This document shows positions 1 to 64,000 of a stretch of 64,000 nucleotides of DNA, in pieces. A model generated the notes under the pieces. It worked only from the letters and a program-made list of their open reading frames with translations, made no database searches and was not told the origin of the DNA. Source of the DNA: a virus; IMG/VR virus record IMGVR_UViG_3300027499_000005, positions 83,375-147,374 of that record. One strand, 5' to 3'. Within the stretch, counting starts at the first letter, position 1. The number at the start of each line of letters is the position of its first letter. The position numbers and the translations under genes were made by a program.

Positions 1-3000
1 TCGTTACTTCCTCGGTTGCAGGATTCCATCTACCCAACACTTCTAGCACATCTGATCTAACCTTCCAAAGCGCCGACACGACATTGCGTATATACGCTGT
101 TCGAACTGGCGTTGAATCAAAAGATGTTTACTTCCTTCTTACGGGTGCAGTTAACGGTACGACCGATGTTAAAGTAACGAGTAGTGTATTCTATTCAGTA
201 TACGACAACAAGAAGTGGAACTTTGGCGTAACATTAGCACCAGACAAAGCTTTACACTATGAAGCAATCACTGGAAGCGCAAACACAACCTATACTCTTG
301 CATTTTATGGCGTGAATAAAGAACTAGACATAGTGCTGGATTCTTTCTACCTAACAGCTTCTTTGTCCAATACAGCAGGCAAAATACTTGCTTCATCTCC
401 AAAGAGATACTACGCAGGCGCTAGGAATACAAACTTTAGCGGAAGCGTGATCGACAGAAGTGATATCAGACTCGGTTCACTACGTCATTGGGTTTTGCCA
501 CTTCAAACAAGCTCCATCGATTTCCACGCACAAAATCCATTTAGTTTTGGCACCCAGAATCCATCTAGAAATGCGTTCTTGAATCAGAACGCAGTAACCG
601 GTACATATATTCCAGAGATTGAGACTCTTGCCCTACATTGGGATTTCAGTTCTGTAACTTCATCCAACACAAGCGGTGAGTTCCAAGTATTTGATATTAC
701 ATCTGGTTCTTATGATAAAAACTTGTTTGGTGCCGTATCTAAGGTAACAAATGTTATTTACAACGCTACTGCACACAACTTCCCAGCTTCTGATTCTGAT
801 GTAGTCACCAAAGAGTTCATCAGTTTCGCAGAAACAACTCTACCTGATGAAATCAACAGTTATGATCTGGTAAAGACACCAGATACCGATGACGAAGTAT
901 TCACCAAAGAAATACTTCCTGTGAACTACTACTTCTCATTTGAAAAGAGTCCATTCAGGAATATTTCTAAAGATATGTTGAATATGTTCTCTTCTTTGAA
1001 AGAGTTCAATAATCTATATCATCAACCAGTACAACGTTACAGGGACGAACACAAAGAGCTACGTCAGCTTAGAGAACTCTACTTTAAAGACATTTCGAAT
1101 ACAGTAGATGTTGATAAGTTCTTCGAATATTACCGTTGGATCGATGCTTCATTATCTGAAATGTTGAGGCAGTTAGTTCCACTAACCGCTGATGCCTCAG
1201 ACAGAGTTAACAGTGTTATTGAAAGTCATATTCTCGAAAGAAATCACTACAAGTACAACTACCCGATTCTAAAGTACAAAAACCGAAACTACGAAGGAAG
1301 TGTCTTTGGTATTTCGGAACTTCTGTATCCTTGGAATAGAGGCTATCATCCGGTAGCAAATGTTGAAAATGAAAACTGCTATTGGTGGAATCGTAGAGCA
1401 GAAAGAAATGGTTCCGTTATTACATCCGGTAAGGCTGTTGTTGATGAACAGAGAGAAACTATCCGTAGAACCATAACTACGCACACTTCTGCTTCTGGCC
1501 CACTTCTATCACAACCAGATGGTACTGCATATTACGGAAGCGATTACGCTAATCGTAAGTTTACACAGCTTTATAACTTCGATATGTCTCTGGATTCGAA
1601 GTTCTATCAGATTATAGAACAAGTTCTTTTTGTTGGCTTGAACGCCCCAAAGGGATTCGTTACCAAAGTATGGAAGTCCATTGTCGCTAAGCTCGCAAAT
1701 GAAACCTTGGTACTTGATAACTTTGAGGAAAAAGAAGATTGTAAAGATACAAGCACCATTAAACTTCTAGAACCCGTCAAAACCCCTCTAGAACTACAGA
1801 AAGTAAGAATGAAGTTCCGTGCCACTTTTGGCACAACACAGATTGGAGCATACTCTGTACTTCCTTTCACATTTATGAGTGCTTCTGCTGGTGTGCCAAA
1901 TACCGGCTACCAAGCACAGCTAGTTGCCGGATTCGGTTCTGGTAAGCGATTCGATATCGTTGGTCACCACTCAGATGTCTATGACATGGACTTTGAGATC
2001 CCAATGCAAGGTCCATTTACCGAAAGATATGTCGGTGGTCATGCCCATAGGCACGTTGAGTTAAACCAATACGACTCTAACACTAGACCAGAAGCTTATG
2101 ATATGAATCTATCTTCTGGTGTCATCACTATAACAAATCGTAGTATTACAAAACCAAGATCTACAGTCTCTAGAGATGGTATGGCAAAGAGGCCAGTAAA
2201 CCTTGCAAATATAGCACATTCTACTGGTTCCACTTCCACAGTTGCTGGTAACTACAATCTTGCTCTAGATATTGTTGCTACAACCGGTAGAAGTGAAAAC
2301 GATCTATCGTTTAACGACACTCCATTTAGTGCTTCTGCAACCGGGTCGTGGGCCGTTAGTGGTACTTCTGACTACACGAAACTAGCACGCACCACGAATA
2401 AGAACGTGATCGTACAACGCTTCTCAGCCCCCGGCGATCCTTCTACAATGGGTGACAACCTAGGTGGTCCCGGTCTAGATGCCGCTCATGGCGAATACAG
2501 CGTTTACAATGCTCTACCATTCAGGAATCTATCCGTCAGACTACCACTCAGGACGTTCTTAACAACCCGTTCTGAGATCAATGGATTAACTAGCGGTTCG
2601 GTACCAGTAGCTGCTGATTATAGCGGTACAGCATCGTTCCACGGTGTTTATAGAAATAAACTAGGAGTTCTAAAGCAAACTGATACTGCTTTCTATAGCT
2701 CTTCGATCTCCGATAACTATTTCGTCCAATACCAGATTCCAAGAAGTGATCTAAACTACTCTTGGATTACTGGCGCAGCAGTTACCTACAATAAGTTCCC
2801 TGTTACCACCGGTGGCGATGTTCCAACTGGTTTCGTATCTTCTGACGGTACCTTCTCTTCGTCTACTGGTGTCGATTCAGCAATAACTTTCGTCACAGCT
2901 TCTTCTATTGTCAGCTATGCAACTAGCTCAAATGGTAAGAATATTTTCGGATTTGTAGACGGCATCACTACCGGATACTCGGTTGTTGCCAACTCTCAGA

Positions 3001-6000
3001 TAAGAACAGGATTTAACGGTGTTGTAACAAATATTGTTGATCCATTTGACATTGACACAATGACACTAGGTTTAAGCTTAACTGCGAGTGTTAGTGGGTA
3101 CTTGAATCCAACCTTGATTTCATCCTCGATTAACTCTAACAATGCTTATATTCTTAACTCCATAATAGCAAATCGAGGCGGTAAGTTTGCAAAGTCTACT
3201 TGGTATCAAGTACGTCATACCGATAAGAAGTACATTCAGAAGCTGAAGAATACCAATACCATCTCACATACTCCAAAATATGGCGATCAAGTCACCATAG
3301 TCGATGGCAACGTTGTTATTTCAAAGGCTTTAACAAACCAGAGAACATACTCTTTTGTTGAACCAGCAGTTGAGCTTGACAATCGCCCAATGGGATTACT
3401 ATTCCAAGCTCCTAACTCAACTTCCAATATTCTAGTTAATCTTTCACTCAATAATGAGATTTCACATTTCACTAACGAAGAGCTAAATCTAGTACTGGAA
3501 ATGGCAAATCAAAGCAAGAGTAAGGTTAATCAAATAAAGAGCTTTATTTCTAATAACAAGAAGCTACGACTAAAGAATATCTTGCTAGCTGATACAGTAT
3601 ATCCACAAGCAGTATACCAAAGTCTCGGAATCATGCGTGAGAGAGTTAACTTTGATAATAACTTCTGGCGCGATTCAAGAACAGATAGAAATGCTAAGGG
3701 TTTTGTAGCTAAGAAATCTATGGTTACGAATGGTACCTTGACCGCGATTAGTCAAAGTTCGTGGGCACTAGATGCCTCTACTAACTTTGAAACCGTATCG
3801 ACTCTAACTTTCGGTGTCACCAACTCACAAGGCGCAAATTACAGAGAAGGAATCCTACAAAATAACTATGTAATGATTCATACTGGAACTACAGATTCCA
3901 AAGCTTCTCTAAGATTGGCACCTTTGTACGCCAGAAAACACCTTCTTGGGTCTGCGTATTCTTTCACACCTAAAACCTCTATCATTAATGAGACAACTGC
4001 TTCTCTTGGCGCACTTGGAACCTTCCCAGTTTCCTATTCTTTAGGTAACGCACAGATTCTTGGTGGTAATACTAAGTGGCAAGCTGGCGAAAAAGCAGGT
4101 TACTTTAACTCAAATGGAACTTTTGTAAGTCAAGCTTTGACACCATTCTATGATAACTACAAGTTGTTTGCAGAAGATTTGCGCCCTCATAACCAATCAT
4201 TCACAGTTATTCCAGAGTTCAGGATTTCTAACTTTATCGAATACTATGTTAAGTCTAAGCAAGGTAACTTCTTATCTGAAAATACCGCTTCTTTTGATAT
4301 CTTTGGTGTTTGTGCGCTAACAGCTAGTACAACTGTACCTTCAAGTAGTGCCGATACAGACTTCTACAAGGTATATGCAACGTCTGATCTGTTTGAGAAT
4401 CTAGAAGAAACTATCAACGAACTACAAGATGTGACAAAACTAGACGCAGTTAAGCTACGCTTTAAGGCAATCAAGAAGTTTGTTCCATACGACAGCTTCT
4501 ACCCATCTGAAAGAACCGTAGATCTAGCATTCCAGTTCTCTAAGTCATACGGTAGTTACATTCAGACAAGAGGCGCAGATACCGCAAGTCTAACAGCAGG
4601 TGCTGATAACGTTAAACTAAGACCAATCTACGCTCCTCTGTTTACTCCCGGTATTCTATTTAACAGCATCAAGTCTGGTATAGCTGTAGATTACCCAATC
4701 TATACAGCCTCATTTGAGCGCGTACAGATGCAGAATGCCGTTTTGAGTGGTGATCCAATCCCTACACAAACTGTTACCACAACTGGAAGTTTAACAGGAT
4801 ACTATCTGTTAGGAACGGGTTCTGGGGGCACAAATGGATTTGACTTTAGAGTACCATTTGAAGCTATCTACAATCCCAAATCTTATCTAAAAGATGTCAG
4901 ATTCCTCGATATGGAGCCTCACCCAAGTTCTGCTTTGAATCTGAGCGCCAGTTGGGACGGTAATGGAGATGATCTATACGAGCTAATGGCTAATAACTTC
5001 TTAGCAGAGGTAGTAGATTTCTTCTTGGATAAGGGCGAAATGAGTAGCCTTGTATCTGAGCCACAATCTACCTTTGATGGTTTTAAACCCGGTACTTACT
5101 ATTCAATGCGTGTTAGACTGCGTAGAAGCACGAATGTTCCAAGAACATTTAGCAACAACTACCCTACACCCCAGAACTCTTTCACTCAAACAGATTTGAG
5201 GGAAAGTCTAACAATGTATTCTAGACCATCAGCTTTCGGCCCTCCAGTAGCTGCTAGAAAGTGGATTGATACCAGTTCCTACGCAAACTCAGCAAGGCCA
5301 GATAGTTTGTTTGCATACGATCTAGCTTTCACTCCCCCATACTATGACGGAGAAGCTTGGGCAGACGTAATCTTTAGCGCCTCTAGTACTACGCATACAC
5401 TAGATGATATCTTTGGAAATAGCAATGTTTTCTGCTGGAGAGTGGACTCTGGATCCGATTGGGCTAGAGGCAATCTATACAATAGCCACCCATATGGTGA
5501 GTATGCAAATAGATTTGCAATGCAACTAACTTCATCAGTTGATCTATTCGCAAAGATTCCGGTAAAATCTGTAGAGTTTGACGCCAATGGGAACCCAACT
5601 GTCATCAAGGAAGATAAGACTTCTAATGATCATATCTGGGTAATCCAGCCTAAGTTTGAAACTCCAGTTTTGAACTTCAGAGATTCTATTAGTTCTTCTT
5701 CACTCTCGCTTCCGACTGTCGCTTCTGAGTCGGTAGCAGTAGGTATGTGGCATCAGTTCGGTATAGTACCAGACTCCCCAGATAAGGGTATCTTCCTAGA
5801 AGTTTCACCAATCGAAGATGTCTGGATCAATAACCGCTTGAAAGACAGCATGCCAACAGCAATAAAGAACGCTTACGGCGCTAGCTCAGAGATGGCTTCA
5901 TTGTTGGATATTGTTAAGTTCCGCAAGAAGTCTACGAGAGTTGGCAACGTTGGCAAAGAAAAGACCGTCTTCGAAGCTGTTGTAGCTGTTCCTTTCGTAG

Positions 6001-6788
6001 AAAGTGAAGGTAAGAGAAAGTTCTTTGAGCTTGATAGAAAGCTTGCTATTGAAGCGCGCAGAGTAGCTTTGAATCCAAGCTATGAACCAACTGCCCCAGC
6101 TATCCCCGGTCAATCAATGGTTGATATGTACAAGAAGATGCAAAAATACGTCTTCCCACCAACTTTTGATTTCTACAACTACGACGAGGATGATTCAAAC
6201 TACTCGCCCGTTTCAATGTACATATTTGAGTTCTCGCACACGTTTACTCAGAATGATCTCGTAAGAATGTGGCAGAATCTACCACCCGAAGCTGCTTCGA
6301 AGGCAGAGATTTCTGAAAGCTTTATAAGTCATGCGTTGAGTGGGTACGAAATCCTAGATGCGATCAGAACAACTGGTGATAATGCAAACTCAAAGATGAA
6401 GTGGCTCGTATTCAAAGTGAAGCAACGCGCCAAGACAAACTTTGAGGATAAGCAGCTAGGTAAGAGATCAAATCCAGATCCAAGGTTCAGAGGATTCAGG
6501 ACACAGATCGGAAAACGTTCTAATGCCGTAGAAGAGAGATATTCATACAACTGGCCATATGATAACTTCTCAATCGTAGAGTTCGGAAATATGAACTTTG
6601 AGATAGTAGGAAGTCCTGTTATAAATGCTGGTTCTTCTGTCGGAGTAACTGGAGCGCAGATAAACACAACCGGGATTTCACAGCCTTCAACTATAGTTTC
6701 TGTCCCACAACAAACCGCTACTCCTACTACTCCCGGCCAATCAGTAGAAACAGGCATTACTCCAGCCCCTAAAACTAGGGTAAGATAA
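1..6788 (+). CDS. giant virion structural protein, 5' end outside window
   Basis: The reading frame is open from base 3 with no stop, so the gene begins before the window; the visible part is over 2,250 residues. A TTG at 84 could be read as a start, but the frame continues upstream and no ribosome binding site precedes it. The protein is rich in Ser, Thr, Asn and Tyr with many beta-like stretches, as in phage fibre or baseplate connector proteins. A central helical part (about 300-420) contains dense charged residues and the last 40 residues are a Pro/Thr-rich tail. I recognise no enzymatic domain. It is followed after 34 bases by another structural gene behind a late promoter motif, which puts it in the late virion group. 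Function is inferred from context only. Confidence 0.7.
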   Translation, partial: VTSSVAGFHLPNTSSTSDLTFQSADTTLRIYAVRTGVESKDVYFLLTGAVNGTTDVKVTSSVFYSVYDNKKWNFGVTLAPDKALHYEAITGSANTTYTLAFYGVNKELDIVLDSFYLTASLSNTAGKILASSPKRYYAGARNTNFSGSVIDRSDIRLGSLRHWVLPLQTSSIDFHAQNPFSFGTQNPSRNAFLNQNAVTGTYIPEIETLALHWDFSSVTSSNTSGEFQVFDITSGSYDKNLFGAVSKVTNVIYNATAHNFPASDSDVVTKEFISFAETTLPDEINSYDLVKTPDTDDEVFTKEILPVNYYFSFEKSPFRNISKDMLNMFSSLKEFNNLYHQPVQRYRDEHKELRQLRELYFKDISNTVDVDKFFEYYRWIDASLSEMLRQLVPLTADASDRVNSVIESHILERNHYKYNYPILKYKNRNYEGSVFGISELLYPWNRGYHPVANVENENCYWWNRRAERNGSVITSGKAVVDEQRETIRRTITTHTSASGPLLSQPDGTAYYGSDYANRKFTQLYNFDMSLDSKFYQIIEQVLFVGLNAPKGFVTKVWKSIVAKLANETLVLDNFEEKEDCKDTSTIKLLEPVKTPLELQKVRMKFRATFGTTQIGAYSVLPFTFMSASAGVPNTGYQAQLVAGFGSGKRFDIVGHHSDVYDMDFEIPMQGPFTERYVGGHAHRHVELNQYDSNTRPEAYDMNLSSGVITITNRSITKPRSTVSRDGMAKRPVNLANIAHSTGSTSTVAGNYNLALDIVATTGRSENDLSFNDTPFSASATGSWAVSGTSDYTKLARTTNKNVIVQRFSAPGDPSTMGDNLGGPGLDAAHGEYSVYNALPFRNLSVRLPLRTFLTTRSEINGLTSGSVPVAADYSGTASFHGVYRNKLGVLKQTDTAFYSSSISDNYFVQYQIPRSDLNYSWITGAAVTYNKFPVTTGGDVPTGFVSSDGTFSSSTGVDSAITFVTASSIVSYATSSNGKNIFGFVDGITTGYSVVANSQIRTGFNGVVTNIVDPFDIDTMTLGLSLTASVSGYLNPTLISSSINSNNAYILNSIIANRGGKFAKSTWYQVRHTDKKYIQKLKNTNTISHTPKYGDQVTIVDGNVVISKALTNQRTYSFVEPAVELDNRPMGLLFQAPNSTSNILVNLSLNNEISHFTNEELNLVLEMANQSKSKVNQIKSFISNNKKLRLKNILLADTVYPQAVYQSLGIMRERVNFDNNFWRDSRTDRNAKGFVAKKSMVTNGTLTAISQSSWALDASTNFETVSTLTFGVTNSQGANYREGILQNNYVMIHTGTTDSKASLRLAPLYARKHLLGSAYSFTPKTSIINETTASLGALGTFPVSYSLGNAQILGGNTKWQAGEKAGYFNSNGTFVSQALTPFYDNYKLFAEDLRPHNQSFTVIPEFRISNFIEYYVKSKQGNFLSENTASFDIFGVCALTASTTVPSSSADTDFYKVYATSDLFENLEETINELQDVTKLDAVKLRFKAIKKFVPYDSFYPSERTVDLAFQFSKSYGSYIQTRGADTASLTAGADNVKLRPIYAPLFTPGILFNSIKSGIAVDYPIYTASFERVQMQNAVLSGDPIPTQTVTTTGSLTGYYLLGTGSGGTNGFDFRVPFEAIYNPKSYLKDVRFLDMEPHPSSALNLSASWDGNGDDLYELMANNFLAEVVDFFLDKGEMSSLVSEPQSTFDGFKPGTYYSMRVRLRRSTNVPRTFSNNYPTPQNSFTQTDLRESLTMYSRPSAFGPPVAARKWIDTSSYANSARPDSLFAYDLAFTPPYYDGEAWADVIFSASSTTHTLDDIFGNSNVFCWRVDSGSDWARGNLYNSHPYGEYANRFAMQLTSSVDLFAKIPVKSVEFDANGNPTVIKEDKTSNDHIWVIQPKFETPVLNFRDSISSSSLSLPTVASESVAVGMWHQFGIVPDSPDKGIFLEVSPIEDVWINNRLKDSMPTAIKNAYGASSEMASLLDIVKFRKKSTRVGNVGKEKTVFEAVVAVPFVESEGKRKFFELDRKLAIEARRVALNPSYEPTAPAIPGQSMVDMYKKMQKYVFPPTFDFYNYDEDDSNYSPVSMYIFEFSHTFTQNDLVRMWQNLPPEAASKAEISESFISHALSGYEILDAIRTTGDNANSKMKWLVFKVKQRAKTNFEDKQLGKRSNPDPRFRGFRTQIGKRSNAVEERYSYNWPYDNFSIVEFGNMNFEIVGSPVINAGSSVGVTGAQINTTGISQPSTIVSVPQQTATPTTPGQSVETGITPAPKTRVR

Positions 6789-6800
6789 ATCAGCTTGTTT

Positions 6801-6809
6801 CTACTTATA
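6801..6809 (+). promoter_or_regulatory. late promoter motif CTACTTATA
   Basis: The motif sits 22 bases before the ATG of the next gene, in the short gap after the giant gene. It matches the CTAYTTAY element found before eleven genes in this window. No -35 box is visible. Confidence 0.5.
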
Positions 6810-6822
6810 ATAGGTAAATAAA

Positions 6823-8016
6823 ATGGCTGCTTTTTTTGATGACAAAGAAGAGGTAATAGATATCGAGCTTACCGAGTGGGGCAAGTATCTATTCTCTATT
6901 GGTAAGTTCAAACCAATGTACTATGCTTTTTCTGATGATGAAGTATTGTACGATGGTGCTTACGGTGGTCTAACTTCGGAAGAACAAAAAGACATCGAAG
7001 ATAGAATCATGAGTAATACACCTTATCTTAAGCCGCATGTTAGGCTTAAAGAAGCAAAGCCATATTATCAGGAATATGACTCTGCCAATGAAGTCAATGC
7101 AAATGTCTTTGCAGATCCACTAGATTCGATCACAACTGTAGACACTGAAATAGAAAACAAGGTCGATCTTATATTGCTTAAGAACTCAAGATATTCGCAA
7201 TCTACTAGAGAACTACAATACCTCGTTAGAAACAAGTTGGGAACAGTTCGTACAACAACTCAGGATTATCCTGCGTTTGATTTAACGATGATTCGTTCTT
7301 CGATTGCCACAGCTAGCAATAGCATGGCCACTGATTATGGGTACTTGAAGATACCACAGATTGACGTAAATCTACAGAGTGTATTAACAGTTGTACCGTC
7401 AGGCTCCGTATTCGTCAGTAGGATGGACGAAAAAGTCAATAGTAAAGATTTGGGCGCTGGAACTGAAACACAAAATCAAAGTACAGTATTTCCCGATGGA
7501 AGTACGATATATCTTGAGAATAACTTTATTGCACTTGATCTATTTCAGGACGGAGCCGAATACAAGAACAAGAACTTTAATATTGAGATCTTTGAGTATG
7601 TTCAGGAATCTGGCAGTTATGAAATGAAGAAACTAAAGATGCCTGTGGTTAATGACAGAGTTGATGAACAAGGGTTCTTGAAAGCTAGAGATCCAGTTGA
7701 ATCATTATATCCAGCACCAGAAGTTTCTACCGATACTTCTCAACTGCTTACGCCAGATACGCAAGATGGAGATTTGCTTGAAACATATTTCTCTCTGCAA
7801 CTTGACAGGCAAATACCAGATGAAGTCATTTGCGCTCTTTCCAAAGAAGTCACGATCAAAGGCGGCAATCTACGCCTGGATTATGATATCGAATGTTCGA
7901 ATACTAAGTTAACTTATACTCAAGATCAACTAAATAGGAATATAGCAGCACCGGGGGTAGAAATATCACAGGCTAGCTGCGATGAAGAACAAGGAGGTTC
8001 AGGATGCCGCAACTAG
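6823..8016 (+). CDS. virion structural protein, LTxxGxxxL family (copy 1)
   Basis: The 397-residue product starts with a signature that recurs in the gene at 15599: an acidic strand, then ELTEWGKYLF, GKFKP, YAFSDDEVLYD. This N-terminal module (about 1-60) is a type I know from virion proteins of T4-like and other large phages, where it is annotated only as structural. The C-terminus has several Cys (positions near 340-395), including a CDEEQGGSGC end. The ATG at 6823 follows an AGGTAA ribosome binding site. The end overlaps the next gene by 13 bases, suggesting coupled translation. The exact role is unknown; a baseplate or fibre attachment function is inferred from its neighbours. Confidence 0.65.
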   Translation: MAAFFDDKEEVIDIELTEWGKYLFSIGKFKPMYYAFSDDEVLYDGAYGGLTSEEQKDIEDRIMSNTPYLKPHVRLKEAKPYYQEYDSANEVNANVFADPLDSITTVDTEIENKVDLILLKNSRYSQSTRELQYLVRNKLGTVRTTTQDYPAFDLTMIRSSIATASNSMATDYGYLKIPQIDVNLQSVLTVVPSGSVFVSRMDEKVNSKDLGAGTETQNQSTVFPDGSTIYLENNFIALDLFQDGAEYKNKNFNIEIFEYVQESGSYEMKKLKMPVVNDRVDEQGFLKARDPVESLYPAPEVSTDTSQLLTPDTQDGDLLETYFSLQLDRQIPDEVICALSKEVTIKGGNLRLDYDIECSNTKLTYTQDQLNRNIAAPGVEISQASCDEEQGGSGCRN

Positions 8017-11000
8017 CTTTTCAACTTGGATCAGAGATACAGAAGCCAACTGGCGGCATTTATGAAGCTTCTGATATCGGTAAAGTAGAACTGAAGGACG
8101 AGTCTCTAACCGTCGAGATGCTTCTATCAGATCCCGTTCCAAGCGGTCCCGGCGCTTCTAAATCTAATCCTACTGCTATTGACATGAATAGAAGAGATCA
8201 AGCCTACCAAGGAGGCTCAGATCCTTTAGTTTCGTTCGAAGACACCGCATTGTACAATAGCGCGACCTCTACCGATGATGACGGTATCGTTACCTCTGAT
8301 TCCTTCTTGCCTAATAAACCGTTTATTCCAAAACAAGATGCTGGTGTTGCGCCCCCATTTGTACCTCCAACTTTAGAGGAAACTTCGTGTTTGGCTCCGC
8401 AGGATCCAACCGATCCATCTCAACCACCGGACCAGCCAACTCTTGAAGTACCACCAAAGACTGAAGCACCCGGTTCTATTCCAACTCCTCCAAAGGGAAG
8501 GTACTTTTATGAACCGGAATGCGATACTTGCTGCCACTCTCCTACAGATAGCCCAGCACAGTTCTTTACGTTATGTCTTTTAGTTAGTACGGATCCAAAC
8601 GTCACTAAGATGGTAGAGCAAGGAATGATAGATGAAGTCTACAGTTCTATTCCAGCTTTACAAGGAAAGTTTGAGAAAGGCGATCCCGGCGCATTTCTAC
8701 AGGAAACAAGCTTCCTCGACTTCACAAGTCAACAAGTAGCATCTTTAGTCAATAGCAACTTGTTTGTAAACCCAACCACAATGGTAAGAGTTGATCCACG
8801 CTTGAATGCTATGGCAACTTTACCTGTCATTAAAAAAGATATTTCCTCTTATCAGTTTCAGAGAAAGTACAACTTTAAGATTCCAAAAAACTGTCAGCAT
8901 CTTGTGCTATTCACATTTATCAAAATGGATGAGATTTCTTTTAACGAATATTACAAGACATCTGGTTTATCACTACCACAGGGTGTCTATACTGGTCCTA
9001 TAAAAGAAGTAGCAGTTATAATGAACTCAAATCTACAGACTGCTGCTACAGCCTTCATGAATCCCGCAACTTTAGAGATTGTGAATACGCCAGTTCAGAA
9101 GTTGAATAATGGTTCGTATTACACATATACACCGACTAAAGTTATGACTCCAAAAAGATTGGCAAAGATCAAACTACCGGTCGGTAATATTAGAAGCGAT
9201 CAAGTTCTAGCTAGGATGATCAAGGTATGTTCGACTTCGATCACAGATGCAATCCAATCTAATGGAATGAATGCTAGTTCAGCACCTCAAAACAAGTTCT
9301 GGTTATCTAGGAATCCAGATAAATCAAATACGTTGTATATGATGTACAATCAAACAGAACTTATAATGCTTAACTCCTTCATCAGAAACCTCAAATCTAA
9401 GGATGTATACTCAGATCAAGAGTTACTTTCTCTTGAGTTCGAAAAGGTAGATCTATATGATGAAGACAATAATGAACTTATCAACTCTACAGTTGGCATA
9501 AGAAGTAGTCTTGGTTCTAGAATCCGTAGCAATACAGCATTTAAAACCAAAAAGCTACCAGACCAAGAAACGATTAGCACGACCGGTGGTAGAGTACCAT
9601 TGGCTACTTTGATAGAACTACCAAGTCAAACTAGAGATATCAAGTTTCTGCAAGTTATTGACTCTACCCCAACTTCCGGTAAAGTGGCCTACCGTGCTGT
9701 TTACACATTTAATGATCCAACTATTGAGTTTTTAAAGAAAGCAACAAAAGAATATATGGATAAACTCGATAAGTTACAAGCTGCACACGATAGAATCTCA
9801 ACAATCAGGGAAGACATTAAGAAAGGTACCTATGATGCGAAATCTGTCTACAGAGAAGTTCTAGACGTTTCTAAGTCATCTATAGCAAAAGCGGTTGCGA
9901 TATTAAATATCCTGCCGAACAATGAGTTCAATCCAACTTATTTTATAAACTACTTGGCCAGTTTGGCTAATCCAAAGTCTACAAGTGATGATCACAACGA
10001 TCTAATGAGAGTTCTTCGAACACTAGAGCAAACATTGATTAGTCTGTTGAGATCTTCCGGTACGAAGATTGATGGAGTAGACGATGTGGGTCCAATCGTA
10101 GAAAGCCTTGGATCCTCCAGAAAGCGCAATGGTGTAGTGACAGTTGAAATACAATCACAACAGTTCACCTATAAAGATAGTGCGGGAATAGACTTCTTGG
10201 CTCTTGGCGACACCCAAGATGCAACTGTAAACCGTTCTATTTACGATCCAAAATACCTAGACCTGAGAGCAGAAGTTGAGTTCCAAAAGTTCTGGAATGC
10301 TGAAACTGGCTCTGTTGGAGCTAATGAAGCGATTCTCAAGAATCAAGCAGCTTTTATGTTAACTCCGTCTAAAGTCTATGGGGTAGACGAGGTAATAAAC
10401 TTTGATAAGCAACAAAGTTATGATTTTGCTTTCGAACAAAAGGTCAAAAAAATCAAGTTGGCCAATGATAACAAACCAAGTAAAACTAGTACTTCTTATA
10501 CTATCCTAGATTCGGTTGACAATCTACCTGCTTCGTTCCAAGTCGTACCAAGTGATTTCGATTTTGCCACAGCAGAAGAAGTAATCATTTCCAACCAAAG
10601 CTTGGTTGATAAGCTACTTCCTAATCAAACAAACTTCGCAACTGATAACATCGATACCGCAAAGTCTAAGAAACAAGAACTGACGAGATACGATAGTTTA
10701 TCTGATAAGATCCTAGTATCGGTTGAAAGTACATTTGCAGAAGGATTTACTAGACTAGGACAAGGTACCATTACTGATGATTTGAATGCAAATACAACAT
10801 TAGAGCAAGCTGTAGACGCAGTTCAAATCGCTTCTTTGCCACCATCTCTACAAGCATACAAGCTTAGGGGTTCTAGCGCATCAAAGTTCACTACATTTGT
10901 CGATAACTATGGTCTTTTATCGGACCCATCGAACCAGATTTATCTAAAGAACTATTTTGGTGTTGTAGGTAAGTTACAATATGCTAACATGAAACCATCC

Positions 11001-11336
11001 AACCTGAACTCTTTAGAGTGGATTGATATGGACAAGCAAGCTTTATCTTCTAATAAATCTTTGTTTTGTCGTATCGTGCCTATGGAAGACAAACTGTTGC
11101 GGGTTGGAGTCGATAGTAATATCCAAATCTACAATGAGTTTTTCGTGGTTCAATCAAATATCGGTCCAACCAAAGCTAACACTAATACAAACAACATACG
11201 TCCAGCCAGAATACAAGCCACACAGAACTCTGCTCGTACAGAAGCTTCTATCTCTGACAGGATTCAAGCCATTATGAATCAAAAGACTACTTATAATACT
11301 GGTGTACCAGTCGCATATACTAAAATAATCTATTGA
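8004..11336 (+). CDS. large virion structural protein, unknown role
   Basis: The product has 1110 residues. The start at 8004 is supported by a strong AAGGAGG ribosome binding site and by the 13-base overlap with the upstream gene. Residues of about 100-175 are a Pro-rich linker (PPFVPPTLEE, DPSQPPDQP), followed by a Cys cluster ECDTCC. The rest alternates helical stretches (about 580-680) and mixed regions. No catalytic motif is visible. Position inside a run of large late genes suggests a baseplate, neck or fibre-linked protein. I do not recognise the family. Confidence 0.6.
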   Translation: MPQLAFQLGSEIQKPTGGIYEASDIGKVELKDESLTVEMLLSDPVPSGPGASKSNPTAIDMNRRDQAYQGGSDPLVSFEDTALYNSATSTDDDGIVTSDSFLPNKPFIPKQDAGVAPPFVPPTLEETSCLAPQDPTDPSQPPDQPTLEVPPKTEAPGSIPTPPKGRYFYEPECDTCCHSPTDSPAQFFTLCLLVSTDPNVTKMVEQGMIDEVYSSIPALQGKFEKGDPGAFLQETSFLDFTSQQVASLVNSNLFVNPTTMVRVDPRLNAMATLPVIKKDISSYQFQRKYNFKIPKNCQHLVLFTFIKMDEISFNEYYKTSGLSLPQGVYTGPIKEVAVIMNSNLQTAATAFMNPATLEIVNTPVQKLNNGSYYTYTPTKVMTPKRLAKIKLPVGNIRSDQVLARMIKVCSTSITDAIQSNGMNASSAPQNKFWLSRNPDKSNTLYMMYNQTELIMLNSFIRNLKSKDVYSDQELLSLEFEKVDLYDEDNNELINSTVGIRSSLGSRIRSNTAFKTKKLPDQETISTTGGRVPLATLIELPSQTRDIKFLQVIDSTPTSGKVAYRAVYTFNDPTIEFLKKATKEYMDKLDKLQAAHDRISTIREDIKKGTYDAKSVYREVLDVSKSSIAKAVAILNILPNNEFNPTYFINYLASLANPKSTSDDHNDLMRVLRTLEQTLISLLRSSGTKIDGVDDVGPIVESLGSSRKRNGVVTVEIQSQQFTYKDSAGIDFLALGDTQDATVNRSIYDPKYLDLRAEVEFQKFWNAETGSVGANEAILKNQAAFMLTPSKVYGVDEVINFDKQQSYDFAFEQKVKKIKLANDNKPSKTSTSYTILDSVDNLPASFQVVPSDFDFATAEEVIISNQSLVDKLLPNQTNFATDNIDTAKSKKQELTRYDSLSDKILVSVESTFAEGFTRLGQGTITDDLNANTTLEQAVDAVQIASLPPSLQAYKLRGSSASKFTTFVDNYGLLSDPSNQIYLKNYFGVVGKLQYANMKPSNLNSLEWIDMDKQALSSNKSLFCRIVPMEDKLLRVGVDSNIQIYNEFFVVQSNIGPTKANTNTNNIRPARIQATQNSARTEASISDRIQAIMNQKTTYNTGVPVAYTKIIY

Positions 11337-11356
11337 TCAATGGTAGGATCTAAAAT

Positions 11357-13507
11357 ATGAAAGCAACCCAAAGATTTGTATTCGTTTGCGAAAATAACTA
11401 TAAGCAGAGAACTCTTCCTACCGTTGACACCACCACACCGAATATCGTCCAAAGAAATATCAAAGATAGATTTAGACAAATAATCGGAAACTATTGGTAT
11501 CCAAGACTTCCAAACGGCAAGGCAGATCCCGGTGTTAATAACTCGGATCTTGTAGTTAACGAGAAATCTACTTTAGATTGGAACGAGAAGAAGCTTTTTC
11601 CTTTTGATATAAAGCTTGGAAGTACTTATAACTTTTCGACTTATAAGACGATTCCAACATCGATTAGCGTTACACCCATTACACTGGTAGCAGATCAGAG
11701 ATTTGGACCATACCCAGATTGTTCTGCATGTTGGTACAGGTATCTGTATGGCCATGAATACGGTGATCCTACTCAGACTGTTAATAAGGTATATGGTTTC
11801 GATGTTCTAAAAATACAGGATATAGAATCTTCGTTTACTATTGTTGACCCGACAATCGCAGCTAATACTCAAATAACGCAGAAAGTCGGAGCTTTAACCC
11901 CACTATCCATGTTGCTTTTGACAGATGCGGGGCTTCCGACCACTCAGAGACTTTCTACAATAGGCGTCGATCTAAGTTATCTTTCATTTGGAAAAGCTTT
12001 AGAAACTGCGATCCAACAGCTAACTGGACCGATACAAACACGGGCTTCTTTGTCACAGCCTGTCGGTGGTGCTGCTCCCCCAACAACTGATTCCAATCAG
12101 GCGTATGTTTTAACCTACAATGCAAAAGTGTTTAGAGATAGCAACTTTGATAATGAAATCGCCACTTTAACAGAAGTAGAACAGAATATAGAGTCTAACT
12201 TAGATTTCAGTCTCAACGCGACAGTGGAGTTTGTACACAACTATACAGCTAGGGAATACGAGAAGATCATCAGAGAGGACACCCTTCAGCTAGGATTGAA
12301 CCAGTTTGGTGGTGAAACTAAACTGGCAAACATGTATGAACATGTTCTAAACAATAAGCTCGAACCAGTAATAATAAAACTCAAGAATGAACTCGACTGT
12401 TTTGCACAGAATCTTGCAGTTTTCTTTAGAAACTCTAAGTTCGATTCAAAAGTTATCTATGTTTTATCCGAAACATTACCCTTAATAAACAAGTTTTATC
12501 CATTCCAAACCTTGCTACCATATTATGCTAGAATAAACTTCAAGCTTCAACCAACCGGTCCTGTCGGTGGTGCCACAGAAGAAACTAGAAACGATGGTCT
12601 TGTAATGAGACACTTGCAAGAGAATCCAGCTATAGCGGAGATCAACAACTTCCGTACATTCAAGGTAACTACCGCTACTAGAAAGCGAGGAAAGAAATAT
12701 CTATCTCTTTTATTGCAAGAGAGTAGAGATCTGCTTAAATCCTGGGAATATTACGAATGGGTTTTGAAGCTTGGTGAAAGGCTCAATAATATCAGATCAC
12801 CAGTTTATACTGGAACATATATCTCACCAGTAGACTCGTTACCATTAGACAGCATCATCCTGAACAACAAGACGAAATCTGCTTACGCTACCAGTGGAGA
12901 CAATACTCCAGATACAGCTTATGCTTTGGCTACATCAGCATTGCATATAAAGATCGCAGATCTTGTCAAGTTCTATGGTAGAAGCTACCCAGAAATGTTG
13001 AAAGGAGATAAGCCACACAAAGAAGTCATTGCTTACAAAGTAGTGAAATACTCCGGTGTTAATGCTCCAGCTATAGCTAATACTAACGAAATATTAGAAA
13101 CAACTTTATACACTACTTTATTTGGCGATAATGGTATTATCAACCAAGGCAATGCAACGCCTGTACAAGAAATGTGGTTCTTCAACACGACTAAAGAAGA
13201 AGTGGTAAACTATGTCGATACGCAGATTATGAGTGATCGATTCTATACTTACATTGTATATGCATATTTAGTTGTGTTAGAGAATGAATACTTCTACACA
13301 AATGTCGGTAACACTAAGCTTCCGTGCGAAGAAAAGTATATGGACTTTGGAGTAGAAGAAACCTTCGAACTACCAAGCGTACCACTTGTAGAGTCGTCAC
13401 GCCCAGCACCGACAGGCACTATTAACCCAAGCAGAGTAGTGGGTTCTGGCAGGACACAACCACCAGAAAACGCACCAACCATAACAAGAATCGAGAGGAC
13501 AAGGTAA
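11357..13507 (+). CDS. virion structural protein, unknown role
   Basis: The 716-residue product starts at an ATG 20 bases after the previous stop, behind a modest GGTAGGA site. It has no recognisable catalytic motif, signal peptide or membrane segment. The C-terminal 60 residues are rich in Pro, Ser, Thr and Arg and look disordered, like the tail of the giant first protein and of the 47-kb paralogs. It is co-directional and tightly packed with neighbours of the same kind, so it is probably part of the same late structural operon. Function is unknown. Confidence 0.6.
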   Translation: MKATQRFVFVCENNYKQRTLPTVDTTTPNIVQRNIKDRFRQIIGNYWYPRLPNGKADPGVNNSDLVVNEKSTLDWNEKKLFPFDIKLGSTYNFSTYKTIPTSISVTPITLVADQRFGPYPDCSACWYRYLYGHEYGDPTQTVNKVYGFDVLKIQDIESSFTIVDPTIAANTQITQKVGALTPLSMLLLTDAGLPTTQRLSTIGVDLSYLSFGKALETAIQQLTGPIQTRASLSQPVGGAAPPTTDSNQAYVLTYNAKVFRDSNFDNEIATLTEVEQNIESNLDFSLNATVEFVHNYTAREYEKIIREDTLQLGLNQFGGETKLANMYEHVLNNKLEPVIIKLKNELDCFAQNLAVFFRNSKFDSKVIYVLSETLPLINKFYPFQTLLPYYARINFKLQPTGPVGGATEETRNDGLVMRHLQENPAIAEINNFRTFKVTTATRKRGKKYLSLLLQESRDLLKSWEYYEWVLKLGERLNNIRSPVYTGTYISPVDSLPLDSIILNNKTKSAYATSGDNTPDTAYALATSALHIKIADLVKFYGRSYPEMLKGDKPHKEVIAYKVVKYSGVNAPAIANTNEILETTLYTTLFGDNGIINQGNATPVQEMWFFNTTKEEVVNYVDTQIMSDRFYTYIVYAYLVVLENEYFYTNVGNTKLPCEEKYMDFGVEETFELPSVPLVESSRPAPTGTINPSRVVGSGRTQPPENAPTITRIERTR

Positions 13508-13512
13508 ACAAA

Positions 13513-15543
13513 ATGGCTTCTAGTACAGATTTTATCACAACTATGGCTTCGTTTTATGCCTCTTCCTTAAGGTCTGGGTTGGCATATAACTTTGCGTATG
13601 ATTTAGCTCTGGCAAACACGGCAAAACAGTACAACTTTAGCTGTACTCCAAGTCTACAAGAGCTAAAACTTCGTTTGATAATCAATCCAAATGGATGTTT
13701 TGGGCTAAAAGCTACTCCATTTTTGGAGTCTGCAACGCAAGAAAATAACAAATATCCACCGGAAATAGTAAAGCTTATTGCTATCCTAGGGCCAGAAGTA
13801 GCTCAACAGCGATTGACTGAGCTATTTGTTAGTGCGTTAGACGGTACTCTGATACAGAATGGAATGAATGAGACCGCTGTTAACTCAATCGTAGCCAAGA
13901 TGCTCGATTATATAGCCAAGGGATGTATAAATGTAAGGCTTGCTTGCGAGTGCGACAACGCTTCACAAGATCCATGTAGAGTTGTATCGTCTATGACGGT
14001 TGGAAAAAATGCAAGATATGCATTACCAAAAGCCGCTGCTGATGAACTAACCGAAAAAGTAGAGAACTTAATAAATAATATCTCTGGTACCAACTACGAG
14101 ATTGAGAATCTAACAGTTAGAGAGCTTAATGAGATCGAAAGAATATTCGAAGATACATTAAACATCCTATACAACAATAATCAAATATCTGTAGATCCAA
14201 ACTCTGGTGAGGTCAAAGCAGTAATCGATGATTTCTTTGATCAAGCTAAAGAAAGAAATCCTCAAGATAGAACCAAAATAATGGGATTTGATGGTGGCGA
14301 TTTTGCAGTACTACTATCGCTACTTAACTCCAATGGGCAGTTCCCAAGAATCGCGTCAGTTTATAGCAGACTGATGAATAGGCTTAGTAACAAGCTGGGC
14401 AGATTGGCTAGTGTTTCCACACAAAACAACTCATTTGCTATAACACCAGATTATAGTGCTAACTCTGTGCTTTTTAGCAGCGTGATACAGTTCGAATCAA
14501 AGAATGTAAGCTGCGATCCGAATAAATATCCACTATCATCACCAGACTCAAAGATTAACATTACATGTGAATGTAAAGAGGAAAGACCAGATAGGTGTAG
14601 CATTTCGTTCTTGGCTAATGTTGTTACAAAGCCAATGATCTATGAAGTCCCTTACTTCTATGCTTCTGGCAGAGCAGTAGCAGAACTTCCTACCCCTCCA
14701 GACGTACAGTTCATTCCTTATAAAGATGTTGATAATACCCTTTTAATAAACTTGAACACTACAGCCGGTAAGTATACTACCAAGTTTGTTCCGATCACTA
14801 TGGAAGACGAGGACTATCTTTCAAGGCTTGCAAGTTCTAGAGGTATTTCAACAGATGCATTGTTCGATTTCGAAGGAGATCCTGATGTTCAATATTACGA
14901 AGCCTTCAGGATTGACTTCCATCCAACAACGTATAAAGATTTTGCTCTCGCAGAGATGTACACTTTCCAAAACTATCGCGATGGTTTTGATAGGTTTAGA
15001 AACAGATCAGTATTCAGAGATGTAGATATTAAAGCCTATTCGAATGCAATCTCGCAAGAACATTCATTTATGCCAAACAAGAAATACTATTACATTTTTA
15101 GAACTATCGATATCAACGACAACATCTCAAATCCATCAAAGGTATTTGAAGTTGAGATGATAAATAACGGTGGAGCAATCTTCCCCGTCATTAGAACAGT
15201 AGATTTCTTGAAGCCGAAAGTACTTACTGATAAAGCGGAAATGAGAAGATTAATGCTTCTAACTCCTGCTAGATCGCAAACTGATATTCTCAGTATTTCA
15301 ACAGAAATGGTCGAAGAACTCGGATATACTTCTGCTGCTGATGCTGTTCGAAACTTGAAACTTTCTAGTGCTGCTGAGAACTCTATTTGGGATAAGAGAT
15401 TTAAGATAAGGTTTACTTCTTTGGATACAGGAAGAATGTTGGATATAAATATCAACCCAACTGTCAGAATAGTAGATCCAACAAATCTCTGTGGACCAAA
15501 GGGAATGAACAACAATCCTTCTGGTCAAGGCAGCACGACATAA
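13513..15543 (+). CDS. virion structural protein, unknown role
   Basis: The 676-residue product starts 5 bases after the previous stop, behind AGGTAAAC. It carries several Cys pairs (CECD near 142, CECKEERPDRC near 352), which could bind metal or form disulfides, and a beta-rich second half with fibronectin-like spacing (YYEAFRIDF, KKYYYIFRTID). I see no enzyme signature. It is the last gene before a CTATTTATA promoter motif, so it probably ends one transcription unit. A structural role is inferred from context. Confidence 0.6.
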   Translation: MASSTDFITTMASFYASSLRSGLAYNFAYDLALANTAKQYNFSCTPSLQELKLRLIINPNGCFGLKATPFLESATQENNKYPPEIVKLIAILGPEVAQQRLTELFVSALDGTLIQNGMNETAVNSIVAKMLDYIAKGCINVRLACECDNASQDPCRVVSSMTVGKNARYALPKAAADELTEKVENLINNISGTNYEIENLTVRELNEIERIFEDTLNILYNNNQISVDPNSGEVKAVIDDFFDQAKERNPQDRTKIMGFDGGDFAVLLSLLNSNGQFPRIASVYSRLMNRLSNKLGRLASVSTQNNSFAITPDYSANSVLFSSVIQFESKNVSCDPNKYPLSSPDSKINITCECKEERPDRCSISFLANVVTKPMIYEVPYFYASGRAVAELPTPPDVQFIPYKDVDNTLLINLNTTAGKYTTKFVPITMEDEDYLSRLASSRGISTDALFDFEGDPDVQYYEAFRIDFHPTTYKDFALAEMYTFQNYRDGFDRFRNRSVFRDVDIKAYSNAISQEHSFMPNKKYYYIFRTIDINDNISNPSKVFEVEMINNGGAIFPVIRTVDFLKPKVLTDKAEMRRLMLLTPARSQTDILSISTEMVEELGYTSAADAVRNLKLSSAAENSIWDKRFKIRFTSLDTGRMLDININPTVRIVDPTNLCGPKGMNNNPSGQGSTT

Positions 15544-15573
15544 AGAAGAAAAAGACTTTATTCTTATACGACA

Positions 15574-15582
15574 CTATTTATA
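15574..15582 (+). promoter_or_regulatory. late promoter motif CTATTTATA
   Basis: This copy lies in the 55-base gap between two structural genes, 25 bases before an ATG with a GAGGAG ribosome binding site between. It is identical to the copies at 23990 and 62491. Confidence 0.55.
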
Positions 15583-15598
15583 ATGCAGAGGAGATAAA

Positions 15599-16510
15599 AT
15601 GGCATTCTTAGATAACTCAGGCGATATTATTCTAGACGCAGTATTAACCGATGTTGGTCGTATGAGACTAGCAAGAGGAGACGGTAGTTTTCAGATCACG
15701 GCATTCGCTTTGGGCGATGATGAAATAGATTATAGTTTGTATAACGCTAATCATCCAAGCGGCTCAGCTTACTACGATTTGGCTATTAAACAGACTCCAA
15801 TCCTTGAATCGTTTACAAACAACTCGTCTTTCTTAAAGTCTAAGCTTATGTCAATCAACAGGTTCGATTTGTTCTATCTCCCTGTTATAAAGTTGAATCA
15901 GTTGATTAAAGGTGCTGCAAAACACAGTAGCGATGTCTTTGTCGTGACAGTTGATAACACAACTTCAACCAATGCATCATTACAAAACACTACTGGTATC
16001 CTTAATGGTTTTAATCCTAGCATCGGTGAAAACTTTATCAGGATCGACCAAGGTATCGATAACTCTGCTCAACCTCCTACAATCGAACTACAACCTGCTT
16101 TAAGAGAAACACAATATGCGATCAGAATCCATAATGATCTTGGTTCTATTTATTCTCCTTCTGGCAATGGTGGTCAAGGTCGCGCTAGAGCTAGCTCAGT
16201 TGATGATGACGGTATTGCAACCTATTTCTTCTCGCTCACAGCAAATAACACATTCGTTACCGTCAACAGCGACACAACCACAACATCTACAAACCAAGTT
16301 ATCGCAGGCTCAAGAGGTACAATCTTGCAGTTCAAGGTTGCCGCCAGCGAAAACCTAAGAAGTTCAACAGCTTTGTTTACAGAACTCGGTGGCACAGGCT
16401 TAACAGTAAACGGCGTATCGAACTTGAAATACATTGATAGTTTCATTGAGATCGAGGGTGTAACAACTGGTTACAAGATCGAAATCCCAATCAGATACAT
16501 CAAGGCTTGA
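15599..16510 (+). CDS. virion structural protein, LTxxGxxxL family (copy 2)
   Basis: The 303-residue product begins with the same module as the gene at 6823: acidic strand, VLTDVGRMRLARGDGSF, then TAFALGDDEIDYS. After about residue 60 the two proteins diverge; this one continues as a Ser/Thr/Asn-rich, beta-type domain. The ATG at 15599 is behind GAGGAG and a late promoter motif. The shared module suggests that both proteins dock to the same or an equivalent virion surface with different C-terminal domains. The role is inferred, not shown. Confidence 0.65.
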   Translation: MAFLDNSGDIILDAVLTDVGRMRLARGDGSFQITAFALGDDEIDYSLYNANHPSGSAYYDLAIKQTPILESFTNNSSFLKSKLMSINRFDLFYLPVIKLNQLIKGAAKHSSDVFVVTVDNTTSTNASLQNTTGILNGFNPSIGENFIRIDQGIDNSAQPPTIELQPALRETQYAIRIHNDLGSIYSPSGNGGQGRARASSVDDDGIATYFFSLTANNTFVTVNSDTTTTSTNQVIAGSRGTILQFKVAASENLRSSTALFTELGGTGLTVNGVSNLKYIDSFIEIEGVTTGYKIEIPIRYIKA

Positions 16511-16525
16511 TAAAGGAATAACAAA

Positions 16526-17635
16526 ATGGCTAGTGTTTATAAATCATTTACTTCTAATGATATCACCAATACAAGAACACTCTTGAATGAGTCGATTCCT
16601 ATTACTGGCTCTATCATATCTGGAACTTATAACGGCAATAACGTAAAATCATACTCACACGGTATGTTTACCTCAGTCTATGATTATCCTTACCTATCAT
16701 CGTCTGCAAACCATATTTTTGATACCACAGTCGTTATCGGAACGCAGTCTGGTCTTTACTCTTCCGTAACAAACCAACAAGCAAAAAAAGCAGCAATCTA
16801 TAATCAGATGGCGCAAGTATTGGTTGGTTTTGACGAAACCGGTTCTGTTAGAAGATTTGATGAAGATGGAACCTTAACAACTGGCAGCAAAATCGACGGT
16901 GGTTTCGTCATGAGTTTTTCTCGTCTTTTGGTTAAGGACGAAATCAAAAAAGGTACTTTCTCGCTTGAGCTTGGCGTATCCGGTACCTTTAATACCCCAT
17001 CCGATTTTACAAAACGATTGATTGTTACTGACTCTGGTGCTGCATCCAACTACCGCGTTAACTCACCAGCCGGTGAGTATGGCATTCTTTACGCATCTAG
17101 TTCTGGTGCAACCCAAGTGTTTGCAACAGCATCGCAGCAAGCTGGTGGTGCTAATGCTCAGCCAGTTGGGTTGGTATACTACCAAGCTGGTATAGTTGTA
17201 CTTAATGCAGCATATCTGTTTTACACCAATGGAGAAGGTGGGTTACTTACAAGTTCTGTAGTCCCAAGTGGCGTAGTCTCCGGTTCAGGCGCATCGTTGA
17301 CAACTATCCTTACAGCGCAGACAATCGATTCTGGTTCTGCATTCTTGCGTAATCGTATCTATAATATATCGTTCAATAATACAACAGAACTAAACTCTAC
17401 CGTTTACTTCTGCCGTGTAAATCATAACGAGTTCAACTACAGCGCAAATCCAACCTATCTAAGTTCTAGTCAGATCCGTGTAAAGACACGCAGGACAGAT
17501 CCACCAGTTGCTTACATTACTTCAGTCGGTATGTACTCTGCTGACCGTGAACTTTTGGCAGTTGCCAAACTCTCTGAGCCACTTCGCAAGGATCCAAACA
17601 ACGAACTCACCCTAAGAGTCCGACTAGACTACTAA
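16526..17635 (+). CDS. virion structural protein, paralog of next gene
   Basis: The product has 369 residues and starts behind AAAGGAATAAC. It shares its C-terminal third with the next gene: YNISFNN, a Cys-containing strand, FNYSANPTYL, then a VAKLSEPLRK...RVRLDY ending. The first half is Ser/Thr/Gly-rich with beta character. The closing pattern is known to me from tail or baseplate proteins of large phages without an assigned activity. The two genes are 16 bases apart and likely co-transcribed from the promoter motif at 15574. Confidence 0.65.
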   Translation: MASVYKSFTSNDITNTRTLLNESIPITGSIISGTYNGNNVKSYSHGMFTSVYDYPYLSSSANHIFDTTVVIGTQSGLYSSVTNQQAKKAAIYNQMAQVLVGFDETGSVRRFDEDGTLTTGSKIDGGFVMSFSRLLVKDEIKKGTFSLELGVSGTFNTPSDFTKRLIVTDSGAASNYRVNSPAGEYGILYASSSGATQVFATASQQAGGANAQPVGLVYYQAGIVVLNAAYLFYTNGEGGLLTSSVVPSGVVSGSGASLTTILTAQTIDSGSAFLRNRIYNISFNNTTELNSTVYFCRVNHNEFNYSANPTYLSSSQIRVKTRRTDPPVAYITSVGMYSADRELLAVAKLSEPLRKDPNNELTLRVRLDY

Positions 17636-17651
17636 TACGGGAGAGGGTGTT

Positions 17652-18815
17652 GTGTATCTTTACAAGTTCAAAGAAACTGATATTTTCACAAATCAGATCG
17701 AAGCTCAAGTAAAACAAGAGTTTTTCGTTCACAACACCAAAGTATACTACAATAAAAAAGGGTTGCAGTCAGGTTCGTTCACTACTAGCGTAGTCGGGCC
17801 TACTGGAACCCTTTCATTATTTGAGGAAAACGTAGATAGAAATGCTACTACTGGTTTGATATATCCATTTACAGTAAAGACCGGCGAGGCTGTAGCTTTT
17901 AGAGAAACTAGCGATTCTCAGTTTGCTACAGCATATGGATTAGGCCAAGTTATAACAGGCACTTATCCGTTAACTTCTTCACTTAGTAGAGAGTTCTTCG
18001 CGGCTAACAGCAGCCGTTCAAGGGTAACTGCTCTCAAAAATACACTCAACTACTACAGAGTAAAATCACCTTTTTATAGATTCAGTTCAAGTGTTGGCGA
18101 TAAAGCTACTATGGCTTTGAATCTTATCAATATTCCAAACATTTTCTATGGTTCTAAGATCAGAAAAAACACTATCAGCCTTCAATACTATGTAACTGGT
18201 ACATTAATAGGAGAACTGCAAGATGTTAGAGGAAATGGAGAACTGGTGCAAGTTGGTCCTTCAGGTTCTGTCGGTTCCGGCTCTGTTGCTGGTGTTGTCT
18301 TATATGATGAAGGATTTATGATTCTTACCGGTGCTTGGGATATCACTAGCCAAACCTACGATTATCCTGATTCACCGGGTGTAGCAGATCAACCTAAGTG
18401 GATTTATTTTGGAACTGGTCTAAACGACAGTTCTTCTTTGAATGCAGAGCTATCATCTAGTTATAATATTACTTTCGAAGCGACCAACTTTGTTCCAACG
18501 GTGACTATGCTTTGTGCCGCACCTGTTGGCGAGCTAGATTTCAGTAATAACCCAACGTATCTGCAATACACCCAAAGACAGAATAGATCCGCTTCTGTTT
18601 CAGATTATAGGTTTATAGAGCATAACCTTGATATTAAAAATACTGTTTCTGCTTCGTATTTGACACAAACTGCTAGCTTTGAAAAGCAAGTATTTATCAC
18701 GAAGATTGCAATCTACGATGAAAATCAAAACATTATTGGTATTGCAAAGTTAGCAAAACCGGTTAGAAAGACATTAGATAGAGATTATACTTTCAAACTA
18801 AAAATGGACTTCTAA
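17652..18815 (+). CDS. virion structural protein, paralog of previous gene
   Basis: The 387-residue product starts at GTG 17652 behind a good GAGAGGG site; no better ATG lies nearby. Its C-terminal third mirrors the upstream gene (YNITFEA, a Cys-bearing strand, LDFSNNPTYL, IAKLAKPVRK, FKLKMDF end), so the pair arose by tandem duplication. The N-terminal part differs, beginning MYLYKFKETDIF. The stop overlaps the next start as TAATG. It is the last protein of the left-hand structural block before replication-type genes begin. Confidence 0.65.
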   Translation: MYLYKFKETDIFTNQIEAQVKQEFFVHNTKVYYNKKGLQSGSFTTSVVGPTGTLSLFEENVDRNATTGLIYPFTVKTGEAVAFRETSDSQFATAYGLGQVITGTYPLTSSLSREFFAANSSRSRVTALKNTLNYYRVKSPFYRFSSSVGDKATMALNLINIPNIFYGSKIRKNTISLQYYVTGTLIGELQDVRGNGELVQVGPSGSVGSGSVAGVVLYDEGFMILTGAWDITSQTYDYPDSPGVADQPKWIYFGTGLNDSSSLNAELSSSYNITFEATNFVPTVTMLCAAPVGELDFSNNPTYLQYTQRQNRSASVSDYRFIEHNLDIKNTVSASYLTQTASFEKQVFITKIAIYDENQNIIGIAKLAKPVRKTLDRDYTFKLKMDF

Positions 18816-19348
18816 TGATCCTCGGATTAGACATCTCGACAAGTATCACAGGCTTTACAATCATAGACGATTCTGGTAAAATCATAGCCAATGATGCTTG
18901 GGATTTTCGCAACAAAAAGAAGTTTGATTGTATCTTTGATAAAGCATCGCATGTAAAGAAGCAGATCATTGAGTTATCAAAGAAATACAAAATCAAAAAG
19001 GTTTATATTGAGAAATCGTTGCAATCATTCAGCACCGGCTTCTCATCTGCAAAAACTTTGTCAACCCTATCCTCATTCAACGGTACGGTAAGTTGGATTT
19101 GTTTTGAAGTTTTTGGCCACAAACCTGAATACATTGCTGCCACATCAGCCAGAAAGATGTGCGGCATCAAAATAGAAAAGGGCGTCAAAGCTAAAGAAGT
19201 CGTGCTGAAGCACCTGATTGACAATGAACCATCGTTCGTGTTATCTTTAACGAGAACGGGTTCTATCGCTCCTCTGTCGTATGACAAAGCGGACTCAATC
19301 ATCATTGCTAAAGCAGGTTTCTTATGCGAACAAAACAACAAATCCTGA
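18815..19348 (+). CDS. RuvC-like Holliday junction resolvase
   Basis: The 177-residue protein has the RNase H-like fold signature of RuvC nucleases: D6 in MILGLDIST, E66 in KKVYIEKSL, and D157/D160 in SYDKADSIIIAKAG near the end. These fit the metal-binding acidic residues that cleave branched DNA. The length matches bacterial RuvC and is unlike T4 endonuclease VII, so the phage would resolve replication and recombination branches before packaging with a RuvC-type enzyme. The start overlaps the previous stop (TAATG) and its end overlaps the primase by 25 bases. It could instead be a related RNase H-like nuclease, but the acidic pattern favours a resolvase. Confidence 0.75.
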   Translation: MILGLDISTSITGFTIIDDSGKIIANDAWDFRNKKKFDCIFDKASHVKKQIIELSKKYKIKKVYIEKSLQSFSTGFSSAKTLSTLSSFNGTVSWICFEVFGHKPEYIAATSARKMCGIKIEKGVKAKEVVLKHLIDNEPSFVLSLTRTGSIAPLSYDKADSIIIAKAGFLCEQNNKS

Positions 19349-20250
19349 CAGACGTTCTTGGACTCCCACGACGGTCGAGCGAAGAGTATCTGTATAAGTG
19401 CCCATTTTGCAAGCACCATAAGCATAAGCTAAGCGTAAACTTTGATAAGAACGTTTATAAATGCTGGATTTGTAATACAACGGGCAAAAGCATCGGTAGA
19501 TTGGTCAAGTTGTTTGGGTCGTTTGACGCCAAGCAACAGTGGTCTTATCATGAAGACGATGTTGACATTTCTAAGTTCGAAGAGCTTTTCCAAGACAAGA
19601 AGCCTCAACTGGAGACATTGATCAACCTGCCTGAAGAGTTCGAATCTCTTGCCAACAGAACCCTTATAGACGGATCCGAGAAGCCTCTCAAATACCTCTA
19701 TGAGCGCGGCCTGACGAGAGAAGACATACTGAAGTGGAAGATCGGATGGTGCCCTTCTGGACCCTATTACGACCGTATTATCGTACCTTCGTTCAACAAC
19801 GATGGATGGGTCAACTACTTCATTTCTCGTACATTTACGAATGCTTTTCCAAAGTATAAGAATCCGCAAGCATCAAAGAACGTTATCTTTAACGAGCTTT
19901 ACTTAGATTGGGATCGCCCCATAACTCTGGTTGAGGGCGTATTCGATGCAATCAAGGCCGATAACGCAGTTCCACTTCTTGGGTCTACACTGACTGAGAA
20001 CTCTCGTCTATTCCAAGAGATAATCAAGCGTAATGCGACGGTTTATCTTGCGCTGGATGGGGATGCTAAGAAGAAAGAAATGGACATTCTTGAAATGTTG
20101 CTTGCTTATGATAATCCTGTGTATGTGGTCGATGTTGATGGTTACAACGATGTTGGTGAAATGACAAAACAAGAGTTCCAAAAGAGAAAGAAAGAAGCCT
20201 CACTTATCGATCAGTCAAACTATTTACTTACGAAAATGTTTAGTTTCTAA
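19324..20250 (+). CDS. DNA primase (zinc-binding plus TOPRIM)
   Basis: The 308-residue protein carries an N-terminal zinc-binding domain with C26-P-F-C29 and C47-W-I-C50, as in DnaG/gp61-type primases, and a TOPRIM domain with E204 in TLVEGVFDA and D246/D248 in LALDGDAKK. It would make RNA primers for lagging-strand synthesis together with the DnaB-like helicase at 59821. At 308 residues it is slightly shorter than T4 gp61. The ATG overlaps the end of the resolvase gene by 25 bases, indicating translational coupling. Confidence 0.85.
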   Translation: MRTKQQILTDVLGLPRRSSEEYLYKCPFCKHHKHKLSVNFDKNVYKCWICNTTGKSIGRLVKLFGSFDAKQQWSYHEDDVDISKFEELFQDKKPQLETLINLPEEFESLANRTLIDGSEKPLKYLYERGLTREDILKWKIGWCPSGPYYDRIIVPSFNNDGWVNYFISRTFTNAFPKYKNPQASKNVIFNELYLDWDRPITLVEGVFDAIKADNAVPLLGSTLTENSRLFQEIIKRNATVYLALDGDAKKKEMDILEMLLAYDNPVYVVDVDGYNDVGEMTKQEFQKRKKEASLIDQSNYLLTKMFSF

Positions 20251-20269
20251 CTAAGCTATAGGAGAAAAG

Positions 20270-20809
20270 ATGAAGTTATCAAATGAAAAGCTCAAAAAAC
20301 TAATGCTAGAAGAGCTTGGTCCTACTTTGCAAGAAGTCATGGATGAAATGGGTATGGAAGTCTCACAAGAACCGGAAAGTGTCGAGCTTGTGAACTACCA
20401 CGGTGAAGAACTGCCTCCACCCGACATGCTTGGAGATCCAGATTATGAAGGAGAAATGGCTCGTTTGGAACTTCTCAAAGCTTCTAGGTATGCTTGCGAC
20501 CTTACCGATATGCTGAAGAATACTGACCAACTCCCTGCTTGGATTCAGTCTAAGATTGCAAAAGCTTCGGACTATCTCAGTACAGTCAAACATTATCTAT
20601 CTGACCGTATTGAGTTAGCTAAACGTGATGCCGGTGGCCACGCTGGGGCTATCGAAATCGAGTTGGACGAAATGCTAAAACACGAAGACGATAAGTGGAA
20701 CGTATACGATTCGGAAGGAAAGAAAAAGCTTGGGTCTCATCCAAGCAAAAAGAAAGCCTTAGCCCAGATCGGTGCCATAGAAGCTAGTAAGGCTCGTCGC
20801 GCTAAGTGA
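20270..20809 (+). CDS. small protein with MKLS-type N terminus
   Basis: The 179-residue product starts behind TAGGAGAAAAG. It opens with MKLSNEKLKKLMLEEL, closely like the start of the protein at 31274 (MKLTEAQLKAIVAEEV). The middle has PAWIQSKIAKASDYL, a motif I recognise from small proteins of aquatic phages without known function. The C-terminus is Lys-rich (SEGKKKLGSHPSKKK). It follows the primase and precedes a strong early promoter. It could be a packaged or head-internal protein, judging by the shared N terminus, but this is inference. Confidence 0.6.
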   Translation: MKLSNEKLKKLMLEELGPTLQEVMDEMGMEVSQEPESVELVNYHGEELPPPDMLGDPDYEGEMARLELLKASRYACDLTDMLKNTDQLPAWIQSKIAKASDYLSTVKHYLSDRIELAKRDAGGHAGAIEIELDEMLKHEDDKWNVYDSEGKKKLGSHPSKKKALAQIGAIEASKARRAK

Positions 20810-20821
20810 CATCTTTTTGAC

Positions 20822-20850
20822 TTGACCGTCTGACTACTGCGCGTTATAAT
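20822..20850 (+). promoter_or_regulatory. sigma70-type early promoter
   Basis: TTGACC at 20822-20827 and a perfect TATAAT at 20845-20850 are separated by exactly 17 bases. It lies in the 63-base gap before the nuclease fusion gene. The preceding TTTGACTTGAC is shared with the promoter at 53933. This is the best consensus host-type promoter in the window. Confidence 0.85.
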
Positions 20851-20872
20851 AAAATCGTAAGTTGGAGTTCGT

Positions 20873-23800
20873 GTGAGCGTTCGTATTGCCCACATTTCGG
20901 ATACCCATATCCGAAACTATAAGTATCATTTTGAGTATAAGGCTGCATTTCAAGACCTATACTCAAAGCTAAAAGAACAGAAAGTAGACTTTATTGTACA
21001 TTGCGGTGATATCGCGCATACCAAGACGCAGCTATCACCAGAGTTTTTTGAGTTGGCTAGTGATTTCCTCTCTAATCTAGCCGACATTGCACCAACGTAT
21101 GTGATCCTCGGAAACCACGATGGTAATCTAAAAAACTCAAACCGTCAAGATGCGATTACTCCCATCGCTCAGGCATTGGGGCATTTTAATCTTCATCTTC
21201 TGAAGAACTCGGGCGAAGTACAACTGAATGAACTAGTTACGCTGAATGTTCTTTCGGTATTTGATGAAGATAAGTGGGTAAAACCAAGTGATCCATCTAA
21301 GATCAACATTGCCCTCTATCACGGTGCTATTGGTGGAGTCCAGACCGATATTGGTTGGACGATGCAAGGAGGGGATCATGGTATCGATATTTTTAGTGAT
21401 CACGATTTCGCTTTTCTTGGTGATATCCACAAGACCAATCAAATAGTGGATACAGCGGGCCGTGTTCGCTACCCCGGTTCCACTATTCAGCAGAACTTTG
21501 GCGAGACAAATGATAAGGGCTACCTGCTTTGGGATATCCATAGCAAAGACGACTTCGATTGTAACCACGTTCAAGTTACAAATCCAAAGCCATTTGTCAC
21601 AATCAACCTTACTTCTACCGGCCAGTTGCCAAAGAACACCGATGTTCCGAATGGTGCTAGAGTAAGATTAGCTTCTGACTACAATCTCACCGTACAGCAG
21701 ATGAGCCGTGCTGTGGAGTTAGCAAAGCATAAGTTTAGTCCAGAATCTGTTACCTTTCTGTCCCGTGCGGATAACAAACGAGGCTTGGGTTCTACAGCTA
21801 TTACAAATGTTCCTAAAGAGAATCTTCGCGATCCTGCAATCTTGGAGAAGTTCATTCGTGAATATTTAAAGGATTACGAGTGTACCGAAGAAGTTATCCA
21901 AAAGGTTCTAGAACTGAACAAGAAGTATTCGGCTATTGTCGAAGAGACGGAAGAAGTTGGTCGTAACATCAACTGGCAGATCAAGTCTCTTGAGTGGGAT
22001 AATCTGTTCAACTATGGTGAGAAGAATCGGATTGATTTTGAAAGCCTGTCTGGTATTGTCGGTATTTTCGGTAAGAACTTTTCAGGTAAGTCAAGCATTA
22101 TCGATTCCTTACTATTCACTATCTTCAACACAACTTCCAAAAACGAAAGAAAGAACATTAATGTGATTAACCAGCAGAAGCTTTCAGCTTCCTGCTTGGT
22201 CAAGATTGCAGTTAATACTGATATCTTCTCGATTGAAAGAAGTCTTACAAAGTACAAGAAGAAGACAAAAACCGAAGTTGTTGAGGAAGCTAAAGTAGAA
22301 CTTGACTTCGTAAAGGAATGCACCATTTCTGATACCAAGGAATCTATGAATGGAGTTTCGCGTGTTGAAACAGACCATAATATTCGTCGTGTTTTCGGAA
22401 CAATCGATGACTTCCTAAACACTTCTATGTCTAGTCAGCTAGATGGTCTGGCATTTGTGAGGGAAGGAAGCACCAAGAGAAAGGAAATCATTGCAAAGTT
22501 CTTGGATCTAGAAATCTTCGAAAAGAAGTTTAGGTTGGCAAAAGACGATAGCTCTGATCTTAAGGGTGCCTTACGTCGTCTAGAGGGGAGAAACTTTGAT
22601 TCTGAGATTGCAGTAGCGCATTCCGAACTCACTGAAAGTGAGGAGGAACTACAATCCTCCCTAGAGAAGTGCCGGATCTTAGAACAAAGAGTTCTGGAGA
22701 TAGAAGCTGAGATAAAGGCGGTTGAAGAGCAAATCAAGGCTTCTTCCACCGAAGTCATCGACGGTGCTGAGCTACGCAACCTTATTTCTAAGTATTCGCT
22801 ACTAGCCCTTACGACAGAAGGACAGATTGCAGAGAATCAGACTAAGATCACTGATAATCTTGCACTATTGGAAAAGATTCATACATTCTTACAGTCTTAT
22901 GATTACCAAGGACTGATTGTTCGCAGAGAAAACGTCAAAGCTCTTCAAGAACAGCTAACTACAATCGAAAGGGAAATCAAGCTAGCTTCTAGCAAGACTT
23001 CTCTATTAGATGGGATTCCCTGCGGTACACAGTTCCCAAAGTGCAAGTTTATTCGTGATGCGACTGAAGCATCTGAATCTATGCAAATGAAGTCCGAACA
23101 AGCTACCTCTCTACAAGAAAAGATCGCAGAGGCAAAGCCAGATTCTATTCAAGCCGATTTGGAAAAGTACACTTCGATTGTGGCTAAGAAGGAACAGCTT
23201 CTTGGTGAGATCAAGAATCTAGATTTCCATGTTGAACGTGGTCAGTTTGAACTGCGAAAAGTTAATGATGATCTGGAATCATTGCGAGAGAAAGAGCTTC
23301 TTTATGAACAAACAAAGGAGCAAATCAAGAATGCTCAAGGTCTATTGGTCACCCTCAATCGCCTTAAGATTGCTCATAAAGATGCTAAGAAGTCTCTAAA
23401 TGATTGTACTGATCGTTTGACTCTTGTACACCGCAAGATTGGATCCGCCGAACAGAAGCTAGAAATGCTCACAAATCAGAAAGATGAACTTCACGCACTC
23501 AGGACAGAGTTTAGTGCTTATGAACTGTTCATGCGGTGTATGCATTCGAACGGTATCGCATATGATATTATTAAGAAGCAGCTTCCAATCATCAACGAAG
23601 AAATAACCAAGATTCTTTCTAACTTGACTGAGTTCAATGTGTTCTTCGAAGAAGAGGGTGATAAGCTAGATATCATGATCAAGCACATTGATCAGGATCC
23701 TCGTCCTCTTTCTATGGCTTCCGGTGCCGAAAAGACTATGGCTGCTATGGCTATCCGATTGGCTTTATTGCAAGTTTCTAATCTTCCAAAGTCGGACATC

Positions 23801-23989
23801 ATGATTCTCGATGAGCCGGGTACCGCATTGGACGAGAACCACTTGCAAACATTCACACAACTATTGGATCTTCTAAAGACTCAGTTCAAAACTATTCTAG
23901 TCATCTCCCACTTGGACAGTTTGAAAGATGTGGTCGATATGACTATAGAAATCGGCAATAAAGACGGTTTTGCTTTCGTAAATCAATGA
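20873..23989 (+). CDS. fused SbcD-SbcC (gp47-gp46, Mre11-Rad50) nuclease
   Basis: One 1038-residue chain joins two proteins that are separate in T4 and in bacteria. Residues 1-330 are a Mre11/SbcD metallophosphoesterase: D10-T-H12, G-D46, GNHD at 80-83, YHGAI, and GDIHK. Residues from about 380 are a Rad50/SbcC ATPase: Walker A GKNFSGKS at 400-407, a long coiled coil with a hook-like apex CGTQFPKC (717-724), then signature SGAEK and Walker B IMILDEP near 977. It would process DNA ends for recombination-dependent replication, and may degrade host DNA. The GTG at 20873 follows TTGGAG and the early promoter. The apex is longer than the usual CxxC hook. Confidence 0.9.
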   Translation: MSVRIAHISDTHIRNYKYHFEYKAAFQDLYSKLKEQKVDFIVHCGDIAHTKTQLSPEFFELASDFLSNLADIAPTYVILGNHDGNLKNSNRQDAITPIAQALGHFNLHLLKNSGEVQLNELVTLNVLSVFDEDKWVKPSDPSKINIALYHGAIGGVQTDIGWTMQGGDHGIDIFSDHDFAFLGDIHKTNQIVDTAGRVRYPGSTIQQNFGETNDKGYLLWDIHSKDDFDCNHVQVTNPKPFVTINLTSTGQLPKNTDVPNGARVRLASDYNLTVQQMSRAVELAKHKFSPESVTFLSRADNKRGLGSTAITNVPKENLRDPAILEKFIREYLKDYECTEEVIQKVLELNKKYSAIVEETEEVGRNINWQIKSLEWDNLFNYGEKNRIDFESLSGIVGIFGKNFSGKSSIIDSLLFTIFNTTSKNERKNINVINQQKLSASCLVKIAVNTDIFSIERSLTKYKKKTKTEVVEEAKVELDFVKECTISDTKESMNGVSRVETDHNIRRVFGTIDDFLNTSMSSQLDGLAFVREGSTKRKEIIAKFLDLEIFEKKFRLAKDDSSDLKGALRRLEGRNFDSEIAVAHSELTESEEELQSSLEKCRILEQRVLEIEAEIKAVEEQIKASSTEVIDGAELRNLISKYSLLALTTEGQIAENQTKITDNLALLEKIHTFLQSYDYQGLIVRRENVKALQEQLTTIEREIKLASSKTSLLDGIPCGTQFPKCKFIRDATEASESMQMKSEQATSLQEKIAEAKPDSIQADLEKYTSIVAKKEQLLGEIKNLDFHVERGQFELRKVNDDLESLREKELLYEQTKEQIKNAQGLLVTLNRLKIAHKDAKKSLNDCTDRLTLVHRKIGSAEQKLEMLTNQKDELHALRTEFSAYELFMRCMHSNGIAYDIIKKQLPIINEEITKILSNLTEFNVFFEEEGDKLDIMIKHIDQDPRPLSMASGAEKTMAAMAIRLALLQVSNLPKSDIMILDEPGTALDENHLQTFTQLLDLLKTQFKTILVISHLDSLKDVVDMTIEIGNKDGFAFVNQ

Positions 23990-23998
23990 CTATTTATA
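23990..23998 (+). promoter_or_regulatory. late promoter motif CTATTTATA
   Basis: The motif begins inside the last codons of the nuclease fusion, 23 bases before the ATG at 24013. It argues that the lysis-type genes downstream are expressed late although the gene in front is early. It also argues against the alternative start ATG at 23986, which would place the motif inside the coding sequence. Confidence 0.5.
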
Positions 23999-24012
23999 TT
24001 AGAGGTGTGAAT

Positions 24013-24222
24013 ATGGTACAAAAAGCATTTATTGATTGGGGTCTGAACAAGCTAGTATCTAGAAAGCTATTGGTTTGGACCACCGCAACCGTCTTAGCCG
24101 GTATCGGCTTTCTTTCTAGCTCTGATTGGGTTCTAATCAGCGGCCTTTACATAGGGACACAAAGTGTTATCGATTCTATCGTCAAGCTACGCGGCGGTCG
24201 TTCAACTTCTGAAGAAGTTTGA
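24013..24222 (+). CDS. small membrane protein, holin-like
   Basis: From ATG 24013 (AGAGGTG ribosome binding site at 24001-24007) the product has 69 residues with two hydrophobic segments, about 19-37 (LLVWTTATVLAGIGF) and 43-62 (WVLISGLYIGTQSV), and a charged, hydrophilic end. This is the size and topology of a small two-span holin, which would permeabilise the inner membrane. It overlaps a second membrane/coiled-coil gene. Small phage membrane proteins of this size have other roles too, so the holin call rests on topology and context. An upstream in-frame ATG at 23986 is less likely. Confidence 0.5.
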   Translation: MVQKAFIDWGLNKLVSRKLLVWTTATVLAGIGFLSSSDWVLISGLYIGTQSVIDSIVKLRGGRSTSEEV

Positions 24223-24601
24223 TTTCAAGTACTTTCTAGGCTTGATAATCAGATATTGGCGTGAACTTCTTATAATCGGATTGATTATAGGATTTTCTAT
24301 TGCCATTAAGAACCAAAGAAGTTATAATAATGAAATGTATCAAGAGCTAATCAAGATACAGGGTGAAGAGATTGATAAGCTTCAAGAAGTTCATAAAGAA
24401 GAAATCAAGAAGCGAGAAGAAGCTATTGTCAAATATCAAGCTCAAATAACAAAGATTGAAAAAGACTATCAGAAGAAACTCAAAGATCTTTCCAAAAAGA
24501 AGGATAAGAGAGTAAAGGAGATAGTCAAGAAAAGAACCGACAAGCCAGAAGAAGTAGCTTCTATGATTACAAACACATTTGGATTTGAACATGTGGAATA
24601 A
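24164..24601 (+). CDS. membrane-anchored coiled-coil protein, i-spanin-like
   Basis: The 145-residue product has one N-terminal membrane segment (about 27-45, LLIIGLIIGFSIAI) followed by a long, highly charged coiled coil (about 50-125, rich in K, E and Q). That is the layout of an inner-membrane spanin (Rz), which fuses the envelope membranes at lysis. GTG 24164 with AGGGA upstream is the most plausible start and gives a 59-base overlap with the holin-like gene; later starts are possible. It overlaps the next gene by 11 bases. Confidence 0.5.
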   Translation: MLSILSSSYAAVVQLLKKFDFKYFLGLIIRYWRELLIIGLIIGFSIAIKNQRSYNNEMYQELIKIQGEEIDKLQEVHKEEIKKREEAIVKYQAQITKIEKDYQKKLKDLSKKKDKRVKEIVKKRTDKPEEVASMITNTFGFEHVE

Positions 24602-25046
24602 GATTGTCTTTGTCTTAATACTATTACTACTATCCGCCAATGCACATGGCGAAGAACAAAAGGGGAAGTTTGTCCTCGTACCAAAAGATGGAAGAGTTCC
24701 ATTTCAAGCAACATGCTTTGATGACTTAGCGACTGCTATCCTTATCTCTGAAAAGGAAAACAGGGAACAACAATACGACCTAGAGTTAGAAAGACAGACT
24801 GCCTTGTTAAAGACAGAGTGTGATAAGAGAGCAGAACTCGATAAGATCTCTGCTGATGCAGAACGAGATAAGCTGCTTGTACAGCTAACCTCTAAGCAAG
24901 AACAGATTGATGTCCTAAATAAGAAGCTATCCAAGATAGAACGCACCGATATTCCAGCCTTGATTGTAGCTGGCGTCTTAGGCGGTATCATCGTTGGTGG
25001 TGGTACAGCTATCGGTATTAACATGGCTGTGAATAAACAACAATGA
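24591..25046 (+). CDS. secreted coiled-coil protein with C-terminal membrane segment
   Basis: From ATG 24591 the product has 151 residues. It begins with a typical signal peptide (KIVFVLILLLLSANAHG, cleavage likely near residue 20), continues as a charged coiled coil (about 55-115), and ends with a Gly-rich hydrophobic segment (LIVAGVLGGIIVGGG). No lipobox Cys is visible, so it is not a classic o-spanin lipoprotein. Together with the two upstream membrane proteins it may form an envelope-disruption set. An in-frame TTG at 24579 is possible but less likely. Confidence 0.5.
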   Translation: MWNKIVFVLILLLLSANAHGEEQKGKFVLVPKDGRVPFQATCFDDLATAILISEKENREQQYDLELERQTALLKTECDKRAELDKISADAERDKLLVQLTSKQEQIDVLNKKLSKIERTDIPALIVAGVLGGIIVGGGTAIGINMAVNKQQ

Positions 25047-25450
25047 GTAATCAACCAAAGCTAGATTGGAATGAGATAGCTCGTTACGAACAAGCAATAG
25101 GAAAGAAGTACGGTCAAGAGGCCGTAGATAACCTTCGAGCCTATTGGAACGACGAGAAAGAGGAAGTTTATCTAGAACAGCTAAAGCTTCTCAAAGAGAA
25201 AGACCAGTATACTTGGGACAAAGAGCGAAAAGTCTTTGCTGACGGGTTTTTTATAACCGAAAAACTACTTACTAGAGAAAGTTCTTTTATCCCTTGCCCA
25301 ATCTGTAGTAAAGCAGAGAATAACGCCAAAGACGACTTCTGTATTAAGAAGTACGATTGTTGTTATACTTGCTATGTACAGTGGGTAGAAGATAGAGAAG
25401 AAAGATGGAAATCTGGGTGGAGGCCCAATAAAAATGGCAACAATACTTGA
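25043..25450 (+). CDS. small zinc-finger-like protein
   Basis: The 135-residue product starts at an ATGA overlap with the previous stop. Its C-terminal half has C-P-I-C, a Cys in DDFC, and CCYTCYVQWV, followed by DREERWKSGWRP. The paired cysteines suggest one zinc site. I associate the ERWKSGWRP ending with small uncharacterised proteins next to terminase genes in aquatic phages. It precedes the packaging genes directly and overlaps the next gene by 17 bases. Function is unknown; a DNA- or protein-binding accessory of packaging is possible. Confidence 0.55.
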   Translation: MSNQPKLDWNEIARYEQAIGKKYGQEAVDNLRAYWNDEKEEVYLEQLKLLKEKDQYTWDKERKVFADGFFITEKLLTRESSFIPCPICSKAENNAKDDFCIKKYDCCYTCYVQWVEDREERWKSGWRPNKNGNNT

Positions 25451-25976
25451 AGTAGTACAGACAATATCACAAATCGTCGCTGAGCAAGGTTACGATGGGG
25501 CCAGAAATAGAAAGGGCGAACCCGTCAAGATTGGGCTAAAGCGCGAGGAAGGAAATCCCTTGCTCGATAAGAGAGTAATGGATGGGTTTGGCGTGCAGTT
25601 CAATGGTGATCAACTAATCATCAAATATCACTCTGAGATTCTATTAGAGGATATCTATAAGGGTAACCTAGAGTCTGAGGTCGAACAAAGAATCCAAGAT
25701 GTTGCTAACTTTATTAAGAAAGAATATAGTGGCTACTCAAAGGCCAAAGGTTCTCTTTCTCTAACTCCAGTCGATGAAGTCAAGGTTCGTGCCGAAAACA
25801 CTTCCCGTATTCGCTATTGGGTTACAGCACATAGGGCCTACAAGATCGGTGGGGCACAAGGCACCGATCCAGTAAAGGGCGAGAGCAAAGATTCAGTCGA
25901 TGCAAAGTTCCGCTCCTTCTTAGAACAAGGAGGCTTAGGGACTCGTCCGAAGAATGATACAAGACGAGACTCATGA
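25434..25976 (+). CDS. unknown protein upstream of large terminase
   Basis: The 180-residue product starts inside the end of the previous gene and overlaps the large terminase by 4 bases (ATGA). It begins MATILEVVQTISQIVAEQG and contains acidic and basic helices but no recognised motif. The position directly before the large terminase is where T4-type phages carry the small terminase (gp16), so it is a candidate for that role by location only. It could equally be a small virion protein. Confidence 0.5.
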   Translation: MATILEVVQTISQIVAEQGYDGARNRKGEPVKIGLKREEGNPLLDKRVMDGFGVQFNGDQLIIKYHSEILLEDIYKGNLESEVEQRIQDVANFIKKEYSGYSKAKGSLSLTPVDEVKVRAENTSRIRYWVTAHRAYKIGGAQGTDPVKGESKDSVDAKFRSFLEQGGLGTRPKNDTRRDS

Positions 25977-27559
25977 GCGCAACTCTTACAAAGCAGGAAA
26001 CATTAAAAGAAATAGTCAAGTCCGGTAAAGATGCAGTCTATTTCATAAACAGCTATTGTAAGATCTCCCATCCCCAAAAGGGTCTTATTCCGTTTAACCT
26101 CTACGATTTCCAAAAAGAGGCTATTCAAGACTTTACTGATTATCGATTTAACATTGTATTAAAAGCCAGACAGTTAGGTTTCTCGACGGTTACCGCAGCC
26201 TACATTGCTTGGCTTTTGTTATTTCATAGAGATAAAAACGTTCTAGTAGTTGCTACCAAGTTTACTGTTGCTGCTAACTTGGTCAAGAAAGTAAAGAACA
26301 TCATGCAGAATCTTCCCAAGTGGTTGAGGATTTCTGATATTAAAGCTGACAACAGAAGCTCATTTGAACTCACGAATGGTTCTCAAGTAAAGGCTTCTTC
26401 TACGTCTGGCGATGCCGGTCGTTCAGAAGCTTTGTCATTGCTTGTTATTGACGAGGCTGCATTCGTTGAAGGTCTAGATGAGCTATGGACCGGTCTATAC
26501 CCTACCTTGTCAACTGGTGGTCGTTGTATCGCCTTGTCAAGCCCCAATGGTGTTGGAAACTGGTTTCACAAAACCTATTCCGAAGCCGAGATAGGAAAGA
26601 ATGATTTCCATCCAATCAATCTACCTTGGAATGTACATCCAGACAGAGATCAGGCTTGGTTCGAAAAAGAAACAAGAAACATGTCTGCTAGACAGATTGC
26701 TCAGGAGTTAGAATGTTCATTCAACTCTTCGGGCGAAACTGTCATTTCATCCGAACAACTAGCTAGGATTGATTCTGAAATCCGTGAGCCAGTATACCGT
26801 ACAGGCTTTGACAGAAACCTATGGATGTGGGAACAGTACGATTCTACTGCCACTTATTTGCTGGTGGCAGACGTTGCTCGCGGCGACGGCGCCGACAACT
26901 CAGTATTCCACTTAACAAAACTAGAAACTATGGAAGTTATTGGTGAGTACCAAGGAAAGCCAACTCTCGGAGATTTTGCTTATCTCCTGTACAATACGGG
27001 TAGAGAGTTCGGCAACTGTTTATTAGTTGTAGAAAATAACTCTTTAGGCATTTCTGTACTTGAAAAGCTAAAGGAAATGGGTTATCCTAACATATACTAC
27101 TCTGCTAAAGGAACACATGATTTCGTTGACTCCAGCGAAACGTTTGATTCCGATAGAGTAATAGCAGGATTTACTACCTCGTCTAAGACAAGACCTTTGA
27201 TTGTAGCCAAGCTAGAAGAGTTCATTAGAAACAAATCTATCAAGACGTATTCCTCTAGATTGGCTGCTGAGTTTAAAACATTCATCTGGAATGATAATCG
27301 TGCCCAAGCGATGAGATCATATCACGACGATCTAGTTATGTCACTAGCGATTAGCTGCTGGGTCAAGGATACAGCACTAACAGTAAATCAAAGAGAAATA
27401 GAGTATAAAAAAGCAATCGTAGATTCTATGTATTCCGCAAATAGCGTCTTTGTTACATCCATCCCCGGTATGAAGGGACATAATGTAAGTGGATTTAAGC
27501 AAAGCACTTGGGACAGAGCGTTGGAACAGAGAAGCTTCAGTTGGTTACTAAAGGGATAG
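25973..27559 (+). CDS. terminase large subunit (gp17-like)
   Basis: The 528-residue protein is the DNA packaging motor ATPase and nuclease. Visible motifs are Walker A-like ARQLGFST (65-72), Walker B LLVIDEAA (155-162), a coupling motif near ALSSPNGVGN, and RNase H-type nuclease residues in LLVADVARGDGAD, VVENNS and SYHDDLVMSLA. It cuts and translocates concatemeric DNA into the prohead through the portal encoded next. It is shorter than T4 gp17 (610 residues). The ATG overlaps the previous stop, and the portal begins 3 bases after its end. Confidence 0.93.
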   Translation: MSATLTKQETLKEIVKSGKDAVYFINSYCKISHPQKGLIPFNLYDFQKEAIQDFTDYRFNIVLKARQLGFSTVTAAYIAWLLLFHRDKNVLVVATKFTVAANLVKKVKNIMQNLPKWLRISDIKADNRSSFELTNGSQVKASSTSGDAGRSEALSLLVIDEAAFVEGLDELWTGLYPTLSTGGRCIALSSPNGVGNWFHKTYSEAEIGKNDFHPINLPWNVHPDRDQAWFEKETRNMSARQIAQELECSFNSSGETVISSEQLARIDSEIREPVYRTGFDRNLWMWEQYDSTATYLLVADVARGDGADNSVFHLTKLETMEVIGEYQGKPTLGDFAYLLYNTGREFGNCLLVVENNSLGISVLEKLKEMGYPNIYYSAKGTHDFVDSSETFDSDRVIAGFTTSSKTRPLIVAKLEEFIRNKSIKTYSSRLAAEFKTFIWNDNRAQAMRSYHDDLVMSLAISCWVKDTALTVNQREIEYKKAIVDSMYSANSVFVTSIPGMKGHNVSGFKQSTWDRALEQRSFSWLLKG

Positions 27560-27562
27560 AAA

Positions 27563-29581
27563 ATGGCAAAGCAAGATAAAAACCCAAGAGATCCGGGATC
27601 TGAACTGTTCCAGAGATTAACAAGATTATTCTCTGGTCCTCTCGTAAACTATCGTACACAATCGACTAGAAGATTGCGTCGTTCCTTGATGGACAAGTAC
27701 GCATCGCAGTTCCGATCAGCTTCGGGACAGCAGTTTAAGCGTTCACAACTATACGCATTCTCAAATATGCAGAATGCCATTATGATCAACCATAACCGCT
27801 CAGAGCGTTATGTCGATTTTGACCAAATGGAATACACGCCTGAGATTGCATCTGCACTCGATATCTACGCAGATGAAATGACAACGCACTCTGCTCTGCA
27901 ACCAATGTTGAATATTAAATGCCGTAATGAAGAAATCAAAGGTGTACTTCATACTCTTTATCACAATGTGCTAAACGCTAACTTCAATCTTTTTGGTTGG
28001 TGTCGTACAATGTGCAAGTATGGTGATTTCTTCCTTTACCTTGATATTGACGATGCACAAGGTATTACAAGCGCAATCGGTTTGCCTCCACAAGAAGTGG
28101 AAAGACTAGAAGGCGAAGACAAAACAAATCCAAACTACGTTCAGTTCCAGTGGAACTCTGCTGGTATGACGTTTGAAAACTGGCAGGTTGCACATTTCCG
28201 TATTCTTGGAAATGATAAGTATGCTCCTTATGGTACATCAGTTCTAGAAGCTGCTCGTCGTATTTGGCGTCAACTAACACTTCTTGAAGATGCTATGATG
28301 GCTTACCGCATCGTTCGCGCTCCAGAGCGTCGTGTATTTAAGATTGACGTTGGTGGTATTCCTCCAAACGAAGTAGAACAATACGTTCAGAAGGTCATTA
28401 CCTCAATGAAGCGTAACACTATCTTGGACGATACAACAGGCCGCGTCGATCTTCGTTACAATCCACTTTCGGTAGAAGAGGATTACTACATCCCTGTTCG
28501 TGGTGGCTCAGCAACAGAAATCACTTCTTTGGCTGGTGGTACATTTACAGGTGACATTGATGACGTTAAATATCTTCGCGACAAGTTGTTCTCTGCCCTT
28601 AAGATTCCAGCTTCTTACATCTCAAGAGCAGAAGGAGCAGAAGAAGATAAGACTACTCTAGCTCAAAAAGACATTCGCTTTGCTAGAACAATCCAAAGAC
28701 TACAAAGGATTGTCGTATCAGAACTAGAAAAGATTGGTATTATCCATCTTTATACTATTGGCTATAGAGGGGATGATCTACTCAACTTCTCTCTTAGCCT
28801 AAATAATCCATCCAAGATCGCAGAAATGCAAGAGCTAGAACACTGGTCAAGCAAGTTTGACGTTGCTAGCAAAGCAACCGAAGGCTACTTCTCACGCCGT
28901 TGGATTGCTGAGAAGCTATTCAATATGTCAGAAGAAGAGTTCCTTCGCAATCAACGCGAGATCTTCTATGACCGTAAGTTCGACGCACAGATTAACGCTG
29001 TCGCTGAGAAGATGCAAGAAGAAGCTGCTGGTATTGGCGGTGGCCTCGGTGCTGGTCTTGGAGGCGAGCTTGGTGGAGAGGCCGGTGGTGGTCTTGGAGA
29101 TTTGGGAGCAGAAGCTGAAGCTGGTGCTGAAGAGGCCGCTCCTGAAGCTGCCGCAGAAGCCCCCGCACCTGAAGAAGCTGGTGCCGAAGAACCTCTTCTC
29201 GCTGCTCCCGGTGGTGCCCCCGGCGGGGAAGCCCCATTACAGGAAGACGAAGAAGGGGCCTATAGAGTCGGCCTCCACGGGCGTAAAGAATACCTCCGTC
29301 GTGGACCAAGTGGAAAAACTTACTACTACGGCCAGAAACCGGGGGGTAGAAATAAAGGTTCTGTCGCAAGAAAGAAGAATCTTACATCAGTAGCATTCCC
29401 AGAGGCAGCTTTGGGAGGTACAGCAAGAACTAGGACTCCCGGCAGTAAAGAACTGTCTGGTTTAGTCTCTGGTAAAATCTACGAAAGCTCGGCAACTACT
29501 TATCTTGAAGAAGAAGCTGAGATCTTCCGAACCCAAAAAGAAGTCAATCGTCTATTAGAATCATTGGAGAAAAAGAAATGA
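27563..29581 (+). CDS. portal protein (gp20-like)
   Basis: The 672-residue protein is the dodecameric head vertex through which DNA enters. It has the T4-type portal pattern: a basic N terminus, YTPEIASALDIYADEM, APERRVFKIDVGG, a tunnel-loop region with KYLRDKLFSALKIP and SYISRAEG, and an ISQ-like helical crown. After about residue 480 comes an unusual low-complexity Gly/Ala/Glu segment (about 490-560) and then a basic region (GRKEYLRRGPSGKTYYYG) before a final helix. T4 gp20 is 524 residues, so this is a long C-terminal extension. It overlaps the next gene by 4 bases. Confidence 0.9.
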   Translation: MAKQDKNPRDPGSELFQRLTRLFSGPLVNYRTQSTRRLRRSLMDKYASQFRSASGQQFKRSQLYAFSNMQNAIMINHNRSERYVDFDQMEYTPEIASALDIYADEMTTHSALQPMLNIKCRNEEIKGVLHTLYHNVLNANFNLFGWCRTMCKYGDFFLYLDIDDAQGITSAIGLPPQEVERLEGEDKTNPNYVQFQWNSAGMTFENWQVAHFRILGNDKYAPYGTSVLEAARRIWRQLTLLEDAMMAYRIVRAPERRVFKIDVGGIPPNEVEQYVQKVITSMKRNTILDDTTGRVDLRYNPLSVEEDYYIPVRGGSATEITSLAGGTFTGDIDDVKYLRDKLFSALKIPASYISRAEGAEEDKTTLAQKDIRFARTIQRLQRIVVSELEKIGIIHLYTIGYRGDDLLNFSLSLNNPSKIAEMQELEHWSSKFDVASKATEGYFSRRWIAEKLFNMSEEEFLRNQREIFYDRKFDAQINAVAEKMQEEAAGIGGGLGAGLGGELGGEAGGGLGDLGAEAEAGAEEAAPEAAAEAPAPEEAGAEEPLLAAPGGAPGGEAPLQEDEEGAYRVGLHGRKEYLRRGPSGKTYYYGQKPGGRNKGSVARKKNLTSVAFPEAALGGTARTRTPGSKELSGLVSGKIYESSATTYLEEEAEIFRTQKEVNRLLESLEKKK

Positions 29582-30402
29582 GATTGCGCCACAATAAGAA
29601 AAGAAACACCGCTTTTCTTTATGAGTTACTTGTAAAGCAACTTGCTATTGCTTCATTACAGCAGAACAAGTCAATGATAACCCAAATCAAAGAAGTCTTT
29701 TCGGCCTTCTTTAGAGCAGGCAAACCATTGGCTAATGAGTTATCACTTTACAAGAACCTATATGAGACAAACAGCGTCGATAGCTTTACAGCAATGCGCT
29801 TGATCCAAGAAAGCTACAATGCTTATCAAAAGCTTGATTTAAAGGAACTCTTTAATGAACAAACAAAGCTTATTAACTGGATCAATAAAAACGTTGGTCA
29901 AGATGCGTTTGATACATTCGTTCCAAACTACAAGACCTTAGCCACAATCTCTCAGATTTTTGGCGATGAGTCCAATGTAAAGCAAAAAGTCATCCTTGAA
30001 AGAAAGCTTGTTGGAACACTTATGGAACGTCCGGTACAACAGAAGAAAGCTGAAATGCAGCCTATCGATAACTTGGTTTATCGTACTGTTGTCCAGAACT
30101 TCAACAACAAGTACAACCAAACACTTAATGAATCTCAACGCAAGTTGATTGAAAGCTATGTTATGTCGATCAGCGACGGAGGACTTCAGTTCCAGATGCG
30201 TTTGAACGAAGAAATCCAAGTAATAAAGGAAGCCATAACTAGTTATAGAGGTGGTGATCCAAATGTCACCGAAAGACTAAAATCAGTTCTAGAGCTAATC
30301 GAATCGTTCAGGAAAACACCCATCAACGAGCAAATACTTGAGAAAGTTCTAAAACTTCAGGCTTTAGCGCAGGAGATTACTGACAATGGCAATAACGATT
30401 AG
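29578..30402 (+). CDS. head-cluster protein of unknown function
   Basis: The 274-residue product is almost entirely helical, opening with the basic MRLRHNKKRNTAFLYELLVKQL. I recognise this opening from proteins that follow the portal gene in aquatic T4-like phages, with no assigned function. T4 has its small prohead core genes 67 and 68 in this place, so a core or assembly role is possible. It overlaps the portal by 4 bases and the next gene by 17 bases, so translation is coupled. Confidence 0.55.
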   Translation: MRLRHNKKRNTAFLYELLVKQLAIASLQQNKSMITQIKEVFSAFFRAGKPLANELSLYKNLYETNSVDSFTAMRLIQESYNAYQKLDLKELFNEQTKLINWINKNVGQDAFDTFVPNYKTLATISQIFGDESNVKQKVILERKLVGTLMERPVQQKKAEMQPIDNLVYRTVVQNFNNKYNQTLNESQRKLIESYVMSISDGGLQFQMRLNEEIQVIKEAITSYRGGDPNVTERLKSVLELIESFRKTPINEQILEKVLKLQALAQEITDNGNND

Positions 30403-30931
30403 AATCGGATCGGCTCAGCCGCAAAAGATCGAACCAAAAGAGATCGTCAATCTTAAACTAGCAAAGTCTTTGAATGACGATGTTATGATATTCGATCATG
30501 CCGATATCTATATCGTTATTCAACCAAAAGCTTCTAAGATAGTCGCTTACGCAAAAGATGTCATGAGCGACTATGTTTATGGCGCACAGAATAGATTATT
30601 TCATTATCTTTCGAAGAGAGGTCTTGTAAGCCCAGAGTCTATTCAAGGCGGAAACGTTTACGATTCAATCGAAGCCAAATATTTCCCATCAGACAAGTTT
30701 GATGTTATTAAGCTTTTGATTTTGAACATTCATCGCTTCATCGAAGAAGAGAAACCATACTTTGAGTTTGTTGAAGATTATGACGAAATGATGGTTGATA
30801 AGTTTACTGATCCGACCGACGAGGATTCAACACGACTTGGTGAAGTCCCACAAGCTTCGAAGAAGGGTACTGTTGGCGGCTCACCGTTTACTTATGGTAA
30901 TGCCTATTACTGGCAATCCTTTACTTATTGA
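30386..30931 (+). CDS. head-cluster protein of unknown function
   Basis: The 181-residue product begins MAITIRIGSAQPQKI and ends in a Tyr-rich tail (NAYYWQSFTY). The middle is mixed alpha/beta with an acidic stretch (EEEKPYFEFVEDYDE). No catalytic motif is visible. It lies between portal and protease genes and overlaps the preceding gene, so it probably belongs to the prohead assembly operon. Function is unknown. Confidence 0.5.
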   Translation: MAITIRIGSAQPQKIEPKEIVNLKLAKSLNDDVMIFDHADIYIVIQPKASKIVAYAKDVMSDYVYGAQNRLFHYLSKRGLVSPESIQGGNVYDSIEAKYFPSDKFDVIKLLILNIHRFIEEEKPYFEFVEDYDEMMVDKFTDPTDEDSTRLGEVPQASKKGTVGGSPFTYGNAYYWQSFTY

Positions 30932-30941
30932 TGGAATAAAA

Positions 30942-31274
30942 ATGCTACAACTTGCTTGGTTTATTCTCTGCTCTTATGGACTTACTTACCTCGTTGTTTA
31001 TGCTTCTATTTTTAATAAGTTAAGACCATCGAAAGAATGGTTAGGTGGATTTGGTAAGCTATTTCATTGTCCACTGTGTTTCGGATTCCATGCGGGATGG
31101 TTTTTATTTTTACTTTCTCCGTATACCGAACTATTTAGTTTTGACCAGTCAGTTACAAACTTTTTGATTTGTGGCTGGACTTCAGCGGGAACTTCATACC
31201 TACTTAGTATGTTAGTAAACGACGAAGGTTTACGGTTTACTCATAAATCTATTGATATTAAAGGGGATAAATAA
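30942..31274 (+). CDS. small membrane protein with CPLCFGFHAG motif
   Basis: From ATG 30942 the product has 110 residues. It has two or three membrane segments (about 3-25, 45-62 and 72-92) and a CPLCFGFHAGWF motif at the start of the second. This arrangement resembles the DUF1360-type small membrane proteins seen in many phages and bacteria; their function is unknown. An earlier in-frame start would add about 50 residues overlapping the previous gene and is less likely because ATG 30942 follows a local GGA site. It is odd to find a membrane protein inside the head operon. Confidence 0.5.
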   Translation: MLQLAWFILCSYGLTYLVVYASIFNKLRPSKEWLGGFGKLFHCPLCFGFHAGWFLFLLSPYTELFSFDQSVTNFLICGWTSAGTSYLLSMLVNDEGLRFTHKSIDIKGDK

Positions 31275-31858
31275 TGAAACTCACTGAAGCTCAACTAAAG
31301 GCAATCGTTGCCGAAGAAGTACAAGCTGCTATCGAAGAAGGTCTTTTCGGTGCCCTTGGTGGTGCCGCAAGAGGCTTAGCTAGCGTTGGTCGCAAAGCAG
31401 CCGGTGCCGTTGGCCGCGCCGCAGGCGCAGCAGGCGAGAAAGCATATGGCGCATTAGAAAGAGGTATCGCCGCAGGCGAGCGTGGACTCGAAACTGTTGG
31501 TAAAGGTCTTGGCGCTGCTGCTGAGAAGGTAGGCAAAGCAGGTGGTGAAGTACTCGACGCCGCTGCTATGGGTTCACTCAAAGCAGATATAGCCAAAACA
31601 GTTAAAATGGCCAAAGCTACCACCAGCGAGCTAACTGGCTACGCAGGTCGCGCCAAAGGTAATGAACAGTTCGCCGCTATGCTAGCCGAGTTTGCTACCG
31701 AACTAGCCGAACTAGCTAGAACCGCAAGAGCAGCTAAGAAGGAAGCACGCAGTACTTCAAAGTTCGCTAGAGAGAAAGGCCCACTCTCTAACCTAGAAGA
31801 GCAAATCGCAGAATCAATCGTTCGTCGTATTACGCAAGAATCCAAAAGAAGGGGGTGA
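31274..31858 (+). CDS. Ala/Gly-rich head-cluster protein with MKLT N terminus
   Basis: The 194-residue product begins MKLTEAQLKAIVAEEVQ, then an Ala/Gly/Arg/Lys repeat-like region (about 25-105) with glycine and alanine spaced as in long amphipathic helices (GRAAGAAGEKAYGALERG), then a second helical part (about 110-190). It is strongly basic and has no enzyme motif. Position directly before the prohead protease suggests a core or internal head protein that the protease could trim; the N-terminal AEE fits the Glu-ended cleavage sites of T4-type proteases. The ATG follows GGGG and overlaps the previous stop (TAATG). Confidence 0.55.
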   Translation: MKLTEAQLKAIVAEEVQAAIEEGLFGALGGAARGLASVGRKAAGAVGRAAGAAGEKAYGALERGIAAGERGLETVGKGLGAAAEKVGKAGGEVLDAAAMGSLKADIAKTVKMAKATTSELTGYAGRAKGNEQFAAMLAEFATELAELARTARAAKKEARSTSKFAREKGPLSNLEEQIAESIVRRITQESKRRG

Positions 31859-31926
31859 GTTATGTGCATGACTGCTAAGTGGATGCTTCAGCCAGTTCGT
31901 CGCTGCTGTAACGGCAGCTAACTCAC
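31855..31926 (+). ncRNA. possible three-way-junction RNA or 19-codon leader
   Basis: Outer stem GTGAGTTA (31855-31862) pairs perfectly with TAACTCAC (31919-31926). Inside are an imperfect hairpin (31871-31896, ACTG/CAGT base) and GCTGCTG-TAA-CGGCAGC (31902-31918), which abuts the outer stem. The same stretch contains a 19-codon frame (ATG 31862 to TAA 31919) behind a GGGGGTGA site. It could therefore be a small structured RNA, a regulatory leader, or a micro-gene. It is followed by a terminator. Confidence 0.35.
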
Positions 31927-31948
31927 GCGGGTTGCGCCCGTATTCGAT

Positions 31949-31984
31949 AAAGCCACTCTGCTAAACAGGGTGGCTTTCTTTTTT
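31949..31984 (+). terminator. rho-independent terminator before protease gene
   Basis: A 12-bp stem with one G-U pair (31949-31960 with 31966-31977) and the loop CTAAA is followed by CTTTTTT. It ends the portal-to-31858 transcription unit and precedes a late promoter motif by 14 bases. Confidence 0.85.
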
Positions 31985-31997
31985 GGCAAATAGACAA

Positions 31998-32006
31998 CTA
32001 TTTATC
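31998..32006 (+). promoter_or_regulatory. late promoter motif CTATTTATC
   Basis: This copy directly follows a strong terminator and lies 31 bases before the protease ATG, which is what is expected of a new transcription start. Confidence 0.6.
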
Positions 32007-32028
32007 TTGATAACCATAAAGGTATAAA

Positions 32029-32637
32029 ATGACTAAACAAATACTAAAAGAGTTCTACGAACTTTGTCCCGATGGAATGTGTCTCGACGTTCTAACTGAG
32101 TCTGAGAAGAGACAAATGGCAGATGGTAAAGCTCTTTATCTTGTTGGCAAATGCCACGAAGCAGAAAGACTAAACGGAAATGGTCGCGTGTATCCATTCC
32201 CTGTTCTCATGAGAGAAGTAGAGAAATACATGGAGGTTGTCCGTGATCGCCGTGCAGTTGGAGAGTTAGACCACCCAGATGATTCGGTTGTCAATCTTCG
32301 AAACTCTTCACACATGGTTACCGACATGTGGTGGGATGGTAAGACACTTATGGGTAAAGTAAAGGTTCTTTCTACCCCATCTGGTCAAACTCTTAGAGCT
32401 TTGGTCAACGATGGAGTTAAGATTGGTATTTCTTCACGCGGTTTAGGTTCTGTATCTAATCGTGGCGGTCAGACAATCGTAGAAGACGATTTCCAGCTTA
32501 TCTGTTTTGACATTGTATCAGAACCTTCTACACCAAAAGCCTTCATGGACAACGTTGTGTACGAAGGTAAAAGAAATACAAATAAACTAGTTACTATCGA
32601 CTCCATTTTGGACGATCTGCTAGGCAAGAGAGGTTGA
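32029..32637 (+). CDS. prohead protease (gp21-like, S77 type)
   Basis: The 202-residue protein resembles T4 gp21, the serine protease that matures the prohead by cutting scaffold and capsid proteins. Visible landmarks are GRVYPFPVLMREV, AVGELDHPDD with the probable catalytic His, a strand leading to VKIGISSRGLGSV with the catalytic Ser in SSRG, and DIVSEPSTPKAF. It stands between core-type genes and the scaffold and capsid genes, as in T4. The ATG follows AAAGGTATAAA and a late promoter motif. The likely capsid cleavage site is described under the capsid gene. Confidence 0.88.
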   Translation: MTKQILKEFYELCPDGMCLDVLTESEKRQMADGKALYLVGKCHEAERLNGNGRVYPFPVLMREVEKYMEVVRDRRAVGELDHPDDSVVNLRNSSHMVTDMWWDGKTLMGKVKVLSTPSGQTLRALVNDGVKIGISSRGLGSVSNRGGQTIVEDDFQLICFDIVSEPSTPKAFMDNVVYEGKRNTNKLVTIDSILDDLLGKRG

Positions 32638-32638
32638 T

Positions 32639-33076
32639 GTGAATCCGGCAGAACTAAAGAAGCTATTAAAACCAATAGTAAAAGAACTGGTCAAGGAATC
32701 GGTTCAAGAAGTGCTTATAAAAGAAGGACTTCTTTCTACTGTTGTATCCGAGGTTGCTAAGGGTATAAGTGGCAATCTCGTAACAGAGGCTAGGAAACCA
32801 ACCGCTGCGATCCCAGCAATGGTTAGAGGCCCATCAGAGGAACAAAAGCTCCAAGAACTCAAGAGACAAAAGAAAGAGTTATTGGATGCTATTGGAAAGG
32901 ATTCTTTCAGAGGTGTGGATATCTTTGAGGGTGTTAGTCACAATGACTTGCCATCTGAGCCTACAAAGGGCGCATTAGGATCTCCATTAGCCGACATGGC
33001 TCCGAATGATCCCGGTATAGACATTTCTAGTATTGTTGCGATGGGCGGTAACGCTTGGAAGCAACTACTTAAATAA
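32639..33076 (+). CDS. small head-cluster protein
   Basis: The 145-residue product starts at GTG 32639, two bases after the protease stop. The first 45 residues are an amphipathic helix (NPAELKKLLKPIVKELVKE) that resembles the MKLT-type N termini at 20270 and 31274. The rest is poorly structured with a conserved-looking end (GIDISSIVAMGGNAWKQL). The position between protease and capsid genes suggests an internal or assembly protein. Function is unknown. Confidence 0.5.
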   Translation: MNPAELKKLLKPIVKELVKESVQEVLIKEGLLSTVVSEVAKGISGNLVTEARKPTAAIPAMVRGPSEEQKLQELKRQKKELLDAIGKDSFRGVDIFEGVSHNDLPSEPTKGALGSPLADMAPNDPGIDISSIVAMGGNAWKQLLK

Positions 33077-33091
33077 GTAAGGAATAAATAA

Positions 33092-33511
33092 ATGTCTGAA
33101 GCTTTCATCTATAGTGCTGGCCTTAACAATGTAGGCTCTTTCCAAGTCTCCGGTATACCATTTGTTAGTGGTGGGGTCGATGCTACAAATGCAACGAAAG
33201 TTACATTCCCTTATGTAACAAGATGGGTGCAGGTAGCTAACGTTGGTGACGGTCTATTAAAGGTCGGGTTTTCGCAACAAGGTGTTGAAGGAACCAAATA
33301 CTTTAGTGTTCCGAACTTAACAATCGGCGGTGCTGGAACTGCTCTAGTTCCTTACTCCAGTGTTTTTGAGGTAAAAGTAACAGAAATCTGGATTTCTGGT
33401 TCAAATAGCGTTGATGTTATTGCTGGTCTTACTAATATTCCAACAGCAAGAATCAACAATACCGCTAACTCGCCGTCAGGCACAAACTGGTCTGGTTCGG
33501 CAAACGTATAA
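33092..33511 (+). CDS. putative head decoration protein
   Basis: The 139-residue product is beta-rich and Gly/Ser/Asn-rich: SFQVSGIPFVSGG, VTFPYVTRWVQVANVGDG, LVPYSSVFEVKVTEIWISG. It lacks charged helices and membrane segments. I associate the TFPYVTRWV pattern with small virion proteins of aquatic phages, and a jelly-roll-like decoration or head fibre role fits its place before the scaffold. The ATG follows AAGGAATAAATAA. The role is inferred from composition and location. Confidence 0.5.
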   Translation: MSEAFIYSAGLNNVGSFQVSGIPFVSGGVDATNATKVTFPYVTRWVQVANVGDGLLKVGFSQQGVEGTKYFSVPNLTIGGAGTALVPYSSVFEVKVTEIWISGSNSVDVIAGLTNIPTARINNTANSPSGTNWSGSANV

Positions 33512-33526
33512 TAATAAGAAGGATTT

Positions 33527-33751
33527 ATGAAGCGTTATAATAGTTCACGACCCGCACATGTTACTGTTGAAGTGCGCGAAGGTCAATCAATCACAACAGC
33601 AATCAAAAAGTTCATGAAGAAAGTGAAGAGAAGCGGAATCATCGAAGAGTATCGCCGTTCTCTAGAATACGAAAAGCCTTCCGATAAGCGTAAGAGGAAA
33701 GAGCGTCGTAGAGAAAAGGTTCTCAAGAAACTTCGTCAGAATCGGAAGTGA
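33527..33751 (+). CDS. rpsU: ribosomal protein bS21 homolog
   Basis: The 74-residue, very basic protein matches the bacterial small-subunit protein bS21 along its length: VEVREGQSITTAIKKFMKK corresponds to the N-terminal strand and first helix, and EYRRSLEYEKPSDKRKRK to the second helix and the conserved YEKPS/T-x-x-R-K-R element. bS21 helps 30S subunits bind mRNA leaders and is easily exchanged. A phage copy could swap into host ribosomes and bias initiation. It has an AAGGATT site, and sits between head genes, 15 bases after the putative decoration protein, so it is probably made with late genes. Confidence 0.85.
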   Translation: MKRYNSSRPAHVTVEVREGQSITTAIKKFMKKVKRSGIIEEYRRSLEYEKPSDKRKRKERRREKVLKKLRQNRK

Positions 33752-33773
33752 TGGTTTTTGGGATAACTAAAGA

Positions 33774-33782
33774 CTATTTATT
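33774..33782 (+). promoter_or_regulatory. late promoter motif CTATTTATT
   Basis: The motif lies in the 64-base gap between the bS21 and scaffold genes, 42 bases before the scaffold ATG. It probably boosts scaffold and capsid expression. Confidence 0.5.
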
Positions 33783-33815
33783 TTGAGTTTCATTATTTAG
33801 TAACGGAGTATCTAA

Positions 33816-34940
33816 ATGTCATCACTTTTGGAACAAGCCATTATCGACGCAAAAGAGCTTCGCGAGGCCGCTCTTAGATTTGCAGAAAATCAAGTTATTG
33901 AGAAGCACGCCAGCGAACTAAAAGAAGCCATTGATTCATTCCTAAGCGAGCAAGATGAAATGCCCGTAGTTGACCCAATGGCCGCTGCTCCTGTCCCCGA
34001 GGCTATTCCACAAGAGATTCCCGATGCTGCTACGCTGGATACAGCTAACGAGCCAGATGCAGGTAGCGATGAAGATGTTATCACCGTTTCGATGGATGAT
34101 CTTCGTACAATGCTTTCAGCTTATGAAGATCAAGATATTCCTCCAGAAGATCTAAAAGATCCATTCGAAGTACTTGGTGATGATAAGCTCGCTTCTCATG
34201 AAACACAAGAAGAAGAACCAGAAAGCATTGAAATCGATCTTGGTTCCGTTACCAAGGCTGCTGCTCCTCAAATGTCAGGTTTGATGGAAGAGGTAGCTCG
34301 CTTCTTAAACGAAGAAGAAGATGAAGAAGAAGAGCAGGAAGAAGAGGAAGAGCAAGAACTAGATGAAAGTACTCTTCATTCCTTAATCGAAGAACTAGTT
34401 GTCGATATTATGGATGGACAACACGCTGGCGGTTGGGCCGGTCGTCCAGAAAAAGATCGACAAGAACAAGAGAAAGTCAATCTTGCTCGCTTGGCTGATA
34501 CCAAGCGCCAGCAAGAACTAAAAGACTTACAAGATGGTATGAAGAAACTAGCTGGGGTCAATGAATCATTGGAATCCCAGAATACCATTCTTAACGAAAC
34601 AGTTTCCGCATTGAAGGTTAAGCTTGAAGAAGTAAACCTTAGCAATGCAAAACTTCTGTACCAAAATGAAGTTCTTATGAATGGCTCGTTGAATGAGCGA
34701 CAAAAACAAAAGGTTGTCGAATCTATTCGTAAGGCACAAACCATTACAGAAGCGAAGGTTATTTTTGAAACCCTTCAAAGTGCAGCGGCTGCTGGAGCAA
34801 CGTCTACCGGCAGGAAACTTGAGTCCCTTCACGAAGCTATCAATAGACCTTCTCACACCATTCCCGGCAAGCGTAATCTAAATGAGGGGGTTGATCCCGG
34901 TCAACTCGATTATTGGAAGAAGCTAGCTGGCATTAAGTAA
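33816..34940 (+). CDS. prohead scaffold/core protein (gp22-like)
   Basis: The 374-residue protein is very acidic in its first two thirds (EEEDEEEEQEEEEEQELDE near 170-190) and has a coiled coil at about 245-300. It lies immediately before the capsid gene, where T4 has the scaffold gp22. Glu-rich helical proteins here form the prohead core and are then cut up by the protease. The ATG follows AACGGAG. No sequence motif proves the function, but composition and position agree. Confidence 0.75.
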   Translation: MSSLLEQAIIDAKELREAALRFAENQVIEKHASELKEAIDSFLSEQDEMPVVDPMAAAPVPEAIPQEIPDAATLDTANEPDAGSDEDVITVSMDDLRTMLSAYEDQDIPPEDLKDPFEVLGDDKLASHETQEEEPESIEIDLGSVTKAAAPQMSGLMEEVARFLNEEEDEEEEQEEEEEQELDESTLHSLIEELVVDIMDGQHAGGWAGRPEKDRQEQEKVNLARLADTKRQQELKDLQDGMKKLAGVNESLESQNTILNETVSALKVKLEEVNLSNAKLLYQNEVLMNGSLNERQKQKVVESIRKAQTITEAKVIFETLQSAAAAGATSTGRKLESLHEAINRPSHTIPGKRNLNEGVDPGQLDYWKKLAGIK

Positions 34941-34972
34941 AGCAAATCCTAAAAATAAAGGGGGTGATAAAT

Positions 34973-36718
34973 ATGTCTCGTAATCTTATTGAAAGATTGA
35001 CTGAAGGCGTCGTTAACCGCGACCTCCAGAAAGAAGGTGCTGCTCTGCTCTCAAAGTGGGAGAAGACAGGTCTTCTTGAAGGACTCGGCGGTGAGCATAC
35101 CCGTGCTGGTATGGCTCGTCTTCTAGAAAATCAAGCTAAGCAACTCCTCAAGGAGTCTACATCAATGGCTGCTGGTGACGTACAGGGCTTTGCCGCTGTT
35201 GCGTTCCCACTAGTTCGCCGCGTTTTCGCTGGCCTATTGGCCAATGATCTCGTTTCAGTACAACCAATGAGCCTTCCATCAGGTCTCATTTTCTTCCTCG
35301 ACTTTACCGTTTCGAATGAAACAGGTACCCGTCTTGGATATGCCGCCTCGGCTTCATTGTACGGTGGTGGCCGCGTAGCCAGCCAAATCACTGGTGGTGT
35401 TATCCTCACAGGTACACTAGCAGAAGCTGGTCCCTACGCTCTTAACAATGGCTATTCTTCAGCAACTGCCTCTGTTACCCTAGCTCCCGGCCTCGTTGCC
35501 TCTGGTTCTGTCACCAATGGTGGCGTAGCAGTCGTTGACACCGGCCTTGGTGGAGCCGCAGTCGGTGGTGCATACAATACTGTTAGCTTGCTAGCATATG
35601 ATGCAGATCTAGTCAGTGGTTCTAAGTTCGCTGTTGCAACCGCTTCTTTGAGCGCCGTCGCTGATGTTGGTGGTGTTGCAAACTTCATCGCTCTAACACC
35701 AGCTTCTGCTCTAGGAAATGGCTTGTTCGTTCGTCGTTTGACCCGTATCGATCCAAACGATCCTACAAAGATCCTTCTTACCGCCGTTGCTTCTGGTACT
35801 GAAGCTGCTTCCACCATCGCTACCGCTTTGGCTGCTGCTACTTCATTCAAGACAGCCGTTAAGGATAACTTCACCGCTGGTGCAACACTCGGTTCAGTCG
35901 TTGGTACAACTACTGCTCCCGGTTGGGGCCTAGAAGGTAATCCTGACATTCCAGAAATCGACATCAAAGTTGATTCTGTTGCCGTCACAGCCGTTACCAA
36001 GAAGCTCAAGGCCAAGTGGACCCCAGAGTTGGGACAAGATCTCAACGCTTACCACAACCTCGATGCTGAAGTTGAACTCACCTCAATCCTCTCTGAGCAA
36101 ATCGCTCTCGAAATCGACCGCGAAATCCTTGAGGACTTGATCCGTGGTGCAACTGCTGGTACATACTACTGGTCACGCTCACCCGGCCTCTTCGTCAACC
36201 GCCTCACTGGTGTTGAAGTTGGTGCCAATACAGCCGCCCCAGAGTTCACTGGTAACGTATCAATGTGGTACGAAACCCTCATCGAAACAATCAATGACGT
36301 TTCGGCTCAAATCCATCGCAAGACCCTTCGTGGTGGCGCTAACTTCGTCGTAACATCGCCAGAAGTTGCCAACATCCTAGAGTTCACCGCTGGCTTCCGT
36401 GCCTCCGTCACCGCTGACGATGAGCGTGGTTCAATCGGCGCAGTCAAGGTCGGTTCAATCTCCAAGAAGTTCGACGTTCACGTTGATCCATACTTCCCAC
36501 GCAACCTCCTTTTGGTCGGTCGTCGTGGTGGTAGCTTCCTAGAGTCCGGCTACGTCTACGCTCCTTACGTCCCACTACAAGTCACTCCTACCATCTTTGG
36601 TACTGAGGACTTCGTACCTCGCAAGGGTGTCATGACCCGCTACGCCAAGAAGATGGTTCGTCCAGACATGTACGGTCTAGTTGTCGTCCGTGGTCTTCTC
36701 GGTGAAGGTGGAGCCTGA
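34973..36718 (+). CDS. major capsid protein (gp23-like)
   Basis: From ATG 34973 (GGGGGTGA site) the product has 581 residues. The pattern AVAFPLVRRVFAGLLANDLVSVQPM followed by PSGLIFFLDF is the T4 gp23 hallmark in broken form: a helix with VRR, then VQPM, then a strand. The last region has KVGSISKKFDVHVDPYFP and a YAPYVPL strand. Like T4 gp23 it probably carries a propeptide: the first 61 residues end in LLKE, a fit to the L-x-E cleavage rule of gp21. Compared with T4 gp23 (521 residues) it has an insertion of Ala/Gly/Thr-rich sequence near 150-310. An upstream GTG at 34964 overlaps the ribosome binding site and is unlikely. Confidence 0.9.
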   Translation: MSRNLIERLTEGVVNRDLQKEGAALLSKWEKTGLLEGLGGEHTRAGMARLLENQAKQLLKESTSMAAGDVQGFAAVAFPLVRRVFAGLLANDLVSVQPMSLPSGLIFFLDFTVSNETGTRLGYAASASLYGGGRVASQITGGVILTGTLAEAGPYALNNGYSSATASVTLAPGLVASGSVTNGGVAVVDTGLGGAAVGGAYNTVSLLAYDADLVSGSKFAVATASLSAVADVGGVANFIALTPASALGNGLFVRRLTRIDPNDPTKILLTAVASGTEAASTIATALAAATSFKTAVKDNFTAGATLGSVVGTTTAPGWGLEGNPDIPEIDIKVDSVAVTAVTKKLKAKWTPELGQDLNAYHNLDAEVELTSILSEQIALEIDREILEDLIRGATAGTYYWSRSPGLFVNRLTGVEVGANTAAPEFTGNVSMWYETLIETINDVSAQIHRKTLRGGANFVVTSPEVANILEFTAGFRASVTADDERGSIGAVKVGSISKKFDVHVDPYFPRNLLLVGRRGGSFLESGYVYAPYVPLQVTPTIFGTEDFVPRKGVMTRYAKKMVRPDMYGLVVVRGLLGEGGA

Positions 36719-36746
36719 TAGAGCTTTTAGCTTATAGCTAATCTCT

Positions 36747-36777
36747 GGCCTCGGTCCTTCGGGATCGGGGCCTTTTT
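36747..36777 (+). terminator. terminator after capsid gene
   Basis: An 11-bp stem with two G-U pairs (36747-36757 with 36762-36772) is closed by a TTCG loop and followed by TTTTT. A small perfect hairpin TTAGCT-TAT-AGCTAA lies just before it at 36727-36741. A late promoter motif follows at 36791. Confidence 0.85.
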
Positions 36778-36790
36778 CTTTGCCCTTAAA

Positions 36791-36799
36791 CTACTTACT
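36791..36799 (+). promoter_or_regulatory. late promoter motif CTACTTACT
   Basis: It follows the capsid terminator by 13 bases and precedes the ATG at 36817 by 26 bases, with GCGGAGG between. Confidence 0.5.
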
Positions 36800-36816
36800 G
36801 AAGCGGAGGTTCACAA

Positions 36817-38148
36817 ATGGCATATCCTTCATATTCACCGCCAAGCAGAACTAATGTTTCTATTCTCACTTCGACCGGTTCTACTGCAACCACTGGTAAT
36901 GGCGCAGGAAACATTACTCTATATCCATTTGGCATTTATGCTGATCCATCCTCTCCGCGATATGATGTCAACTTTATTTCAGGTGCTTCTGATCAAGTTT
37001 CTTTCGTTTATAAGAAACTCGGTGGTGATGTTCTCGATCTAGAAATCACTCCCGGCAACGTCTATGCGGCTTATGAAGAAGCAGTATTAGAATATTCTTA
37101 CATTATGAATCTTCACCAATCGAAGAATGCACTTCCAAGTTTGCTTGGTAAAACCACTGGATCTTTCGATGAAGATGGACAACTAAAAGAATCAGATCTT
37201 GCTGCTGCTGGCATAAACTTAAGATATCCACGATTTGAAGTTGGATATGCTCGTCAAGTTGCTATTGGCTTGGCCAATGAAGCTGGTGTTGGCGGCACAA
37301 CTCCGCATTATAAGGCTTCGTTCTTGCTAACAAGCAGCGTCCAAGATTATGACTTACAGCAGATTATTGCAAACAATGTTGCAAACAACATAGAACCAGC
37401 AACCGGAACACCTGTTGCTTATTCTTCTTCTTATGCTAGTGCTTCTAGCAATCGTATCACCATCCGTCGTGTTTACTATAAGTCTCCTGCTGCTGTATGG
37501 CGCTTCTATGGTTATTACGGTGGTCTTAACGTAGTAGGCAACTTAAACTACTATGGTCAGTTTGCAGACGATACAACATTTGAAATCATCCCAGCATGGC
37601 AGAACAAACTACAAGCTATGGCTTACGAAGATCACATTTATACCAGACTATCTCACTATTCCTATGAGATATTCAATAATAAACTTCGGGTCTTTCCATC
37701 GCCGGAAACAGGTATTATTAACTACATGTGGTTTGAGTTTAGCTTTGACGATGGAACTGATCCTTGGATGCCGGTTAGTGGCTCTCAGAAAGGATCAGAA
37801 CAAGGCATTTCTAACATGAATACTTTGCCATTCGATAATATTCCGTATTCCAGTATTAACGCTATTGGTAAGCAATGGATTCGTCGTTATGCTTTAGCTT
37901 TGGTAAAAGAGACACTTGGACTTATTAGATCTAAGTTTGGTGCTATTCCTATTCCCGGCGATTCGGTTCAGTTGAATGGTTCTGAACTTATCTCTTCGGC
38001 TAGAGAAGAACAGGAGAAGTTGAAGGAAGAACTCAAGACAACACTTGACGAGCTAACTTATACGAAGCTAGCAGAAACGAATGCAACTCTCATGGATAGT
38101 GTTACAAAAGTACAAGAGAAGATACCACTTCTCATTTACCAAGGGTGA
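36817..38148 (+). CDS. head-tail connector/neck protein candidate
   Basis: The 443-residue product starts behind GCGGAGG. It has a Ser/Thr-rich N terminus, a central part with NVYAAYEEAVLEYSYIMN, and a C-terminal coiled coil (REEQEKLKEELKTTLDELTY). Its position between capsid and sheath genes, followed by two further neck-type genes, matches the T4 order 13-14-15. It is a candidate for the gp13-type neck protein that binds the portal after packaging. I cannot show a specific motif. Confidence 0.6.
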   Translation: MAYPSYSPPSRTNVSILTSTGSTATTGNGAGNITLYPFGIYADPSSPRYDVNFISGASDQVSFVYKKLGGDVLDLEITPGNVYAAYEEAVLEYSYIMNLHQSKNALPSLLGKTTGSFDEDGQLKESDLAAAGINLRYPRFEVGYARQVAIGLANEAGVGGTTPHYKASFLLTSSVQDYDLQQIIANNVANNIEPATGTPVAYSSSYASASSNRITIRRVYYKSPAAVWRFYGYYGGLNVVGNLNYYGQFADDTTFEIIPAWQNKLQAMAYEDHIYTRLSHYSYEIFNNKLRVFPSPETGIINYMWFEFSFDDGTDPWMPVSGSQKGSEQGISNMNTLPFDNIPYSSINAIGKQWIRRYALALVKETLGLIRSKFGAIPIPGDSVQLNGSELISSAREEQEKLKEELKTTLDELTYTKLAETNATLMDSVTKVQEKIPLLIYQG

Positions 38149-38151
38149 TAA

Positions 38152-38643
38152 ATGGCTCAGAACAAATGGGTTGAACCAGAATACGCACCACCTCCTTTAT
38201 TCCTTGGTCGTAAGGAAAAAGATCTTGTTAAACAAGTCAATGACGAACTTTTGGAAAGAGTCATTGGACAGGAGGTTTTTTATTATGCCATTGATATCAG
38301 AACCACTAACTATCATCCTTTGTACGGAGAAGCAATCGTAAAGAACTTCTTACCACCTGTTAGGGTTTATGCTCTGGTAGAGTGGTCAACATATGGAACA
38401 GTCCAGACAGAAGGTTTTGGTCTAGATAAAGCTGCCGAGATTGTTGTACACTTCCATCAGCGTAGACTCCAAGAAGACCAAAATATATTTGTCCGCGAAG
38501 GCGATTTCGTAAAATATGACGGTCTTTATTATGAAATAATGACGTTAGAAGAACCTAAGCAGCTTTTCGGTCAAGTAGGCGAATCCTTGGAAGTAGCAGC
38601 CAAGTGCAAGGTATCCAGAAGAGGTCTATTCGATGCCACCTAA
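38152..38643 (+). CDS. neck protein candidate
   Basis: The 163-residue product starts 3 bases after the previous stop, behind AAGGGTGATAA, and overlaps the next gene by 11 bases. It has a mixed alpha/beta composition with DLVKQVNDELLERVIGQEVFYY near the start (here broken across residues 24-45) and a VREGDFVKYDGLYYEI strand pair later. The T4-like order suggests a gp14-type neck or head-tail joining role. This rests on position. Confidence 0.55.
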   Translation: MAQNKWVEPEYAPPPLFLGRKEKDLVKQVNDELLERVIGQEVFYYAIDIRTTNYHPLYGEAIVKNFLPPVRVYALVEWSTYGTVQTEGFGLDKAAEIVVHFHQRRLQEDQNIFVREGDFVKYDGLYYEIMTLEEPKQLFGQVGESLEVAAKCKVSRRGLFDAT

Positions 38644-39565
38644 AAAACCACAATCTCCACCAGAACCTCCATCAACGGACAAGTACGATTATACCGGTAT
38701 CGAGAATGCTGATCGCATTCTGAGAGAGACATCTTTGATGCCTTCAACTATCGAGACAATCGATACAGCAATGTTTAGGTATCTGGATGAGGCTTTGAAT
38801 CTTCATGCAAATACCAATAAGGGGTTTGCAAAAGTTCCTGTTATTTGGGTTGCTGGTGAAAGAGCATTCCAGATAAAGAATAACAGAAATCTTAGAGATG
38901 GTAATGATGTACTGATTTTTCCCATGATGACGCTTGAGAGATCATCACTGAGGAAAGATGCATCATTTAAGGGTGTTGCATGGGCACACCTAGGAAACGT
39001 AAATGACGCCAAAGGCGGTGCTATCGAAGTTGCTAGACGCATTAACCAAGACAAGACAGGCAACTTTGTCAATGCAGATAAGCGCAGAACTCAAGCTACT
39101 TTGACCTCTGGTATTGGTCCCGGTCAGGATAACTATCCCGGCGTTGGCAAGAAAGTGGTCTATGAAACCCTCTCTATGCCAATACCAACATATGTTGAGG
39201 CAATGTATAAGATAACAATCAGAACTGAGTATCAGCAACAGATCAACGAACTTGTCACACCATTCTTTGTCAGGACCGGACAGATCAACTCTTTCTTTAT
39301 GAAGCATGAGGGCCATAAGTTTGAGGGGTTCATACAGGGTGATTTCTCGCAAGATTTCAACGTTGCTTCATTTCAAGACGAAGAGCGTATCTATAAAACA
39401 TCTATAGATATAAAAGTATTAGGTTATCTATTAGGAGAATCCTCTAATGCTGAGAGGCCGAAGATAGCAGTTAGAGAAAACGCAGTTCAGTTCAAGTTCG
39501 GTAAAGAACAAATAGTATTAGATGAAAAGCCCAACTATACCAAGAGTTCTTTCTACCGTCGCTGA
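38633..39565 (+). CDS. tail sheath terminator/stabiliser (gp15-like)
   Basis: The 310-residue protein contains the pattern MYKITIRTEYQQQINELV followed by TPFF, close in layout to T4 gp15 (a strand, then a helix with Q and then a P-x-F stretch), which caps the sheath and tube and joins the tail to the head. It also has VPVIWVAGERAFQIK and PMMTLERSS, a strand-rich start seen in the gp15 family. The N terminus is Pro-rich (PPKKPQSPPEPPS). It precedes the sheath gene, from which a late promoter motif separates it. Confidence 0.7.
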   Translation: MPPKKPQSPPEPPSTDKYDYTGIENADRILRETSLMPSTIETIDTAMFRYLDEALNLHANTNKGFAKVPVIWVAGERAFQIKNNRNLRDGNDVLIFPMMTLERSSLRKDASFKGVAWAHLGNVNDAKGGAIEVARRINQDKTGNFVNADKRRTQATLTSGIGPGQDNYPGVGKKVVYETLSMPIPTYVEAMYKITIRTEYQQQINELVTPFFVRTGQINSFFMKHEGHKFEGFIQGDFSQDFNVASFQDEERIYKTSIDIKVLGYLLGESSNAERPKIAVRENAVQFKFGKEQIVLDEKPNYTKSSFYRR

Positions 39566-39584
39566 CGTTTGGGTTAAAAACTAA

Positions 39585-39593
39585 CTATTTATT
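39585..39593 (+). promoter_or_regulatory. late promoter motif CTATTTATT
   Basis: It lies 36 bases before the tail sheath ATG, with GAGGAGAAA between. The sheath is one of the most abundant late proteins, so a dedicated promoter is expected. Confidence 0.55.
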
Positions 39594-39620
39594 TATGAAG
39601 TTTCTATAGAGGAGAAATCT

Positions 39621-42521
39621 ATGCCAGCTAATAGTTTCAAGTTTGTCTCACCGGGTATCTTTCTAAATGAGATTGATAACTCCCAGATTCCACAGCTTCC
39701 CGGTGCTGTTGGTCCAACCGTAATCGGTCGCGCTTCCAAGGGTCGTGCAATGGCTCCCGTTAAGGTTGATTCTTTTTCTGATTTCGTTGATCTCTTCGGT
39801 TCGCCAACCGCTGGTGGCGTAAACTCAGAATACAGAACATCTGATTTTGCTGGTCCTACTTATGGTGTCTATGGTGCCCAAGCTTACTTGAATGCAAATG
39901 TTGGTCCTGTCAACTACATCCGTCTATTAGGCGTTCCACACCCAGATGCCGCCGATGCCGGTGGATACGCTGGTTGGACAACCTACAAATACTCTAGTGG
40001 AACCCCAACTGCAAAGACTTATGCTAGCAATGGTGGTGCCCTCGGTCTATTCGTTGCTGCTTCACAGTCAAGCGGTCAACACTTAACAGGTACTCTAGCT
40101 GCTGTACTATACCTAACAAAAGGTAGTGTATTCCTATCTGGTACCGTTGATAACGATGCCAAACCCGACATCTCAACCAACGAGGTAACCAGATTTGCTG
40201 GTTCAACTGCTGCTACCGATATGACACTGGTTGTTTACAACGGTGACACTTCTTCCTTGACAAACCAAGTTAAACTTAAGTTCAACTTCGATAGAGATAG
40301 CTCACAGTTTATTAGAAACGTTCTAAACACAAATCCAGTTCTCACAAACGATGGTATTATTCCATCGAATACACTCACAAAGAATGAAGATGTCTACTGG
40401 CTTGGTGAATCCTATGAAACTCAAGTTGCAACTCAACTAACCGGAACTTACTCAAATGTTCTAGCTTGGTTGGCTCCTGTTGCCACTGGTTCGTTAACGA
40501 GCGGTTACTCTTACGGCGATATGAGAATCAGCGATAGCAACGCTCTCCGCGCTAACTCTAACATCATTGATGGTAAGACAGGTTGGTTCTTCTCACAAGA
40601 TCTCAGCACCGATACTGCTTCTTATGCATACACAACCATGACCAAGCTATTCCGTTTCCACGGTCTAGACGCTGGTGAATGGACCCAAAAGAACATTAAA
40701 GTTTCTATCGAGAATATCCAGATTTCTCCAAACTCTGATGTAGAAGAACATGGTAAGTTTAGTGTTGTTATCCGTAGTATCCGTGACAACGATTCTTCAC
40801 CAATCGTTCTAGAAAGATTTGATAATCTAAATCTCAATCCTTCTTCACCAGATTACATTGGTGTCCGTATTGGTGACAAGGTAAGCCGTTTCGATTACCA
40901 ACAAAGAGTAAATAAAGAATACGGTCAATACAATAACCAATCACGTTTCATCCGTGTTGAAATGAATCCAGCAGTTGAATCCGCCCTAATCAGCCCCGCT
41001 GCTGTACCGTTTGGTGTATATGGCCCTCTACGTCCAAAGAGAGTTACTAATCTTCATAGCGGCTCTACCAATGTAGTTTCTTTCATTAGCTATGGTACTT
41101 GGGCGAGTGCTGATACTACGACCCGTATCCTATCGGCGTCTAGCACATTTACAGCATCTATCCTATTCCCTGGAACCTCACAGAGAGTGTCAGCCTCAGA
41201 TGGTTCTATTACCGATTACACCAAGGCTTACTTTGGCGCAAGAACAACAATCTCTGCTGACTCAAATCGCTTTGATGCAAGTATTCCCGATACTCTACGT
41301 TTGTACGGTACCGTTGATTCGCAGAATGTTGGTCTAGAAGGTCTAGATTCAGCCGCTCCATTTGAATACCAATGGATCTTCTCTTTGGACGATGTGATCC
41401 TTCCTTCTAACTCCTACAAGGCTTACTACGAGAGTGGTTCACGCGCTGCTGGTACCTCTAGAACAGCTACAAGCGGCGGATACACCGCTATTCTAAACGC
41501 TGGTTTCAGCCGCTTCACAACCCTCTTCCAAGGTGGTTCAGACGGTTTGAACATCCAAGAAGCAGAACCTTTCCAACATAACCGTTTGTCTGGTGTCCGT
41601 GAGTCAAACGCTCTTGTCAATACAGTTGAAGTTGCAATCGATCTTGCTGGTGATCCAAACCAACTAGAGACAAACTTGATTGTTGCTCCCGGTATTCGTC
41701 AGACCTCACTCACCAACAAGCTAATCGCAGCCTGTGAAAACCGTGGTGATGCTTTCACAATCCTTGATATTGACGATGGTTACAGAACAACAACCGAGTC
41801 TACCCAATCATTCAAGGATCGTTTGGGATCTACCACAACTGCAATCTCAAACCTCCGCAGCCGCAGACTAAACACCTCTTACGCTTGCGCTTACTACCCT
41901 TGGGTCCAAATCCGCGATAGCATCAACGGTTCACTCGTTTGGGTTCCACCTTCAGTTGTCGCCCTTGGTACAATGGCTTCTTCTGAGCGCGTCAGCGAAG
42001 TATGGTTCGCACCAGCCGGTTTCAACCGCGGTGGCCTATCTGCCGGTGCTGGTGGCTTGCCTGTCGTCAACGTTGCTGAGAAGCTAACCTCCAAGCAACG
42101 CGACGATTTGTACACCAACAACATCAATCCAATCGCTTCGTTCCCATCTGAAGGTATCGTTATCTTCGGTCAGAAGACACTACAAGTTACACCTTCTGCC
42201 CTAGACCGTATCAACGTTCGCAGACTCTTGATCTACATCAAGAAGCAAGTTTCAAGATTTGCTACCAGCGTTCTGTTTGATCAAAACGTTACAGTCACTT
42301 GGAACCGCTTCAAGGCTGCTGTTGAGCCATTCCTATCTTCTGTACAAGCAAGACTAGGTTTGACCGAATACCGACTTATCCTCGATGAAACCACTACAAC
42401 TCCTGACCTAGTAGATCGCAACGTACTATACGCTAAGATCCTCCTAAAGCCAGCAAGAGCTATCGAGTTCATCGCAGTTGACTTCGTAATCTCCAGAACC
42501 GGAGCTTCTTTCGAAGACTGA
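39621..42521 (+). CDS. tail sheath protein (gp18-like)
   Basis: The 966-residue protein is the contractile sheath. Its start, SFKFVSPGIFLNEIDNS, is typical of sheath proteins, as are the conserved C-terminal parts: GYRTTTESTQ, SYACAYYPWVQIRD, VPPSVVALGTM, GFNRGGL, NVRRLLIYIKKQ and the final strand RAIEFIAVDFVIS. It is about 300 residues longer than T4 gp18 (659 residues), with Ser/Thr/Asn-rich insertions in the middle (about 120-560) that probably form surface domains. The ATG follows GAGGAGAAA. Confidence 0.93.
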   Translation: MPANSFKFVSPGIFLNEIDNSQIPQLPGAVGPTVIGRASKGRAMAPVKVDSFSDFVDLFGSPTAGGVNSEYRTSDFAGPTYGVYGAQAYLNANVGPVNYIRLLGVPHPDAADAGGYAGWTTYKYSSGTPTAKTYASNGGALGLFVAASQSSGQHLTGTLAAVLYLTKGSVFLSGTVDNDAKPDISTNEVTRFAGSTAATDMTLVVYNGDTSSLTNQVKLKFNFDRDSSQFIRNVLNTNPVLTNDGIIPSNTLTKNEDVYWLGESYETQVATQLTGTYSNVLAWLAPVATGSLTSGYSYGDMRISDSNALRANSNIIDGKTGWFFSQDLSTDTASYAYTTMTKLFRFHGLDAGEWTQKNIKVSIENIQISPNSDVEEHGKFSVVIRSIRDNDSSPIVLERFDNLNLNPSSPDYIGVRIGDKVSRFDYQQRVNKEYGQYNNQSRFIRVEMNPAVESALISPAAVPFGVYGPLRPKRVTNLHSGSTNVVSFISYGTWASADTTTRILSASSTFTASILFPGTSQRVSASDGSITDYTKAYFGARTTISADSNRFDASIPDTLRLYGTVDSQNVGLEGLDSAAPFEYQWIFSLDDVILPSNSYKAYYESGSRAAGTSRTATSGGYTAILNAGFSRFTTLFQGGSDGLNIQEAEPFQHNRLSGVRESNALVNTVEVAIDLAGDPNQLETNLIVAPGIRQTSLTNKLIAACENRGDAFTILDIDDGYRTTTESTQSFKDRLGSTTTAISNLRSRRLNTSYACAYYPWVQIRDSINGSLVWVPPSVVALGTMASSERVSEVWFAPAGFNRGGLSAGAGGLPVVNVAEKLTSKQRDDLYTNNINPIASFPSEGIVIFGQKTLQVTPSALDRINVRRLLIYIKKQVSRFATSVLFDQNVTVTWNRFKAAVEPFLSSVQARLGLTEYRLILDETTTTPDLVDRNVLYAKILLKPARAIEFIAVDFVISRTGASFED

Positions 42522-42535
42522 AAAATAAGTTGATA

Positions 42536-42544
42536 CTACTTACT
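42536..42544 (+). promoter_or_regulatory. late promoter motif CTACTTACT
   Basis: It lies in the 44-base gap after the sheath gene and 30 bases before the tail tube ATG. Confidence 0.5.
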
Positions 42545-42565
42545 ATAGAATAGGAGAATCATATA

Positions 42566-43180
42566 ATGGCAAATGCTTTCTGGACAGACGCTACCCTTAG
42601 AGATCCAAAGAGGAACTATAGATTTACAGTTCAACTATTGGCTTATCCCGGTGCTGCTACTTGGTACGCTAAGTCAGCAACCAAACCAAAGTTCAGTGTT
42701 ACTTCAACATCACATGTGTTCTTGAACCATACATTCCATTACCCCGGTAAGGTTGAATGGCAAGATATCACAGTTACTCTAGTCGATCCAGTTGAGCCAG
42801 ATGCAGTTGCCAATACTATGGCCATTATCCAGAATGCTGGCTACCATCCTCCAAAGGATGTCAATGATCTCTCCACCATGTCAAAGGCCCGTGCTGTTGG
42901 TGCCTTGAAGGGTGTTGTTATCAAGCAAATCGGCTCTGAAGGCGACCAAGACATTCTAGAAGAGTGGACCTTGAAGAACGCCTTCATTACTGATGTTGAT
43001 ATTGGTGAACTCTCCTACGACAACGAAGAGCTTTCTAACGTTACTCTAACATTGAAGTACGATTGGGCTACATGTTTCGTTCCTAACGGTTCTACCGTAG
43101 ATATCTCCGGTCAACCTACAAACGTTACAAGTAACTTCCAATCAGTTAGAAACAGCTTCTTCGATCTAAGCGGTAGATAA
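42566..43180 (+). CDS. tail tube protein (gp19-like)
   Basis: The 204-residue protein follows the sheath, as the tube protein does in nearly all contractile phages. Typical elements are the start NAFWTDATLRDPKRNYRF, HYPGKVEWQDITVTLVDP and the late strand NVTLTLKYDWATC. It polymerises into the inner tube through which DNA passes. T4 gp19 is 163 residues, so this one is a little longer. The ATG follows TAGGAG and a late promoter motif. Confidence 0.9.
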   Translation: MANAFWTDATLRDPKRNYRFTVQLLAYPGAATWYAKSATKPKFSVTSTSHVFLNHTFHYPGKVEWQDITVTLVDPVEPDAVANTMAIIQNAGYHPPKDVNDLSTMSKARAVGALKGVVIKQIGSEGDQDILEEWTLKNAFITDVDIGELSYDNEELSNVTLTLKYDWATCFVPNGSTVDISGQPTNVTSNFQSVRNSFFDLSGR

Positions 43181-43201
43181 TCTAATACTTGAGAGGTTTT
43201 T

Positions 43202-44035
43202 TTGTCTAGAAATAATCAAAGCAGGCTGGGCGCTCAACAGCCTGCTTTTAGCGTTGAACCAGTGAGCGAGTTTCCACAAACACATATTAGTATTTCAGTT
43301 CCCACAGAGTTTGTTGATTTACCATCCCGTGGCTTATTCTATCCACCAAGCCACCCGTTGCATCGCAAAGACTCTATCGAAATCAAACATATGACAGCTA
43401 AAGAGGAAGACATTCTTACCTCGGAAGCTCTCATTAAGAAAGGCATTGTCCTTGATCGTTTAATCCAAAGCTTGATTATTGATCGTAATATAGATCCTTC
43501 ATCGCTTCTGGTTTGTGACCGTAATGCTATCTTTATTGCTGCTCGCGCAACTGCATATGGCAGCGATTATGAAGCAACTGTTGTTTGTCCAGTATGTGAT
43601 AAGAAGCATGATATCGTTCATGATCTTGGAACGTTTAGTTTCGATGATCCAGTTCTCGGAGAAGATATTAAGATTTCCGAACGTGGTTCTTGTTTGGTCC
43701 GACTTCCAAAGAGCGGTAAGTTAATCGAGTTTAGGCTTGTAACAGGCTACGATGAGAAGAACGCCAATGTTCAGGATAAGAACGCTCAAGTTGGCTCGCA
43801 AGTAACAGATCAGCTAAAGAATCTAGTCTTGACCATCGATGGCAACAGCGATATTGCAGTAGTAAATGCATTTGTTGTTAATATGCCAGCGTTCGACTCA
43901 CGTTACTTGAGAAAGGCAATCAGGCAAGTGACTCCTAGTACAGATCTAAGGTTCGATTTGTCTTGTGATAGTTGTGATAGTAAATCGGTCGTGGAGGTAC
44001 CGATTGGTGTCAAGTTTTTTTGGCCTGACGCCTAA
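43202..44035 (+). CDS. T4 gp26-type baseplate hub/tail assembly protein
   Basis: The 277-residue product has VDLPSRGLFYPPSHPLH near the start, EIKHMTAKEEDILTS and a zinc-ribbon-like set of two Cys pairs (CPVC near 127 and CDSC near 262), ending VEVPIGVKFFWPDA. This matches my recollection of the T4_baseplate (gp26) family, which lies between tail tube and tape measure genes and acts in hub or tail assembly. It starts at TTG 43202 behind GAGAGG, with no nearby ATG. Its 3' end runs over a seven-T tract into an overlapping gene in another frame. Confidence 0.65.
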   Translation: MSRNNQSRLGAQQPAFSVEPVSEFPQTHISISVPTEFVDLPSRGLFYPPSHPLHRKDSIEIKHMTAKEEDILTSEALIKKGIVLDRLIQSLIIDRNIDPSSLLVCDRNAIFIAARATAYGSDYEATVVCPVCDKKHDIVHDLGTFSFDDPVLGEDIKISERGSCLVRLPKSGKLIEFRLVTGYDEKNANVQDKNAQVGSQVTDQLKNLVLTIDGNSDIAVVNAFVVNMPAFDSRYLRKAIRQVTPSTDLRFDLSCDSCDSKSVVEVPIGVKFFWPDA

Positions 44036-44213
44036 GTACATCCAAGGGGTTTACGAGGAAATCTTCCAGCTTAAATATCATGGAGGATTCTCAGTTTTTG
44101 AATCCTATAATCTTCCGATAAATATTCGACGTTGGTTCTTGGATAGGTTGTCCAAACAGTTTCACAAAGAAGCAGAAGCGACAAAGAAAACAAGAACAAA
44201 GACAAGTAGATGA
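44007..44213 (+). CDS. small tail assembly protein overlapping previous gene
   Basis: The frame is +1 relative to the upstream gene and overlaps it by 29 bases. A GTG at 44007 is preceded by GGAGG at 43993-43997, giving 68 residues: SSFFGLTPKYIQGVYEEI, a helix, then YNLPINIRRWFLDRL and a Lys/Thr-rich tail. The Y-N-x-P pattern before an Arg-containing helix is one I recall from short tail assembly proteins of T4-like phages. Alternatively it could be a +1 frameshift extension of the upstream protein at TTTTTTT (44014-44020). The terminator follows immediately. Confidence 0.6.
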   Translation: MSSFFGLTPKYIQGVYEEIFQLKYHGGFSVFESYNLPINIRRWFLDRLSKQFHKEAEATKKTRTKTSR

Positions 44214-44220
44214 ACTTAAT

Positions 44221-44244
44221 GACCGCCTTCGGGCGGTCTTTTTT
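44221..44244 (+). terminator. strong rho-independent terminator
   Basis: A perfect 7-bp stem GACCGCC/GGCGGTC with TTCG loop is followed by TTTTTT. It closes the tube/assembly unit and precedes a late promoter motif by 9 bases. Confidence 0.92.
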
Positions 44245-44253
44245 GCTTTCAAC

Positions 44254-44262
44254 TATTTACAT
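44254..44262 (+). promoter_or_regulatory. late promoter motif CTATTTACA
   Basis: It immediately follows the terminator and lies 20 bases before the ATG at 44274, with AGAGGTG between. This is the tightest terminator-promoter pair in the window. Confidence 0.6.
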
Positions 44263-44273
44263 AGAGGTGAACC

Positions 44274-44612
44274 ATGTCCGATCAAGAAAATGTGATTGAT
44301 CTTGAGAAAGTCAAGAAGATGTTCAAAACCGAACTGAATGAAGCTCTGTCCGATGCAATGAGTTGGTGGACAAGTGCTTTGATGAAAGCAACATATGGTG
44401 GTAGGGGGTTGGAACTCCCATTCAGACTTGCAGGATCCCGTGACGAGCTTGCAGCTTTGATCTCTGCTATGGGTTTGGAACGTCGTTATATGGCTGATGC
44501 ACATCGCTATGGATTAGATAATCCAGTTACATATAAGACAAAAAATGTATTGCAATCTGCAATCAATCGATTTGAATCTCGTACTGGTCTTCCGTGGCCA
44601 TTCAAAAACTGA
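44274..44612 (+). CDS. small tail-cluster protein of unknown function
   Basis: The 112-residue product starts behind AGAGGTG. It is helical at the start (VIDLEKVKKMFKTELNEAL) and contains GGRGLELPFRLAGSRDEL and RFESRTGLPWPFKN. No known motif is recognised. It sits between assembly proteins and the tape measure gene, 17 bases before the latter, so it is probably a tail assembly or chaperone-type protein. Function is unknown. Confidence 0.55.
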   Translation: MSDQENVIDLEKVKKMFKTELNEALSDAMSWWTSALMKATYGGRGLELPFRLAGSRDELAALISAMGLERRYMADAHRYGLDNPVTYKTKNVLQSAINRFESRTGLPWPFKN

Positions 44613-44629
44613 TTTAGGAACAACCATAA

Positions 44630-46891
44630 ATGGCTAAACGAACAGGCAGCACCAGTGGAACAGTTGGGAGCATAGATATAGGCGCTCTCGGGAAAAGTAT
44701 TGCCGAGAATCTTGCTCAAATACAGGAAGCTACCAAACGTGGTGAACAAGCTGGTTCTTTGGCAGAACAGTTCGAACAGCAAAGAGAAGCTTTAGAAGAT
44801 TACAACGAAGAACTAAAAAAGAATAATCTGAACATTGCTGAACGCGGCGCCGCAGAAACCAAGTTAATAGAACTTGAGATGCAACGCCTCAAGACCGAAA
44901 GGGATCTCAACAAAGCAGGTGTTGACACTGGTAGAACTTTAGAAGAGATAAACGAACTCCTTGCCGAGCATAGAAAAAAGCTAAGAGAAGCAAGTGAAGC
45001 TGCTGACTCTTTGTCGAACTCGTTCGAACTTGGAAGTCAGATCGGTTCTACATTTGGTAACGCAATCGGCGTTACAGATAATAAGTTAGAGGATTTTGTA
45101 GGTAGTCTTGCAAAGGGCAAGATTTCTATGAAAGGATTTACCTCTGGTATAAAATCCTCACTCAATCCTATAAAGATAGCTACATCATTGCTATCAACAA
45201 TGGGTCAAGAATCTTATAAGTTGATGGTAACTGTCAATACTGTGAATAGTCAGTTTAGAAAAGACTATGGCCAGTTTGGTAATACATTAGCTAAAACAGC
45301 TCTAGCCTCTGAAGAATCGCTGAGAAAATTCAATATAGGCTATGAAGAAACAGCATTAGCAGTAGAATCTCTCAATGTTGGAGTTTCTGATTTTGTCGAT
45401 ATGTCCGCTCAACAGCGAGATAGTTTAGTTCGCGATTCAGCTTTGTTGGCAAAACTCGGCGTATCAAATGAAGAATATGCTGAAACTATTCAATCCATGA
45501 CTAAGGCATTCGGTGATTCTACCGAAGGCGCTCAAGAGAACATGGTAGAAATGCGAAAGTTTGCAACTGCTATTGGTAAAAGTACCAAATCAGTTATGAA
45601 CGATTTCTCTAAAGTTAGAAGTTACCTAGCTCAGTTTGGCAGCAACTATGAAAAGATCTTCCGTAGGATGGAAACGGTTGCTAGAAAGACCGGTGCGTCT
45701 ATCGAAGATCTACAACAAATAGCATTAGGCTTCGATCAGTTTGAAGGTGCAGCCGAATCGGTTGGCAAGTTGAACGCTTTGTTGGGTGGTCCATTCTTGA
45801 ACACTGTTGATATGATCAACACAGAAGATCCTGCCGAAGCAATCATGAAAATCAAAGAAGCTTTCGATGCTTCTGGTAAATCGGTTAACAGCATGACCAG
45901 AAGAGAGTTGCAAGCTTTCGCTACTTCGATACCGGGAATCAATGGTGATGTTGAGAAGTTAAGAACTATTTTTGGACAACTCGATTCCGGCATGTTGGAT
46001 ACAGCAGATTCAATCAATGCTGTCTTAGAAGGTTCTAAAGAAACAACTAAATCTTTAGAAGATGATGCTGACGCATCGATGACCATTGAAGAGCGACAAG
46101 CAGCTATAGCAAAACAAATGGCATTAGCAGCTAGCTCTATGGAAAAAGCAGCCAATGTTATGAGTGAGGCACTAAAAGTAGCTAATGATCAAGGAGCAAA
46201 CTTAAGGAATGTTACTGCCGATGGAACAAAAGCTGCTCTTAAAACAGCACAAACAGCTAAAAGCATTTCTGCTATTCAGAAAGCTGGTGCCGAAGTAGCA
46301 GAAGCAGGGACTGAGGTTGCGGTCAAAGAAGCTGCTAAAGGTGCCGGTAAACTTGCTGGTAAGAGGATCCCAGTAACTGGTGCTTTAGTGGCGGGTGGTA
46401 TGGCACTCAGCAGAGCTTCGGAAGGCGATGTTTTTGGTGCAGGTTTAGAAGGAGTATCGGGTGTTCTTAGTCTTATAGAAGGTCTTGCAGTAACTGGCGT
46501 CGGAGCGCCAATAGCCGCCGCTGCACTTGGTGGTGGAATCGGAATCGATGCTTATCTCGCTAAAAGGGATTACGATAGAGCCATGTCCGCTGGTGGAGCT
46601 ACTTACAAAGATTACCAACAATCTCAAGCCGGTCCCGCAATGGCCGCTGGTGGTATCGTAACAAAACCGGTCACAAATGCCACTATTGGCGAGGCTGGTC
46701 GTGAAGCTATCATTCCACTAGAGAACGGCGCAACTCACTTGGTAGAGCCTCTTACGCTTGCTCTGAAGCAAGCTATGGGTACTGGCGCAGGCAGTTCTCC
46801 AAACATCACATTGAAGGTCGAACTCGGTGGTAGAGAGTTGACAGCTTTCGTTAAGCAAGTCATCGTTGACAATCTAAATCCTTTCAAGTGA
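44630..46891 (+). CDS. tail tape measure protein
   Basis: The 753-residue protein determines tail length. The first 130 residues are coiled coil (EDYNEELKKNNLNIAERG), the centre has long helices, and residues of about 590-650 are hydrophobic, Ala/Gly-rich helices as in tape measures. The C-terminal pattern AAGGIVTKPVTNATIGEAG, REAIIPL is typical of tape measure proteins. At about 0.15 nm per residue it predicts a tail near 110 nm, comparable with T4. It follows the assembly genes and precedes tube-initiator-like genes. Confidence 0.88.
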   Translation: MAKRTGSTSGTVGSIDIGALGKSIAENLAQIQEATKRGEQAGSLAEQFEQQREALEDYNEELKKNNLNIAERGAAETKLIELEMQRLKTERDLNKAGVDTGRTLEEINELLAEHRKKLREASEAADSLSNSFELGSQIGSTFGNAIGVTDNKLEDFVGSLAKGKISMKGFTSGIKSSLNPIKIATSLLSTMGQESYKLMVTVNTVNSQFRKDYGQFGNTLAKTALASEESLRKFNIGYEETALAVESLNVGVSDFVDMSAQQRDSLVRDSALLAKLGVSNEEYAETIQSMTKAFGDSTEGAQENMVEMRKFATAIGKSTKSVMNDFSKVRSYLAQFGSNYEKIFRRMETVARKTGASIEDLQQIALGFDQFEGAAESVGKLNALLGGPFLNTVDMINTEDPAEAIMKIKEAFDASGKSVNSMTRRELQAFATSIPGINGDVEKLRTIFGQLDSGMLDTADSINAVLEGSKETTKSLEDDADASMTIEERQAAIAKQMALAASSMEKAANVMSEALKVANDQGANLRNVTADGTKAALKTAQTAKSISAIQKAGAEVAEAGTEVAVKEAAKGAGKLAGKRIPVTGALVAGGMALSRASEGDVFGAGLEGVSGVLSLIEGLAVTGVGAPIAAAALGGGIGIDAYLAKRDYDRAMSAGGATYKDYQQSQAGPAMAAGGIVTKPVTNATIGEAGREAIIPLENGATHLVEPLTLALKQAMGTGAGSSPNITLKVELGGRELTAFVKQVIVDNLNPFK

Positions 46892-46902
46892 TGGAGTGAT
46901 TT

Positions 46903-47928
46903 ATGACAAAAGGTAGCTACGATAGCGGCCCATTGGTCGCGTATGTTAAGCAAAAAGATTATGTCATCCACATCAGTCATGTGCCAACTGATAAGACGGT
47001 ATCATTTCCAGCATTCTTGACTGCTTTCGAAGATAAGTTTAGTTCAGATTGGAATACAACATCTGTGTTTGGACGGATGGATCCTATCTACACATTCCAG
47101 CAAACCAGCAGAACAATATCGTTAACTGTTGACGTTCCAAGCGCAGACGAGAATGAAGCAAAACAAAATCTAAGCAATGTTAGAGAACTTACTAAGTTCT
47201 TATATCCAACTTATCAAAACAACTATAACGCAACAACGATTTCCAAGGCTCCATTGGTGAGGATCAAGTTTGCCAATCTCATTGGTACAAATATAGATGG
47301 TCTTGGTCCTAGAGGATTGTTGGGAAAGCTTAATGGTGCTGGCGTTACTCCCAATAATGACGCTGGGTATTTTGACCCCGGCCAAATGTTGTATCCTAAA
47401 GTGTTGACATTAAATCTAACTTTTGATGTTATTCACGAAAGAAATCCCGGTGAATGGGACCAAGTTGTGCAGAAAGTCATTAAAGAAGAAGAAAAGAAAG
47501 TATCTCCTGCCGATACCGCAAAACAAACCGCTACTGCCGTTCAGCCAACAACAACTTCTACGGTTCCGGCTGGTTCTAAGAACGGTTCTGCTACTTCTGG
47601 ACTTGCTGTTGCAAATACGACTGTCAGTAAACCAGAGGTTCCTCTAGAGGCATCTATTCCAAATGTTGCTACCGCTCCAAGCCCAACACCTGTAACTGAA
47701 GTAACATTTGACGAACCAACACAGATTATTGGTCGTCCTCTCGATACAGAATCGGTACCAGCAGGAACTTCAGCGTCTACTAGGATTGTAGATGAAGAGG
47801 AACAAAGTCCCGATCTAAGCTTCCTTGATGAAGAAGAGATTCCTCCAAACGCAAGACAGCCGGGAGATAGCTATAGTGTTCAGGACATTTTAAGTGGTAA
47901 AAACCCACAAGGCTCTGGAGGTTACTAA
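46903..47928 (+). CDS. baseplate tube-initiator-like protein, paralog A
   Basis: The 341-residue product shares its N-terminal 190 residues with the next gene: VTFT/HISHVPT, VSFPAFLTAFEDKFSSDW, YGRMDPIYTFQQTSRTISL, a PSADE motif, FLYPTYQ, PLVRIKFANLIG, and a closing strand LTFDVIHE. Position after the tape measure matches the T4 gp48/gp54-type proteins that start tube growth on the baseplate. The C-terminal 130 residues are Thr/Pro/Ser-rich and disordered. The ATG follows GGAG. The tube-initiator role is inferred. Confidence 0.6.
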   Translation: MTKGSYDSGPLVAYVKQKDYVIHISHVPTDKTVSFPAFLTAFEDKFSSDWNTTSVFGRMDPIYTFQQTSRTISLTVDVPSADENEAKQNLSNVRELTKFLYPTYQNNYNATTISKAPLVRIKFANLIGTNIDGLGPRGLLGKLNGAGVTPNNDAGYFDPGQMLYPKVLTLNLTFDVIHERNPGEWDQVVQKVIKEEEKKVSPADTAKQTATAVQPTTTSTVPAGSKNGSATSGLAVANTTVSKPEVPLEASIPNVATAPSPTPVTEVTFDEPTQIIGRPLDTESVPAGTSASTRIVDEEEQSPDLSFLDEEEIPPNARQPGDSYSVQDILSGKNPQGSGGY

Positions 47929-48845
47929 TGTACATCGATGCTCCAATAAAGACCTACTCTAGCGAGAAAGGATACAGTATCACTTTTACACATGTCCCAA
48001 CCGGAAAACAAGTAAGTTTTGCTGCGTTTCTTACTTCATTTGATGATTCATATAGTTCCAACTGGAGTCCTGATAAGATTTATGGTAGAACTGATCCTAT
48101 CTACATGTTTCAACAGACAACTAGAACAATAAGCTTTTCGATTGATATTCCTAGTGCCGACGAAACAGAGGGAGAGTTTAACTTAGCTTCCGTTAGGAAC
48201 CTAACAAGATTTCTATATCCAGCATATCAGCTAGTAGATGGTAGGGCTAACATTATAGATGATAGTCCACTCATTAGAATCAAGTTTGCAAATCTGATAG
48301 GTAAAGGGCCAGACGGGATCGGAAGCGGTAATCTTTTGGGAAGAATATCTACCGTTTCTGTCTCACCTGTAATAGACGCTGGTTTCTTCGATCCATTCCA
48401 AGTACTCTATCCTAAAGTTCTAAATCTATCTATTTCCTTCGATGTTATCCACGAAGAAAGTCCAACGAAGTTTCCTGTTGAGGGTAGTCCTGTTAATCCC
48501 TACGCAGAAGATAAAACCGGAAATACAGGCTCCACAATCAACACTATTAATGACACAGCAACCTCGACCATCTCAAATGGTTCTGAAGACCGAAATACAG
48601 CTAGCGGCTTGGAGAATAACAATACAAATGCTATGTCAAATGAGGAGTTCGAAAGATTGAAAGCGTCTGGAGCAACAATATATCTTAAAGACGGATTTGT
48701 AATCGATACTGATAAAACAAGAGCTAAAGCCGCAGAACTAGAAAAACTTAAAAATAGTACCAATGAAGCTGACGATTCAAGAGAGGTATCCTCTGAGGAT
48801 GAGCAGCTTGACGAACAACAAGTTCTTAGATCAGCAACTAAATAA
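47928..48845 (+). CDS. baseplate tube-initiator-like protein, paralog B
   Basis: The 305-residue product is a clear paralog of the upstream gene over its first 190 residues (FTHVPTGKQVSFAAFLTSF, YGRTDPIYMFQQTTRTISF, PSADE, PLIRIKFANLIG, ISFDVIHEES). Its C-terminal part differs: Asn/Thr/Glu-rich and probably disordered. The start overlaps the previous stop as TAATG. Two related copies in tandem match the T4 situation, where related proteins form successive rings between the hub and the tube. Confidence 0.6.
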   Translation: MYIDAPIKTYSSEKGYSITFTHVPTGKQVSFAAFLTSFDDSYSSNWSPDKIYGRTDPIYMFQQTTRTISFSIDIPSADETEGEFNLASVRNLTRFLYPAYQLVDGRANIIDDSPLIRIKFANLIGKGPDGIGSGNLLGRISTVSVSPVIDAGFFDPFQVLYPKVLNLSISFDVIHEESPTKFPVEGSPVNPYAEDKTGNTGSTINTINDTATSTISNGSEDRNTASGLENNNTNAMSNEEFERLKASGATIYLKDGFVIDTDKTRAKAAELEKLKNSTNEADDSREVSSEDEQLDEQQVLRSATK

Positions 48846-48862
48846 TATAGTAGGAGCAAGAT

Positions 48863-49204
48863 ATGTCACGTTACGACGGTAGAACAGTAGCAAGAAATCA
48901 GGAAATAACATATTCTGATATCCTGCAATCAAAAGATCTTAAATACATAGATCAATACCTAACTCCAACTATACCACCTGTTGGGTTCGAAGACGGCTTG
49001 ACTCTCACAAGAGTTCAGCATGTTTGGACACAAGGTGATAGATTGTGGAAGCTATCCGAAAAGTATTATGGTGATCCAAGCTACTGGTGGCTTATTGCTT
49101 GGTACAACCAGAAGCCTACTGAGAGTCATTTCCTGTTGGGTGATGTTGTGATAATCCCTACTCCATTTGAAAGAGTCCTAGCGGCGTACAACAGGGCAAG
49201 ATAA
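48863..49204 (+). CDS. LysM-type baseplate protein (gp53-like)
   Basis: The 113-residue protein has a LysM-like fold signature: LTRVQHVWTQGDRLWKLSEKYYGDPSYWWLIAWYN split over residues 48-82, then a GDVVIIPTP ending motif. In T4, gp53 carries such a domain and links baseplate wedges; short LysM proteins also bind tail hub components. The ATG follows GTAGGAG. The end overlaps the next gene as TAATG. It probably acts inside the virion and not on peptidoglycan. Confidence 0.75.
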   Translation: MSRYDGRTVARNQEITYSDILQSKDLKYIDQYLTPTIPPVGFEDGLTLTRVQHVWTQGDRLWKLSEKYYGDPSYWWLIAWYNQKPTESHFLLGDVVIIPTPFERVLAAYNRAR

Positions 49205-51639
49205 TGACTGATCCATTGCTAGATCCATATCCAACTAGTCCGGTAACGCCAACTAGAGAAACACTCAAGCTTGCTACATTTGATGAGCAGGCGTTTTTGA
49301 TTCATAATCTTCGTAAGTTAGCTGAGTTGCATAACAAAAGGCACGAAGAAGAAACAGCTTATGAAAAGTTAGATCTTCTCAAAGGACCAAATGTTGCGCT
49401 GCTTAATAGGCTTTTGAACGCTGACTACTTCAGAAAAGAAGCTTTATTGAATCTTACTCCTGCACAAACATCTGAACTTGTACCACAGATAAGAATATTC
49501 AAACAAAAGTATGCACCAAATCAAGACGTACAAGAAGAAGTAGAGTTTATATTTCCTGCTTATCTTGATACTAGCCAAGTATTAGACGATATAGGCCGCG
49601 GCGGCTATGGCATACAGTCTTTTGAGATTGAATCACAAGGTACAACTTTCTATACTGCTGATAAGCAGTTTACCGCTAGAATGGTTCTATACTTTCAATC
49701 ATTTGATCAGTTTGTAAAGTCTCGTGGTAAATACAGTTTCTTAGATCTTATTGTGCATCCACCCGCGATATCTGGAGATGTTAAATCAGTTAGCGCACCG
49801 GATGCAACAGCCAAATCAAATGGTCGGCCTTCTATCATATCTGATCCATATCTGTTCAGGATCAGAGCAGAAGTTGGATGGTCAATCGGGCAAATAACTG
49901 CCAACTCTGCATTTGATAAGAAAACTGATGCTGCCACTATCTCAGCTATTCAAAGATCTAAGATTTCATTCTTCCTTTACTTGGTTGATCACGATATTAA
50001 CATAAACGAAGATGGTACTTTAACTTTGAGCATTAACTACATCGGTGCTTTTGACGTTATTGGTCGCGACGTTAGATCTGGTATCATATTAACTGGAGAG
50101 CAGAAAGATGCTCTTGATGCAATATCAAAACAGATTGCTGCCGAGGCTGAGAAAGGTGAAGCGGGTAAAGCACAGATAGAAAGACTAAGAGGAAATCTGC
50201 AACTTTTGCAAACTACTCTTTCTAAAGATGCAATGGAATCGATTATCAAAGAACTAATGGAACCACCGGGGTCTGGTACTAGACGTAGTAAAGTCTATCA
50301 AACAGTTCTTTCTAGAGCCGCTGTTGATCAGTTTGCGTACTTTGGTGGTAGGCTTGACAACGCAACCAGTAATAGCACTACTACAGGAGCAGATCCGGCA
50401 GCTTATGGACAATCAGATCCTGCGACCGGTCAAACAATAGAGTCTATCACACCGATTGACTTTTGTTCTCTTCCTTGGGCGGTAGAAGAAGTCATAGACG
50501 GTGAGATAAGTTATCCTTGTTTCACACCTATTCAGGCTCCGAACGAAACTCTTACGATTGAAGAGTTCAAAGCTAATCCTATCGTGAAGGATGCTGAAGG
50601 TCGCGAGTACTTTAACTTATCATGGTTTTACCTTGGTGATTTGTTAGAGGTTCTGATGCTTAGAGCTTTCAACCCTAAGACTTCTGACGCCGACACTCTC
50701 ATAAGGAAGTTCGGTGGCGAGTTCTCAAAAAGAGTCAAACTTATTCTAAGTGATATTGAAGTTATAGATTATTGTACAGGTGATCCAATAAGATTAAATC
50801 TTGCACACGTTCCTATATCTCTACGAAAGTTTACGATCTTCTTCTATAACAAGATTGTGACCACTAGGAATCTAGACTATACCATCGATGATTTTATTAG
50901 AGATATGTTAAATGATCTAGTAAAGGACGTATTCCTAGATCGCTCATATATTGCCAATAGATCATTGAAGCAGAATGTTAACTTAAAGTATATCAATCTT
51001 GCTGTTTATTCTAATACTCCAAAGGTAGATTTACTTACACCTTCTGGGGATACAGTTAAGGTTGATTCGATTGGGGCAAGTAAGTTCTTGAAATCTAACT
51101 CTATTGGCTCTAATCCAAATAACTACTTCTTCTACTTGATGATATACCAAGACACATATGATCCTTCCGTTCTGAGGGGTCAATATGAATCTGATAGATC
51201 AAGAGGTATTGCTCATATTTATATGGGTAGAGATAGAGGTATCGTTAAGAAAGTATCTTTTAAGAAAACACCATTACCATACAAGAGAGAAGAAAGGATA
51301 GCAGCACAGGGGAAATCATTCGATCCGGTCCTGCAACTAGCATCTTTGTACAATGTAGATATGGAAACATATGGTAATACTTTATTTTTAGCTGGTACAT
51401 ATTTCTATTTGATACCAACTGGAATGGGTTCTGGTTTGGGGCTTCCAAATCAAGATCGTTCTTATGCAAACATTATGGGTCTTGGTGGATATTATTTCGT
51501 CAACAAGATAACGTGGTCTGTGGAGTCGGGCAAATATATTACAAACATTTCTGGTATTCATCAAGCTACTGGCGCTCCAAGCTCAACTCCAAACAAAGAA
51601 CTGTATGCCAGAGGAAAAGGCATAGGAATAACTGACTGA
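49204..51639 (+). CDS. large baseplate hub/wedge protein candidate
   Basis: The 811-residue product begins with a helical region (about 15-110), then a strand-rich domain (IQSFEIESQGTTFYTADKQF, here across 140-160) and ends with LGLPNQDRSYANIMGLGGYYFV and a VNKITWSVESG strand, a C-terminal pattern I know from phage baseplate/hub proteins. Residues of about 370-410 are a Thr/Asn/Gly linker. It is translationally coupled to the LysM gene. No lysozyme motif is seen. The exact baseplate role is inferred from the order tape measure, tube initiators, LysM, this gene. Confidence 0.55.
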   Translation: MTDPLLDPYPTSPVTPTRETLKLATFDEQAFLIHNLRKLAELHNKRHEEETAYEKLDLLKGPNVALLNRLLNADYFRKEALLNLTPAQTSELVPQIRIFKQKYAPNQDVQEEVEFIFPAYLDTSQVLDDIGRGGYGIQSFEIESQGTTFYTADKQFTARMVLYFQSFDQFVKSRGKYSFLDLIVHPPAISGDVKSVSAPDATAKSNGRPSIISDPYLFRIRAEVGWSIGQITANSAFDKKTDAATISAIQRSKISFFLYLVDHDININEDGTLTLSINYIGAFDVIGRDVRSGIILTGEQKDALDAISKQIAAEAEKGEAGKAQIERLRGNLQLLQTTLSKDAMESIIKELMEPPGSGTRRSKVYQTVLSRAAVDQFAYFGGRLDNATSNSTTTGADPAAYGQSDPATGQTIESITPIDFCSLPWAVEEVIDGEISYPCFTPIQAPNETLTIEEFKANPIVKDAEGREYFNLSWFYLGDLLEVLMLRAFNPKTSDADTLIRKFGGEFSKRVKLILSDIEVIDYCTGDPIRLNLAHVPISLRKFTIFFYNKIVTTRNLDYTIDDFIRDMLNDLVKDVFLDRSYIANRSLKQNVNLKYINLAVYSNTPKVDLLTPSGDTVKVDSIGASKFLKSNSIGSNPNNYFFYLMIYQDTYDPSVLRGQYESDRSRGIAHIYMGRDRGIVKKVSFKKTPLPYKREERIAAQGKSFDPVLQLASLYNVDMETYGNTLFLAGTYFYLIPTGMGSGLGLPNQDRSYANIMGLGGYYFVNKITWSVESGKYITNISGIHQATGAPSSTPNKELYARGKGIGITD

Positions 51640-51653
51640 CAAGGAGGTTCTAG

Positions 51654-53036
51654 ATGCAGTATGATATTTTTTCAAACGATTCTTCTGATTCGGCCAATAA
51701 AGAACTATTAGCTAGAACTTTCAAGGGCAATAACTCTCTTGGAGCTAAAGATGCTTTTCAAGCAAAACAAAAGTATAATGCAGATGCTTATGCTACAACA
51801 GGCCCAAGTCCAGTAACAACGACGAATCCTACGACCGTGATCACACACGATCAGGACGAGATTCAGTTAGAAGGTGTTTTTAGTATTTTTAACGATACAA
51901 GACTTCCTCTATATGGGACAGTTGACAAGGATGTAATACCATTAAGACCAAAGAAACAATATCTTTCGTTTTATTTGGAGAACAATGGCGGTTTTACAGC
52001 ATTAGACTTTGTTGTTAACTCCTTCATCAATATGAGAAAAGCATATTCACGCGGCATGTTCGAAGGCAAAGGAATAGCAAACGGCTTTTTGCTTTCAAAC
52101 TTAGATGTGAAGAAATCAATGGACGATGGTAGTCGTGCTTTAGAATCGAATCTTGATTCAATCATAAAGCAGTTTATTAGTTATTCTAGACAAGATAGCA
52201 CAAATAGAAAAAAGGTAATAACTCCTGAACATTTCCTAAACTACTTCGCAAACTATATTCTACTATATTCTCGAAAGGGATTTGTAAACTATTCGTCAAT
52301 GGTTCTAACCGATAAGTTCGATATCAACTATAACGGTCTTTGTTTGGATATTGCTAATGTTGCTTATGATTCCGATAAAGATAAGGTCAAGAGTATTATA
52401 CTTGATCCCAACTTTAGCTATTATAGAGACACAGCACTTTCTTTTGGATTTGTTATAGCGAAAGAATACCCTTTCAAGTTGATTGCTAATCTTAACTCTT
52501 CGCGAATGAGAGACAACATTTGTTCGTGTGGCATTTCGTATCTCAATGGTCTTGAACTTAAGACTGCTGATGAGGTAGTGGATTTCTATTATGAGCCAGC
52601 TTATTTGGCTGATTTTAGTACTATGAGAAATCTTTTTGATTTAGCATACAATACTTTCTTAAACACATTTAGGTTTGAAAATGTTGCTACATATTATGAT
52701 GGTTCTTTACATACTAAAAGAGTTTATAGATATGCCAGCCAATCACAACTAATACAACAACTACTAAATGATCATTTATTATTATCTCTATATATCAGAA
52801 CTAAAAATAATGAAATGAGATTAGGATTCACTGAGAAGTCGTTGAATAGATTTGAAATAACATCTAAGTTTATTTATGACAAGTATGGTATCGAAGAAGC
52901 TCTGAAATATATTAATCAGAAGTTGAGATTGGCTATAGAAGTTATCCGACTTGATAAAAAAGGATTTACAAACATTGAGAGTTTTTCTAATGAAGAAGCA
53001 CTTGCACTTATTAGACTAACACGTTATGATTACTGA
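51654..53036 (+). CDS. tail/baseplate-cluster protein of unknown function
   Basis: The 460-residue product starts behind an excellent AAGGAGG. The N-terminal 70 residues are flexible and Thr/Asn-rich; the rest is helical and rich in Tyr, Phe, Asn and Lys (KSIILDPNFSYYRDTALSFG). The second half is notably AT-rich compared with the neighbouring genes. A Cys pair (NICSCG) is present near 285. I do not recognise a family. Its place between baseplate and amidase genes suggests a virion role. Confidence 0.55.
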   Translation: MQYDIFSNDSSDSANKELLARTFKGNNSLGAKDAFQAKQKYNADAYATTGPSPVTTTNPTTVITHDQDEIQLEGVFSIFNDTRLPLYGTVDKDVIPLRPKKQYLSFYLENNGGFTALDFVVNSFINMRKAYSRGMFEGKGIANGFLLSNLDVKKSMDDGSRALESNLDSIIKQFISYSRQDSTNRKKVITPEHFLNYFANYILLYSRKGFVNYSSMVLTDKFDINYNGLCLDIANVAYDSDKDKVKSIILDPNFSYYRDTALSFGFVIAKEYPFKLIANLNSSRMRDNICSCGISYLNGLELKTADEVVDFYYEPAYLADFSTMRNLFDLAYNTFLNTFRFENVATYYDGSLHTKRVYRYASQSQLIQQLLNDHLLLSLYIRTKNNEMRLGFTEKSLNRFEITSKFIYDKYGIEEALKYINQKLRLAIEVIRLDKKGFTNIESFSNEEALALIRLTRYDY

Positions 53037-53047
53037 GGAGCAAATAA

Positions 53048-53920
53048 ATGTCAAAAGCACTACAATATAACTTGGACGAATCGAAGAGAATCGGCTGGAA
53101 CGCTTCAATATTGGGTTTGTCAAAAATCGATGAAACTTTCGTTGAGGCCGTCAAAACATTCCAGCGTAAGTATAACCTGTCTGCTGATGGTATGTTGGGG
53201 CCTAATACATATCGTAGGATTATTCTAGAAAAGGATGATGCCGATGATGTGAAACCAAGCATCCCGACTTGGAGTGGCAGCAGCATTATCTGCAATGGAA
53301 AGGAAGTACCTCTCAAATCTGGCAAAGCAATAACTTGGAAGGACAAAGGTGGATTTGTCTTGACTAAGGGCTTCGTCAAGAAGACAACTAGAACTCCTTC
53401 ATTATTTGTAACACATTGGGATGTTTGCTTGTCAGCAGCTAGTTGCTATAATGTTTTGAAGGATCGCGGGTTGTCGGTTCACTTCTCTATCGACAATGAC
53501 GGTACAATCTATCAGTATCTTGATACAGCGAATATTGCTTGGCACGCCTCACCAGCCAACGAGGTTTCTATTGGGGTCGAAGTATCGAATGCTTTCTACA
53601 CAAAGCATCAAGATTGGTATATCAGAAATGGCTTCGGTCCAAGACCGCTTACCAAAGCAGTAAAGGGACACGGTGGTATGATCGACAGCCACTTAGACTT
53701 TTATGATGCTCAGTATGAGGCTTTAGCTTCACTTTGGGAGGCGGTTCACCGCGCACATGGCATTCCGCTACAGTTACCAGACAGATTCGACAGAACCATC
53801 GATTGGAGCGATTTCAAGGGGTTCGTAAACCACTTCCACATAACCGATAGGAAGATCGATTGTTTCGGCATGGATCATGGTCGAGTCCTCGCCCGCGCAA
53901 TCCAGTTGTCGAACTCTTGA
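53048..53920 (+). CDS. N-acetylmuramoyl-L-alanine amidase with peptidoglycan-binding domain
   Basis: The 290-residue enzyme cuts the amide bond between muramic acid and the stem peptide. Residues 30-60 are a peptidoglycan-binding repeat (VKTFQRKYNLSADGMLGPNT, split near 35-54). From about 115 follows an Amidase_2 domain: zinc His in VTHWD, VHFSIDNDGTIYQYLD, NIAWHAS, IGVEVSNA, and the second ligands in NHFHITDRKIDC. It is either the endolysin or a tail-associated enzyme; no signal peptide is present, so a holin-dependent endolysin is reasonable. The ATG follows GAGGAG. Confidence 0.88.
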   Translation: MSKALQYNLDESKRIGWNASILGLSKIDETFVEAVKTFQRKYNLSADGMLGPNTYRRIILEKDDADDVKPSIPTWSGSSIICNGKEVPLKSGKAITWKDKGGFVLTKGFVKKTTRTPSLFVTHWDVCLSAASCYNVLKDRGLSVHFSIDNDGTIYQYLDTANIAWHASPANEVSIGVEVSNAFYTKHQDWYIRNGFGPRPLTKAVKGHGGMIDSHLDFYDAQYEALASLWEAVHRAHGIPLQLPDRFDRTIDWSDFKGFVNHFHITDRKIDCFGMDHGRVLARAIQLSNS

Positions 53921-53932
53921 CACCTATTTGAC

Positions 53933-53961
53933 TTGACGGCCCTGCGGTACGGTGATACATT
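53933..53961 (+). promoter_or_regulatory. sigma70-type early promoter for polymerase
   Basis: TTGACG (53933-53938) and TACATT (53956-53961) are 17 bases apart. The overlapping TTTGACTTGAC is shared with the promoter at 20822. The predicted start of transcription falls near 53968, inside the hairpin right arm. Confidence 0.6.
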
Positions 53962-53977
53962 CATTGTACGAGGGCCG
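53937..53977 (+). promoter_or_regulatory. hairpin over polymerase RBS with promoter -10 in loop
   Basis: CGGCCCT (53937-53943) pairs with AGGGCCG (53971-53977), and inside it GTAC (53947-53950) with GTAC (53966-53969). The loop contains the promoter -10; the right arm contains the GAGGG ribosome binding site (53970-53974) of the ATG at 53979. Read-through RNA would fold and hide the site; locally started RNA would lack the left arm. Confidence 0.6.
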
Positions 53978-53978
53978 A

Positions 53979-55160
53979 ATGATTTTCCAGACGTTTGATT
54001 CGAAGAACGAATGCGCTGCGGTATTTGCGAATAACCAGCTTTCTGGAATGGCACAAGTAGATTTCTCTTCTCTGAATCGTACATGGGCTTGGGCACCCTA
54101 TTTGCCTTCGGGTATTGACTTCGCCAAGATTTACGTTGGTGGTAAAGAACTTGATGAAGTTTGTCCTGAAGAATACAAGGAAGAGTATGAGAAAGCTAGT
54201 TCTAAGCTGAAGGCTCTTTATCGTTCGTTTCTTTTGGCAAAGATCAATCTAAACGAAAACTGTTTTTATGATTTGGTTAGCAAAGGTTTCTTGGAAGATT
54301 ATGCCAAGGTAAAAACAAAGATCTGTGATTGGGTATTTCAGAATGTTGAGAAACCAAGCAATCATGATTACCTTGTTAGACTTCAAGAAGTTCTACACGA
54401 TATTTCAACTCGTCGGCTCTGTATTGATTCGGCTGCGATGAACAGCGAAAAGCATAAGAAGAAGGTACGAGATTTTATAGAAAGAATGCGTTCTTATCCA
54501 AGAAAGATTGTTTATGACCCATTCTCGGTAAAGACAGGAAGGTTGACAACAACCAAGGATTCGTTTCCTATTCTTCGTTTCGACAAAGATCTGCGTAGAT
54601 TTATCAAGCCTAACAATGACATGTTCTTGGAGATTGATTACAATGCAGCAGATCTGAGGTCTTTGTTCTTTATCCAAGGTAAAGAGCAACCACCAATCGA
54701 TATCCATGACTGGAACATTCAGAATGTATTCGGGAAAGATACTGATAGAGATCTGGCAAAGAAGATGATGTTTGGCTGGTTATACGATTTCGAAAAGCGT
54801 GATGATCGTTTGGAAAAAGTCTATAGTCGTGATTACTTACTTAGGGAGCATTGGGATGGTAAGGCAGTTCAGAACCCGTTTGGCAGAACTATCGAATGCG
54901 ATAGAGACCATGCCATTCCGTATTTGGTTCAAAGCACGACGGCTGATTACGTTGGTCGAAAGCTTGTTGAGATTTATGATCTCCTGAAAGGCAAGAAATC
55001 TTATTTGGCTTTCTCGATTCATGATTCGATTGTTATTGACTTTGACTGGTCTGAACGGAAACTAATCTTCCAAATCTTGGAGATTGTTCGTAAGGATGGA
55101 TTTGTTGCCACAATGAAAGCAGGAAAAGATTTTGAGAATCTAAAGGTGATTGACCTATGA
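53979..55160 (+). CDS. minimal family A DNA polymerase
   Basis: From ATG 53979 the product has 393 residues. It carries the family A palm and finger motifs in order: SVKTGRLTT (184-192), motif A FLEIDYNAADLR (D220), motif B-like RDLAKKMMFGWLYD (257-270), NPFGRTIEC...VQSTTADYVG, and motif C FSIHDSIVIDF (HDS at 348-350). Motif C has Ser where family A enzymes usually have Glu (HDE), and motif A has Asp for Glu. No 3'-5' exonuclease motifs are visible in the first 150 residues, so it is shorter than typical phage enzymes. It would copy the genome with the helicase and primase; a proofreading subunit may lie outside the window. An upstream GTG at 53952 is less likely. Confidence 0.8.
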   Translation: MIFQTFDSKNECAAVFANNQLSGMAQVDFSSLNRTWAWAPYLPSGIDFAKIYVGGKELDEVCPEEYKEEYEKASSKLKALYRSFLLAKINLNENCFYDLVSKGFLEDYAKVKTKICDWVFQNVEKPSNHDYLVRLQEVLHDISTRRLCIDSAAMNSEKHKKKVRDFIERMRSYPRKIVYDPFSVKTGRLTTTKDSFPILRFDKDLRRFIKPNNDMFLEIDYNAADLRSLFFIQGKEQPPIDIHDWNIQNVFGKDTDRDLAKKMMFGWLYDFEKRDDRLEKVYSRDYLLREHWDGKAVQNPFGRTIECDRDHAIPYLVQSTTADYVGRKLVEIYDLLKGKKSYLAFSIHDSIVIDFDWSERKLIFQILEIVRKDGFVATMKAGKDFENLKVIDL

Positions 55161-55990
55161 ATGTTATCGGCTTGGGAGGTGTCGGATCGAGAATCGCGGC
55201 ACAGTTCGAAAAATACCCACAATACAATGTTGTTTGTGTAGACCACGATCAACAAGTAGAAAGGACCATTCGAATCAAGAAGCATAACGATCCCGAAGCC
55301 TATGAATCAACTAACATCGATTTGACATTATTGTATGGCTGTTTGACCAGTGATGATGTTATAATGATTGTGAGCGGTGGTTCTCTTGTCTCCGCTTTGT
55401 CACTCCGAATCTTAGAGGGAATCAAGGATCGCAATATCACGATTGTCAGCGTTGAAGCTGATCCAGTTACGTTAAGCCATAAGAAAGCTTTGAATCAGAA
55501 GGTCGTAACAAATGTATTACAGCATTTCACACGATCCGGTAAGTTTGAGCGGATCTATCTGATCAACAATCAGAAGGTTGAAGAAATCGCTGGCGAACTA
55601 CCTATTATTGGGTATTGGGATCAAATCAATGTTTTGATTGCTAATACCTTGCACATGATCAATGTGTATCGTAACAACTCGCCTATTATGGGCAGCTTGG
55701 ATCAACCGACAGAAACAAATCGTATTTCTACTATCGGAATCAAGAGTCTTGAAGACGATGTAAAAAAGATGTTCTACGGCCTTGCCAACGTAAGAGAAGA
55801 GAGTTACATTTATGCTATCAGTGAGGCACGGTTGTCAAAATCGAACGACTTACTGAAGCGTGCTAAAGAAGAAGTAAAATCTAACACAACGGAAACCAAA
55901 ACCGTTTCATTCAGTTTCTATCCTACAAAGTATGATAGAGATTTAGTGTATGTCTTGGAACATACTTCATTCGTGCAAGAGCAGCGATAG
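55157..55990 (+). CDS. FtsZ/tubulin-like GTPase family protein (divergent)
   Basis: The 277-residue protein follows the FtsZ layout: VIGLGGVGSRIA (4-14, phosphate-loop region), VDHD (28-31), DDVIMIVSGGSLVSALS (67-82) in the place of the tubulin signature GGGTGTG, then a strand NITIVSVEADP, a helix ending in LINNQKVEEIAG (135-146), as in FtsZ NDKL, then a helix and GSLDQPTETNRISTIGI, like the FtsZ NVDFADVR region. The signature has lost some glycines, so GTP binding may be altered or lost. The start overlaps the polymerase stop (ATGA). A ThiF/NAD-binding fold is the alternative, but only the N-terminus would fit. Confidence 0.5.
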   Translation: MNVIGLGGVGSRIAAQFEKYPQYNVVCVDHDQQVERTIRIKKHNDPEAYESTNIDLTLLYGCLTSDDVIMIVSGGSLVSALSLRILEGIKDRNITIVSVEADPVTLSHKKALNQKVVTNVLQHFTRSGKFERIYLINNQKVEEIAGELPIIGYWDQINVLIANTLHMINVYRNNSPIMGSLDQPTETNRISTIGIKSLEDDVKKMFYGLANVREESYIYAISEARLSKSNDLLKRAKEEVKSNTTETKTVSFSFYPTKYDRDLVYVLEHTSFVQEQR

Positions 55991-56005
55991 GAATAAATCT
56001 TCCTA

Positions 56006-56036
56006 TTGACTTTAGGGTAAAACCCACAACTAACAT
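56006..56036 (+). promoter_or_regulatory. weak early promoter before SSB gene
   Basis: TTGACT (56006-56011) is followed after 19 bases by TAACAT (56031-56036), 16 bases before the SSB ATG. A 7-bp AT-rich inverted repeat ATAGGAA/TTCCTAT (55987-56006) lies just upstream. The spacing is not ideal, so the call is tentative. Confidence 0.3.
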
Positions 56037-56051
56037 AAAGGAAAAAACAAA

Positions 56052-56840
56052 ATGGCTATTGATATCAGCAAGATGAAGGCTAAGCTTTCTGCAACCGAGA
56101 GTAAGGGCGATACGTCCAGTAAGGTTTCGACTTTTTGGAAGCCAGTAGAGGGCGAGCAAGACATTCGCATTGTGTGCCCATCAGACGGAGATCCGTTCCG
56201 TGATTTCCACTTCCACTACCTAGAGGTTGGTGGTAAGCGTAAGACTGTATTGTGTCTGAAGAAGAACTTTGGTGAGCAATGCCCAATCTGTGAGTTTGCT
56301 TCACAGACTTGGCGTGATGGTGTCGCTAACAACGACGATGAAGATAAGAAGCTCGCTAAGTCGCTATTCGTGAAGGAGCGTTACTTCTCACCAGTTTTGG
56401 TCCGTGGTGAAGAAGACAAGGGTATCCGTGTTTGGGGTTATGGCGGTACTGTTTACAAGAAGCTGTTGAGCCTTGTGTTGAATCCAGACTATGGTGATAT
56501 CACCGATACCGAAGAGGGTACCGATTTGACAATCTCGTACTCCACCAAGACCGGTCGTATGTTCGCTGAGACTGACGTTGCTCCTCGTCGTAAGACCTCT
56601 GTGCTTTGCTCTAAGGCAATCGGTGGTTCAACTCGTTGCGCCGAACTCCTAGAGTCAATGCCGTCATTTGATTCGTTGTTTGAGCGTTTGACCGCGCAAC
56701 AAATCACTAATCTTCTTGATGAGTTCCTAAGCGACCAAAATGGTGCAGGCCCAGAAGTTCAGAAGTACAACGCTAATACAAGCTCGGACGATGATCTTTT
56801 GAACTCAGTTTTCCGTGAGATTAGTGCCGCTAGTAAGTGA
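56052..56840 (+). CDS. single-stranded DNA-binding protein (gp32-like)
   Basis: The 262-residue protein has the T4 gp32-type zinc site: a His in FHFHYLEVGG (53 or 55), C68 in VLCLKK, then C77-P-I-C80. The N-terminal 25 residues are basic and hydrophilic, as needed for cooperative binding, and the C-terminal 40 residues are acidic (NTSSDDDLL), the part that contacts replication and recombination partners. It coats replication and recombination intermediates made by the helicase, RecA and SbcDC-type proteins. The ATG follows AAAGGAAAAAAC. T4 gp32 is 301 residues. Confidence 0.85.
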   Translation: MAIDISKMKAKLSATESKGDTSSKVSTFWKPVEGEQDIRIVCPSDGDPFRDFHFHYLEVGGKRKTVLCLKKNFGEQCPICEFASQTWRDGVANNDDEDKKLAKSLFVKERYFSPVLVRGEEDKGIRVWGYGGTVYKKLLSLVLNPDYGDITDTEEGTDLTISYSTKTGRMFAETDVAPRRKTSVLCSKAIGGSTRCAELLESMPSFDSLFERLTAQQITNLLDEFLSDQNGAGPEVQKYNANTSSDDDLLNSVFREISAASK

Positions 56841-56847
56841 TAAAAAC

Positions 56848-56856
56848 TACTTATAC
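56848..56856 (+). promoter_or_regulatory. late promoter motif CTACTTATA
   Basis: It lies just after the SSB stop and 50 bases before the ATG at 56898. It suggests that the following membrane protein and RecA can also be transcribed late, unless the hairpin downstream stops the RNA. Confidence 0.45.
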
Positions 56857-56860
56857 TCGA

Positions 56861-56882
56861 CCGGAGAGCTACGGCTCTCCGG
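56861..56882 (+). terminator. GC-rich hairpin downstream of SSB
   Basis: A perfect 9-bp stem CCGGAGAGC/GCTCTCCGG closes a TACG loop. Only three T follow, so termination may be weak. An alternative hairpin, CTCCG-GTTT-CGGAG (56877-56890), would cover the ribosome binding site of the next gene, and the two structures exclude each other. It may be a terminator, an RNA-stabilising hairpin or a switch. Confidence 0.55.
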
Positions 56883-56897
56883 TTTCGGAGTACGGGT

Positions 56898-57110
56898 ATG
56901 AAAGAAGAAGACGAGCGTTTGTATCAGTTTGATGTTAACTACACCCTTTGGGCTGTATTTGTTTTAATAGTAGCTTGGGCTGCTATACCATTTGTGAATG
57001 CTTATGGTTCTGAACCTAAGATTGGTTTAGTCCAAGTCAAAGAAGAAACAAATACAATCTATGTTGTTGGTAAGAATCACGCTAGATCACACGCATTTAC
57101 AATAAACTAA
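56898..57110 (+). CDS. small single-span membrane protein
   Basis: The 70-residue product has one hydrophobic segment (about 16-34, LWAVFVLIVAWAAIPF) after an acidic N terminus, and a short hydrophilic C-terminal domain (VQVKEETNTIYVVGKN). The CGGAG at 56886-56890 is its ribosome binding site. No signal peptidase site is obvious, so it is probably anchored with the C-terminus outside. Function is unknown. It is odd between SSB and RecA genes. Confidence 0.5.
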   Translation: MKEEDERLYQFDVNYTLWAVFVLIVAWAAIPFVNAYGSEPKIGLVQVKEETNTIYVVGKNHARSHAFTIN

Positions 57111-57121
57111 ATGGAGTTGTA

Positions 57122-58252
57122 ATGGCCCGTAAGACTGAAAGTAAACCGGGCAAGCTATCCATCGCAGAAATGAGAAACCTTGTCAATAAGAAGTATGGAC
57201 AAGAGATTGCTCATGATCTAACGAAGGAAAATCCAACTGAGGTAACTGATTGGGTTCCAACTGGCGCACGCTGGTTGGATTCTATTATTTGCCGTGGTAA
57301 GCTTGCTGGTATCCCCGTAGGAAAGATTACAGAAATCGCCGGTCTAGAAGGTACCGGTAAATCATACATGGCTGCACAAATCGCAGCAAACGCAATGGCA
57401 AAAGGAATGGATGTAGTCTACTTTGATTCAGAATCAGCAGTAGATCCAGAGTTTCTAGAAGCAACAGGTTGTGATCTAAATAAGCTTCTATACATCCAAG
57501 CAACAACAACAGAACTGGTTCTGGAGACAATCGAAGAACTACTGACCGCTAATAACGGTTCTATGTTCTTTATTTGGGACTCACTAGCTAATACGCCAGC
57601 AGCAGCAGACGTAGAAGGTTCGTTTGATCCAATGTCCTCAATGGCTATGAAGCCAAGAATCTTGTCAAGAGCTTTTTCTAAGCTAACAATCCCTATCGCT
57701 AATACCAAGTCTACACTGTTGATCCTTAATCAGCTTAAGACTAATATTACTTCTAATAGGGCAGAGCTTCTGACAGAGCCTTATTTTACTCCCGGTGGCA
57801 AGGCACCAGCGTATGCATACTCGCTGCGTATTTGGCTAACTGGTCGTAAGGCAAAGGACAGCTACATTCTTGATGAACGTGGTTATCCAATCGGTTCGGA
57901 AGTCAAGGCTAAGATCAAGAAGTCACGTTTCGGCTCTCTCAATCGTGAGTGTACATTCAAGATTATTTGGGCAGGAGGACTCGCAAAGGTCCAAGACGAA
58001 GAAAGCTGGTTCAATGCAGTTAAGTCTTCTAAACATCTTGAACAGGCAGGAGCTTGGTTCTCGCTGGTCTATGAAGATGGAACCAAAGAGAAGTTCCAAG
58101 CAGCTAACTGGAAAGAGAAGCTAGAGTCTGATAGATTCAGGGAAAGAGTTTTGCAGTTGATGGATGAAGAGATCATTGTGAAGTTTGAGACTCGCGAAGG
58201 TAATGCAGAAGATTACTTTGACGTAGACTCAGTGGACGACGAGCTAGACTGA
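57122..58252 (+). CDS. uvsX: RecA/UvsX recombinase
   Basis: The 376-residue protein is the strand-exchange ATPase. Walker A is GLEGTGKS (74-81), Walker B-like strand SMFFIWDSLAN follows, and LLILNQLK (with the sensor Gln) and a RecA-like EPYFTPGGKAPAYAYSLRI region are present. The acidic C terminus (DVDSVDDELD) is typical. It forms filaments on DNA coated by the SSB and drives recombination-dependent replication. T4 UvsX has 391 residues. The ATG follows ATGGAG, 11 bases after the previous stop. Confidence 0.88.
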   Translation: MARKTESKPGKLSIAEMRNLVNKKYGQEIAHDLTKENPTEVTDWVPTGARWLDSIICRGKLAGIPVGKITEIAGLEGTGKSYMAAQIAANAMAKGMDVVYFDSESAVDPEFLEATGCDLNKLLYIQATTTELVLETIEELLTANNGSMFFIWDSLANTPAAADVEGSFDPMSSMAMKPRILSRAFSKLTIPIANTKSTLLILNQLKTNITSNRAELLTEPYFTPGGKAPAYAYSLRIWLTGRKAKDSYILDERGYPIGSEVKAKIKKSRFGSLNRECTFKIIWAGGLAKVQDEESWFNAVKSSKHLEQAGAWFSLVYEDGTKEKFQAANWKEKLESDRFRERVLQLMDEEIIVKFETREGNAEDYFDVDSVDDELD

Positions 58253-58274
58253 CATTCGCTTGACAAAGTTCTGC

Positions 58275-58303
58275 TGGACGCTCGGCCCCTCATACGATAT
58301 ATT
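58275..58303 (+). promoter_or_regulatory. candidate early promoter before dCMP deaminase
   Basis: TGGACG (58275-58280) and TATATT (58298-58303) are 17 bases apart; a TTGACA lies further upstream at 58260-58265. Another -10, TATAAA, is at 58303-58308. Both -10 candidates fall in the loop of the hairpin at 58286-58319. Confidence 0.5.
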
Positions 58304-58319
58304 ATAAACGTATGAGGGG
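58286..58319 (+). promoter_or_regulatory. hairpin over deaminase RBS with promoter in loop
   Basis: CCCCTCATACG (58286-58296) is perfectly complementary to CGTATGAGGGG (58309-58319); the 12-base loop is ATATATTATAAA. The right arm contains GAGGGG, the ribosome binding site of the ATG at 58323. RNA from upstream would be folded shut; RNA started at the loop promoter would not. Confidence 0.7.
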
Positions 58320-58322
58320 TTC

Positions 58323-58796
58323 ATGAGTTTGACGAAGCGACAGCGCAGGTATTTGGAACTGGCCAAGAAGATTGCGACTTGCTCAGATTCCCCGGATTAT
58401 CGCCACGGAGCCGTTCTTGTTAAGGGCGGTTCTATCATCAATACGTCTTGCAATGATTTGCGATCTGTTTGGTGGGCGAATCGTTTTCGCAATCATAACT
58501 GCGGTCATGCTACGCAACACGCCGAAGTCGGTGCTGTTCTTGGCATTGCTCGCGATGTTACCGATGGGGCTGTTATGTACGTTGCCCGCGTCGGAAAGAG
58601 GAATGAGTTTCGGCTTTCGAAGCCGTGTCCAATGTGTCTCCGAGTCATGGAGCATGTTGGGATCAAGAAGGTGGTTTACACCGTTGACGATGAGCATGTT
58701 GCCAGCATCAAGCTCAGCAATGGTTTGACCGATGAAGATTTGTTTTACCAAACGAGACAGCCTAAGCCGAAGAAGGAGGCAAACAATGGCGACTGA
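58323..58796 (+). CDS. deoxycytidylate (dCMP) deaminase
   Basis: The 157-residue enzyme has the zinc deaminase motifs HAEVG (H66, catalytic E68) and PCPMC (C102, C105), preceded by DYRHGAVLVKGG. It would convert dCMP to dUMP for thymidylate synthesis and support phage DNA production along with the ribonucleotide reductase downstream. It is shorter than T4 dCMP deaminase (193 residues). A cytidine or tRNA deaminase of the same fold is possible, but the nucleotide-metabolism context favours dCMP. The start is immediately behind the hairpin with GAGGGG. Confidence 0.8.
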   Translation: MSLTKRQRRYLELAKKIATCSDSPDYRHGAVLVKGGSIINTSCNDLRSVWWANRFRNHNCGHATQHAEVGAVLGIARDVTDGAVMYVARVGKRNEFRLSKPCPMCLRVMEHVGIKKVVYTVDDEHVASIKLSNGLTDEDLFYQTRQPKPKKEANNGD

Positions 58797-59781
58797 CAAT
58801 AATAAGCGAGTTATGATTATTGACGGGCTGAACATGTATCTTCGTGGATACATTGTCAATCCCGCTATTTCCACCAATGGTAATCCTATTGGCGGTGTTG
58901 TAGGCTTCCTTGGCTCTCTAAACAAGCTAATGAGGGAAATGAAGCCTACCCAAGTGGTTATTTGCTGGGATGGTCCCGGCGGCTCTCAGAAGCGTCGTGA
59001 GATCATTAAGGAATACAAGGCTGGTCGTAAGCCTATTCGTACCAACTACGAAGTGGAAGGTATGAGCGAGCAAAGCAAGAAAGAGAACCAAGTCTGGCAG
59101 CACTCTCTTCTTTTGGAAGTTATCAACGAGATGCCCATCATTCAGCTTATGCTGGATAATGTGGAAGCAGATGATTTGATTTCCTATGTTTGCTCACACT
59201 CTAAGTATGATGGGTGGCAGAGGATTATTGTTTCTTCTGATAAGGACTTCTTGCAACTTCTAGACGAAGAGACTATCCTATATCGTCCAATCCAAAAGCA
59301 GATTCACACTAGCAAGAATGTTATCGAAGAGTATGGTATTGCTCCTGAGAACTTTGCAATCGCCCGTGCCATTGCTGGTGACAAGTCTGATAATCTTCCC
59401 GGTGTTGGTGGCGTTGGTCTTGCGACGATTGCCAAGCGTTTTCCTTTCTTGAAGGAAACCAAGGGCTTCTATCTTCGCGAGGTGTTGGAATACTGCAATG
59501 AAAATCTAAAGCAGTCTAGTGCATACGATACCATTGCTAGGAACTTCAGCATTGTCCAAGACAACTACAAGATGATGAATCTTTCTCCTCCTTCTATCTC
59601 GGTCCAAGGTCGTGAGAAAATCAACTACGCTTTGGATAACTTTGGGTTTGATCTGAACATCACTAATCTAAAGTCTCTTTCTCTAAAGAACGGCTTCGCA
59701 GCATTTGATTGGTCGGACATCACTGTTAGCCTTCGACGCATTGTGTCAAGCAATAGCAAAACGCTTGACGGGCAAGCGTGA
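58786..59781 (+). CDS. 5'-3' exonuclease/flap endonuclease (RNase H-like)
   Basis: From ATG 58786 (AAGGAGG site) the product has 331 residues and belongs to the FEN/Pol I 5'-nuclease family. D13 in MIIDGLNMYLR, D in ICWDGPGG, NVEADDLISY, SSDKDFLQLL and the helix-hairpin-helix GDKSDNLPGVGGVGLATI are all visible. It would remove RNA primers and flaps, as T4 RNase H does, and complement the polymerase, which lacks a 5' nuclease domain. It overlaps the deaminase by 11 bases. An upstream in-frame ATG at 58732 lacks a good site. Confidence 0.9.
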   Translation: MATDNNKRVMIIDGLNMYLRGYIVNPAISTNGNPIGGVVGFLGSLNKLMREMKPTQVVICWDGPGGSQKRREIIKEYKAGRKPIRTNYEVEGMSEQSKKENQVWQHSLLLEVINEMPIIQLMLDNVEADDLISYVCSHSKYDGWQRIIVSSDKDFLQLLDEETILYRPIQKQIHTSKNVIEEYGIAPENFAIARAIAGDKSDNLPGVGGVGLATIAKRFPFLKETKGFYLREVLEYCNENLKQSSAYDTIARNFSIVQDNYKMMNLSPPSISVQGREKINYALDNFGFDLNITNLKSLSLKNGFAAFDWSDITVSLRRIVSSNSKTLDGQA

Positions 59782-59793
59782 AAGGGTTATGAT
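59761..59793 (+). promoter_or_regulatory. early promoter before helicase, with inverted repeat
   Basis: TTGACG (59765-59770) and TATGAT (59788-59793) are 17 bases apart. A perfect 7-bp inverted repeat ACGCTTG/CAAGCGT (59761-59779) covers the -35 and could be an operator. The promoter lies at the very end of the exonuclease gene. Confidence 0.55.
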
Positions 59794-59820
59794 TATACTC
59801 GAAAATAAAGAGGTACACTA

Positions 59821-61242
59821 ATGTTGGAACAGAAGCCGGTCAACTTTGCACAGTACGGCAAGTCTTTCCAAGAAGACCTATGTAGTCTAATCCTCGATGA
59901 TCGACCTTTCGCAGATCAACTACTGGAAGTATTTGACCCAAACTTCTTGGAACTCAAGTATCTTCGTGTGTTTGTCGAGAAGATTGTCGAACATCGAAAG
60001 AACTACAAGATTCATCCTAGTCGCAAGACTATGGTTACAATCATCAAATCAGGTCTGAATGACGAGAATGATGCAACAAAGCGACAAGTCGTTGATTTCG
60101 TCGCTCGGGTTTTCGCTAGAGAAGAAGTAGAAGAGTCCGGCTTTATCAAGGATACTTCTCTAGACTTTTGCCGTAAGCAAAAGCTAAAAGAAGTCATGAT
60201 CAAGTCGGCAAAGCTAATCAACACAGCTTCGTTCGATGAAATCACCAAGTTGATCACAGATGCTGTAAAGCTTGGTTCTTCGAATGACTTTGGCTATGAT
60301 TACCTAAAGGATTTCGAACGTCGGTTCGAACTAAAGGCCCGAGATCCAATCCCAACTACTTGGAACGAGATTGACCAAATCACGGGCGGCGGTATTGGTA
60401 ACGGAGAGCTAGGAGTTGTAATCGCCCCTACGGGTGCCGGTAAATCAATGGTGTTGGTGCATTTGGGAGCGCAAGCGGTCAAGCAAGGCAAGACAGTAGT
60501 TCACTACACCCTAGAGCTATCAGACACCGTTATCGCGCAAAGGTACGATAGCTGTATTACCGAGCTTCCACTAAGCGAGTTGATGAACCACAAAGAAATC
60601 ATTCGTGAATCGGTCGAGCAAGTCCCCGGCGCACTAATTATCAAAGAATACCCCACCAAAACGGCTAGCGTAAATACTTTGCAATCACACCTTGAAAGGT
60701 TGCGTGCAAAGGGAACAAAAGTGGACATGGTGGTGGTTGACTATGGCGACTTGCTAAAGCCGGTCACTAGAGACAAGGAAAAGAGGAACGAGTTAGAATC
60801 AATCTACGAGGGACTAAGAGGACTAGCACAACAGTTCCAATGCCCTATTTGGACTGCTTCACAGACCAATCGGTCTGGCTTGAATGCCGAAGTAATCACA
60901 ATGGAATCAATCTCAGAAGCTTTTTCGAAATGCTTTGTTGCTGATTTCATCTTTACAGTATCAAGAACGATTGAAGACAAGCAGAACAATACAGGCAGGA
61001 TCTTTGTTGCTAAGAATCGGTTTGGACCGGATGGTATCGTATTCCCTATTGACATGAGTACTAGGAATGTGAGTATCAAGATGAAGGTACCAAATACAAA
61101 TCAAGATCCCTTGTCGCTGGGTCAAACAACAAACTTGACAGCTAAAGATCAAGCTCAACGCCTCAAAGACAAGTACAAGAAGTTTAGACAATCTATTAGA
61201 GCAAACATAACGGAGAATACAGAAAATGAATCTAGCAACTAG
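59821..61242 (+). CDS. replicative DNA helicase (DnaB/gp41-like)
   Basis: The 473-residue protein is a RecA-fold hexameric helicase. Walker A is APTGAGKS (202-209), followed by VHYTLELSD, Walker B-type VDMVVVDYGDLL and the sensor strand PIWTASQTNRSG. The N-terminal 150 residues are helical, as in DnaB. It unwinds DNA ahead of the polymerase and cooperates with the primase at 19324. It lacks an intein, unlike some relatives. The ATG follows AAAGAGG. Confidence 0.9.
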   Translation: MLEQKPVNFAQYGKSFQEDLCSLILDDRPFADQLLEVFDPNFLELKYLRVFVEKIVEHRKNYKIHPSRKTMVTIIKSGLNDENDATKRQVVDFVARVFAREEVEESGFIKDTSLDFCRKQKLKEVMIKSAKLINTASFDEITKLITDAVKLGSSNDFGYDYLKDFERRFELKARDPIPTTWNEIDQITGGGIGNGELGVVIAPTGAGKSMVLVHLGAQAVKQGKTVVHYTLELSDTVIAQRYDSCITELPLSELMNHKEIIRESVEQVPGALIIKEYPTKTASVNTLQSHLERLRAKGTKVDMVVVDYGDLLKPVTRDKEKRNELESIYEGLRGLAQQFQCPIWTASQTNRSGLNAEVITMESISEAFSKCFVADFIFTVSRTIEDKQNNTGRIFVAKNRFGPDGIVFPIDMSTRNVSIKMKVPNTNQDPLSLGQTTNLTAKDQAQRLKDKYKKFRQSIRANITENTENESSN

Positions 61243-62467
61243 GATTTTGTCGGACATTACAGTCCATATGAAATACGCAAGGTATCTACCAGAAGAATAC
61301 CGCCGTGAATCTTATGAGGAAATCACGGAACGCAATCTTGAAATGCACATCAAGAAGTACCCACATCTTGAATCAGAGATAAGGGAAGCATACAAGTATG
61401 TTTTCAGTCGTCAAGTATTGCCTTCGATGCGTTCAATGCAGTTTGGTGGCAAGCCAATCGAGATTGCCCCAAACCGAATCTTCAACTGTGCATTTATGCC
61501 TATTGATGATCTACGTTCTTTCTCGGAAGCAATGTTCTTGCTTCTTGGCGGAACCGGCGTAGGCTTCTCGGTTCAGAAGCATCACGTTGAGAAACTACCA
61601 GAGATTCGGATTCCATCCGGTCGCGAAAAGCGATTCCTTGTTGGAGATTCGATTGAAGGTTGGGCCGATGCTGTTCGCGTGCTTCTACAATCTTACTTCA
61701 GGGGAACAAGTCGTATTCGCTTTGACTTCTCGGACATTCGCCCCAAGGGTGCCCGTTTGGTTACATCAGGCGGTAAAGCACCGGGACCACAACCTCTCGT
61801 TGAGTGTTTGGTGAAGATTGACGGAATGCTGAACACAAAGAAGGACGGCGATAAGCTAACTCCTATTGAATGCCACGACATTATGTGTCACATCGCAGAT
61901 GCCGTGCTTGCTGGTGGTATTCGCCGCGCTGCTTTGATTTCGCTATTCTCTGCTGACGACGACGAAATGATTGCTTGTAAGGCAGGAAACTGGTGGGAAA
62001 CAAACCCACAACGCGGTCGTGCTAACAACTCTGCCGTTCTTCTTCGCCACAAGGTTGAGAAAGAATACTTTATGGATCTTTGGACCCGCATTCGTGAAAG
62101 TGGTTCAGGAGAACCCGGTATTTACCTAAATAACGATAAAGATTGGGGAACAAACCCTTGTTGCGTTGACGGAGACACCCTCATTACAACAAACGTTGGT
62201 CAAATGACTATGCGTGAGTTGGTTGAAAGGGTTGAGAGTGGCGAATCGATCAGCGTGCTTTCTTACGATGAAGCAACTTGTAGTCTTGAACTACAACCAG
62301 TAGAAGAAGCAGCCATGACGAGAGAAGACGCTGATGTTATCAGGATCGAAACAGAAAGCGGCCAAGTCCTCATTCTAACTCCCGACCATAGAGTATTCAC
62401 AGAGAATAGGGGATATGTTGAAGCAGCACACTTGACAGAAGAAGATATACTACTTTCTATTGAATGA
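61226..62467 (+). CDS. nrdJ: class II ribonucleotide reductase N-part fused to N-intein
   Basis: The 413-residue protein has two parts. Residues 1-312 are the N-extein of an adenosylcobalamin-type ribonucleotide reductase (NCAFMPIDDL, LLLGGTGVGFSVQ, GGIRRAALISL, ending in WGTNPC with the catalytic-motif Cys). Residues 313-413 are a split N-intein starting at Cys313 (block A CVDGDTLI) and with block B TPDHRVFT. The stop codon follows directly, so the full enzyme exists only after protein trans-splicing with the product starting at 63303. The gene overlaps the helicase by 17 bases. The mature enzyme would make deoxyribonucleotides without oxygen. Confidence 0.9.
   Translation: MNLATRILSDITVHMKYARYLPEEYRRESYEEITERNLEMHIKKYPHLESEIREAYKYVFSRQVLPSMRSMQFGGKPIEIAPNRIFNCAFMPIDDLRSFSEAMFLLLGGTGVGFSVQKHHVEKLPEIRIPSGREKRFLVGDSIEGWADAVRVLLQSYFRGTSRIRFDFSDIRPKGARLVTSGGKAPGPQPLVECLVKIDGMLNTKKDGDKLTPIECHDIMCHIADAVLAGGIRRAALISLFSADDDEMIACKAGNWWETNPQRGRANNSAVLLRHKVEKEYFMDLWTRIRESGSGEPGIYLNNDKDWGTNPCCVDGDTLITTNVGQMTMRELVERVESGESISVLSYDEATCSLELQPVEEAAMTREDADVIRIETESGQVLILTPDHRVFTENRGYVEAAHLTEEDILLSIE
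62162..62464 (+). other. split intein, N-terminal half (101 residues)
   Basis: It begins at Cys codon 62162 directly after the TGT codon of the reductase NPC motif. Block A starts with CVDGDTLI, block B with TPDHRVF (Thr and His of the TxxH motif), and it ends GYVEAAHLTEEDILLSIE. The layout closely resembles the known NrdJ-type split inteins. Confidence 0.9.
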
Positions 62468-62472
62468 GTATC

Positions 62473-62522
62473 TTTGCGGGCTCCAATAAACTATTTATAA
62501 TGTAGGGGTTGGAGCCCGCAAA
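62473..62522 (+). promoter_or_regulatory. 14-bp inverted repeat over endonuclease RBS, promoter in loop
   Basis: TTTGCGGGCTCCAA (62473-62486) is perfectly complementary to TTGGAGCCCGCAAA (62509-62522). The 22-base loop contains CTATTTATA (62491-62499). The right arm contains the TTGGAG ribosome binding site of ATG 62524. Read-through RNA from the reductase gene would hide this site; RNA begun at the loop promoter would expose it. Confidence 0.8.
62491..62499 (+). promoter_or_regulatory. late promoter motif CTATTTATA in hairpin loop
   Basis: This copy is identical to those at 15574 and 23990 and lies 33 bases before the endonuclease ATG. It is the only late motif found inside a large inverted repeat. 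Confidence 0.6.
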
Positions 62523-62523
62523 C

Positions 62524-63348
62524 ATGAAAATAGAAGAAGCGATAAGAACAATATATCTCAACCACGAAAAAGGAAAAGTCGTACTTATACCAGAAGACTT
62601 CGCAGAAGAGTACAAAATATACGCTTCTAATAGAGTCGCTGAACTTGGCAATACCGCCCGCGCAAGCAACAAAAGAAGTTTTATTATCAACAATATTAGT
62701 AGGATATATCCAAGCGAATATTGTTTTGCTAAAAGTTTTATATCTTCTCTTTATAGTGAAGGGTATGGTTTGAAAACAATAGGCAAAAAGATAGACTTGA
62801 CACCAACGAGAGTAAGAACTCTTTTTTCAATACTTGGTATAGAGATAAATAAAGGCAAAAATATAGTATATAACAAAACAAAAGAAATAAGAAGTGAAAA
62901 CCTGAAGTCGTTGTATAACAATAGAGCAGGTTGGTTTAAGACCTTTCATAGAAAGACTAATAAGACCTCGCGAGGCATTCAGGGATACTACTTCAACAGA
63001 ACAAGAAATAAGTTTGTTTGGCTTCGTAGCACATATGAATATATATATGCCAAGTGGCTTGACTCTCATGCGATAGAATGGGATGTAGAACAGCAAACTT
63101 TCCAACTTGAGAAAACAACGTATAGACCAGACTTTTTTATCTACGAAGAAGGAACTTTGATGAAAATAGTTGAAATCAAAGGGTTTTGGGATAGAGGGAT
63201 AGTAAAAACAGAAGAACTATCAAAAAGACTGGATATAGAAATAGTCCTAATAAGAGATATAGGACCATATATAACCACCACCTATAATAAGGAGATATTA
63301 GAATGGAAACGACTACGAATATTACAAGAACCAAGATCAAGCGTATAA
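62524..63348 (+). CDS. PD-(D/E)XK-type homing endonuclease between intein halves
   Basis: From ATG 62524 the product has 274 residues. The N-terminal half is helical and probably DNA-binding (YGLKTIGKKIDLTPTRVRTL looks like a helix-turn-helix). The C-terminal half has RSTYEYIYAKWLD, YRPDFFIYEEG and IVEIKGFWDRG, a nuclease pattern E...PD...E-x-K. It would cut intein-free reductase genes and promote spread of the intein. It is more AT-rich than the flanking reductase exons and uses many ATA codons, as expected of a mobile gene. It overlaps the C-intein gene by 46 bases. An upstream TTG (62509) lies in the hairpin arm and is unlikely. Confidence 0.75.
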   Translation: MKIEEAIRTIYLNHEKGKVVLIPEDFAEEYKIYASNRVAELGNTARASNKRSFIINNISRIYPSEYCFAKSFISSLYSEGYGLKTIGKKIDLTPTRVRTLFSILGIEINKGKNIVYNKTKEIRSENLKSLYNNRAGWFKTFHRKTNKTSRGIQGYYFNRTRNKFVWLRSTYEYIYAKWLDSHAIEWDVEQQTFQLEKTTYRPDFFIYEEGTLMKIVEIKGFWDRGIVKTEELSKRLDIEIVLIRDIGPYITTTYNKEILEWKRLRILQEPRSSV

Positions 63349-63431
63349 CTATTGAAAAGAATAGAGACGTTTATGACATTCAAGTAAAAAAGAACCATAA
63401 CTTTTTTGCTAATGAGTTGTTGGTTCACAAC
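63303..63431 (+). other. split intein, C-terminal half (43 residues)
   Basis: It carries block F (VYDIQVKKNHNFFANE) and block G (LLVHN) with the final Asn at 63429-63431; the +1 nucleophile is Cys (TGC 63432-63434). It has its own start codon and ribosome binding site, so the halves are made as separate chains. Confidence 0.9.
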
Positions 63432-64000
63432 TGCGAAATTGCTCTTCGCCCTTACCAGTTCTGTAACCTAACAGAAGTGAACGTAAGCGATGTGGAAAGT
63501 CAGGAAGACTACGAAGCAAGAGTCCGCGCAGCAGCGTTTATTGGCACTCTACAAGCATCTTACACAGACTTCCACTATCTCCGTCCAGTTTGGCAGAGAA
63601 CAACCGAGAAGGACGCTCTAATCGGTGTTGGAATGACTGGTATTGCTTCTGGAAAGGTTCTTGATCTTGATATGGTAAGAGCAGCACAAGTTGTAAAAGA
63701 AGAAAATGCCCGCGCTGCGGCTCTTTTGGGAATCAATCCAGCAGCAAGAACAACTTGCGTCAAGCCTTCAGGTACAACTTCACTTGTTCTTGGAACTTCT
63801 TCGGGCATTCACGCTTGGCACAACGATACTTACATTCGTCGTATCCGTGTCGGCAAGAATGAAGCAATCTACACCTACCTCGTAGAGAACCACCCAGAAC
63901 TAATCGAGGACGAATACTTCCGCCCACACGACACCGCTGTTATTTCGGTACCACAAAAGGCACCAGAAGGTTCAATCGTTCGTACAGAGTCTGCTATTGA
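63303..64000 (+). CDS. nrdJ: C-intein plus ribonucleotide reductase C-part (runs off window)
   Basis: The frame opens at ATG 63303 behind AAGGAG (63289-63294) and continues to the window end (232 codons visible). Residues 1-43 are the C-intein: VYDIQVKKNHNFFAN, then LLVHN with the terminal Asn43. The C-extein starts at Cys44 (CEIALRPYQFCNLTEVN) and contains GVGMTGIAS, TTCVKPSGTTSLVLGTSSGIH and YIRRIRVGKNE, all typical of class II reductases. After trans-splicing the junction would read NPC-CEIAL, which restores the NPCxE active-site loop. The start lies inside the end of the endonuclease gene. Confidence 0.9.
   Translation, partial: METTTNITRTKIKRITIEKNRDVYDIQVKKNHNFFANELLVHNCEIALRPYQFCNLTEVNVSDVESQEDYEARVRAAAFIGTLQASYTDFHYLRPVWQRTTEKDALIGVGMTGIASGKVLDLDMVRAAQVVKEENARAAALLGINPAARTTCVKPSGTTSLVLGTSSGIHAWHNDTYIRRIRVGKNEAIYTYLVENHPELIEDEYFRPHDTAVISVPQKAPEGSIVRTESAI

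What the first reader, a model, noticed from the sequence alone, without database searches (positions are those of the whole stretch)
61226..64000. Fractured class II ribonucleotide reductase: split intein with an endonuclease gene in the break
The N-extein/N-intein gene ends in a stop codon, a free-standing endonuclease gene follows, and the C-intein/C-extein gene starts with its own AAGGAG site. The blocks A, B, F and G and the Cys1, Asn43 and Cys+1 residues are all present. This is the 'fractured gene' arrangement first described from marine metagenome data for NrdJ-type split inteins, here complete in a phage replication cluster. The enzyme should work only after trans-splicing.
Basis: partly seen in the sequence, partly recalled or inferred. 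Interest (0 to 1): 0.9.

Follow-up and report, generated by a model that had tools for sequence, protein, structure and literature searches.

The report
Mobile split-intein cassette in phage reductase
A virus of bacteria carries its DNA-building-block enzyme in two separate genes that should be welded together after translation, with a DNA-cutting 'homing' gene in the gap; the layout is a known kind, but relatives show that the cassette recently jumped between viruses and that its cutting gene sits behind a conserved RNA switch.

Summary
A class II ribonucleotide reductase (NrdJ) gene is broken immediately after the codon of its thiyl-radical cysteine by a split intein, with a separate endonuclease gene between the halves. 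It is a relative of the NrdJ-1 split intein, so a new member of the known 'fractured gene' kind (Dassa 2009), not a new class. Two corrections: the C-half is cut off by the contig end at 64000 (348 aa in identical contigs), and the nuclease looks PD-(D/E)XK.

New evidence goes further. A 98%-identical phage (L024) has an empty site and an intact 617-aa enzyme. Another phage has exteins 17.6% different, yet the 1,270-bp cassette differs at only 3 positions, and a co-conversion tract of about 80 bp lies 3' of the site: the cassette homed recently.

The endonuclease gene sits behind a 14-bp hairpin that hides its ribosome site, with the phage's late-promoter-type motif in the loop, the layout of T4 I-TevI. 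Such leaders recur in relatives. 31 of 37 also carry a sequence like the homing-site core (AAYCCNTRY), suggesting I-TevI-like self-repression. No splicing, cutting or regulation was tested at the bench.

The parts
61226..62467 (+). nrdJ N-half gene: N-extein (61226-62161, 312 aa, ending GTNPC) plus N-intein (62162-62464, 101 aa), stop TGA 62465-62467
   Evidence: TIGR02505 3.2e-41 and TIGR01445; phrog_367 3.7e-68; C312 aligns with Cys408 of L. leichmannii RTPR 1L1L
62162..62464 (+). N-intein: Cys1 at 62162-62164, block A CVDGDTLITT, block B LTPDHRVFT
   Evidence: TIGR01445 52.4 bits against cut-off 24.5; PDB 8ubs NrdJ-1 6.9e-16
62473..62522 (+). Hairpin: perfect 14-bp arms 62473-62486 / 62509-62522; the 3' arm holds the endonuclease gene's Shine-Dalgarno GGAG 62511-62514
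   Evidence: -30.5 kcal/mol, z -5.56; longest perfect stem in the window with loop up to 45 nt; SD unpaired 0.0 on read-through RNA, 0.63-0.70 on RNA starting at 62503-62508
62489..62501 (+). Late-promoter-type motif AACTATTTATAAT in the hairpin loop (includes TATAAT 62496-62501)
   Evidence: ACTA[CT]TTA occurs 16 times on + and 0 on -; 11 of 16 within 60 b upstream of 50 start codons, expected 0.75
62502..62510 (-). Operator-like sequence AACCCCTAC (reverse strand), resembling the homing-site core AACCCTTGT; 8 of 9 to AAYCCNTGY
   Evidence: weak for the window alone (p 0.67), supported by 31 of 37 leaders (window included)
62524..63348 (+). Free-standing endonuclease gene, 274 aa; helical N-terminal part plus PD-(D/E)XK-type nuclease: E172, D203, E217-x-K219
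   Evidence: Invariant in 39 sequences; AlphaFold pLDDT 88.6; Foldseek top hits are mostly PD-(D/E)XK nucleases
63289..63294 (+). Shine-Dalgarno AAGGAG of the C-half gene, inside the endonuclease coding sequence (Lys-Glu codons)
   Evidence: overlapping start in 36 of 39 unique fractured loci
63303..64000 (+). nrdJ C-half gene: C-intein (63303-63431, 43 aa, blocks F and G, His-Asn43) plus C-extein from Cys+1 at 63432; truncated by the contig end
   Evidence: TIGR01443 34.8 bits; full 348-aa gene in L004 and L015

Best explanation
This is a mobile fractured-gene cassette. The N-half (N-extein plus N-intein) and C-half (C-intein plus C-extein) of a class II reductase are translated separately; the intein halves associate and splice, joining Cys312, the radical cysteine, to Cys+1 and giving a 617-aa NrdJ (inferred from motifs, homology and the intact empty allele). 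The endonuclease cuts intein-less nrdJ near the Asn-Pro-Cys codons, and repair copies the whole 1,270-bp cassette in, with some 3' flank (transfer shown from alleles; cutting inferred). On read-through nrdJ mRNA a hairpin hides the endonuclease's ribosome site, while the C-half is started from its own AAGGAG inside the endonuclease gene. A late promoter in the loop then makes mRNA lacking the 5' arm, so the endonuclease is made late (inferred from structure, motif and the T4 I-TevI precedent). The protein may bind the homing-site-like sequence at that promoter and repress itself (inferred, less certain).
For: Architecture and splice residues. Radical Cys408, E410, C419 and the C-terminal Cys pair all map. 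Empty allele L024: intact 617-aa enzyme, exteins 44/1851 different from the window allele. Homing footprint: L004-L007 exteins 326/1851 different but cassette 3/1270 (p about 1e-74); of L004-L024 differences 12 fall in the first 81 nt 3' of the site, 9 of them shared with L007, whereas 152 C-extein sites, from position 78 on, go the other way; 5' tract at most 3 nt. Site usually empty: 74 of 80 nearest nrdJ relatives. Hairpin and SD masking. Late motif. Relatives: leaders more stable than 97 control junctions (mean -19.7 vs -14.5, p 6e-6); late-type motif in 24/37, expected 3.1; AAYCCNTRY in 31/37 (shuffle mean 1.15, controls 1/127), 18 of 20 endonuclease clusters. T4 precedent: PMC3014915, PMC2988022.
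Against: No splicing, cleavage or transcript data. The late motif is statistical; the phage's late sigma factor was not sought. The operator-like sequence overlaps the SD region, so part of its conservation may be SD or hairpin constraint; the pattern's G/A at position 8 was chosen after seeing the data; and the window's own match is not significant alone. 40 of 97 control gene junctions also fold to -15 kcal/mol or below. Ordinary homologous recombination could move the cassette without a cut, though the sharp boundaries at the intein argue for homing. L024 is a single contig, so gain or loss of the cassette is not polarised by it alone.
Confidence: 0.82

Rival explanations
1. Split intein plus a passenger endonuclease: the halves trans-splice, but the nuclease is dead or not involved, and the cassette moved by ordinary recombination.
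For: Recombination between related phages is common; no cleavage was shown.
Against: E172, D203, E217 and K219 are invariant across 39 sequences; the identity tract starts and stops at the intein edges apart from about 80 bp on one side; distantly related phages keep the same nuclease family at the same reductase site.
Confidence: 0.1
2. Genes-in-pieces without splicing, as mobE does to nrdA in phage Aeh1: the two halves assemble non-covalently into a working reductase.
For: Precedent in a phage reductase (PMC3653736).
Against: Both intein halves with all splice residues are kept intact across relatives; unspliced halves would leave intein tails on both sides of the radical cysteine.
Confidence: 0.05
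3. The gene is a decaying pseudogene or an assembly artefact: the stop and the inserted ORF inactivate nrdJ.
For: A stop codon does interrupt the gene.
Against: Same stop in nine contigs; the reductase's catalytic residues are intact on both sides; homologous fractured loci in dozens of contigs.
Confidence: 0.03
4. The hairpin is only a terminator, mRNA-stability element or chance fold, and the nuclease is translated along with the operon.
For: Control gene junctions also form hairpins (mean -14.5 kcal/mol).
Against: No T-run follows it; the arm contains the SD; L012/L119 keep a hairpin with different arm letters; late-type motifs in 24 of 37 leaders against 3.1 expected.
Confidence: 0.2

Closest known systems
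NrdJ-1 split intein / fractured nrdJ (Dassa et al. 2009 metagenome loci; PDB 8ubs)
   Same: Same host enzyme class and insertion point after the TNPC cysteine, split between blocks B and F, free-standing endonuclease between the halves; L153 has an intein matching NrdJ-1 with the same endonuclease family.
   Different: Cys+1 instead of Ser+1 (PMC13123727 for Ser); divergent intein; here with an empty-site allele and a recent-transfer footprint. The 2009 paper could not be read here.
T4 I-TevI, gene e and mobE (hairpin hides the SD; late promoter gives unmasked mRNA; I-TevI represses itself at a homing-site-like operator)
   Same: Hairpin over SD, late-promoter-type motif within it, homing-site-like sequence at the promoter (PMC3014915, PMC2988022).
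   Different: Different nuclease family (I-TevI is GIY-YIG); lies in a split intein, not an intron; motif ACTAYTTA rather than TATAAATA; regulation untested here.
I-Bth0305I / Vsr-like homing endonucleases
   Same: Restriction-endonuclease-like core; weak Foldseek match to 3r3p (E 0.94, target TM 0.51).
   Different: Here E...D...ExK; better structural matches to Bax1, XisH and TnsA; no sequence match.
Pseudomonas phage MIJ3 split PolB intein
   Same: Free-standing homing endonuclease gene between halves of a phage replication gene (PMC6892783).
   Different: HNH endonuclease, DNA polymerase B host gene.

Membership tests
Fractured gene with split intein | Conserved enzyme gene broken in two at a split intein | tested here: met
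Fractured gene with split intein | Free-standing endonuclease gene between the halves | tested here: met
   62524-63348, own start and SD; catalytic residues conserved
Fractured gene with split intein | Protein trans-splicing of the halves | not testable with these tools
   Splice residues present; needs co-expression
NrdJ-1-type split intein | Insertion after the TNPC cysteine of class II reductase; sequence homology to NrdJ-1 | tested here: met
   8ubs 6.9e-16 (N) and 1.2e-4 (C); C312 = Cys408 of 1L1L
NrdJ-1-type split intein | Ser at +1 (a trait of NrdJ-1 itself) | tested here: not met
   Cys+1; a difference of subtype, since other members of the same locus family also have Cys+1, so the claim made is 'relative of NrdJ-1', not 'NrdJ-1'
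Vsr-like homing endonuclease family (Dassa 2009 / I-Bth0305I) | Sequence or structural match to the solved member I-Bth0305I (3r3p) | tested here: inconclusive
   No sequence match; weak Foldseek match rank 26
PD-(D/E)XK nuclease superfamily | E, D and E-x-K catalytic set on a restriction-like core | tested here: met
   Invariant E172, D203, E217, K219; Bax1, XisH, TnsA prob 0.96-0.99, but E-values only 4e-3 to 4e-2
I-TevI-type late control | Hairpin masking SD on read-through RNA, with a late promoter inside | tested here: met
   By computation only:
I-TevI-type late control | Autorepression at a homing-site-like operator | tested here: inconclusive
   Motif in 31/37 leaders; window copy degenerate; binding untested

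The most novel reading that the evidence does not exclude
Fractured reductase cassettes form one widespread mobile family whose PD-(D/E)XK homing endonuclease recognises the Asn-Pro-Cys codons of the reductase active site and also binds a copy of that sequence inside its own hairpin-embedded late promoter, shutting itself off: an I-TevI-like circuit arrived at by an unrelated nuclease inside split inteins.
Probability: 0.45. Interest if true: 0.75.

Novelty: new member of a known kind. Interest (0 to 1): 0.58.

Why it matters
Fractured genes gave biotechnology some of its fastest split inteins, but how such cassettes spread and how a phage tolerates a nuclease gene inside a reductase gene are largely inferred. 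This locus offers matched empty and occupied alleles, a recent transfer with a co-conversion tract, and a readable control region, so homing of a split-intein cassette and its timing can be tested directly. It also points to a large family of uncharacterised homing endonucleases aimed at a very conserved active-site codon stretch.

Tried and rejected
Per-locus alignment of each leader with its own homing site gave no significant result for the window (p 0.67); only the degenerate core pattern across leaders was significant. The idea that the endonuclease's C-terminal W-K motif is conserved mainly to provide the C-half start was dropped: W261-K262 is invariant also where the C-half start lies elsewhere. 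The first AlphaFold model (7 sequences) gave no clear fold match; a deeper alignment improved it. phmmer of the nuclease against PDB gave only chance hits. Endonuclease relatives were absent from named phage records and from genome contigs; one weak plasmid hit. TATAAATA on the minus strand of the loop was set aside because the main window genes and the ACTAYTTA motif run on +.

Full report
What is there. Three genes lie head to tail at the end of the window: 61226-62467 (413 aa), 62524-63348 (274 aa) and 63303 to the end. The first is the N-terminal half of an adenosylcobalamin-dependent ribonucleotide reductase followed by an N-intein; the third is a C-intein followed by the C-terminal half. 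The window ends where the 147,374-base virus contig ends, so the third gene is truncated; identical contigs L004 and L015 show its full 348 aa with the C-terminal cysteine pair. The same stop codon context occurs in nine contigs bearing different sample numbers, so the break is not an assembly error.

Where the intein sits. Joined without the intein the product would be 312 + 305 = 617 aa, exactly the length of the uninterrupted enzyme in L024, whose exteins differ at 44 of 1,851 bases. Aligned with the Lactobacillus leichmannii enzyme 1L1L, Cys312 falls on Cys408, the thiyl-radical cysteine, with E410, C419 and the C-terminal cysteines also matched (the roles of these residues are established knowledge). 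The intein therefore interrupts the codons of the active-site loop. The closest solved intein is NrdJ-1 (8ubs). L153, fetched with the endonuclease profile, carries an intein matching NrdJ-1 in a fractured nrdJ with the same endonuclease family (the NrdJ-1 letters are recognised from established knowledge and the 8ubs match). So this is a new member of the fractured NrdJ kind. PMC3653736 reports that Dassa et al. found 2 nrdJ and 7 nrdA cases in ocean metagenomes. The 2009 paper is not held; from memory, its abstract mentions control elements brought in with the endonuclease in some loci and a Vsr-related endonuclease family.

Evidence of recent movement. L007, L005, L009 and L010 are contigs of another phage type: against the window allele (L004) the exteins of L007 differ at 326 of 1,851 bases, but the 1,270-bp cassette differs at 3 (Fisher p about 1e-74). 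The boundary is sharp: on the 5' side the shared tract is at most 3 nt beyond the intein; on the 3' side about 77-81 nt. Between the window allele and the empty allele L024, 12 of 44 extein differences fall in those 81 nt, and at 9 of them the window allele matches L007 instead; from position 78 of the C-extein on, 152 sites match L024 and not L007. This is the pattern expected of homing with co-conversion (described for T4 introns in PMC2988022), and suggests a break on the C-extein side. Among the 80 nearest nrdJ relatives fetched, 74 have the site empty and 4 occupied, two of those by a 906-bp insertion in one open frame.

The endonuclease. 39 distinct sequences share E172, D203, E217 and K219, the pattern of PD-(D/E)XK nucleases. 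The AlphaFold model from that alignment has mean pLDDT 88.6. Foldseek ranks known PD-(D/E)XK proteins near the top (BstEII, Bax1, XisH, TnsA) with modest E-values, 1e-3 to 4e-2; the Vsr-like homing endonuclease I-Bth0305I appears only at rank 26. The fold class is likely; closer family membership is open.

The control region. Between the N-half stop and the endonuclease ATG is a perfect 14-bp inverted repeat (62473-62486 / 62509-62522), -30.5 kcal/mol, z -5.56, the longest perfect stem in the window. Its 3' arm contains the GGAG ribosome site. On read-through RNA the site is computed as fully paired; on RNA starting at 62503-62508 it is 0.63-0.70 unpaired. The loop holds AACTATTTATAAT. The motif ACTA[CT]TTA occurs 16 times on the + strand and never on the -, with 11 copies within 60 b upstream of a start codon against 0.75 expected, mostly before structural genes. 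It is thus probably this phage's late promoter element. The design matches T4 I-TevI, gene e and mobE (PMC3014915; PMC2988022).

The design recurs. Leaders of 37 endonuclease genes have more stable hairpins than 97 control junctions; 24 contain a late-type motif against 3.1 expected. In L012/L119 the arms have other letters but still pair. The leaders are not independent samples, which limits these figures.

Operator-like sequence. The codons Asn-Pro-Cys (AAYCCNTGY) at the insertion site recur in 20 of 37 leaders (0.29 expected, 0 of 127 control leaders); allowing A at position 8 gives 31 of 37 (1.15 expected, 1 of 127), in 18 of 20 endonuclease clusters. I-TevI binds a homing-site-like operator over its own late promoter (PMC2988022), so autorepression is a reasonable guess. 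Cautions: the sequence overlaps the ribosome-site region, the second pattern was chosen after inspection, and the window's own copy (62502-62510) is only 8 of 9 and not significant alone.

How the halves are expressed. The C-half gene has AAGGAG and ATG inside the endonuclease gene; such overlap is seen in 36 of 39 unique loci. If the hairpin keeps ribosomes off the endonuclease early, the C-half start would be free of oncoming ribosomes when reductase is needed. This is inference, by analogy with I-TevI, where early translation harms intron splicing (PMC3014915).

Verdict. Observation confirmed with two corrections; interpretation supported. The layout is known; the homing footprint with an empty allele, and the conserved hairpin/late-promoter/operator-like leader, are the informative additions.

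Noticed in passing
58286-58319: An 11-bp perfect hairpin (CCCCTCATACG, loop ATATATTATAAA) ends 3 nt before the ATG (58323) of a deaminase-like gene and pairs its GAGGGG; it may be a second promoter-in-hairpin control in this phage.
   Followed up: no
window, e.g. 15573, 31997, 33773, 39584, 44252: Late-promoter-type motif ACTA[CT]TTA upstream of structural genes, not the T4 form TATAAATA; only on the coding strand.
   Followed up: partly
L081 (around 1884-2790), L085: The same reductase site holds a 906-bp insertion with N- and C-intein matches in one open reading frame, so a contiguous intein appears to exist at the site.
   Followed up: partly
L122-L166 (NP|C class): Many relatives split one codon earlier, so Cys1 follows Pro and the radical cysteine itself would be Cys+1; Pro at -1 is reported as bad for NrdJ-1 splicing (PMC13123727), so how these splice is a question.
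   Followed up: no
L025, L171, L172: Fractured nrdJ loci with a related nuclease core but a long C-terminal extension (one member of A1 matches NUMOD3, probably L025), with little or no overlap with the C-half gene.
   Followed up: no
window: No near match of 24 kb to any named phage record; the reductase is closest to Microcystis phage Mel-JY01 (65% identity), so the host may be a cyanobacterium, untested.
   Followed up: partly
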